Source: a virus
IMG/VR virus record: IMGVR_UViG_3300008114_000252
Coordinates: 1 to 32,813 of that record
DNA: 32,813 bases
Strand: one strand, 5' to 3'
In this document: positions 1 to 32,813 of the stretch, piece after piece
How positions within the stretch are numbered: the stretch's first letter is position 1
Layout of the letters: each line of letters begins with the position of its first letter
Position numbers and translations under genes: made by a program
The notes under the pieces: generated by a model
The model's input: only the letters and a program-made list of their open reading frames with translations
The model's database searches: none
What the model was told of the DNA's origin: nothing

Positions 1-1
1 C

Positions 2-535
2 CGTCTTGGAGGCGTGCCAATTGACGAGTGTGCCCCCGATGAGGCGCGCTTCTCTGGCATGCTGTCCATCCCGTACCTCACCCCAGTAGGGGGTGCGGTT
101 GCGGTCAAGTACCGGAACCTGAGGCCGGATGCAGAGCCTCGCTACCTGGCCCCGTCGGGGCAGGGGACGCATCTTTTCAACGTGATGGATTTACACAAAC
201 CTTCGCCGCGTGTGGTTATTTGCGAGGGGGAGATCGACACTATGACCGTGTCGATGTTGGGAGTCCCTGCGGTGGGACTCCCAGGCACCCAGACATGGAA
301 GCCGTACTACTCGCGGATCTTCGATGGGTATCGGGAGATCCTCATCCTCGTTGATAACGATGCCAAGAGTGAAGGCAACCCGGGCCAGGACTTGGCCCGG
401 CTGATCATGCGGGAGATCCCTGGTGCCAGGAACGTGGTACTTCCTGATGGTTATGACGCGAACTCGTTTTACCTGAGCGAAGGCGCGGAGGCTTTACTTG
501 ACCTTCTCGGTGTGTCGCCAATCAGTGCTGCATGA
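2..535 (+). CDS. DNA primase with Toprim domain, 3' part (5' end outside window)
   Basis: The frame is open from the first bases, so the gene starts upstream of the window. The GTG at 14 has a GGAGG too close to serve it. What is seen is the Toprim core of a DnaG-like phage primase: the acidic motif ICEGEIDT at about residues 69-76 counted from that GTG, the downstream ILVDND motif (111-116) supplying metal-binding aspartates, and a YLAPSGQGTHLFN stretch typical of the segment before Toprim. Such proteins make RNA primers on single-stranded template during phage replication. The helicase and zinc-binding parts, if present, are not in the window. The stop overlaps the next ATG as ATGA, so it heads the visible part of a rightward replication operon. 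Family call fairly sure; exact subtype (primase only, or primase-helicase) unknown. Confidence 0.8.
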   Translation, partial: RLGGVPIDECAPDEARFSGMLSIPYLTPVGGAVAVKYRNLRPDAEPRYLAPSGQGTHLFNVMDLHKPSPRVVICEGEIDTMTVSMLGVPAVGLPGTQTWKPYYSRIFDGYREILILVDNDAKSEGNPGQDLARLIMREIPGARNVVLPDGYDANSFYLSEGAEALLDLLGVSPISAA

Positions 536-714
536 AACGGGATGTAACATACACGCAGGCCGACAGGGAGGTACTGCAATGGATTGTGCGGAGTGTGAGC
601 GCCTTGGGTCTGACGCCCACTGGCATAACAACGTCAGGGCGCACCGTGACCCTGACGTTGGAACTGCCGGAGGTTTCCGTACCGCAGCAGCGGCCCTCTA
701 CGGTGAGCAGTTAG
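532..714 (+). CDS. Small hypothetical protein overlapping the next gene
   Basis: A 60-residue ORF whose ATG overlaps the primase stop (ATGA), the usual coupling in this operon. Its last 136 bases lie inside the Nmad1-like gene in another frame. Third codon positions are GC-rich in both frames, so base composition does not decide between them. The product would be a short polar protein with a helix (TQADREVLQWIVRSV) followed by a beta-type threonine/valine stretch; I recognise no family. No clear Shine-Dalgarno stands before its ATG, so it would rely on translational coupling. It may be a real overlapping gene or a shadow. Confidence 0.35.
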   Translation: MKRDVTYTQADREVLQWIVRSVSALGLTPTGITTSGRTVTLTLELPEVSVPQQRPSTVSS

Positions 715-968
715 ATCTGCTGCTGTCGAAGAACGCGGACTATTCGCCACTGAACATCAGCCTCGCCCCCTTCGGGGTGATGGAAGGGCTTGTCACCCGC
801 ATCTCGGACAAGTTCTACAGGATCATCAACCTCTTGGAGCAGGGCACTGAGGCGAAGCACGAGTCCCTTGAGGACTCGTTCAGGGATCTCATGGGGTACG
901 CCGCCATCGGCGTCCTGTGCCTTCAAGGTGAATGGCCTGGTGTCGCGAAGGGCGGTAAGAAAGCATGA
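579..968 (+). CDS. Nucleotide modification associated domain 1 (Nmad1)-like protein
   Basis: I chose the ATG at 579 because an AGGGAGGT ribosome site stands at 564-571; the frame is open further upstream to 498 but without a ribosome site. The 129-residue product has KNADYSP (51-57), RISDKFYRIINL (74-85) and ESLEDSFRDLMGYAAIG (95-111), the pattern I know from the Nmad1/DUF1599 all-alpha family, related in fold to MazG/dUTPase-type NTP pyrophosphatases. In phages the family is found near DNA-modification and nucleotide-pool genes. The N terminus has a CxxC then two histidines (residues 3, 6, 14, 16), which could be chance or a metal site. It ends in an ATGA overlap with the phosphoesterase gene. 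Family call reasonable; substrate unknown. Confidence 0.7.
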   Translation: MDCAECERLGSDAHWHNNVRAHRDPDVGTAGGFRTAAAALYGEQLDLLLSKNADYSPLNISLAPFGVMEGLVTRISDKFYRIINLLEQGTEAKHESLEDSFRDLMGYAAIGVLCLQGEWPGVAKGGKKA

Positions 969-1708
969 AGGCCACCGTTATCGTCAGCGATCTCCAGGCA
1001 CCCTACTGTGACCGCAAAGCGGTCGATGCAGTTTCGGAGTTTATTGAGGATTACAAGCCGGACTCGGTTGCGTGCGTTGGCGATGAAGCCGACCTTCCTC
1101 AGTTGAGTCGGTGGACCCGTGGGACCAAGGGTGAATTCACTGGCGACCTTGGCAAGCACCGAGACACAACCGTCGAGGTTCTCCGGCAGTTGAAGGTGCA
1201 GCATCTGTCCCGCTCGAATCACGGAGACCGCCTGTGGAACTCAATCTCCACTCGCCTCCCCGGACTTATGGGCCTGCCGGAACTTGAGTACAGCGCGTTC
1301 TTCCGTCACGAGGAGTTGGGGATCACTTTCCATCGTGAGCCCCACCTGCTGGCAAAGGGCACCTACCTCATGCACGGCGATGAGGGATCGATCTCACGTA
1401 ACGCGGGCATGACCGCTGCTGGGCTTAGTGCGCGTATCGGTGCCGGGGTCGTGTGCGGTCACACGCACCGACTCGGCCTAGTGCCGGTCACGGAGATGGT
1501 CGGGTCGAAGATCCAGCGCATCCGCTGGGGCTTCGAGGTGGGGCATCTGATAGATATCAAGACGAGTGGCATGGCGTACATGAAGGGGATGGCGAACTGG
1601 CAGCAAGGCTTCGGCATCCTCATCGAGGAAGCCGGTACCGTCATCCCGATCCCCGTGCCCATCATCAACAAGTCGTTCGTCGTAGACGGGACCCGATATG
1701 CCTGGTAG
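965..1708 (+). CDS. Calcineurin-like metallophosphoesterase
   Basis: A 247-residue protein with the ordered motifs of the metallophosphoesterase superfamily: SDLQ (D9), VGDEAD (D40), SNHGDR (N85, H86; a variant of GNHD), LMHGDE (H137) and GHTHR (H166, H168). All metal-ligand positions appear filled, so it should be an active di-metal phosphoesterase. Phage members act on nucleic acid ends, nucleotides or cyclic phosphates, and the substrate cannot be read from sequence. Its start overlaps the Nmad1-like stop by ATGA and its end overlaps the next gene by 11 bases, so all are co-translated. Full length for the family. Confidence 0.85.
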   Translation: MKATVIVSDLQAPYCDRKAVDAVSEFIEDYKPDSVACVGDEADLPQLSRWTRGTKGEFTGDLGKHRDTTVEVLRQLKVQHLSRSNHGDRLWNSISTRLPGLMGLPELEYSAFFRHEELGITFHREPHLLAKGTYLMHGDEGSISRNAGMTAAGLSARIGAGVVCGHTHRLGLVPVTEMVGSKIQRIRWGFEVGHLIDIKTSGMAYMKGMANWQQGFGILIEEAGTVIPIPVPIINKSFVVDGTRYAW

Positions 1709-2321
1709 TTGGCCTGATGATGTCTCATCCGATGTGCACGACTTGGTGCGCATCGCCTCGGGAGTTGTCGGCAAGAGGTACTGGCGTTACGTACCTATCG
1801 ACGACATCAGGCAGGCGGTTGCCACACACGTGTGGCGCAACCGGGAGAAGATCACGGAGTATCTGCGTGACGAGGATCGTAAGAGAGGCTGGGCTGCCGC
1901 TATGACGGCAGCGAAACGTGCCGGGGAACGGTACGCACGAAAGGTGAAGGCCGACCTTGTCGGCTACAAAGCCTCTGACGAGTTCTTCTACGACAAGGCC
2001 CTGATCTGCGAGGTGATCCGCTTCTCGGTCACCGGGTCTATGCCGACCCCGGATGAGGATGCGGGTAAGGTTTCGGTTCCGCGTGATCCTGCTGAGGGCG
2101 GGAACTTGAACGCGATGCTGGCTGACGTCAACTCGGCTCTAGCCGAGTTGGAGCCGGGTGAGGCTGCGCTCTTGACGCGCCGGTATGGTGAGGAAGAGTC
2201 GATCGATCTGCTGGCGAAGGAACTTGAGGTGTCCAGGCAGGCCGTTGAGGGCCGACTGGACAGGCACTTGAAGAAGGTGCTTAACTCGCTCGGCGGGGAG
2301 AGTCCGTACCGCAAAGTTTGA
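1698..2321 (+). CDS. HTH protein with sigma region 4-like C terminus
   Basis: A 207-residue soluble protein. The last ~55 residues (LAELEPGEAALLTRRYGE, then DLLAKELEVSRQAVEGRLDR) read as a helix-turn-helix of the sigma-70 region 4 type: a 'growth of L and E' lead helix, then the A-x-E-L-x-V-S-R-x-A-V turn. The N-terminal half, with KRYWRYVPIDDIRQAVATHVW, resembles the helical start of sigma-like phage proteins but I cannot align a convincing region 2. It may be a phage transcription factor that redirects host RNA polymerase, or a small DNA-binding regulator. It starts 11 bases inside the phosphoesterase gene and is the last gene before the integrase promoter, part of which lies over its stop codon. 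Confidence 0.6.
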   Translation: MPGSWPDDVSSDVHDLVRIASGVVGKRYWRYVPIDDIRQAVATHVWRNREKITEYLRDEDRKRGWAAAMTAAKRAGERYARKVKADLVGYKASDEFFYDKALICEVIRFSVTGSMPTPDEDAGKVSVPRDPAEGGNLNAMLADVNSALAELEPGEAALLTRRYGEEESIDLLAKELEVSRQAVEGRLDRHLKKVLNSLGGESPYRKV

Positions 2322-2346
2322 GGGCCTGGGTGGCCCATGCTAGGCT
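2318..2346 (+). promoter_or_regulatory. Predicted promoter of the integrase gene
   Basis: TTGAGG (2318-2323) and TAGGCT (2341-2346) are separated by exactly 17 bases, matching an actinobacterial primary-sigma promoter. The start of transcription would be near 2353, about 18 bases before the integrase ATG, leaving room for the GGGAGGT ribosome site at about 2360-2366. The -35 overlaps the end of the HTH gene. It would let the integrase be expressed apart from the replication operon. Prediction from pattern only. Confidence 0.5.
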
Positions 2347-2370
2347 GGGTCCACTACTTGGGAGGTCCGC

Positions 2371-3411
2371 ATGCTTTTCTCTGAGGCCGTTGAGGCTTTC
2401 CTCGCTGCTCGCGCAGCGGAGGGCACTCGACCTAACACCCTGTCCAACTACCGCCGGGATGCCCGGCAGTTCATTAGCGTGGTGGGCGATATCGGCCCCA
2501 TCAAGGGCCGATGGGAGCAGGGTGTGGTCGTGGGTGGGCTGAGCCCAGCCCACGTGGACATGGTCCTGGCTTCGATGGCGGAGCGGGGCTACGCCCCAGG
2601 CACCATCAACATCTTCCAGTCCTCCATGAGGGCGCTCTGTAAATGGCTGAGAGCCCGTGGGATGCTGCTCCCTGACCAGGACCCCCTGGCGGGGCGAAAG
2701 TGGCTCAGTGACCCTCCAAAGGCCAGGAAGAGGCTGTCTGTGGGGCAGACTAAGGCCCTGCTGGAGGCTGATCTGCATCCTCGGGACAAGATGGTTGTGG
2801 CCCTGGGGATCTTCCTGTTCCTGAGGCAGTCAGAAGCCCGCACCATCCGGATATCGGACGTTGACCTGGAAACGAATCGGATCCGGGTCATCATCCACAA
2901 GACCCGTGAAGCCGACATCATGGTCATCCCCATGGAACTGCGCCCCATCCTCAGGGAATGGCTCACCTACTACAGCACCCAAGCCGGACCCCTCCAGCCG
3001 GACTGGTACCTGATCCCCGCCAAGTCCGGGGCCCAGTTCGGGGACCCCGAACCCACCCTCCGACCCACCAAGCAACTCGATCGGGTTGCGGACGTTGTCA
3101 ACGCCGCACTCGACAAGATCGGTTTCCCCACCAAAGACGAAAAAGGGCGCTCGACCCGGGAAGGTATGCATACCCTCCGCAGATCGAGCGCCCTCAATCT
3201 CTATCACGAGCAAGTGGGTCTCGGTGTTGACCGAGCCCTTACCACCGCCCAGTCATTCCTTCATCATCGCTCAGTCACCATGACTGAGCGGTACCTGGGC
3301 CTTGAGTCGGGTCGAGAAACCCGGAACAAGGAGTTCGATAATCGTCCTTTGTTCCCCTCCATGGTGGAGAAGGACAACGTCAGGCATCTACCTGTGCGCC
3401 GTGAGGCATGA
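2371..3411 (+). CDS. int: Tyrosine recombinase / phage integrase
   Basis: A 346-residue protein preceded by GGGAGGT. Residues 1-115 form a helical SAM-like core-binding domain (TLSNYRRDARQF; MERGY-like ERGYAPGTINIFQSSMRAL). The catalytic domain follows with all expected residues: R152 in FLRQSEA, K177 in IHKTRE, H267 and R270 in HTLRRSS, H299 in LHHRSVTMTERY and the nucleophile Y308. It should integrate and, with a partner, excise the phage genome at an attachment site, which suggests a temperate life style or descent from one. No attP core or excisionase could be recognised nearby. The N terminus lacks a long arm-type binding domain, so it may be a simpler recombinase. Its 3' end overlaps the convergent minus-strand gene by 32 bases. 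Confidence 0.93.
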   Translation: MLFSEAVEAFLAARAAEGTRPNTLSNYRRDARQFISVVGDIGPIKGRWEQGVVVGGLSPAHVDMVLASMAERGYAPGTINIFQSSMRALCKWLRARGMLLPDQDPLAGRKWLSDPPKARKRLSVGQTKALLEADLHPRDKMVVALGIFLFLRQSEARTIRISDVDLETNRIRVIIHKTREADIMVIPMELRPILREWLTYYSTQAGPLQPDWYLIPAKSGAQFGDPEPTLRPTKQLDRVADVVNAALDKIGFPTKDEKGRSTREGMHTLRRSSALNLYHEQVGLGVDRALTTAQSFLHHRSVTMTERYLGLESGRETRNKEFDNRPLFPSMVEKDNVRHLPVRREA

Positions 3412-3589
3412 GCAGGCGCATCAGGTCGTCATCGATCAGACCTGAGGGCTGCATCCGCAGCCGCATCTGCTCCCCTCGGATCCGTGCCGCAAGTTCATCC
3501 GTGAAGTAGTCGTCACCTGGGGACATCCCCAGGCGACGCTTCACTGCACTGACTAGCGGATGGTTATCACCTGGACCTAGCAAGATCAT
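3380..3589 (-). CDS. Small protein resembling a peptidoglycan-binding domain
   Basis: A 69-residue protein, last gene of the leftward late operon. The stretch HPLVSAVKRRLGMSPGDDYF, followed by TDELAARIRGEQMRLRMQPSG and DDDLMRLL, follows the three-helix pattern of the PG_binding_1 fold (V-x-x-V-Q-x-x-L-G ... D-G-x-F-G-x-x-T-x-x-A-V-x-x-F-Q ... G-x-x-D), though the usual glutamines are missing. It would be a stand-alone wall-binding module, perhaps aiding lysis or tail-wall contact. The weak match makes this tentative. It overlaps the 39-residue ORF upstream and the convergent integrase downstream. Confidence 0.55.
   Translation of the reverse strand: MILLGPGDNHPLVSAVKRRLGMSPGDDYFTDELAARIRGEQMRLRMQPSGLIDDDLMRLLMPHGAQVDA
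3421..3462 (+). terminator. Tandem stem-loops downstream of integrase
   Basis: Two perfect hairpins follow the integrase stop: TCAGGTC/GACCTGA (3421-3427 with 3439-3445, 11-nt loop) and GGCTGC/GCAGCC (3447-3452 with 3457-3462, loop ATCC). A third, CCTGGGG/CCCCAGG, lies at 3516-3533. None has a T-run, so if they end rightward or leftward transcription at the convergence point they do it weakly. They sit inside the 69-residue minus-strand gene. Confidence 0.35.
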
Positions 3590-3686
3590 GGATCACCGTC
3601 ATCTCAGGAAATATTTGAATGTACGGGGTGAAGCGCACTGTGCCGTTCACTCGCGCGAACTGCCAGAACGTGAACGTCGGACTCAT
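3567..3686 (-). CDS. Small hypothetical protein (39 aa) coupled to nozzle gene
   Basis: A 39-residue ORF whose ATG overlaps the TGA of the beta-propeller tail gene (ATGA at 3686-3683), the coupling used elsewhere in this operon, and whose end overlaps the start of the 69-residue gene by 23 bases. It fills an otherwise empty gap. The protein is aromatic and beta-like near its start (TFTFWQFARVNGTVRFTP). I recognise no family. Short length limits certainty. Confidence 0.45.
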   Translation of the reverse strand: MSPTFTFWQFARVNGTVRFTPYIQIFPEMTVIHDLARSR

Positions 3687-5758
3687 ACGGTTTTCACCGT
3701 GATGTCGATGATGCCGCCGAAACCCTCAGCCCGCTCAGGTGGTGCCACCTGCTTGAACGACATGTCCTCCAGGGACACGAAGTAGGTGGTCTCGTTGTTC
3801 AGATCTTGCAGCGTGAAGGACGCCCCATTCTTGGTGGCGTCCACTAACTGCTGATACCTGACCAGGGCGTCGCCCTGGCGACCTGAGGTTTGACCCTTCT
3901 GATCCACCTCACGGTCAAAGCAAAGCAGACTCATGCGGATCAACTCGCTGCGCGGCACACTGGGTGTGGCTCGCAGTGACCACGCCTCCACTGCCGGGGT
4001 CTCACCCACAGCCAGACGCAGTTCCGGGTCCTGCTCGAATGCGCTACCAGGATTACCTGCGCCTGCCCGCACTGCAACTGCCCTGGTCGTCACAGTCCTC
4101 GGCTTCGACAAGTCCAGCCATTGCGAGTATGAGCCCTTCAACAGGTCCCACGTGTAGCCGAGTGTGCCACCCCATGAGAGTTCCCCTGCCCCTGGCGGTG
4201 GGCCAGGGATCGGGTCACCAGGCAGTGGCGGCGGCGTTGGCGGGGTGACTGGTGGCAGGGTGCCGTTGTGGAAGACGAGCCTGACTGCTGCCCGTGAAGT
4301 GGGCGAGGTCAGGGCGATAGGCCACGACCCCTTGACTCCTGGGGCGATAAGTGTGCCGACCTCGGTGCCTGCAGACCCGTCAACGATGAACGCTGTCACA
4401 GCCCCGGAACCTTCCGGGGACATGATCAACCCGAGCCTTTGCCAGTTCTTCTCCACCGTGGTACCCATGCGGATCCAGCCAGACTGGATCACGCCCGTGG
4501 ACTCCCGGTCATTGGCGGGCCGGGAGATGTAGATCGAACCGTCAGCGCAACCCATCACGAGGTAGTCGTCATGGACGGCTATCGCACTCGTGACCTTGCT
4601 GGTGGAGCCGACAGGTACACGTTCCGCATTCGCCCACGGCACCCGCTGCTCCTCAGTGATGCCGCCCAGGTCGAACTGGACGACACCCGAGCGTCCTTCG
4701 CCAGCGTCATCAACAGGCGCCCACGCGTACTGCCCATAGAACGTGAACCCGCCTGTGGGCGGGGGGCAGTGCTTGAGGATGGGACCGTATTGGATATCGC
4801 CAGAGTCCTTGATCAGGCCAAGCCGAACGCCAAGGTTCGTACCAATCAGCAGGTACGAGCCGAGATAGGCGTCAATTGACTTGATCTTCTCACCCAACGG
4901 CATTGCTGCCACCTCGCGGGGCGAGGTGAGGGTGGGCACAGCACCACTAGGGTCGATCGTGATCGAGTAGATCCCCGACTGGTCAGCCCCGGACCCGGCG
5001 ATGTAGATGGCGCCAGGTCCCTGGGTCGTGTCGACCCAGGTCCAGCCGATCTCAGTCTTGGCGAACGCGGGAGTAGCCGCGTTCAAGTCCACTGGGGGGC
5101 TTGACGGTGCTACAGCAACCACATGCACTCGCCCACCCTGGGCAACCACAAGACGGTCCTTCACATACCACGCCTGAACTGGAAGGGTAGATGTGTAGGT
5201 CTGCACTTGCTGCGTGCGAGTGCAATTCCAGATGCCCTCACCTGCAGTTGAAACGACCGCGTATCCTTGCGCGGACACAATGCCCGTGACGTCGGAAGTG
5301 AACGTGTGCACCTTGTGCCACGGCATCGCAGGCCCCGACAAGGGAAGCAGGTGCTGAAACTCCTCAGCGTGGATCACGTTACCGTCAGAGAACCATAGCC
5401 TTCCACCCGCCACAGCCATGTGCGGCTCGTGGTGCTGGTGATTAACGGGCACTGAGGCACGGTACAGGTGGATCAGTCCCGGGGTGGAGAAGACGTCAAC
5501 ACCGTACGACCAGTTGAAAGTGCTTGGGATCGGTTGAACGGAGATGGGTTCCATCCACTCGTATCCAGCGCCCGCAGACCAGTCAGTCTGCGATCGCACC
5601 CACACGCCATCGAAGGACTGGTCCCCAGGTTCGGAAGAGTTGTCGACCTGTTCCTTCAACACCCGCGCGAAAGCGCGCTCGTATGGCATCTCGGGGGACA
5701 CAGCGGAAATGAACTTGAGACCTGAGACGTCCCAGTCATAGGCACCGGCGGTAGCCAT
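3683..5758 (-). CDS. Beta-propeller-like tail protein (probable nozzle / tubular protein B)
   Basis: A 691-residue protein, almost all beta-type, with repeated blades of the form 'aromatic-x-x-G-x-hydrophobic' (GGRLWFSDGNVIH, KDRLVVAQGGRVHV, DDYLVMGCADGSIYI). It has a proline-rich linker at about residues 500-525 (PPVTPPTPPPLPG) and a C-terminal beta domain. Position directly after the adaptor-like gene, with no stop-start gap (TAA then ATG), matches the gp11-gp12 pair of T7-like tails, where gp12 is a propeller-based nozzle. A receptor-binding or tail-appendage role is the main alternative. There are no membrane segments or signal peptide. Confidence 0.55.
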   Translation of the reverse strand: MATAGAYDWDVSGLKFISAVSPEMPYERAFARVLKEQVDNSSEPGDQSFDGVWVRSQTDWSAGAGYEWMEPISVQPIPSTFNWSYGVDVFSTPGLIHLYRASVPVNHQHHEPHMAVAGGRLWFSDGNVIHAEEFQHLLPLSGPAMPWHKVHTFTSDVTGIVSAQGYAVVSTAGEGIWNCTRTQQVQTYTSTLPVQAWYVKDRLVVAQGGRVHVVAVAPSSPPVDLNAATPAFAKTEIGWTWVDTTQGPGAIYIAGSGADQSGIYSITIDPSGAVPTLTSPREVAAMPLGEKIKSIDAYLGSYLLIGTNLGVRLGLIKDSGDIQYGPILKHCPPPTGGFTFYGQYAWAPVDDAGEGRSGVVQFDLGGITEEQRVPWANAERVPVGSTSKVTSAIAVHDDYLVMGCADGSIYISRPANDRESTGVIQSGWIRMGTTVEKNWQRLGLIMSPEGSGAVTAFIVDGSAGTEVGTLIAPGVKGSWPIALTSPTSRAAVRLVFHNGTLPPVTPPTPPPLPGDPIPGPPPGAGELSWGGTLGYTWDLLKGSYSQWLDLSKPRTVTTRAVAVRAGAGNPGSAFEQDPELRLAVGETPAVEAWSLRATPSVPRSELIRMSLLCFDREVDQKGQTSGRQGDALVRYQQLVDATKNGASFTLQDLNNETTYFVSLEDMSFKQVAPPERAEGFGGIIDITVKTV

Positions 5759-6655
5759 TTAGTACTCCCGAGAGTAGTGGGCCCTTGTGACGTACTTGTT
5801 CAGCAGTTTCATGACCTCTTCTTCGAGTCGCTTCTCGTAGAGGCCGTAGAAGTGGCGCGATGTGTTCATCGCAGCCTGAGGCAGATCCATCTGCGCACCG
5901 AGAGTTGTCTGCGATCCGACTGCACGAGTGTTCATCTGGTAGGTGCCTGCTGTCGCTATCAGGCGAGCAGCAGCACCGAACATGACAACATCCCAAGACG
6001 AGTCCGGCAGAAGACTGTCATTGAATGACTGGGTCTCAAAGTCCACTGCACGCAGCGGACGAGAGATCACGACATTGAACAGCCTCCCCACTGGGGGGCA
6101 GTCATAAACGTACAGGCCCTTCTCGCTCGGATAGTCCGCGTTCGGGTCGAACGTCCACTCCCGCGCATACCACCTGTCCCGAGTGATCGAGGGATCGGTG
6201 GGGATGCTCACCGACAGCACCTTCTGCGTGTCCCAGGGCAGTTCGTAGGAGACGCGTGTTGTCGAGCCACGGAACGACACGGTGTCCACACCGAACATGC
6301 GACCACTCATCGCCAGGATCACCTGGTTGAGTGTGTCGTGAATGACCTTGCGTGGGAACAGCGGGGCGACCGTGACCTTAGACTTGGCGGCATGGATTGC
6401 CGGGGCAGTCCCATCCGATCCACGCCCGAACGGTGGGATCACACCCACCTTTCGGGTAACGTCAACATCCTCAAGGATGATCAGTTCACTGTCGATCTCG
6501 ATCCGTCCCCGCGACAAGACGTCGGGAGAATTCACGAAAATTTCAGTGGCGGAGTCCGAAACATCGGACGTCAGCCACGTGGACAGTTCCTGATCCCGAG
6601 TGAATGAACGCAGTTGAGCGGCGGTGTCATCGATCAATTGACCGAAGGAAGCCAT
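5759..6655 (-). CDS. Tail adaptor / tail tubular protein A-like
   Basis: Starts at the ATG at 6655 served by AGGAG five bases upstream; a GTG at 6661 would sit too close to it. The 298-residue product has an N-terminal helix (ASFGQLIDDTAAQL), a beta-rich centre (EIFVNSPDVLSRGRIEIDSE), and a long C-terminal helical part ending in RHFYGLYEKRLEEEVMKLLN. This order, its length, and its place just before the large propeller-type protein fit the ring that joins portal and nozzle in podoviruses (T7 gp11 role) or a tail-terminating protein. The resemblance is structural and contextual; I see no diagnostic motif. Confidence 0.5.
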   Translation of the reverse strand: MASFGQLIDDTAAQLRSFTRDQELSTWLTSDVSDSATEIFVNSPDVLSRGRIEIDSELIILEDVDVTRKVGVIPPFGRGSDGTAPAIHAAKSKVTVAPLFPRKVIHDTLNQVILAMSGRMFGVDTVSFRGSTTRVSYELPWDTQKVLSVSIPTDPSITRDRWYAREWTFDPNADYPSEKGLYVYDCPPVGRLFNVVISRPLRAVDFETQSFNDSLLPDSSWDVVMFGAAARLIATAGTYQMNTRAVGSQTTLGAQMDLPQAAMNTSRHFYGLYEKRLEEEVMKLLNKYVTRAHYSREY

Positions 6656-6663
6656 GAGCACTC

Positions 6664-7464
6664 CTAGGCAGCGCGGATGATGTAGTTCAGGACGATGTAC
6701 GGGGGAAGGTGGTTATCGGTCCCACCAGCGGAGGCGGCAGTCTTCGTTGCACCACCACTGATCGTGGCGAGATGAATGTTGCTGTCGTGAATGTGTGCTT
6801 GACCACCATCGGCCACCACGGCAGTGACGCTGATGCCGTGCTGGTGGGAAGTCTCGGTGGCGGTGGTGCCCTTCGTTGCCGCGCTCAAGCGGGTAGCGGA
6901 ACCGCCCGTGGAGTTATTGCTACTGTCAGTAGTGCTGACGACCACGCCACCGTGGTCGTGGGCACCAGCAAGACTCGTCTGCCCAGTCACCGTGACCGTG
7001 TGTGAGTGTGCCGTATCCGCAACACCCGTCTTCGGTGCGCCAGTGATCGTGTGATTGTGATCAGGCACCTGATGTTCGTGCGACGGGATTGACGATGCGG
7101 AGATCTTCAACGAGCCACCCTTATCGGCGACATTGTTGAACGGGTCGTTTGCGGCACCGGACTTGCCGAACACTGCCCGACCCCTGAGGTCGGGCAGGTT
7201 AACCAACTTCCCCGCCGACCCGAAACGTCCAGCCAGGACGGCTGCCAGTTTCGGGTAATCATCAGACGAGAACGTGTTGCCGTCACAGATGAGCCAACCT
7301 GCAGGCACCGGCACGCCCGCGAACGCGATCACGGAGCCAACAGGTGCGAAGGAATGGTCAAGGCTGTCAGCGAAATCCGAGAAAGCCTTCGGCCCGTCAG
7401 CAGCCTCAGGGTAATCAGGGATAACAGTCTTGGTGCCAGCGGGAGAGGTGTGAGTCTTAGGCAT
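6664..7464 (-). CDS. Phage tail-collar domain fibre protein
   Basis: I prefer the ATG at 7464 (GAGGACGAAG just before it) over the ATG at 7476, which lacks a ribosome site; the product is then 266 residues. It contains a classic tail-collar domain: GSVIAFAGVPVPAGWLICDG, then NLPDLRGRAVFG. A histidine-rich region follows with many HxH and HSH motifs (DHNHTI, AHSHTV, AHDHGG, HQHGIS), likely binding metal along a trimer axis, and it ends in LPPYIVLNYIIRA, the usual C terminus of short tail fibres. It probably forms receptor-binding or collar appendages. Its start overlaps the holin gene by 8 bases. Confidence 0.85.
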   Translation of the reverse strand: MPKTHTSPAGTKTVIPDYPEAADGPKAFSDFADSLDHSFAPVGSVIAFAGVPVPAGWLICDGNTFSSDDYPKLAAVLAGRFGSAGKLVNLPDLRGRAVFGKSGAANDPFNNVADKGGSLKISASSIPSHEHQVPDHNHTITGAPKTGVADTAHSHTVTVTGQTSLAGAHDHGGVVVSTTDSSNNSTGGSATRLSAATKGTTATETSHQHGISVTAVVADGGQAHIHDSNIHLATISGGATKTAASAGGTDNHLPPYIVLNYIIRAA

Positions 7465-7780
7465 CTTCGTCCTCATCGTCGAAGGGGAGTTGATCGGATG
7501 ATTCCTTGTCGCTGAACGTCTTCGTCAGCACAGCCGCCAGGGCGCCAACGCCCGTAGCGGCAAGAGTGACCAGGGCGGGGATGTCCCCCAAGCCACCAAT
7601 GACCAGGGCCAACGCACTGAGCATGGCAAGTGGGGCGATCAGTGGGGCGAGCCCCGGGAACCGTGCAGCCCTGGTGATCATCAACGAGAAGATCACCAGG
7701 GCAACAACGGCAAGCCCCAAATCAATCAGCAGCAAGGCCAACGTCACCTCAGTGACTGCACTATCCGGGGCGTCAGGCAT
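7457..7780 (-). CDS. Holin
   Basis: A 107-residue membrane protein beside the endolysin gene, coupled to it by a one-base TAATG overlap. Three hydrophobic segments are visible: about residues 11-34 (VTLALLLIDLGLAVVALVIF), 42-63 (GLAPLIAPLAMLSALALVIGG) and 67-87 (IPALVTLAATGVGALAAVL). The tail is acidic and polar (DDEDED). Three spans with a charged C terminus and lysis-cassette position fit a class I-like holin that forms inner-membrane holes and releases the endolysin. An antiholin or a second holin was not found. Confidence 0.8.
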   Translation of the reverse strand: MPDAPDSAVTEVTLALLLIDLGLAVVALVIFSLMITRAARFPGLAPLIAPLAMLSALALVIGGLGDIPALVTLAATGVGALAAVLTKTFSDKESSDQLPFDDEDEDA

Positions 7781-8460
7781 TACAGAGGCTTCTTACCGTG
7801 AGCCTTGCGGAAGACGCCGCGCTCCTTCGGAGTCACCTTGCCGTCCTTGTCGGTATCCATCGCAGCCTTGCGCTTCTGCGCAGCGGCACTGCCCTTCGCA
7901 ACATCGACAGTCTTCTCCTGAGGGTTCGGTGTGCCGTGACCCTTCGGGACGCCGGACAGGTCAATGTGACCGTCCTGATCGATGCCCAACTCCTGCATGA
8001 CGTCATGCACCTGCTGCATGGTCGTGCCCTTCTTGATGTAGATGTGCATCCAGTCAGTGTCCGAGGCGAGGGTGTACTGACCGCCAAGGTCAGTGGACCC
8101 GCCCCAGTTGAGGACCTTGTACTTCTTCAGCATGTCGCGCATCGTTGCGGACTTCTCGCCCTTCCACCAGGAGTAAGGGCCAGTGCCGAGGCGACCCTCA
8201 TGGGAGGCGTTGACATCCATGGCAACGCCACCAGAGTGGTCACTCCACGCGCTCGCAGCGCGTGCCTGACGGTAATCGTACGACTCGCACTCGTGAAGCG
8301 GCGCAATACGCTGGTTCCACTCCGAGGCGAAAGCGAGGAACAAGGGCATGTAGTCCTTGTTCCCGAGCATCTTGATGTTGGTGCCGGGGATCACCTTAGT
8401 GACCAACTTGGGGTCGTCCCAGCCGCTAAGGACAGGGAAACCGGACAGGGTAGTGGGCAT
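7780..8460 (-). CDS. Endolysin, M15 D,D- or L,D-peptidase, with EF-hand-like loop
   Basis: A 226-residue enzyme of peptidase family M15 (VanY / L-alanyl-D-glutamate type). The zinc motif SxHxxGxAxD is present as SDHSGGVAMD (H75, D82), and the second ligand as DWMH (H139), with D136 in the place of the usual catalytic Glu. It cuts peptide stems of peptidoglycan. After the catalytic part (to about 145) comes a linker and, at 202-213, DTDKDGKVTPKE, a perfect EF-hand calcium loop (D1-D3-D5-G6-x-V8-E12); a shorter DQDGH loop lies at 161. No signal peptide, so export depends on the holin just downstream. Calcium control is inferred only. Confidence 0.88.
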   Translation of the reverse strand: MPTTLSGFPVLSGWDDPKLVTKVIPGTNIKMLGNKDYMPLFLAFASEWNQRIAPLHECESYDYRQARAASAWSDHSGGVAMDVNASHEGRLGTGPYSWWKGEKSATMRDMLKKYKVLNWGGSTDLGGQYTLASDTDWMHIYIKKGTTMQQVHDVMQELGIDQDGHIDLSGVPKGHGTPNPQEKTVDVAKGSAAAQKRKAAMDTDKDGKVTPKERGVFRKAHGKKPL

Positions 8461-8495
8461 TGCTTCTCCTTACAGGGGGTTGGTGGTGCTAGGCA

Positions 8496-10742
8496 TCAGT
8501 TGATGCAGATGAAGTAGTTGACGCTGATGTTCTTCGGCTGTGTCTCAGTGTCACCGCCACCCCATGAAATGGTGTGAGTGTGATCGTCAACAGGATCAAT
8601 ACCAGCGTGCACCTGATTGCCGCCACCGGTTGCCTGGATGGTGGATACGTTCCCGTCTGCGTACTTGATGTCGCCAGAGAAGCCTCCGTTCCACCTACGG
8701 AACGGGTGGCGGTGACCGCCAGCCGCGTTCGTTGTGCTCGTGAACGGGTTGCGCGGGAGGCGAGTAGTGTCCTCGCGGTACGACAGGATCGCCCCACCGT
8801 TCCACGCCGGGTTATTCCCGTTGACGCCAGCCATCCGCAAGAATGAGCCCCGAAGGTCGGGCACATTCTGCGAGCCCGTGATCTGAGCGTACTTCGAGCC
8901 AGTGACGTTGCGACCATCAGCGAGAACCCATCGGGCCGCTTCCGCGCCCAACAGGTTCTTGAACTGAACCTCGGATAGCACTGAATGCTTGATATCACCG
9001 ACCTGACCGGCCTGGTTGGTGCTACCACCGCCTTGAGCGATCTCGACCCATGCCGCACCATCGAATCGGTAATCCTTACCGTCATCGAGGAACGTGTGCC
9101 GCTCGTTCTGTACGGGCTTGTGGACATGCCACGACACGACACCCGCAGAGTCATACGAGTACATGATGACGTCGCCAATAGCGACGTCCGCTCGGGATGG
9201 TGCACCGACGTTGAAGACAGCCGAAGCCACATACGCTCGACCAGCCACACGCTGCGACACGGTAGGTACAGCCGAGAGGCGCGAGTGGATGGGGGCCGTC
9301 TGAACGTTGATAGCCGAGACGGCTTCAACGTGACTATCGACGTACGACTTCTGTGCCCACGGTGGCGCCGAGGGCACCCACTTGCTCTTTGTCGCAGACC
9401 AGATCAGGACCATCCCGTCGGGCTTAGTTGCCACAGCCTTTTCGACGTCCTGAAGATCCTCTACCGTAATACCGGCCTCGTGAAGCGTGGCACCCGTGGC
9501 ATTACCAGTGCCACGGGCATTCTCTGCCCCATCGTCTCCCGTGAAGCGGTGGAAAGTCGCTCCAGTCAAGTCGAAGTAGATGTCGTCCGCGATAGGTGGG
9601 TAGGTGACAGGGTTGGGTGCGGTCGTGGTCTGCCAGTTACCGGCCATGGGTAGCCCCCGACCGATGTACATGATCGGCGAGTGGACCCCGTGAGGCGCCC
9701 ACTTGCCCTTGGAGAAGACAAGCGCCTGACCCGCCGTAGGTGGTTTAGTGCTTGTGTCAACATCCGCCAACACATCCAGGTTCACATCCTGCAACATGTA
9801 CCACTTGTTGGTCTCGTCCCATACGAGCATCATTCCACTGTTAAGAGTGCCGGGCCCGACGACATCGACAGCACTATTGACAGTGATATGTTCCGCGACC
9901 CAGGCAGAAGACGCAATGTCCCAAGTGAGAACCTGCTTATCCTCGGTGCCGTTGGGGACCGACTGGAAGTCGCCAGCGTCAATCCACTGACCGGAGTTCT
10001 CATTCCATGCGTACATGTGATGCGTGGAAGTGACGATGCGGACCTCGCCAGGCTGACCTGATGCTGGCAGGTCAGCGACAGTGGCAACAGAATGCCCCAT
10101 GTGTGCCGCAGAACCAGTCTGCTTAAACAGGCCCGAGTCCTTCCATGAGCCCGTAGCAGCATCCCACGAATGCACGTGACCAGAGTTGTTGACCAGGCGC
10201 ATCTCACCGGGAGTGCCGGTGGCGGGCAGATCCAGTGAGGTCGGAACAGGATCAGCAAAGAACGCAGCCGTGCCCTGAGGACCGATAGGTCCAGCAGGGC
10301 CGATAGGACCCGTAGGTCCAGCGATAGCACCCAAGTCCACGTACCCCGCTGGGGGTACGGGGCCAGGGGAAGCAGCACCAGACGAAGGGTCATAGATGTA
10401 CAGGTGACTTGTGTCCTGCGCCATGAACACCGTGAGATTCGCTGGCCCCGCAGGCAGTGACGCCGCATTAGAGACGACACCCGAGATCTTCATCGTCTCG
10501 CCAGCGTCACCCTTCGGTCCACGGAAAGGCCCACTGTCGACCCACGTGTTCGTGGCTCCACGCCAAGTCCACAAGTGCCCATCGTTGTTCGTGATGAACC
10601 CGTCACCAGGGTCACCCTTCGCGGGCAGTTTCGACGCGTCATCAATGAGGCCCCTGATGTTCAGGCCGGGGCCCGGCTTACCTTCCGGGCCGCTGAACGC
10701 GATCCACTGAGTGCCGTCCCAAACGTAGGCTGGCTTCGCCAT
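8496..10742 (-). CDS. Modular tail fibre with collar C terminus
   Basis: A 748-residue fibre. The first half has at least three copies of a ~50-residue module ending in W-x-x-x-x-x-x-W (for example HLWTWRGATNTWVDSG, HVHSWDAATGSWKDSG, HMYAWNENSGQWIDAG), each introduced by 'V-A-D/A-x-L-P-A-x-G', with short Gly-Pro collagen stretches between (GPTGPIGPAGPIGPQG). The end holds a tail-collar-type domain: ARWVLADGRNV, VPDLRGSFLRMAG, a DHTHTIS metal-type motif and ETQPKNISVNYFICIN. It likely forms a trimeric receptor-binding fibre. It abuts the collagen-like fibre gene (TAA directly followed by ATG) and shares modules with it, so they probably arose by duplication. Confidence 0.85.
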   Translation of the reverse strand: MAKPAYVWDGTQWIAFSGPEGKPGPGLNIRGLIDDASKLPAKGDPGDGFITNNDGHLWTWRGATNTWVDSGPFRGPKGDAGETMKISGVVSNAASLPAGPANLTVFMAQDTSHLYIYDPSSGAASPGPVPPAGYVDLGAIAGPTGPIGPAGPIGPQGTAAFFADPVPTSLDLPATGTPGEMRLVNNSGHVHSWDAATGSWKDSGLFKQTGSAAHMGHSVATVADLPASGQPGEVRIVTSTHHMYAWNENSGQWIDAGDFQSVPNGTEDKQVLTWDIASSAWVAEHITVNSAVDVVGPGTLNSGMMLVWDETNKWYMLQDVNLDVLADVDTSTKPPTAGQALVFSKGKWAPHGVHSPIMYIGRGLPMAGNWQTTTAPNPVTYPPIADDIYFDLTGATFHRFTGDDGAENARGTGNATGATLHEAGITVEDLQDVEKAVATKPDGMVLIWSATKSKWVPSAPPWAQKSYVDSHVEAVSAINVQTAPIHSRLSAVPTVSQRVAGRAYVASAVFNVGAPSRADVAIGDVIMYSYDSAGVVSWHVHKPVQNERHTFLDDGKDYRFDGAAWVEIAQGGGSTNQAGQVGDIKHSVLSEVQFKNLLGAEAARWVLADGRNVTGSKYAQITGSQNVPDLRGSFLRMAGVNGNNPAWNGGAILSYREDTTRLPRNPFTSTTNAAGGHRHPFRRWNGGFSGDIKYADGNVSTIQATGGGNQVHAGIDPVDDHTHTISWGGGDTETQPKNISVNYFICIN

Positions 10743-13403
10743 TTACTTCCCCTTCTCAAGCGCGTCAACACGCGCAACAAGGTCATCGATCTGATTCTGC
10801 TGACGTTGAGTCAGAGCCAACAGGGCAGCGATGACTGCCCTGTCTTCGTAGTTGTGGACGAGCCCACCATCAGTGAACACGACTGCAGCATCACCAAGTG
10901 CGGACTGCACGTTCTCTGCGATCAGGCCGTACACGTGCTTACCCGAGTTCGGGTCGTCAGCGCCAAGGTAGTCTGACTTGTACACGAACGTGACCGGGTT
11001 GAGGGCGAGAGCCGCATCCGCGCCGTCAGCCCCAACGGGGGTGATCTGCTCCTTGTAACGCTGCGATGAGGCAGACTTAGCCTTGACAACCTTGTTACCG
11101 CCAGCGAGAACCACGGGGTCACCAGTGGTGGAAGTTTGCGCAAATCCGGGCGCCTCAGTGTGACCGATAATGCGCACCGACTGGGTCTGCCCCGGCAAGA
11201 TCGCAAAATCGGAGTTGTTTGCCGTCAATGCCGTGGGACCCTTAGCCCCGAAATAGGTTGAGCCCTTAAGGCTGTTCGGGCCGTTGTCGGTTTCGAAAGA
11301 TCCGTGCATCTTGATCGTCTTGCCATTGCCGTCGATCTCCATGACCGGCGCCTTCAAGAAGCCGTCATTGATCTGGACCATTCCAGTCAGGACAACCTGA
11401 CTGGTGGAGTCCCAGTTACCCAGATAGAGGGCGCCGTGGGCTTTCGGGGAGACGAGGATGTTTGAGGCCGACGAGTGGATCTTCGTGTAGCCCGCCACCT
11501 CATGCGCGGTCATCTCAATGAAGTTGGCACCCTCCGACGAGCGGATGCTCTTGCCATCGGAGAAGTACAGGTCCCCGACCATCGTCTGTGCGTTGGCGTC
11601 AGTCTTGGAGACAAACTTGGTCGAGTCCACTGTGCCAGCCGGACCAGCGGGTCCGGCGGCACCTGCGGGCCCTGCAGGCCCGGCGGGTCCTGCCGGACCC
11701 GGAACGGTTGAGGCAGCCCCAGCGGGGCCAGTGGGCCCTGCAGGCCCGGTGGGGCCTGCAGGACCGGCGACACCTTGAGGCCCACGGAACGCGCCAGCAT
11801 CCACGAAAGCCGTCTTGTTAAACACGTGCAGGTTGTCGCCAATCATCCAGGCGTCACCGTGAGTGTTACCCGTGGCAGGCAGGTCAGCGACCGACGCCTT
11901 CACCCCGAGCACGTTCAATGCGGGACCTGTATCACCAGTATCACCCTTGTCCCCCTTGGCCCCTTGGGGGCCAGCGGGGCCAGCGTCTCCCTTAGCACCA
12001 GCATCGCCCTTCGGACCCTGAGGGCCAGCAGGGCCATCCGGACCAGCGGGGCCCGCATTGCCGCGAGGGAGAGTGAAGTCGAGGATGGCTGCGCCAGTGG
12101 AACCAGAGTTCACTACAGCGGCGTTAGCGCCCGCTGCACTGGTAGTGACCGTGCCGACAGTGACAGTGGCAGCAGGGCCAGTGACTGACTGGCCCTGCGG
12201 ACCAGTCGCACCAACATCACCCTTATCTCCCTTGTCTCCCTTGTCACCCTTAAGTCCCTGAGGCCCGGCAGGACCCTCAGGTCCTGTCGCGCCAGTAGCA
12301 CCAGGGTCACCCTTGGCTCCGGTGTCACCCTTAATGCCCTGGACTCCCTGGTCACCCTTCGGGCCTGTGGCCCCCGCGGGGCCAACCGTGCCAGTATCGC
12401 CCTTGTCTCCCTTGACACCCTGGATCCCCTGAATGCCTTGGTCGCCCTTCGTACCCTGCAGGCCAGTGTCACCTTTATCGCCCTTAAGACCCTGAGGCCC
12501 TTGGGGTCCGACGATCTTTCCGACGTCATTGAACTTCCCGCCACCCCACACGTACAGGTCGCCTGAGTCGAGGGCGATGTAGGCATCACCGTCAGTGTTA
12601 CCTGTAGTGGGTAGGGCGGAGGCGTCGGCGACGGAGCCCTTCACGTTAATGCCGGTGCCCTGGGGACCGATAGGTCCCTGCGAACCGGTGTCTCCCTTAT
12701 CGCCCTTATCGCCCTTGGCGCCAGTCAGACCGATATCACCCTTGGCCCCAGTGTCGCCCTTCGGGCCCTGAGGACCCGTCGCGCCAGTGTCACCCTTGAT
12801 GCCCTGCGGGCCGATAACACCCTGAGGCCCCTGATTGCCCTGATCACCTTTGTCGCCCTTAGTGCCAGTGAGTCCACGGTCACCCTGCAGACCCTGATCA
12901 CCCTTAGGACCTATAGGTCCCTGCAGGCCCGTGAGCCCAATGTCACCCTTGTCACCCTTGTCGCCCTTAGGGCCTTGGATGCCCTGAGGCCCAGTCAGAC
13001 CGATAGGACCCTGTGGGCCGATCGGTCCAGTGATCGCTGGGCCTGTGCCCATCGGCACCCAGCGAAGGCTGCCAGCATCCCAACGCTTAAGAATGTTCGC
13101 GATCGCATCGAACCACAGTTGACCATCGATCGGACCCACGGGAGCGTTCGCACTCGCGACCAGGTTGTACGAGATGAGCGAGTCATCCTCATCAACCCAG
13201 ATGTCGCCCTTCTCCAGCGGTGTCAACGTGTGACGCTGGAATGGCGCAGTCATCTGGTATTCGGCACCAGGCCCGGGAGGGCCAAGGGGACCGGGAGGGC
13301 CATCCTTACCAGGGTAGATCCTCTTGTGCACCACATCATCGATGAACTGCTCAAGGTCATTGTGAGCAGCGAGATGCCCGCGATCACCAGGGATATGCGT
13401 CAT
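10743..13403 (-). CDS. Collagen-like tail fibre with S74 intramolecular chaperone
   Basis: An 886-residue fibre. Gly-X-Y collagen-like blocks occupy about residues 126-251, 299-404, 449-493 and 541-591, rich in GDKGD and GPAGP. They are broken by non-collagen modules at about 252-298 and 494-540 (the same 'ALP-TGN-GDA' module as in the neighbouring fibre) and at 405-448 (VTVGTVTTSAAGANAAV, ending in LDFTLPRG, a module common in phage fibres). The C terminus (779-886) is a peptidase S74-type chaperone: SSQRYKEQI, NPVTFVY, HVYGLIAENVQ, NYEDRAVIAALLALTQ and a final coiled coil. These domains aid trimer folding and cut themselves off at the conserved serine. Its start overlaps the upstream stop as TAATG. 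Confidence 0.9.
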   Translation of the reverse strand: MTHIPGDRGHLAAHNDLEQFIDDVVHKRIYPGKDGPPGPLGPPGPGAEYQMTAPFQRHTLTPLEKGDIWVDEDDSLISYNLVASANAPVGPIDGQLWFDAIANILKRWDAGSLRWVPMGTGPAITGPIGPQGPIGLTGPQGIQGPKGDKGDKGDIGLTGLQGPIGPKGDQGLQGDRGLTGTKGDKGDQGNQGPQGVIGPQGIKGDTGATGPQGPKGDTGAKGDIGLTGAKGDKGDKGDTGSQGPIGPQGTGINVKGSVADASALPTTGNTDGDAYIALDSGDLYVWGGGKFNDVGKIVGPQGPQGLKGDKGDTGLQGTKGDQGIQGIQGVKGDKGDTGTVGPAGATGPKGDQGVQGIKGDTGAKGDPGATGATGPEGPAGPQGLKGDKGDKGDKGDVGATGPQGQSVTGPAATVTVGTVTTSAAGANAAVVNSGSTGAAILDFTLPRGNAGPAGPDGPAGPQGPKGDAGAKGDAGPAGPQGAKGDKGDTGDTGPALNVLGVKASVADLPATGNTHGDAWMIGDNLHVFNKTAFVDAGAFRGPQGVAGPAGPTGPAGPTGPAGAASTVPGPAGPAGPAGPAGAAGPAGPAGTVDSTKFVSKTDANAQTMVGDLYFSDGKSIRSSEGANFIEMTAHEVAGYTKIHSSASNILVSPKAHGALYLGNWDSTSQVVLTGMVQINDGFLKAPVMEIDGNGKTIKMHGSFETDNGPNSLKGSTYFGAKGPTALTANNSDFAILPGQTQSVRIIGHTEAPGFAQTSTTGDPVVLAGGNKVVKAKSASSQRYKEQITPVGADGADAALALNPVTFVYKSDYLGADDPNSGKHVYGLIAENVQSALGDAAVVFTDGGLVHNYEDRAVIAALLALTQRQQNQIDDLVARVDALEKGK
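11631..13028 (-). repeat. Collagen-like Gly-X-Y coding repeats
   Basis: Within the 886-residue fibre gene this stretch encodes four Gly-X-Y blocks separated by three globular modules. At the DNA level it is a field of degenerate 9-18-base repeats (plus-strand forms such as tcgcccttgtcacc), which invites recombination, expansion and contraction, and misassembly. Confidence 0.85.
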
Positions 13404-13762
13404 TACGGTCCTCCAAGAGGGGAATGGACTGGTTCAGGGAAGGTGGCTCTATCGAGTGGCACGTTGTCAATTGAAATGAAAACGTCATCCCACTGGTCGT
13501 CGTAGTCATCGATATACCTGACCGACCCCATGTCGGTCAGATCCAACTGGCGTACCAAGTCGTAGGTCACCCAGTTCTCCCTGGGCGTCCACACATACTC
13601 GGCACCCTCAAGGTCCTCGTCTGCAGGGAACTCGAAAGCCTCCCACTGCCCGTTCCGGCGAACGAGAGTGATCGACTCCCACCAGGCGGTCGTGAAATAG
13701 AGTGCCCACGGTAGCCCCAGTTTGGACCGGGTGCGCTGCAGATCTGGCTTGAACAGTGGCAT
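13403..13762 (-). CDS. Hypothetical virion-associated protein (119 aa)
   Basis: The frame is open upstream to 13942, but the ATG at 13762 with GGAGG just before it gives a sensible start and avoids the capsid gene. The 119-residue product is acidic and aromatic (TAWWESITLVRRNGQWEAF; SVRYIDDYDDQWDDVF), probably a beta-rich small domain. I recognise no family. It lies between the major capsid gene and the fibres, and its stop overlaps the fibre start as TAATG. It could be a head-completion or fibre-attachment protein; this is only position-based. Confidence 0.65.
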   Translation of the reverse strand: MPLFKPDLQRTRSKLGLPWALYFTTAWWESITLVRRNGQWEAFEFPADEDLEGAEYVWTPRENWVTYDLVRQLDLTDMGSVRYIDDYDDQWDDVFISIDNVPLDRATFPEPVHSPLGGP

Positions 13763-13790
13763 GCGGCCTCCATCATGTGGTTTCTGCCAG

Positions 13791-13829
13791 TGGCAAGGCC
13801 CACCACCTTGTGGGTGATGGGCCAAGCCA
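13791..13829 (-). terminator. Strong stem-loop after the major capsid gene
   Basis: GGCCCACCACC (13797-13807) pairs with GGTGATGGGCC (13813-13823), 11 positions with one mismatch and a 5-base loop, extended by TGGC/GCCA across a 2x2 internal loop. It lies about ten bases beyond the capsid stop codon on the minus strand. There is no U-run, so it is probably a partial terminator or an mRNA-stabilising 3' end that raises capsid output over the genes downstream. Confidence 0.5.
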
Positions 13830-13839
13830 AAGGAAGAAA

Positions 13840-14874
13840 TCAGTTCTTGAACTCGTCCTTGATGAGCGTGGCCTCGCCAGCGGAGGCAACAGCCACAACG
13901 CTCTCGGTGTTGTAGATGCCCCATCCGGCGCATCCGTACCATCCGAGACCGAACAGTCGGCCGAACTTATCGGTCGACGGCGTGATCACCGTCGAGAACT
14001 CACGGTTGATGGCCTCAAGAAGGCCATCCTTCCCGAGGAAGAACGTGATGTAGTTACCGTTCGCATCCTTGGGAACCCGAGTGGTCTCGATGAAGCGAAC
14101 ACCCTCGTACGTGCCGATGTCGCCCGAGAAGAGAACGCCGTTAGCGTTCTCCGTGTAGATGTGCGCGGGACGCCAGCCCGCAGCGTCCGTCTCCTCGCGC
14201 AGTTTCACTGCTGCGGCGGGGTGGATGAACGCAACGTACTGGTTGCCCTCGTACGGCATTGCAAGCGCGCTGCGCATGCCTGCAACGATGCGACGAATCG
14301 CAGCGGAGGTGAGGGGACCGGCAGCGGCAGCGGCGTCGCCAGCGGTGACGGCATTGCCAGCACCCGAAGCGACGTAGAACTTGTTAGGCGTGGTGAGCAG
14401 AACGTTCTCCACGATCTTGTCCACCGAGTTCGCCATGTTCTCGCCAACCTGGTACGCCTGCATCGGGTCGATCGACGCCCAGGAGAAGTCCCGCAGGCGA
14501 AGCGTGGTGACCGTAGCATTGCCGTACTCGTTCAGCGTGAAGGTCTTCTTGAGGATACCCTTCAGCGGCTTGTAATCCGGATCGGCGTACTCATCCAGCG
14601 GATTGATGGCAAGGTCAAGCGCATCCCGGTACTGGAACATGTCGAACGTGGAACCGGGGTACGCCAACTGCGCCGGACGCACCGTCGCGAAACGACGGTA
14701 GTACGGCTCAGCCTTCTGCTTGATGGCGATCAACTTGTCGAACGTAGCCTTGATCGCATCAGCAGCAAGAACACCGTCGCCGATACCCGCCTCAGCGCGG
14801 GTACCCGTGACGACGGGTCCGACCAGACTTGAAGCGTCGAACTTGACGTCCGACGTAGTGGCAGTGAATGCCAT
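13840..14874 (-). CDS. Major capsid protein, N4-gp56 family
   Basis: A 344-residue protein right after the scaffold gene. It carries the N4-gp56 pattern: an N-terminal arm, YYRRFATVRPAQLAYPGSTF, then the signature LNEYGNATVTTLRLRDFS, and NSVDKIVENVLL; the second half has YVAFIHPAAAVKLRE and a GVRFIETTRVP strand before the C-terminal GLGWYGCAGWG. These build the HK97 fold of the icosahedral shell. The family is common in short-tailed phages and many prophages. No N-terminal cleavage region or fused protease is evident, which fits assembly on the separate scaffold upstream. A stem-loop follows the gene. Confidence 0.85.
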   Translation of the reverse strand: MAFTATTSDVKFDASSLVGPVVTGTRAEAGIGDGVLAADAIKATFDKLIAIKQKAEPYYRRFATVRPAQLAYPGSTFDMFQYRDALDLAINPLDEYADPDYKPLKGILKKTFTLNEYGNATVTTLRLRDFSWASIDPMQAYQVGENMANSVDKIVENVLLTTPNKFYVASGAGNAVTAGDAAAAAGPLTSAAIRRIVAGMRSALAMPYEGNQYVAFIHPAAAVKLREETDAAGWRPAHIYTENANGVLFSGDIGTYEGVRFIETTRVPKDANGNYITFFLGKDGLLEAINREFSTVITPSTDKFGRLFGLGWYGCAGWGIYNTESVVAVASAGEATLIKDEFKN

Positions 14875-14894
14875 GTCGTTCCCTCCTTAAGGGA

Positions 14895-15356
14895 CTATTG
14901 GCCCTGCAGCAGGGTGAGCAGTTCGGTCTCCGATGATGCCGACTCGATGCGGCTCAGCAGATCGCTAGACACAGACTGTCCACCTGCCTCAGCGGCGCTC
15001 ATGCGCCGATGGGCCTGGATTGATGAATTGTCAGGAACAGAAGCCTGCTCCTGTTGGCCCTGAACGGGGCCACCGAATACGTCACCGTACTCGCTCAACC
15101 AATCAACAAGATTGTCTTCCGTTGGGTCAAGGTCGGAGGGGATGAACGCTGCAATCTTCGGGTTGTAACCCTTCGACTCCAGCACGGAAGCGACACTACG
15201 CTTCCGCTCACCAGCCTTGAGGCTGCTGTTCTCCTTCTCCAACTCCTTAGCAAACTTCGACATCTCGTCGATCTTTGCCCGCAACCTCTTAACAAGGTCC
15301 GATCCCTGAGCGTCCTCGAAATCGTCCATGTCGTAGATGCTGTCGTTCTGGGCCAT
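14895..15356 (-). CDS. Capsid scaffolding protein
   Basis: Start chosen at the ATG at 15356 because GGGAG stands just before it; the open frame reaches 15407. The 153-residue product is acidic and helical: a charged coiled coil at about residues 18-55 (KRLRAKIDEMSKFAKELEKE), a central AAFIPSDLDP-type segment common in phage scaffolds, a glutamine/serine-rich linker, and a C-terminal helix (DLLSRIESASSETELLTLL) of the sort that binds the capsid subunit. Its size, composition and position just before the major capsid gene fit an internal scaffold removed on maturation. No protease is present next to it. Confidence 0.75.
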   Translation of the reverse strand: MAQNDSIYDMDDFEDAQGSDLVKRLRAKIDEMSKFAKELEKENSSLKAGERKRSVASVLESKGYNPKIAAFIPSDLDPTEDNLVDWLSEYGDVFGGPVQGQQEQASVPDNSSIQAHRRMSAAEAGGQSVSSDLLSRIESASSETELLTLLQGQ

Positions 15357-15484
15357 ACCATCTCCCTTACTTGTCCCCCACATTGGAGGGTCGCCACGGC
15401 GCACCACAACACCGGGGTGTGTTGGGTGGATGTGTGACTGCCGGACTTATCCAAGCAACCGGGGCCGGTGGGTCCGGTGCTGAG

Positions 15485-15563
15485 TGGAGCGGCTGGGAAT
15501 CGAACCCAGGTCCAGTCCGTTGCCATCGTGTGGCTCTACGGTCTGTCGAAACCTTCCCGCCCC
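15485..15563 (-). ncRNA. tmRNA-like tRNA domain lacking the mRNA part (79 nt)
   Basis: On the minus strand, 79 nt fold as the tRNA-like domain of tmRNA. Acceptor: GGGGCGG (15563-15557) pairs fully with CCGCTCC (15492-15486), the third pair being G-U, the alanine identity pair, with A as discriminator. The D-loop region GAAGGTTTCGA (15556-15546) carries the tmRNA signature. The T arm CTGGG-TTCGATT-CCCAG (15509-15493) is preceded by GGAC, as in tmRNA. Where tmRNA has P2 leading into pseudoknots and tag, this has a closed helix: CAG/CTG, an A-A mismatch, CCGT/ACGG, internal loop AGA/A, GCCA/TGGC and loop CACGA. There is no tag frame. CCA is not encoded (ACTCA follows). It sits between two late genes and would be cut from the operon transcript. 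Other options: a degenerate tRNA or host-derived remnant. Confidence 0.75.
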
Positions 15564-15564
15564 A

Positions 15565-15579
15565 CGCGCCTACGGCGCG
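15565..15579 (-). other. GC triloop hairpin adjoining the 5' end of the small RNA
   Basis: CGCGCC (15565-15570) and GGCGCG (15574-15579) form a perfect six-pair stem with a three-base loop. It spans the stop codon of the 140-residue gene and ends one base before the 5' end of the tmRNA-like RNA, so it may mark or aid processing (for example by RNase P) or stall the ribosome-cleared upstream message. Confidence 0.45.
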
Positions 15580-15992
15580 GAGTAGATCGTGGAAGCCACG
15601 CTCACCCAGTCAGCCACCGGAACGTCGGTGGTGAGGGAGAACGAGCCCGTGCCCGAGCCACCGATGATGCCACCAGCAGTGCTGATGGACGAACCGGAAC
15701 CGTTGAGCACGTTGACCTTCATTGAATCGCCAGAGCAAGAAGCGCTGACGTTGGAGTAGATGACGCCCGTGATCTTGTAATCACCGAGCGTGTCGTCCCA
15801 CACCGGGGTGCCAGGATCGATGTCGTATGTCGTGTCGCACACGGTGGGCGTGACCAGCCCGGAAGCGACAGCGCTAGACGAAAGCGTCAGCACCGCTGCA
15901 GTAGCGCCAGCCGCGATTGCAGCGACAGCGCCGACAATCGCACCAAACAGGACCGCCTTGCGGCGAGGAGTTGTGCTTTCGGGTGTTGCCAT
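15570..15992 (-). CDS. Membrane-anchored or secreted hypothetical protein
   Basis: A 140-residue protein starting at an ATG with GGGAGGGAC before it. The N terminus has PRRKAV followed by a long hydrophobic stretch (about residues 13-38, GAIVGAVAAIAAGATAAVL), a signal anchor or signal peptide with possible cleavage after AVA-S. The rest is beta-type, rich in Ser, Gly and Thr, with two cysteines (about residues 52 and 86) that could form a disulfide outside the cell. This layout resembles small surface or pilin-like secreted proteins. In a phage it might alter the infected cell surface (exclusion) or decorate the virion. I recognise no family. The tmRNA-like RNA follows six bases after its stop. 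Confidence 0.65.
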   Translation of the reverse strand: MATPESTTPRRKAVLFGAIVGAVAAIAAGATAAVLTLSSSAVASGLVTPTVCDTTYDIDPGTPVWDDTLGDYKITGVIYSNVSASCSGDSMKVNVLNGSGSSISTAGGIIGGSGTGSFSLTTDVPVADWVSVASTIYSAP

Positions 15993-16012
15993 TTATGTGT
16001 CCCTCCCAGGGT

Positions 16013-16105
16013 TCAGACGATGATAGCGATTGCTATCAAGCAGCCGATTGCTGCGCCTGCGAAGGCGCAGAACATGTACAGATAGAACCTGTCGTGACTT
16101 TTCAT
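16013..16105 (-). CDS. 30-residue single-pass membrane microprotein
   Basis: ATG at 16105, overlapping the stop of the 35-residue ORF as ATGA. The product has a short basic start (MKSHDRF) and then one hydrophobic span, YLYMFCAFAGAAIGCL followed by IAIAIIV, that runs to the C terminus. Such tiny membrane proteins in lytic operons can be lysis accessories or toxin-like. It is too short for a family call, but the clean membrane helix and the coupling support it. Confidence 0.5.
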   Translation of the reverse strand: MKSHDRFYLYMFCAFAGAAIGCLIAIAIIV

Positions 16106-16209
16106 TTGCCTGTGTGTGCGCGGTACCAGCGATAGTCGTTGGTGTCGCGCCTAGTGACCTGCAGGATCCGATCCCACTGGTGCTTCGGTTCAGTCTTCGT
16201 CGTCCACAT
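16102..16209 (-). CDS. 35-residue hypothetical microprotein
   Basis: ATG at 16209 with GGGAG about ten bases upstream; TGA overlaps the next ATG. Basic and tryptophan-rich (MWTTKTEPKHQWDRILQV, then RRDTNDYRWYRAHTGK). No family recognised. Support comes from the chained start-stop overlaps that fill this gap. Confidence 0.4.
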   Translation of the reverse strand: MWTTKTEPKHQWDRILQVTRRDTNDYRWYRAHTGK

Positions 16210-16236
16210 AGCCGAGATACTCCCAGATGTCGTCAT
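16186..16236 (-). CDS. 16-residue acidic micro-ORF
   Basis: ATG at 16236 overlaps the TGA of the 291-residue gene as ATGA. The peptide MDDDIWEYLGYVDDED is strongly acidic and ends inside the 35-residue ORF. It may simply be a coupling device that keeps ribosomes moving into the next gene; chance is also possible. Confidence 0.22.
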
Positions 16237-17108
16237 CCACTTCCCAACCCCTTGCTCCCTAGACTGTCTCGTCCGAGACCAGACGATCCAGAGAACCTGG
16301 CGCGTTCCTTAGACGCCAGGCCCTTCTTCTTCTCGGAAGCCTTAACCCCGCCCTCAAGGGCGAACTCGGAGTCGAGCGCTTCCTTATCTGTGAAGGTGCC
16401 ACCTTCGATGGCAGCCAACTGAGACAGCGTGTAAGACACCTCTCGGGCGTTAGCCAACTTCCCTGCCGCTGTCCCGTACGTGTATCCACGGGCAGCGATA
16501 GCGTCCGCTGACTGGGAGTCGATGGCGTACCCTGACTCTGCGCCAGCGCCGAGAATCCCGGCGCGGGCCTGGCGGGTTTCGAACTCGGACACAATCTTGG
16601 AACCCAAGTTCTCGGGGTCAAGCATGTAGGCGACCATGTCGCCGTCAGTCATCCCGTACTGGTTCCGCAGCGCCTCAACGACGCTGCGAGGGGCATTGCC
16701 GTTGATGTACGCCTGCGCCGCAGCGACACGCTGCGTTGCCTCAGACGGGTTGACATCATTTGTCATCAGCCTGCCGATGTAGTCGGTGGAGTAGAAGTCC
16801 TGGTAGGTGCTGCCCAGCGTGGAGATCGCGCTGCGATACTCACGCTCCGCCGCGATATACTCCGACTCTGAGATGCCCTGCTTGATGGAAGACAGATGCT
16901 CCATCCCAGGGAACCGCTTCTTGTAGGCGTCCGTGGATCGGATCTCTCGCGCAATCTGCGCCTCTGACACGTTGTTCGACCACTGGGTCACCATCCAGTC
17001 AGCCAGGTCGTTTCCGTCCTCGCCCAGGTACTCAATCAGCGCCTGCTTCAATGCGATAAAAGCGTCAGTCTGCTGGCGCGCAGGATCTGTTGTCGTCTCG
17101 TCAGCCAT
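16233..17108 (-). CDS. Internal virion-type structural protein (291 aa)
   Basis: A helical, soluble 291-residue protein with an acidic first half (LADWMVTQWSNNVSEAQIA) and a lysine/serine/glycine-rich basic tail (SEKKKGLASKERARF, ending in GLGRDSLGSKGLGSG). The motif order 'W-x-x-x-x-x-S-x-x-x-I-A-x-E-I-R-x-T-x-A-Y-K-K-R-F-P-G' recurs in internal or ejected proteins of actinobacteriophages that are encoded after the giant protein; this is recalled rather than searched. A role as a small ejection protein or inner-core part is inferred from position among similar helical genes. Confidence 0.6.
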   Translation of the reverse strand: MADETTTDPARQQTDAFIALKQALIEYLGEDGNDLADWMVTQWSNNVSEAQIAREIRSTDAYKKRFPGMEHLSSIKQGISESEYIAAEREYRSAISTLGSTYQDFYSTDYIGRLMTNDVNPSEATQRVAAAQAYINGNAPRSVVEALRNQYGMTDGDMVAYMLDPENLGSKIVSEFETRQARAGILGAGAESGYAIDSQSADAIAARGYTYGTAAGKLANAREVSYTLSQLAAIEGGTFTDKEALDSEFALEGGVKASEKKKGLASKERARFSGSSGLGRDSLGSKGLGSG

Positions 17109-17111
17109 GCA

Positions 17112-18026
17112 TCACCCCAGGAATCCGAAAGACTTAAGCAGATAGTTGGCAGTATTCTGCGCCGTCTCGTTGGCGTTCTTCGTGTAACGCCAGCGAGAAT
17201 CCTGGTCGAGGACATTGATATCCGTCTCGGGGATCTCAAGAACCTCCGACATCATCGAGATGTAGCCTTGGGCGTAATCCTGAAGGTCCTTGCCCTCGGC
17301 GAGCATCTTGTCCGCGTACGACGGGTAGCGGCTCGCCGCCTGGCGACGCACATAATCCTGAGCGTCCGTGATCTTCGAGTCCCCGGCGACAAGGGATCTC
17401 ACCGTCTTGCCAACCCAGTCTTTCCAGGTCTGCGAGTTGACGTCGAAACCGTTCCTAGCCAGCGAAGACAGCAACTCCTGCTCAGCCTCACCAGCCGACC
17501 CAAGGAAACCGTCATCGGGGTCGTTCTTGATCTTCTTCGCAAGCCAGTCGTTGTATGCCGACTGGCGCTCAGGCGCATTGAACCCGAGACGAACATACTT
17601 CTCCGACAGTTCACGGGCCTTCTTCTCCGACAACTGCAAGCCCAGGTTCGCGGCGTCGTCACGGATCTTCGCCGCGTAACCCTTCTTAGCCTCCTGGTAA
17701 GCCAGCGGCTTCGTCTGCTTAAGCGCCTCAGCCTTAAGCCACGACTCGGTGTGGTTCTGGTAGAAGTTCGTGTCCTTGAACTTGGCGATGAACCTGGTGG
17801 CAGTCCAGCCTTCCTTGATGGCCTCTTTGAAGATGTCCTTCAACTTGTCGTTGGAGTAGATGAGGTCAGCAGCCCAACCATACTCGGAAGCCATGAGGTC
17901 GGCTTCCAGTTTGTCCCTGCTGTCCTCCTTCTCCTCCTGCTTCTGCTTCTCGTACTTCTTCTCCTCGGCCTTGGAGACAGTCCCGTCCTTATCCAAGTCC
18001 TTCTTGTCGAACTTCTCCTCGGCCAT
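17112..18026 (-). CDS. Internal virion-type protein with N-terminal EF-hand loop
   Basis: A 304-residue charged helical protein. It opens with a perfect EF-hand calcium loop at residues 10-21 (DLDKDGTVSKAE), then a lysine/glutamate-rich coiled coil (KKYEKQKQEEKEDSRDKLE). The rest has modules of the type AADLIYSNDKLKDIFKEAI, EGWTATRFIAKFKDTNFYQN, WLKAEALKQTKP, which I associate with structural proteins of actinobacterial phages. It starts in a TGATG overlap with the upstream 269-residue gene. It is probably part of the ejected or inner-core set with the giant protein. Calcium could act as a folding or release switch, but this is inference. Confidence 0.65.
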   Translation of the reverse strand: MAEEKFDKKDLDKDGTVSKAEEKKYEKQKQEEKEDSRDKLEADLMASEYGWAADLIYSNDKLKDIFKEAIKEGWTATRFIAKFKDTNFYQNHTESWLKAEALKQTKPLAYQEAKKGYAAKIRDDAANLGLQLSEKKARELSEKYVRLGFNAPERQSAYNDWLAKKIKNDPDDGFLGSAGEAEQELLSSLARNGFDVNSQTWKDWVGKTVRSLVAGDSKITDAQDYVRRQAASRYPSYADKMLAEGKDLQDYAQGYISMMSEVLEIPETDINVLDQDSRWRYTKNANETAQNTANYLLKSFGFLG

Positions 18027-18835
18027 CAGATGCTCACCGGGTCATCAAGGGCAGCCATGAACGCGTCCATGAGGGAAGTCGCAGCCGTGTACTCGGCGTA
18101 ATCCTCACGCGAGGTCACATAGTCCTCAGTGATCTGAGTGGGACTGGTGCCACCAGTGGTGGACACCGTGCTCCCGGAAGAAGTTGTCACAATCGGGTTC
18201 GCCTTCTCTTCCTTGTTCAGAGAAGTCAGGAACTCCTTGAACTCGTCATCAGTTGCTCGCCTGCCCAGCAAGTTAGACATGGCAGCGTTCACCAACTGCT
18301 TCGCCGAATCCGGGTCGGTGAGCCGGTACTGGATGGTGGTGGACGAACCACCACCACCGCCGCCACCACCGCCACCGCCACCGGGGCCACTGGCACCCAT
18401 CGCGGACTGGCCGTCCAGCAGGCCAGTGATCATTGACCAGGCCGTAGGCCCGCTCGGGTTAGAACTCGCCATCTGAACCGCGTCATTAATGAGCGACATC
18501 CCGTACGACATGTTCTTCACCGGGTAGCCGTAGTACGCGGAAGCGGCAGCCATCACTGTCGCCTGCGTGCTAGGGCTATTCATGAAGGCAGACTGCATCG
18601 AGCCAAGGCTGTTAGCCGTGGCACCAGTGTAAGAGGAAGGAATCCCCGAGTAGCCGCCAACGTGATACTGGACTGCGGGGCGTACAGGCATGCGGTTGTA
18701 TGCCTCGTACGCCGGGACGGGAGGATTGTAAGTGTTGTTGCCATTGCCCACCGAGGTGCTCCCGCTGGTGCTCCCGCCGGAGGCACGTGTTGCGGCAGCC
18801 TTCTTCACCGCTTCCCAATCAATTCCACCTGCCAT
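18026..18835 (-). CDS. Low-complexity virion protein with poly-glycine linker
   Basis: A 269-residue protein of Ser/Gly/Tyr-rich character at its N terminus (GGSTSGSTSVGNGNNTYNPP), a run of about twelve glycines in the middle, then a helical domain with TDPDSAKQLVNAAMSNLLGR and ATDDEFKEFLTSLNKEEKAN, a motif series seen in the same phage neighbourhood of related genomes as I recall them. The glycine run is a flexible linker; in DNA it is a ggt/ggc tract near 18347-18386. Its start is next to the end of the giant gene. Likely a component of the internal or tail-tip complex; function unknown. Confidence 0.65.
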   Translation of the reverse strand: MAGGIDWEAVKKAAATRASGGSTSGSTSVGNGNNTYNPPVPAYEAYNRMPVRPAVQYHVGGYSGIPSSYTGATANSLGSMQSAFMNSPSTQATVMAAASAYYGYPVKNMSYGMSLINDAVQMASSNPSGPTAWSMITGLLDGQSAMGASGPGGGGGGGGGGGGSSTTIQYRLTDPDSAKQLVNAAMSNLLGRRATDDEFKEFLTSLNKEEKANPIVTTSSGSTVSTTGGTSPTQITEDYVTSREDYAEYTAATSLMDAFMAALDDPVSI

Positions 18836-21800
18836 TACCGTGGCACCTCCAGATTAGTCTCATGTACAGGTAGGAGCGCATCCCGAGCGAAGTAGCGATC
18901 CCACATGTTCAGCCAAGCCACATCCATGCGCGGGTCCGTGAGCGGGATAACAACCAACTCGACCCAAGAGGTCTTCAAGTCTTCGTTCGATACCGCGTCG
19001 ATCTGGTCGGAACCACCGTTCGCCTTGCGCTCCGCGAGCGCCTCAACGAAAATCTCCCGAGCCGTCATGTAGTCACCCAGGGCCGCAATATGCGGATCGT
19101 TTCCATGCTTTGACATGAACTCCTGGTTGTTCAGGATCGTCAACGCAGCCATCACTTCGTCACGGGCACCGTTGCGATCCTGCTGATCGAAGTCCACACC
19201 CCACGCCGGGTACTCCTTGCGGATGTCCACAATGGTCTGCTGCCTGAGGGCCAGCAGATCCGGATCGGACTGGTACTTATCCGGCTCCAGTCCCCGGTCG
19301 ATTGCCGCAGATGAGATGATCTCCTCCAACTGGTTGAAGGCCCGCCATCCGAGATCCCGCTGCGAGGCATCCTCGGCAGCGGACCCCGACAGGATCGACG
19401 AGTTGGATGGACCGCCACGGAGGAACCTCCCGGACGCGCCCTCCACGGGCGTGTTCAACTGGGCCCGGTAGATGATGTCGCTGTACTCCTCGCCAATCGA
19501 GTAAGAGTTAGTTAGCATGGCAAGCATCTGACCGTTCTCCCCAATGCGGGCAAGGTCGCCAGCGAGCCCCTTGTTCTCCTCGTAAATTTCCATCGCCGAG
19601 GCAGTCGGGGCAACCCCCGACGCCTTCGAACCGGACAGGGACTTCGTGTAACGGAAGAAGTCCTCACCGTACAACTGCAGGAACTCGCTGTCGGCCTGTG
19701 ATACCCCATCGGGATTCACAGAGCCGTCCGGGAGCAGACGGTACTTCTCGTCCAGACGCTTCGACTCGCGAATGTAGAACGCGAACGGTGACTGCGGCAT
19801 CACCGCAGTTGGCATAATCATTGCGGCGCCAGCCCTCAGGCTGTACATGGCTCGCGCAGAGTCGACGGCTTCCTGGAAGTCCGGAGCATCGCCTTGCCGG
19901 TCATTAAGGTCCCAGTTCGTGAGCATCGTGCGGTAGATCTCATCCGCAGTGGCAACGAACTCAGCCGACGACTCGCCACGCTGGCGCGTGAACACGCGCT
20001 TAGCAGCAGCAGGAAGAACAGCCTCCGCCGTCAGGTCGATCAGGTCCTTCTCCTTGGACTGCACCCCGAACGGGAGCAGCCCAGTGGCAACCACATCGCC
20101 AATGGGGATCCCCCATGCTTCCCACTGCTTGATCGTGTCCGCAAGCACCGGCTTGTAGTTCACGATCATCGACAGGGGGACAGCCACGATCGGGTCGACA
20201 CCGGGCAGCCACGGGTACTCGCCAGGAAGGATCACATTCAGTGACCCCTTCGGGATCAAGGACTCGCCAAACAGGTTCCCGACACCGGGGATCTGCTTGG
20301 TGAAAGGCACCATCAGCCAGCCACCACCGGGGGAGAACAGGTGCTTCGGCAGGCTCGTGATAGCCGAGCCGCCAGCCTCCTTGTCGACAGGCTTCATGTC
20401 CTCGTCCAGCGCCCAACCTGACTGGTTGATGCCCTGCCAGAACTGTGCGTACCTCACTGCAGTGATCGGCTTGTTGTAGAACGTCTTCGCCCAGAACTTC
20501 ATGGACGACTCCCACGCGGGGAAGAACGGCACAACGAAACGCAGCGCATACGCTGGCGTAGACAAGCGGTTCACCGTGTACAGGGTTTCCCTGGTTTCGC
20601 GCAGCGCATGAGCATGCGACTGCTTACGCAAGTTGAACATGACGTCATCAGTGAGAGTCACGGCATCATCCATGCCGTCCAACTGGCGAGTCATCTCCTC
20701 CATGAACCTGGCCCGATAGAACGGGTGGCGAACCACATTGTTCTCAGGGATCGTACCGAGACCCTTCATCATCCCGGAAGTGAATCTCTGCCAGGTGTTC
20801 TGCTGATCGACCCAATCCAACTGGGTCAGTTCAGGCATCTCACGCCAAGACAGGTACGCCTGGAGACGGTCAGCGGTAACATCGTTATCGCCAACAAACT
20901 TCTGAAGTTCCTTGTCCGGGATGAACTGGTCCAGTCGAGTTCGGCGTTCCGCAATCGCCTCGTCAACACCTCCCGCAGCAGTGTCCCTGCGGAGCGCGTT
21001 AGTCTCCTGCGAGTTGGTGCGCAGCCACTTGGCGATGTCCTCGTCGGACTCGCCACGCATCATGCGCAACATGATGGCGTCATTGCGGAACAGGGTGTTC
21101 ACATCTTCGGCGAGCGCTGACCAGTACAGGCGCTCACCGGGCTTGTAGGGCACCCGCGCCGAAGTGCGGCGCAAGCCAACAGTCGCATCGTTGGTGTAGC
21201 CCATCAAGTCACGGGCAACCGTCATGTCAGACGAGGAACGTGCCCGTGCCAGATTGCCGTACGCAGTGGTCGGATCGAACGGGTCAGCGATCACAGTACC
21301 CTTGGCTGCAGCGTTCCTGCCATTGTAGGTCTGCCGCTTCTCCTGCCACGCCTGACCCACGCTGCCGGAGTTCCCCATGCGGCGCTTCACCGACTGCTTG
21401 CCCATGCTCTTCAACGCTTCGGAGCGAGCCAGCATGGCGTTATCCAGGTCGGCAACTGCATTGGAGTAACGCCTAGCCTTCTTGCCAAGGTCATCCAGTC
21501 TTGTTTGCAACCCATTATACGTGTCGTTGTTCGACAGGATCTGGTACGCCTGCGCCTTCGCTACGTCGCCACCAGCCAGTTCCATGTAGTCCTGGGTGGC
21601 TTCCTTCGAGGACAGCAGTTCGCTCTTCGTCAAGTAGACAGGCTGATCGTTGGCACCGTTCACGATCAAGTGAGTACGGTTACCGTCCTCCATCCACTGG
21701 ATCAACTTCAGTCTTTCGGTTGTGTCGAACCTGGCTGCACCCTCAGCGGAAGGTGCAGCAGACTTCGTGCGGATATTGAACCCCGCCTGGACGTTGCCAA

Positions 21801-24800
21801 GTTCGCCGGAGTCACCACCCAGTTTAGCCGTGCGAAGATCCATGACCTGCTGGCTGTTGACCGCAGCCTCATCAATGTAGGTAGGCACGGCAGTGTCGGT
21901 GATTGTGCGCAGGTTGCCCTGGGCACTGGAAGGATCATGCAGGTAGATGACGTCGTAACCCTCAGCGGTGTACTTGTTCGGTACGACAATCTTCCCGTAA
22001 CCCAGATCCTTGGCGGCGCGGACAATCCGCTGCACACCAATCCAGTCCGCTACACCCGCAGGACCATCCCCACCCTGAGTGAACGCAGCCAATGTGGAGG
22101 CATCGTACTCGTCGGCGGCATCGTAGCCGCCGATCTCGTTCATCTTCACCTGATCGTCGTACACCTTATTCCATGCACGCTGCACGCGCACGGCAGCGTC
22201 ATACGCAGGCTGCACCTCAGTGACCTCGGCGACATTCGGCGAGATGTACCACACGTGAACGGGATGCTCTTCAACCTCGCCACCGACGCGACCGCCACCC
22301 TTGTGACGGACACCAAGCAGACCCTGGTCGGTGATCGTGTCAACCCACTGCTTCTGCGCCCACGCCAAAGTGGCGGCAGCCTCAGTCTTTGAGTCGGCAG
22401 CCAGAGTGGGGGCGACCTTGCGGACCTCATCAAGGTCCGCGTTCTCCGCCAGGTGAGCCCACAACTGCTTCATCATGAAAGCGTTATCGAACTCGATGAA
22501 CTTGCCTTCGGCAATAAGTTCCTGGTAGCGACGGTTGGCGCGATCATAGAAATCTTCAAGCATTTCGTCAGCGTCGAAACGCTGCGTCAAGCCGGACTTC
22601 TCAAACACGGCCATCAGCAGTTCGTCTTGCGCCCTATGCGCGGCGACGGCCTTACTGTTCCCGAACGCCTCTGCAGGGTCGAAAGGCTCACCGAAAGCGG
22701 GAGCATCAAGGTCAAAGAAATCGTCCGGCGAGGACGGCTCAAGGACATACATGCGTGGGCCAGGAGCAGACGGGTCATCCGCAGCCGTAATGATTGGGCG
22801 ATTGAACAGGTTGCGCTGATCCTCCAGACCCTGCTGCCAGCCATAGACACGCTCACCAACAACATACCCGCCACCAGCAACCTGGGGCGAACCCGAAGAA
22901 TACGGCGCACCCACGCCCATCAGGTTACCCACGTTGTCTTCGTTGTCGTAACGCATCTCATCGAACTGCCCATTAGGCAGTTCTGAACCACCCATGAACA
23001 TCGAAATATCGCCAGGCTCATCAACCACCTGGTAGTCCGAATAATCCATGTCCCACACGAAATGCTTGATCTCTTCGGCCTCATCGATAAGTTCAGCGGC
23101 GCGCTCATCGATGTATGCCTTGTTCGCTGTGAGGATCTGGCGCAACTGGCCCGACTTGATCAGCGCACCAGATTCCTCCAACGCGGCAGCGATCTTAGGA
23201 TCAAGTCCCTTAGCGGACAGGCGCCCGTACACGGCGCGAGCAAGAACATCGTCGTCATTCATCATGACGACCAGGCCACGCAGATCCTTGGCGATAGTTT
23301 CCATGTCATCGGATGCGGTCAGCCCAGAATCGAACAGGTCGTTGTGCAGGGCAGCAGTGGAATCAGCCCACTGCTGCATGTCTGGACGCACCGTCCAGTC
23401 AATGCTCACTACCTTGCCCGCTTCGTCAACCTCCGCCATACCATCAGCGAAGTTCGACATGAGCGCACCATCCAGCGTGCGCGGATCGGTGCCCTCGTAG
23501 AGGGAGAAGCGCCCAGGCTTCTTGAGGGCGACATTGCGGAAGTCGGCGAAGCGCCAAGCCGTATCGTAGTAAGCGGTCTTCAATGGGGTGGCAAGGTCAA
23601 GGGTCTTTCCGTACACGACCGAGCGCACTGCCTTAACAGGCGTGCCCTTAGGCAGCACAACCACCCGGTCGAGGAAACCGCGAGACGCCTTGTCAGGGTT
23701 CTTCGCGATATTGTCGATGAGGGCGGAGACATCGCGGATACGCGAATAGGTTCCGTCCTCATTGGCGTATGCCAAGTAGTTGCCGTCGCTCAGGAACGAC
23801 TTCGCTGCACGCTTACGGTCATACAGCCACAGTCGGGTAGCAGCATCAAGGTTGCCTTCGTTGACGGCAGCCTCGTAGGCTGCCTGCTCGCGAGGCTTAA
23901 GGAAAGAGCCGACCGGCCTATCGAAAGCGTTGTCGAAGGTGTCGCCAACTACTTCCATGGCGTCTTCGTCTTGACGCATGCCGCGCTTAGCGACCTGCTC
24001 CACGGTCATTACGCGACCGTCAGGGCCACGACCGAACCGGGCCATGTCCTCGCCAGTGCGAGAACCCACAGCCATCCAGCCCGCATCGAACTTGCGGGCA
24101 TGGATCGGGTCGAGCACCAGTTGGTCCACGTGTCCCTGCCGGAACACAATGTCCTCGCCGATGCGCCCAGACGCCTCGCCTAGGATCGAGTCCCACTCGG
24201 TTGACTCTCCGACCTTCCATTCGACAGTGCGCTGATACACCACTGCCGCCTCGGCGGCGCGCTTTTCTACCTCAACCTGCCTCTTAGTCTTATCAACGTC
24301 GGCTAGGGTTTCGTCCAACTTCCTCTGCTGGACGGCGCGCGAATTGTAGTCACGCGCCTGCTCGCGGCGAAGAGTCTTCATCGAGGGCTTTCCAGTGGTT
24401 GCACGGGCAACCGCCGAGAAGCCACGCCTTGCAGTGTCAGCGATATTGAAGGCAGTGTTGCCGATGCCGATAGCGGTGTGGCCCACCGCTGCGGCGTAGT
24501 CCGCGTTAGCGAGATCCCCGTAGGCAGCCATGATGCGCAGCCCGCCCTCAGCGAGGTTGCGCTGCGTGTAACCCAAGCGCATCAGAGCGAGAGGGCGCCA
24601 GAACTGATCAAAGTTGCGGAGGAAGGTCTGCACTTGGCGACGGCCAGGGCGAAGAGCGCCCTGCTTGCGCGCCCAATCCTTCCCGGCGCGAGGAATGCCC
24701 TGCCCCCTGAACATCAAGTCGATCATCCCGAAGTCCAGGACAGGGAACGACTCGCCAAGTTCAGACTGCAGAAGATCATCAACGGCGACCAGCATGTCGC

Positions 24801-24810
24801 CGTCCTTCAA
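18835..24810 (-). CDS. Giant internal/ejection virion protein, C-terminal part (frame broken upstream)
   Basis: An open frame of 1,991 codons, nominally from a TTG inside a duplicated segment, with no ribosome site; it is best read as the continuation of the gene upstream. Helical and hydrophobic regions are mixed. One early segment reads LRNFDQFWRPLALMRLGYTQ then RNLAEGGLRIMA, which I connect with very large virion proteins of actinobacteriophages. A membrane-prone zone (about residues 1,440-1,560: LRFVVPFFPAWESSMKFWAK, GGGWLMVPFTKQIPG, VDPIVAVPLSMIVNY) could help form a channel through the cell envelope. I see no RNA-polymerase motifs of the N4 type and no clear enzyme. It probably enters the host with the DNA. 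Joined to the upstream part, the protein would be about 2,700 residues. Confidence 0.7.
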   Translation of the reverse strand: MKDGDMLVAVDDLLQSELGESFPVLDFGMIDLMFRGQGIPRAGKDWARKQGALRPGRRQVQTFLRNFDQFWRPLALMRLGYTQRNLAEGGLRIMAAYGDLANADYAAAVGHTAIGIGNTAFNIADTARRGFSAVARATTGKPSMKTLRREQARDYNSRAVQQRKLDETLADVDKTKRQVEVEKRAAEAAVVYQRTVEWKVGESTEWDSILGEASGRIGEDIVFRQGHVDQLVLDPIHARKFDAGWMAVGSRTGEDMARFGRGPDGRVMTVEQVAKRGMRQDEDAMEVVGDTFDNAFDRPVGSFLKPREQAAYEAAVNEGNLDAATRLWLYDRKRAAKSFLSDGNYLAYANEDGTYSRIRDVSALIDNIAKNPDKASRGFLDRVVVLPKGTPVKAVRSVVYGKTLDLATPLKTAYYDTAWRFADFRNVALKKPGRFSLYEGTDPRTLDGALMSNFADGMAEVDEAGKVVSIDWTVRPDMQQWADSTAALHNDLFDSGLTASDDMETIAKDLRGLVVMMNDDDVLARAVYGRLSAKGLDPKIAAALEESGALIKSGQLRQILTANKAYIDERAAELIDEAEEIKHFVWDMDYSDYQVVDEPGDISMFMGGSELPNGQFDEMRYDNEDNVGNLMGVGAPYSSGSPQVAGGGYVVGERVYGWQQGLEDQRNLFNRPIITAADDPSAPGPRMYVLEPSSPDDFFDLDAPAFGEPFDPAEAFGNSKAVAAHRAQDELLMAVFEKSGLTQRFDADEMLEDFYDRANRRYQELIAEGKFIEFDNAFMMKQLWAHLAENADLDEVRKVAPTLAADSKTEAAATLAWAQKQWVDTITDQGLLGVRHKGGGRVGGEVEEHPVHVWYISPNVAEVTEVQPAYDAAVRVQRAWNKVYDDQVKMNEIGGYDAADEYDASTLAAFTQGGDGPAGVADWIGVQRIVRAAKDLGYGKIVVPNKYTAEGYDVIYLHDPSSAQGNLRTITDTAVPTYIDEAAVNSQQVMDLRTAKLGGDSGELGNVQAGFNIRTKSAAPSAEGAARFDTTERLKLIQWMEDGNRTHLIVNGANDQPVYLTKSELLSSKEATQDYMELAGGDVAKAQAYQILSNNDTYNGLQTRLDDLGKKARRYSNAVADLDNAMLARSEALKSMGKQSVKRRMGNSGSVGQAWQEKRQTYNGRNAAAKGTVIADPFDPTTAYGNLARARSSSDMTVARDLMGYTNDATVGLRRTSARVPYKPGERLYWSALAEDVNTLFRNDAIMLRMMRGESDEDIAKWLRTNSQETNALRRDTAAGGVDEAIAERRTRLDQFIPDKELQKFVGDNDVTADRLQAYLSWREMPELTQLDWVDQQNTWQRFTSGMMKGLGTIPENNVVRHPFYRARFMEEMTRQLDGMDDAVTLTDDVMFNLRKQSHAHALRETRETLYTVNRLSTPAYALRFVVPFFPAWESSMKFWAKTFYNKPITAVRYAQFWQGINQSGWALDEDMKPVDKEAGGSAITSLPKHLFSPGGGWLMVPFTKQIPGVGNLFGESLIPKGSLNVILPGEYPWLPGVDPIVAVPLSMIVNYKPVLADTIKQWEAWGIPIGDVVATGLLPFGVQSKEKDLIDLTAEAVLPAAAKRVFTRQRGESSAEFVATADEIYRTMLTNWDLNDRQGDAPDFQEAVDSARAMYSLRAGAAMIMPTAVMPQSPFAFYIRESKRLDEKYRLLPDGSVNPDGVSQADSEFLQLYGEDFFRYTKSLSGSKASGVAPTASAMEIYEENKGLAGDLARIGENGQMLAMLTNSYSIGEEYSDIIYRAQLNTPVEGASGRFLRGGPSNSSILSGSAAEDASQRDLGWRAFNQLEEIISSAAIDRGLEPDKYQSDPDLLALRQQTIVDIRKEYPAWGVDFDQQDRNGARDEVMAALTILNNQEFMSKHGNDPHIAALGDYMTAREIFVEALAERKANGGSDQIDAVSNEDLKTSWVELVVIPLTDPRMDVAWLNMWDRYFARDALLPVHETNLEVPR

Positions 24811-24896
24811 CCAGCCACGCTCGACTCGCCAAGTTCAGACTGCAGAAGATCATCAACGGCGACCAGCATGTCGCCGTCCTTCAACCAGCCACGCTC
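24748..24896. repeat. Exact tandem duplication, 74-base period
   Basis: Two identical 75-base copies (24748-24822 and 24822-24896, sharing one base), each beginning cgactcgccaag and ending ccagccacgctc on the plus strand. Because 74 is not a multiple of three, the duplication shifts the reading frame of the giant gene and creates the stop at 24809-24807. The copies show no difference, so the event is recent or artificial. Confidence 0.95.
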
Positions 24897-27023
24897 ATTG
24901 ATCTGCTCAACTACCTGGTTGCGCGCATACTTGAAGTCGCGCAAATAACCGACAGCGTCGTCGTAAGAAATTCCGTACTCGTCCAGTTGCATGTGGAACA
25001 AGTCCGCTTCAGCCTGCGCGAGGAACTGTTGGCGCAGTTTCACAACGTTAGCGCCACGACCGCCAGCGGCGGCAATCGATGCCGCCTCCTGCTGCAAAGA
25101 GCGGCGGTAATCGTCCACACTCATTGTCACGTTCGACCCGTTGCGGCGCAAAATAACCTGCTCGCCGGACTTAGCCTTGCGGCGCAGCGTAGGAGTGTTG
25201 TCCGCGAGCGCGTCCAGTTCCGCTGAGAACTCCAACTCATCCGTCAAGTGGAACAGGCCGGAACCTGAACGACGATTCGTCGCAACCTTCTGCGCAGCCG
25301 AGCGCAGCATCAGCACCGGGCGCGCGTTGGGGATCTGGAACAGCACCGCCTCGGGGGAACGCGATGTGGCGGCGAAAGGGTTCTTGATTGTGATCGGGGT
25401 GGACCTGAAATCACCCGCACGCACCGCAGCCTTACGGCGTGCACGATCCGACCACTTCACAACCTGGGCCGAAGACCCACCAATCTTGACCTGGTTCCAC
25501 GAGTTACCGAAGTAGGTGGCGTACTCGTCAAGTACGCCACTGAAATGCTTCACTTCGCCAGGGCTCAAAGGATTCGGCACTGAGATGGTCTGCGTAGCCG
25601 CACGACCCTCGGGCGTGAACTGGCTGAGGAACTGCCTAGTGTCGGCACCGTCCGGTGCCGCAGCCTTGAGGCTCGCGGAGCCTGGAGTGGGACGGATACC
25701 AGTCGGCGTGAAATCGTCAAACACGCGAGCGAACGCCGAAGTTGTCTCGTTCGACAGGAGCAGCATGTCACCCGCCAGCGGGTTCGAAGCCGCCAGCAGT
25801 TTCTGAGCATTCGCATCACCAGCGAGAGCAAGGATCGCGTTACCCGCCTCCTCCGGGGTGCGGGTAGCGCCAATGACACCCCCCACAAGGGAAGGGTTCT
25901 TTGACGCGGCAACCATCGGCACATACTTCAACTCGTCCGATGACATGGAAGCGAACTCTTCGGCCTGATGCCCCCACCGGGTGGGTGCACCTTCAGTACC
26001 GCCACTGGCACGCCACTGATTGTGACGGATCATATCCTCGGCAGCCTTAGCGCGGCCCGCCTCAGATGCCATATCCACCATCATCGCTGCATTACGGGCA
26101 CGAGTGACACCCATAGCGATCAGCGCGTCAGGCGCTGCATACGCCTGCAGGAGAGCGTCTGTCGCACCAGACATGTACTTGAACGGCGTGTTCGACTCAA
26201 AGGACGACACGCGCTGTGTCTTGTCGTAAATGTCGTAGTCGTAGTCGAAGAGAGCCCACGGGCTCATCCTCGGGCCGTCAGCCGAATTGGCTGTGTCCTT
26301 CAACCAAGCCTCGTTGTCTGCCTCAACGAAAGCCTGCATCTTGTCTGAGATCTTGTAGCCGAGTATTTGCTCGGTTAGCGGGTCAGCGAATGAATCCGTG
26401 GCGTTACGCACGATGCCGCCGACGTTGTATGTCAACTGCTGCATAGCAGTTGCATCATTCTCCATCGGGTTGAACAGTTCCCCGACCTCTTCGAAGGTCA
26501 GTGAACCGTCACGCATGAACGGGTTCGTTGACTTGGCGGTGTCTCCGCGCGCTGCGACAGTGGATGCGACGCCGCCGAGAAGGATGCCGGTGCCACCGAC
26601 GAGAGTATTGCCAAGATGCACGGTCTTGTCGTAAGCCTCAGTGAAGCGGGTCAGCCCGTAAAGGGGGTCCTCGCCACTGAGATCGACCATGAAGGACGAG
26701 GCCGCAAGGCCGAACGCGCCCTCAAGGGACCAGTTAATCTGGCCCTGATCATTCAGGACGTTGTTGCGGTACAGGGGATCAAGGGTCCAATTGGCGAGAC
26801 CATTGACTACGTCCTGCGTCCATGCGGGTGCATCTGGCGATGACCAGTAGGTGCGATCAGTGGAACGGGGAACGCCCTGGCCCCACGTGGGGAACCCACC
26901 CACGTTGGCCTCGGGAGCGGCGGGCAAGCCAAGCGGGCCGGTGGAAGCAGGAGGAGTGTAGCCGGGCTCACGCAGCCCGGCGAAACGGGCCTGCTGCGCC
27001 TCCGTAGGCTTAGGCTGCGCCAC
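24807..27023 (-). pseudogene. Giant internal/ejection virion protein, N-terminal part (frameshifted)
   Basis: Start chosen at the GTG at 27023, eight bases after GGAGG; a GTG at 27032 is too close to it. The 738-residue product begins MAQPKPTEAQ, has proline-rich and helical regions, a hydrophobic stretch (about residues 140-160, LVGGTGILLGGVAS) and WGHQAEEFASMSSDELKYVP. Reading runs through one repeat copy (WLKDGDMLVAVDDLLQSELG), then enters the second copy out of frame and stops after SSVAG. Deleting one copy joins it exactly to the downstream frame, which begins with the same residues and continues ES-FPVLDFGM. So this is the N-terminal quarter of a single giant protein, interrupted. Whether the break is biological is unknown. 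Confidence 0.75.
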
Positions 27024-27192
27024 TCGCTTCACCTCCCAAGATCACGGATGCTGCGCCAATGATGGAGTCGCGATCCTCTACGGTCTCGTAGGGGATGCGC
27101 GCCAGCATGAACGCAACAGGGGCATGCTTGCCACGAAAAACTTCCAAAGCGGTCGACATGTTATTGACGAAGGACAGTCTCGGATCCTTCAC
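27010..27192 (-). CDS. Small protein or second half of a frameshifted gene (60 aa)
   Basis: GTG at 27192 with TTTGAGG seven or eight bases upstream gives a 60-residue helical product (RLSFVNNMSTALEVFRGKH, then APVAFMLARI). The same frame is open upstream for 72 codons across the end of the 80-residue ORF. In related phages, as I recall them, one protein carries both halves: an N-terminal QRP-NPAPV-GALSQRTDGGP part and a helical C-terminal part like this. So it may be a separate gene, a +1 frameshift product, or the result of an indel. It overlaps the giant gene start by 14 bases. Confidence 0.45.
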   Translation of the reverse strand: MKDPRLSFVNNMSTALEVFRGKHAPVAFMLARIPYETVEDRDSIIGAASVILGGEASGAA

Positions 27193-27220
27193 AGATACGA
27201 CCTCAAACTGGTCAGGAACC

Positions 27221-27463
27221 TCAGGTACGACGCGGGGACGTCGTCGCAGCAAGCGGGGTGGGAGGCGGGCCCATAGGCACCTGCTCCACTCCCGCCATCG
27301 GTGCACCGCCCTGCAGTGCCTGAAACTCTGCCTGCTCCCCGTAACCCGCAGAAGGCATGTCGACCATGGGCTGCGTGGGGCCACCATCGGTGCGCTGGGA
27401 AAGCGCACCGGGCATGCCCACAGGAGCGGGGTTAGTGGGACGCTGATATCCTCCTGCAGCCAC
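27221..27463 (-). CDS. Proline/glycine-rich virion-region protein (80 aa)
   Basis: GTG start at 27463, nine bases after GGAGG. The sequence MAAGGYQRPTNPAPVGMPGA followed by LSQRTDGGP, and later YGEQAEFQALQGGAPMAG, matches my memory of a short actinobacteriophage protein encoded between portal and the giant virion gene. It is disordered in character and has no membrane span. It stops early at PLAATTSPRRT, whereas relatives are longer with a helical end, found here in the +1 frame directly downstream. Role unknown; position suggests head assembly. Confidence 0.6.
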   Translation of the reverse strand: MAAGGYQRPTNPAPVGMPGALSQRTDGGPTQPMVDMPSAGYGEQAEFQALQGGAPMAGVEQVPMGPPPTPLAATTSPRRT

Positions 27464-27507
27464 GGGCGATCACCTCCAACGTATGGGCTTGTTTGCGGGG
27501 CACTGAT

Positions 27508-27825
27508 TCACTCCGTGCCCTTCGTGTCTAAAGTTTCGGGTAGACCGCCCAACGACTTCAGCATCGAATCGGCGAAGTCCTTGCGGTCTTGCTCGGCCCA
27601 GTCGTATGCCGACTGGCCCAAAGCCAGCGTAGCCAGGTTGCGGAACAGGTCCGCACTGGCGGCAGCCAACTGCGCAGCGAACACGAACGCTACTGCGCTT
27701 GTGTCTAGGTGAGCCCAGGGAGACGGCGGGACCTCCGTGCTGTCCTCTTCATCGGCGAGTACCGCAGCAATCGCTGCCGCGATCTCATCAGCCGACATCT
27801 CATCGTCTTCGAAGTCCTCGTCCAC
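27508..27825 (-). CDS. Acidic hypothetical head-region protein (105 aa)
   Basis: GTG start at 27825 with AGGGAG five bases before it. The 105-residue product opens with an acidic stretch (DEDFEDDEMSADEI) and alanine-rich helices (AAAIAAVLADEE; AAQLAAASADLFRNLATLAL) and ends QSAYDWAEQDRKDFADSML. It is soluble and helical. It lies between portal and the giant gene, where related phages carry similar acidic small proteins. Possibly a portal-associated or chaperone-like assembly factor; no domain name recognised. Confidence 0.6.
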   Translation of the reverse strand: MDEDFEDDEMSADEIAAAIAAVLADEEDSTEVPPSPWAHLDTSAVAFVFAAQLAAASADLFRNLATLALGQSAYDWAEQDRKDFADSMLKSLGGLPETLDTKGTE

Positions 27826-27845
27826 ACCGTCTCCCTGGGTTAAGT

Positions 27846-28010
27846 CTATCGAACAGGAATGCTGTTGTTCGCCTGGAACGATGTCGCGCCGCTCAGTGGC
27901 GTCGTCTCATCAGTGCCAGTCGCCGAGTTGCCGCCTGTGACGGTCACCTCGCGCGGCTGAGGCTTCTCGTTGAGAAGCCCGGGCGCAGTCTGCTCTCCTC
28001 CAAATGCCAT
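27846..28010 (-). CDS. Small hypothetical protein (54 aa) after portal
   Basis: ATG at 28010 preceded by a strong GGAGGGAGGT site. The 54-residue product begins MAFGGEQTAPGLLNEKPQPR and is Thr/Ser/Gly-rich, ending NNSIPVR. It fills the gap between portal and the acidic gene. The excellent ribosome site makes it a likely real gene. No family or function recognised. Confidence 0.6.
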   Translation of the reverse strand: MAFGGEQTAPGLLNEKPQPREVTVTGGNSATGTDETTPLSGATSFQANNSIPVR

Positions 28011-28028
28011 TTGCCTACCTCCCTCCTG

Positions 28029-29810
28029 TTAGATTGCTGCCGAGCGCATCGTGCGCACCGACGAGGTCGCTCTGCCGCCGCCAGACAACTGGCTCAGCAA
28101 CTGCTGCACGTTATCGCTAGGAGGGGCCTGGGGCAGATCCACCCCTCCAGGGGCAGGTGCACCACCCATCATCGCCTCCATACCCGGCTCAACCGGGGCC
28201 TCACCCTCAGCAGGAGCCTCAGGCTCCGGCGGGGCAAAGATGTCCGACACCGCCTTCTCCACTGGGGTGCCCTTCTTGCGGGCAGCGATGAGGTCCGCGA
28301 TGGCCCTCACGGGGCCACTCGCGTCCTGACCTTGCGCAGCCATCTCGGGGATGGCCTGCGCATAGGCGCTCACAGACGACATCAGGGTCGAACGCAAGTT
28401 CTCCACATCAATCACTTGCTCTTCCTGGGCAACGTCCAGGGAGACAGGCAGGTTCTTGCGGATGAACGACTTGGAAGTCAGCCCCGCACCCAGTGCCTGC
28501 AGCCCCCAGATGAGGGCGCGGTTAGCATCGAGCCCTGCCATGATGCCGTACTCGGCAGTGACCTGGTAGGAGCCCTTGATGTCCTTCGCGGGGGTGTAGG
28601 TCACCGTGTACGGTGACCCGTTCGCTGCGCCCACAAGGACCTTCGACTCGTTAGGCCACAGGCGCTCATCCAGTTCGAGACACATGCCCATCGAATCGGC
28701 GATAGCCTCACCGATCAGCGACTGGTAGGTGCGGATACGGCTATCGAACCCACCCATGAGGGCCTGTACACCGCGACCTGTCACCACGGAAGAGTCAGTT
28801 TCGCCCATGCGAACGTCCGGCATGCGCGTGGAAAGGCGCAGTTCGTCCTGCAGCGTGCGCTGCTCCATCATCGCCGTCTGCGGGATCTCCAGGGAGACGC
28901 GGCGGATACGCTCAGGCGTATTCGACCGGATGACAGCGTCAGGTCCGAAAGCGAACTCGGTGACGTCTGACGGCACCGCGATAGGTGCCTCAACCGCCTT
29001 CGTCGCAGCCTCAAGGTTCAACAGCGCGAGGCGCGCACGGGCAGCGAACACCCACAGGGTCTCATCGAACTGTCCACGGGGCTGACCATCGAGAGTGGGG
29101 CGCTGCGCCATAGCCACAGGGATGCGACCAAGCGGATGCTCATATGCGTCCAGCACCAGGCCCGGCTCCTGCTCGACCAGGAGCATGGCTGTGCCGTCCT
29201 CATTGTAGAACTTGATGAGGGTGAGAGTGCGGTTGGACTGGTCGGAGGCACCGTACTGCTTCCCGATCAGTCGGGAAGCATGCTCCGGGTACAGGTTCGC
29301 GAGTTCCCTCGCGGGACGGTTCCAAGTCTTGAAGTAACCGATGACCTTCTCGAACCGATCGCGCTCAATGTAGGTGCCGAGCGGTGAATCCACGTGGATG
29401 TGCGGATTCGACTTGTCGAAGTTCGGCTCGACACGCAGAATCGTGGTGCCGAAAGTGATCAAGTAGTCTGCGGCAGTGACCAGTGAGTTGCCGAGGCGCG
29501 TGTCATAGGCGTAGCCGTTGACGATCTGCGTCAACTTGGATGCACGACGCCTTGACGAATCGTTCAACGCGTCATCGCCGAAAGCGGTGAGCGTCGGCAT
29601 CACACCAGCCTGCTCCGCAGAGTCCTGCGCGGCAATATCAACCATGTTGGCGATCACCGGGGCGGGCCAGTCACTGGGGAACATGCCCTTGAAGACCTGG
29701 CTTGCGCGTCCGGTGCGCACCAGCGACACGGCGCGGAAACGCGACTGGGCAGCCTGCGACTCGCTGCGCACCATGTTGTAACGCTTGAGCACCATCGATG
29801 CCTCAGACAT
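28029..29810 (-). CDS. Portal (head-to-tail connector) protein
   Basis: Start set at the ATG at 29810, which has GAGGAGG just before it; an open frame continues upstream to 29867 into the terminase gene. The 593-residue protein has the features of podovirus-type portals: an N-terminal helical region (LKRYNMVRSESQAAQSRFR), a wing with QVFKGMFPSDWPAPVIANMV, the core with RIPVAMAQRPTLDGQPRGQF, ARLALLNLEAATKAVEAP and the stem helix near QSLIGEAIADSMGM, and a disordered C-terminal tail rich in Pro/Glu/Gly. Twelve copies form the DNA channel where terminase docks. It follows the terminase gene by ten bases, the usual order. Confidence 0.82.
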   Translation of the reverse strand: MSEASMVLKRYNMVRSESQAAQSRFRAVSLVRTGRASQVFKGMFPSDWPAPVIANMVDIAAQDSAEQAGVMPTLTAFGDDALNDSSRRRASKLTQIVNGYAYDTRLGNSLVTAADYLITFGTTILRVEPNFDKSNPHIHVDSPLGTYIERDRFEKVIGYFKTWNRPARELANLYPEHASRLIGKQYGASDQSNRTLTLIKFYNEDGTAMLLVEQEPGLVLDAYEHPLGRIPVAMAQRPTLDGQPRGQFDETLWVFAARARLALLNLEAATKAVEAPIAVPSDVTEFAFGPDAVIRSNTPERIRRVSLEIPQTAMMEQRTLQDELRLSTRMPDVRMGETDSSVVTGRGVQALMGGFDSRIRTYQSLIGEAIADSMGMCLELDERLWPNESKVLVGAANGSPYTVTYTPAKDIKGSYQVTAEYGIMAGLDANRALIWGLQALGAGLTSKSFIRKNLPVSLDVAQEEQVIDVENLRSTLMSSVSAYAQAIPEMAAQGQDASGPVRAIADLIAARKKGTPVEKAVSDIFAPPEPEAPAEGEAPVEPGMEAMMGGAPAPGGVDLPQAPPSDNVQQLLSQLSGGGRATSSVRTMRSAAI

Positions 29811-29820
29811 GCCCCTCCTC

Positions 29821-31713
29821 TCACCAGCCCACAGCGGAACTGTTGAAGTCAGCCAGGTTGATGACAACCTGGCGTTCCTTATCCCTCGGGGACAGGAATC
29901 CGTTTGTCCCGAAGGACTTGAATTGTTTCTTGTTCGCTGACATCACGTAGTCATTGCTGTGCAGGACACAGAACCACAGCGCATCCACGGCGTCCGAGCG
30001 ACGCCTGGTGCGCTTCACTGCAGGTGACCACGTGATCAACTGCTCCACCAAAGACTTCGGCCCCGCCGAGATCGTGTCAGGGATCGACAACAGGTTGTCG
30101 TCTTGGTGCTTGAGCGAGAAGTTGCCGTCGCCGACTGCAGCCACAGTCCCGAACAGGGGCGCCATCGCGGCCACACCCATATCTGGATCCAACTTGTTAC
30201 GCAACGTCTGATGCGGAATGAGGGCAACGCCCCGACCCGCCATATACCGCAGAAGCGCCTCATCCTGCGAGAGGAACCCCTGGAAGGCGTTCGTTTCGAT
30301 AACGAACTTCGCGGGCTGGTACGTTTCCGTGAACTCCTCAATGAGTGCACGGATCTGTGCGGGTGTCGGATTCGTTAACTCGCGCACATCCAGGATCAGT
30401 CGCTTACCTGTTTCCCGGTGCACCGCTAACGCTACTGCGGCAGTGGTGCCCGCGATAGCAGGGTCCATGCCACAGACGGTGATGAACCCGTCCGTAGAAG
30501 CAGGATGCCCAGGTGCCCCGGGCCGCAACGGACCCACCTTGCGCATCTTGTTCACCGAACCGAACACGGCACGCGCATGGAACACAGCCTCATCAGAGAC
30601 ATCCTGCTGCTGGTACACGAGCGCCCACTTCGTGGGACCTACCTCGTTACGGAGCGCCGCAAGGCGCTCACCAGTCCAACGCGGATACAAGCCCTCACTG
30701 TCCGGCTCTTCCATTTCCGCCATCGACGAATCACTACGAGGCCACAAGGACTCCCAGTCCTTGGGGTCATCAGCGTAAGAGAGCACTGCAGGCATTGACA
30801 GGTAAGACCACGGGATCGCGGCATCCGTGTAGTTGTCCGGGTTACGCAACTCCCGGTACAGGTCCTGCGCCGACACGCGCGTACCCACCACCAGCAACTG
30901 GCCCTCCGGGCCCAGGCGCGTCGCAACCTCCTGACGGATCCAATCCATCTGCTTCGCCCACTCACCCGAGTTGGAAAGCGTGATGGCGTCATCGAGGATG
31001 ATCAGGTCGGCGCGAGCGCCATACACCATGCCCCCGATCCCGAGCGCCTCAACGCTCGGGTCCTTCTCACCGTCAGCACGATCAAGGTAGATGCGAGTCT
31101 GCGACCATTCGCTTGAAGCAGCCTTCCAACCCCCAGGGGGACCGAACGTGATCTGCAACTTGCTGTACATCGGATGCGTCAACCGCTGCTTGATGCCGTA
31201 CAAGATCTTGCGAGCGAAGTCCTGAGTCTTACCGATGATCATCACCCTCAACTGCGGGTTCTTCATCAAACGGTAGACCGTATAGTTGGTCGATACAGTC
31301 GTCGTCTTCGCAAAATTAGGGGGAATGTTGATCAGCAGACGCTGATGCCCACGCAGCCCAGGCTCCCAAGTCATCGACGGGTGCAGCCAAGCAGGCTCAC
31401 GCCCCTCCAGGGCGTCGACCATATTCTGCGCGTGTGGGAACACCCGCTGGAACATGAACTCTTCGGAGAACTCGGCGAAGGTACCGATCTGGCGTTCGGT
31501 CGCCCCCGACCGATTCAACGCTACCTCGTCCTTGACCCCATCCACAGCCATCTTGAACTCGGGGAACCGGCGCCGAGAATCCTCATACCAACTCCGGGAC
31601 CGATCCACCGCGCCCAGGGCCTCAGTGATCGAAGCACCCTGCCTCAGACGATTAACGAAATCGTCCTGGATCTCTCTGATGGGCCTACCCTTGGGCTTTC
31701 GGCCTGCAGCCAT
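29821..31713 (-). CDS. Terminase large subunit (TerL)
   Basis: A 630-residue packaging motor, ATG at 31713 with GAGGAGG before it. Residues 11-60 look like a helix-turn-helix (IREIQDDFVNRLRQGASITE, ALGAVDRSRSWYEDS), perhaps doing small-subunit work. ATPase part: a degenerate Walker A, INIPPNFAKTT (129-138, K136), which lacks the usual Gly before Lys; Walker B LIILDD (237-242); motif III VVGTR (275-279). Nuclease part: D417 in VCGMDPAIAG, E473 in FVIETNAF and D574/D577 in SDAVDALWF. All catalytic acids are present. It cuts concatemeric DNA and drives it into the head through the portal encoded next. Confidence 0.92.
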   Translation of the reverse strand: MAAGRKPKGRPIREIQDDFVNRLRQGASITEALGAVDRSRSWYEDSRRRFPEFKMAVDGVKDEVALNRSGATERQIGTFAEFSEEFMFQRVFPHAQNMVDALEGREPAWLHPSMTWEPGLRGHQRLLINIPPNFAKTTTVSTNYTVYRLMKNPQLRVMIIGKTQDFARKILYGIKQRLTHPMYSKLQITFGPPGGWKAASSEWSQTRIYLDRADGEKDPSVEALGIGGMVYGARADLIILDDAITLSNSGEWAKQMDWIRQEVATRLGPEGQLLVVGTRVSAQDLYRELRNPDNYTDAAIPWSYLSMPAVLSYADDPKDWESLWPRSDSSMAEMEEPDSEGLYPRWTGERLAALRNEVGPTKWALVYQQQDVSDEAVFHARAVFGSVNKMRKVGPLRPGAPGHPASTDGFITVCGMDPAIAGTTAAVALAVHRETGKRLILDVRELTNPTPAQIRALIEEFTETYQPAKFVIETNAFQGFLSQDEALLRYMAGRGVALIPHQTLRNKLDPDMGVAAMAPLFGTVAAVGDGNFSLKHQDDNLLSIPDTISAGPKSLVEQLITWSPAVKRTRRRSDAVDALWFCVLHSNDYVMSANKKQFKSFGTNGFLSPRDKERQVVINLADFNSSAVGW

Positions 31714-31731
31714 TCAGCCCTCCTCAGGGAT

Positions 31732-32013
31732 CTAGTACAGGGACTCGGGGTCCGCTAGCGCGTCCCCGTTGAAAGACTTGTTCGAGCGGGTGCGGGGGTT
31801 ACTTCGCCCAGCCCACCGCCCAGGATCATCATCCTCGAACGCGCCATAGTAGGCGCTCCAACCCTCGGAACCCATATTCGGGTTCTCCGGTAGACGGGCA
31901 AGATCAGCCCAGGGGTTGTCCGGGGTGTGCCAGCGGCGATGCCACAAATCGGCAAGCCGCTGAGCAGCCTCCGGGGTGAAGGGCCTGGACTGCGGTCGAG
32001 GGTTGAGTGCCAT
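31732..32013 (-). CDS. Small protein heading the late operon (possible terminase partner)
   Basis: First gene of the leftward operon. ATG at 32013 with GGATGGGGG upstream. The 93-residue product is tryptophan-rich and polar (FTPEAAQRLADLWHRRWHTP, PWADLARLPENPNMGSEGW, YYGAF) and ends in a serine/asparagine-rich tail. Its place just before TerL suggests a small terminase or packaging accessory, but I see no clear DNA-binding motif. Two other frames are open here (to 31755 and 31904); this one is best by position, spacing and ribosome site. Confidence 0.55.
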   Translation of the reverse strand: MALNPRPQSRPFTPEAAQRLADLWHRRWHTPDNPWADLARLPENPNMGSEGWSAYYGAFEDDDPGRWAGRSNPRTRSNKSFNGDALADPESLY

Positions 32014-32026
32014 GCCCCCATCCTAG

Positions 32027-32046
32027 GCCCTCCCTCCTGGGAGGGC
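32027..32046 (-). promoter_or_regulatory. Perfect hairpin in the leader of the late operon
   Basis: GCCCTCCC (32027-32034) pairs with GGGAGGGC (32039-32046), loop of four. On the leftward transcript the hairpin carries AGGAGGGAGGG, ribosome-site sequence, in its loop and 3' arm, 14 bases before the first ATG. It could occlude ribosome binding or end transcription. A weaker hairpin, ATCCTC/GAGGAT, lies at 32062-32082. Confidence 0.45.
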
Positions 32047-32162
32047 TTGAAGCGCCACGCGATCCTCTCACACCGCGAGGATGGCTTCCACCCATGAGAA
32101 CCATCGGGGGCCCCCCTAAGAAAGTCCCGTCGACCGAAGTGAAAAAGGGAAGGGCTCCTATA

Positions 32163-32220
32163 GGGGATCGATCCCAGATCGATCCCCGTTAACCGGCAAG
32201 ACCGCCCTAGCGGTCTTGCC
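32163..32220. repeat. Paired-hairpin module A
   Basis: Two perfect hairpins in a row: GGGGATCGAT/ATCGATCCCC (32163-32172 with 32178-32187, loop CCCAG) and GGCAAGACCGC/GCGGTCTTGCC (32195-32205 with 32210-32220, loop CCTA). The same two stems in the same order recur in module B. No T-run follows on either strand, so these are not ordinary intrinsic terminators. Confidence 0.85.
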
Positions 32221-32243
32221 TCAAAGAACCATCCACCGGCAAG

Positions 32244-32277
32244 TTATCCACAGGCAACTGTGGATGACTTGTGGAAA
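32244..32277. other. DnaA-box-like cluster, putative replication origin
   Basis: TTATCCACA at 32244-32252 equals the strict DnaA box. An inverted near-copy, TGTGGATGA (reverse complement TCATCCACA), is at 32259-32267, and a weaker TTGTGGAAA at 32269-32277. The first two form the hairpin ATCCACAG-GCAA-CTGTGGAT (32246-32265), with a GNRA-type loop. The 9-base direct repeat ACCGGCAAG stands at 32192 and 32235. Lying between two copies of a hairpin module, this looks like an origin or a host-factor binding site. Function is inferred. Confidence 0.5.
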
Positions 32278-32296
32278 GAAATAAGGGAGTCTTTTA

Positions 32297-32354
32297 AGGG
32301 GATCGATCTTAAGGATCGATCCCCTAGACAAGACCGCCTTAAGCGGTCTTGTCT
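32297..32354. repeat. Paired-hairpin module B
   Basis: AGGGGATCGATC/GATCGATCCCCT (32297-32308 with 32314-32325, loop TTAAG) followed at once by AGACAAGACCGC/GCGGTCTTGTCT (32326-32337 with 32343-32354, loop CTTAA). Stems match module A, but with compensating changes: the pair G-C at the outer stem becomes A-T on both arms (GGCAAG to GACAAG with CTTGCC to CTTGTC), so pairing is kept while sequence changes. Confidence 0.85.
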
Positions 32355-32355
32355 T

Positions 32356-32398
32356 AGCCCTTGAATCGCTCACTGATGTTCGCTCTTCAAGGGCTTTT
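32356..32398 (+). terminator. Terminator-like stem with long loop
   Basis: AGCCCTTGAA (32356-32365) pairs perfectly with TTCAAGGGCT (32386-32395), 20-base loop, followed by TTT on the plus strand. A ten-pair stem and short T-run suit a weak intrinsic terminator for rightward transcripts leaving the control region. The loop is long for the class. Confidence 0.4.
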
Positions 32399-32420
32399 CG
32401 GTTACCCCCCCCTACCCCCC

Positions 32421-32443
32421 CCAGAGAGTATCACACTCTCTGG
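32421..32443. repeat. Nine-pair perfect hairpin between C-runs
   Basis: CCAGAGAGT (32421-32429) pairs with ACTCTCTGG (32435-32443), loop ATCAC. It is preceded by two C-runs (32405-32412 and 32415-32422) and followed by CGGGG, so four further G-C pairs can form across one bulged C. The C-runs give G-runs on the minus strand, able to form a quadruplex in the leftward strand. Confidence 0.7.
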
Positions 32444-32543
32444 CGGGGAGATCATCATTCCCCCCTTCCCCCCACAATCAAAGCCTTCCCATCGGCAGAA
32501 AAACAACACGACGTTATTAAATCGTTACAAGATCCTTACCAAA

Positions 32544-32562
32544 TGTCCCGCTATGCGGGACA
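32544..32562. repeat. Eight-pair hairpin TGTCCCGC/GCGGGACA
   Basis: TGTCCCGC (32544-32551) and GCGGGACA (32555-32562) with loop TAT. TGTCCCG recurs at 32701-32707 and TGTCCG at 32711-32716, so this may be a repeated binding site for a phage repressor or replication protein as well as a hairpin. Confidence 0.55.
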
Positions 32563-32657
32563 AACACCCCCAAAGAGGCCTCCACAAGGCCGACACGCCC
32601 AAGCCCACAGCGGCAAACCCCGTTACAGAAATTGGGCAATATTTTTCTGTATAGAGG

Positions 32658-32686
32658 TATGTAGGGAGGGGGGGTGGGGGTTGCAA
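32658..32686 (-). promoter_or_regulatory. Candidate leftward late promoter with G-run spacer
   Basis: On the minus strand TTGCAA (32686-32681) and TACATA (32663-32658) are exactly 17 bases apart. The -35 lies in the palindrome GGTTGCAACC. The spacer is the C-run complement of GGGAGGGGGGGTGGGGG (32664-32680, plus strand), which fits an intramolecular G-quadruplex with one-base loops. A transcript from here would pass all the leader hairpins before the first late gene, about 640 bases away. Match by pattern only. Confidence 0.35.
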
Positions 32687-32790
32687 CCACCGGGTCGTAT
32701 TGTCCCGAAATGTCCGTTTTTTTCCGCTGGGCCGGGGTCTTGCACACAAGTGGGAACCCTGTGCGGCGTGCGTCGTACGTCACGGGAAGT

Positions 32791-32808
32791 CACCCCCCCC
32801 AGGGGGTG
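32791..32808. repeat. Seven-pair hairpin near the window end
   Basis: CACCCCC (32791-32797) pairs with GGGGGTG (32802-32808), loop CCCA. It lies at the last bases of the window; if the genome end is here it may relate to the terminus, which cannot be judged. Confidence 0.4.
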
Positions 32809-32813
32809 CAAAC

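Follow-up and report, generated by a model that had tools for sequence, protein, structure and literature searches.

A stand-alone, tag-less mini-tmRNA in a viral genome and its relatives in diverse phages

The window, by which we mean the whole 32,813-nucleotide stretch of viral DNA analysed here (IMG/VR record IMGVR_UViG_3300008114_000252), encodes a stand-alone tag-less tmRNA, a tRNA-like domain (TLD) in which P2 is capped by a small hairpin. This mini-tmRNA belongs to a broad family that recurs in phage head operons, and both the breadth of the family and its recurrence there had escaped an earlier, sequence-only reading of this DNA. We consider it somewhat better than an even bet (roughly 0.55) that the mini-tmRNA would be charged by the host and bound by host SmpB and would compete with host tmRNA at stalled ribosomes, a mechanism that we infer.

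Results

The sequence-only reading had described a mini-tmRNA at this place, and every feature that it named can be read in the minus-strand sequence. The whole match, defined by the Rfam tmRNA model RF00023 and by homologues, covers 15482-15563 on the minus strand (RNA positions 1-82), with G1 at 15563, the discriminator A at 15485 and an encoded tail CTC. The RNA reads GGGGCGG-GAA-GGTTTCGAC-AGACCGT-AGA-GCCACACGATGGC-A-ACGGACT-GGAC-CTGGG-TTCGATT-CCCAG-CCGCTCC-A-CTC. RF00023 scores 15482-15563 at 56.4 bits (E 9.7e-20; curated cut-off 47), and the match spans both ends of the model (1 and 374) with about 290 central positions absent.

All of the parts lie on the minus strand. The 5' strand of the acceptor, GGGGCGG (15557-15563), forms seven of seven pairs with 15486-15492, which together with the discriminator A make up the 3' strand CCGCTCC-A (15485-15492); the G3-U70 pair claimed for this stem is there, joining 15561 to 15488. 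The tmRNA-type D-loop GGTTTCGAC (15545-15553) is borne out by both the sequence and RF00023, and the GGAC (15510-15513) stands between P2 and the T arm, as had been seen. The T arm, CTGGG-TTCGATT-CCCAG (15493-15509; 5/5 pairs), is canonical, again as first described. What had been called a closed two-part helix in place of the anticodon arm is a capped P2 (15514-15544), a finding that rests on the sequence and on compensatory changes among relatives. Its lower part, AGACCGT/ACGGACT, has six pairs and one A-A mismatch and is followed by an A-rich internal loop and the apical hairpin GCCA-CACGA-TGGC (15522-15534).

The stretch from the D-loop to GGAC is only 31 nt long and is folded as a closed hairpin, without a tag reading frame or resume codon, and pseudoknots PK1-PK4 are missing. 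The D stem and anticodon arm are likewise absent, so that the RNA is not of tRNA type, and ARAGORN makes no call on it. Of the CCA end, the DNA supplies C74 alone (ACTC), and CCA addition must therefore be post-transcriptional. Sequence and the RF00023 match support the proposal of a minimal tmRNA with predicted alanine identity and SmpB-type features and without a tag. Folded alone, the RNA has an optimum of -33.4 kcal/mol (z -2.3) that is not a cloverleaf, the cloverleaf having -31.7 kcal/mol; because of this, the structural case rests on comparison.

Such comparison was provided by scanning 2.9 million viral contigs with a pattern in which TTCGAC, GGAC, the T loop, C71, C72, A73 and C74 were fixed, while acceptor pairing, G3, U70, the T stem and all of P2 were left free. 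At least 120 matches were obtained; two of 120 (L018 and L054), lacking an acceptor stem, were removed, and 101 distinct RNAs remain among the matches listed. Homologues with conserved pairing, which a functional RNA of the proposed kind should have, thus exist in viral contigs as at least 101 distinct RNAs of the same fold. A narrower, complete scan gave 8 matches against 6 among the matches listed, which scales, roughly, to some 160 contigs with the strict form. In GTDB genomes, taken as one per species across 84,980 prokaryote species, there were 55 matches, about 10 of them real mini-tmRNAs; the other 45 or so are mostly full ssrA genes whose 3' ends match by chance. With about 160 viral contigs set against some 10 real copies in 84,980 species, the mini-tmRNA is mainly viral. 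Matches in the mycobacteriophages Milly and TClif (L006, L010) were also rejected, being ssrA 3' ends that lie just before integrase genes and are probably attP.

Among the matches listed, the acceptor is paired at all seven positions in 100 of 101 relatives, the T stem at all five in every one, and G3-U70 is present in 101 of 101, unprompted by the pattern. The closed P2 of these relatives has a mean of 5.4 contiguous pairs, compared with 0.85 in strand-swapped controls. When C, G or T was required at position 73, the scan returned zero matches in the entire viral collection. With the D-loop left free, TTCGAC occurs in 75 of 100 paired matches and a GGnnnnGAC variant in nearly all others; with GGAC left free, it is present in 91 of 108.

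An alignment of 35 members, from which model R1 was built, shows compensatory changes in 15 of 20 pairs with every helix represented, and 97.7% of its cells pair, as against 73.8% after shuffling. In 48 further distinct sequences outside the building of R1, 16 of 20 pairs are compensatory and 96.4% of cells pair, in an alignment that leans towards R1 because it was fitted to it. The compensatory changes looked for in the closed helix affect four of five lower P2 pairs in alignment A2, and likewise in the held-out A5. Across the family, P2 starts as a helix with some 5-9 pairs. This leads to an asymmetric, A-rich internal loop, whose 5' side typically has AAAR ahead of CC, and to a short C-G helix closed by a small loop, often of four bases. 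The capped P2 might bind something else. A micro-tag defined by stop codons near the P2 internal loop was considered and rejected, as the stops are missing in many members and the apical loop has few nucleotides.

The 32.8-kb window record itself has almost no near relative among deposited phages. In phage records, blastn matched all 80 nt in Stenotrophomonas phage Jojan60, Streptomyces phages LuckySocke and GiJojo and Pontimonas phage phiPsal1. The match was partial in Streptomyces phages pSt2308 and Alone3, where the entire RNA is nonetheless there; two more Streptomyces phages, BRock and Shaeky, emerged from a subsequent search. None of the copies in these isolates carries a tmRNA annotation. 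Model R1 scores the isolate copies at 80-94 bits, and a degenerate one in Alone3 at 61; Jojan60, LuckySocke, phiPsal1 and pSt2308 were part of the R1 alignment and GiJojo differs hardly at all from LuckySocke, whereas Shaeky and BRock were left out of R1 building. The RF00023 cut-off is exceeded in 49 of 50 related records. Shaeky's unannotated copy (L194:3001-3082) sits in a tRNA array, flanked by tRNA-Phe and tRNA-Leu. One viral contig of 135953 bases holds two different mini-tmRNAs about 67 kb apart (L042 and L061). In cyanophages S-CAM1 (L196) and S-SSM7 (L200), the T arm and the 3' end of the acceptor resemble tmRNA and the 5' half is poor; these could be degenerate copies or else portions of two-piece tmRNAs.

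In the window, the RNA follows a 140-aa gene of unknown function (15570-15992, minus strand, from the ORF list; no PHROG match), whose stop codon ends 6 nt before G1. Downstream lies a 170-aa gene, called from a GTG (14895-15407, minus strand), the product of which matches phrog_7813, of unknown function, over residues 21-169 (E 3e-30) and, judged by position, could be a scaffold protein. The gene for the major capsid (major head) protein comes next (13840-14874, minus strand; phrog_1357, E 5.7e-45), and the terminase and portal genes are upstream of the RNA in the same orientation. Within this head operon, window positions 18835-24810 encode a 1991-aa protein of unknown function (phrog_10618). 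Head-gene settings total three, the window's included: in one group of relatives, with capsid proteins down to 45% identical, the RNA lies between the head protease and capsid genes, and in another, down to about 53% identity, between the terminase and portal genes. Genes in unannotated contigs are simple longest-ORF calls. Placement in head operons suggests late, abundant synthesis of the RNA.

Other copies are placed differently. At 31 of 134 loci there are tRNAs within 1 kb, and certain copies are antisense to both neighbours. Across all lineages, -10-like boxes lie 6-9 nt before G1 in 9 cases, where about 2.5 are expected from other positions; at L039, L052, L254 and L275, TATAAT/TATACT-like boxes stand 6-7 nt upstream of the first G, as if transcription began at the mature 5' end. 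The surroundings of the window RNA showed no promoter-like site.

Partners were sought in 50 records, comprising 45 viral contigs, many of them fragments, and five isolate phages described as complete. SmpB is absent from all 50, and RF00023 finds neither a full nor a split tmRNA in them and no other tmRNA match in the window. The sequence-only reading had allowed that the tag domain might lie elsewhere as a second RNA piece; RF00023 finds no such piece in the window or the 50 records. Since SmpB and a full or two-piece tmRNA are both missing from the records of these phages, the mini-tmRNA would depend on host SmpB. ARAGORN did call full tmRNAs on L014, L040 and L071, and Rfam shows the mini-tmRNA alone at L014 and L071. 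An RF-1 family release factor or hydrolase occurs in 1 of 40 records. The L027 contig (viral, 115 kb, with a mini-tmRNA) encodes an RF-1 domain protein (G007, 27616-27801; PF00472, 60.9 bits), a possible partner for peptide release.

Discussion

The missing tag, the lack of any phage SmpB in the records searched, the kept alanine identity and the SmpB-type features point to charging and SmpB binding by the host. We propose a model in which the RNA would be transcribed together with the late head genes of the window phage, and RNase P and 3' processing would free an RNA of about 82 nt, to which host enzymes would supply CCA. Recognition of G3-U70 and A73 would allow host AlaRS to charge it, and the charged RNA would be bound by SmpB and EF-Tu-GTP of the host. 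Host tmRNA would then have a competitor, both for SmpB and for the empty A site where ribosomes have stalled. Since this competitor has no resume codon or tag frame, proteins synthesised in late infection would be spared ssrA tagging and proteolysis. We infer each of these steps, from expression and processing through charging and binding to the effect on tagging. That tagging can restrict a phage is indicated by the restoration of lambda growth upon ssrA deletion in a recoded E. coli host (PMC6207430).

Competition appears to be the best-supported outcome, by analogy, because a similar molecule has been reported to compete with tmRNA. The inhibition of tmRNA by a TLD-only-like molecule is reportedly traced to Mao et al. 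2009, RNA Biol 6:355. In the accounts that PMC4131195 (citing Mao et al. 2009) and PMC11915505 give of it, a molecule like the TLD-only tmRNA of mycobacteriophage DS6A strongly inhibits tmRNA in E. coli, perhaps via SmpB titration. The idea of a decoy, as raised in the sequence-only reading, would fit this work as far as these two papers describe it (PMC4131195, PMC11915505). There is a counterpoint: the inhibition, in the account of PMC4131195 citing Mao et al. 2009, is reported for chargeable and non-chargeable forms alike, and a pure SmpB sponge with such charge-independent action would not need a strict G3-U70. The strictness of G3-U70 and A73 argues for a role of charging, so that the ribosome is probably where the RNA acts, with titration not the whole of its effect.

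The same strict charging determinants keep template-free addition of alanine as the main rival. Here, the charged RNA would take the nascent chain at stalled ribosomes and add at least one untemplated alanine, and the peptide would be freed by drop-off, by ArfA/ArfB or by another factor, giving unlabelled, usable proteins. Such active tag-less rescue would explain why alanine identity is retained more strictly than a simple SmpB sponge needs, and an RF-1 domain protein accompanies the RNA on one viral contig of 115 kb. We nevertheless hold it to be unlikely, as 39 of 40 records have no RF-1 family release factor or hydrolase and the effect reported for the similar molecule in E. coli, in what PMC4131195 relates, is inhibition of tmRNA. 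It is tempting to speculate, and we do so only tentatively, that a broad phage RNA family recruits host AlaRS, SmpB and EF-Tu to gain access to stalled ribosomes and that untemplated alanine added there frees late virion proteins from tagging. A different role, in which the fold marks RNase P and RNase Z cuts between head-gene messages and the alanine and SmpB features are leftovers, would suit the repeated occurrence of the RNA between the genes for terminase and portal, or for protease and capsid, and, in the window, the upstream stop codon 6 nt before the RNA. This seems improbable, because the conserved G3-U70, A73, D-loop and GGAC are unneeded for cleavage alone, some copies run antisense to the genes on both sides or follow immediately upon a -10 box, and many stand in tRNA arrays.

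More doubtful again is a decoy aimed at a tmRNA-recognising factor of host defence or repair, whether the SmpB-like domains of CoCoNuT systems or enzymes that cut or repair tmRNA. CoCoNuT type II and III-A helicases do have SmpB-like domains for which tmRNA binding is predicted (PMC11090510), but the mini-tmRNA phages are not linked here to any host with such a system. We give very little credence to an attachment site or a relic of a host ssrA gene; mycobacteriophages bear ssrA 3' ends, likely attP, beside integrase genes, and the window has an integrase gene (2371-3411), but this lies about 12 kb from the RNA, and the 5' half and P2 of the RNA are complete and covarying, whereas att fragments are without these. 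Genes for two-piece tmRNAs are permuted, with the 3' segment ahead of the 5' segment, and their P2 continues into the other piece. The window RNA has the normal order and a closed P2, and there is no second strong full-length RF00023 match in the window or in 50 records, which makes the acceptor half of an ordinary two-piece tmRNA the least probable reading of all, common as two-piece tmRNAs are in marine phages (PMC9004378).

A conserved family in diverse phages amounts to an experiment of nature in which the smallest functional tmRNA can be studied by comparison, and it opens to testing the long-standing question whether phages block bacterial ribosome rescue, or re-use it without a tag, during virion production. 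If it is true, the reading with untemplated alanine would mean that phages run a branch of ribosome rescue that does without a tag. Existing phage genomes could also be re-annotated, as gene callers miss the RNA; ARAGORN is silent in the window and the RNA is unannotated in the isolates checked.

Beyond this family, the RNA has counterparts among known systems. It shares with the tmRNAs of RF00023 the acceptor with G3-U70, the D-loop GGnUUCGAC, the GGAC, the T arm and A73, but is without a tag frame, a resume codon and all pseudoknots, and its P2 is hairpin-capped. Several mini-tmRNA copies stand inside phage tRNA arrays, although, in contrast to phage tRNAs, the window RNA has no D stem or anticodon arm and draws no ARAGORN call. 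In mycobacteriophage Wildcat, tmRNA is the most highly expressed lytic gene (PMC7474061). TLD-only tmRNA has so far been limited, in the cited literature, to one phage and two plastids. The CDS-less tmRNAs of Mallomonadaceae plastids, of about 65 bp (PMC11915505), are likewise a TLD without a tag frame, but they are organellar, shorter and not from phages.

The closest counterpart is the TLD-only tmRNA of mycobacteriophage DS6A (tmID 11587; PMC4131195, PMC11915505), recorded since at least 2014, and the suggestion that no phage RNA of this form had been described is accordingly not upheld. Both RNAs are phage-encoded and comprise little beyond the tRNA-like domain, without a tag; that of DS6A is a single case in PMC4131195 and PMC11915505, likened to the window RNA by description alone. 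The basic kind is already known from DS6A. What is new is how broad and diverse the family is, that its P2 is capped, covaries and contains an A-rich loop, that charging identity is conserved and that the RNA recurs in head operons.
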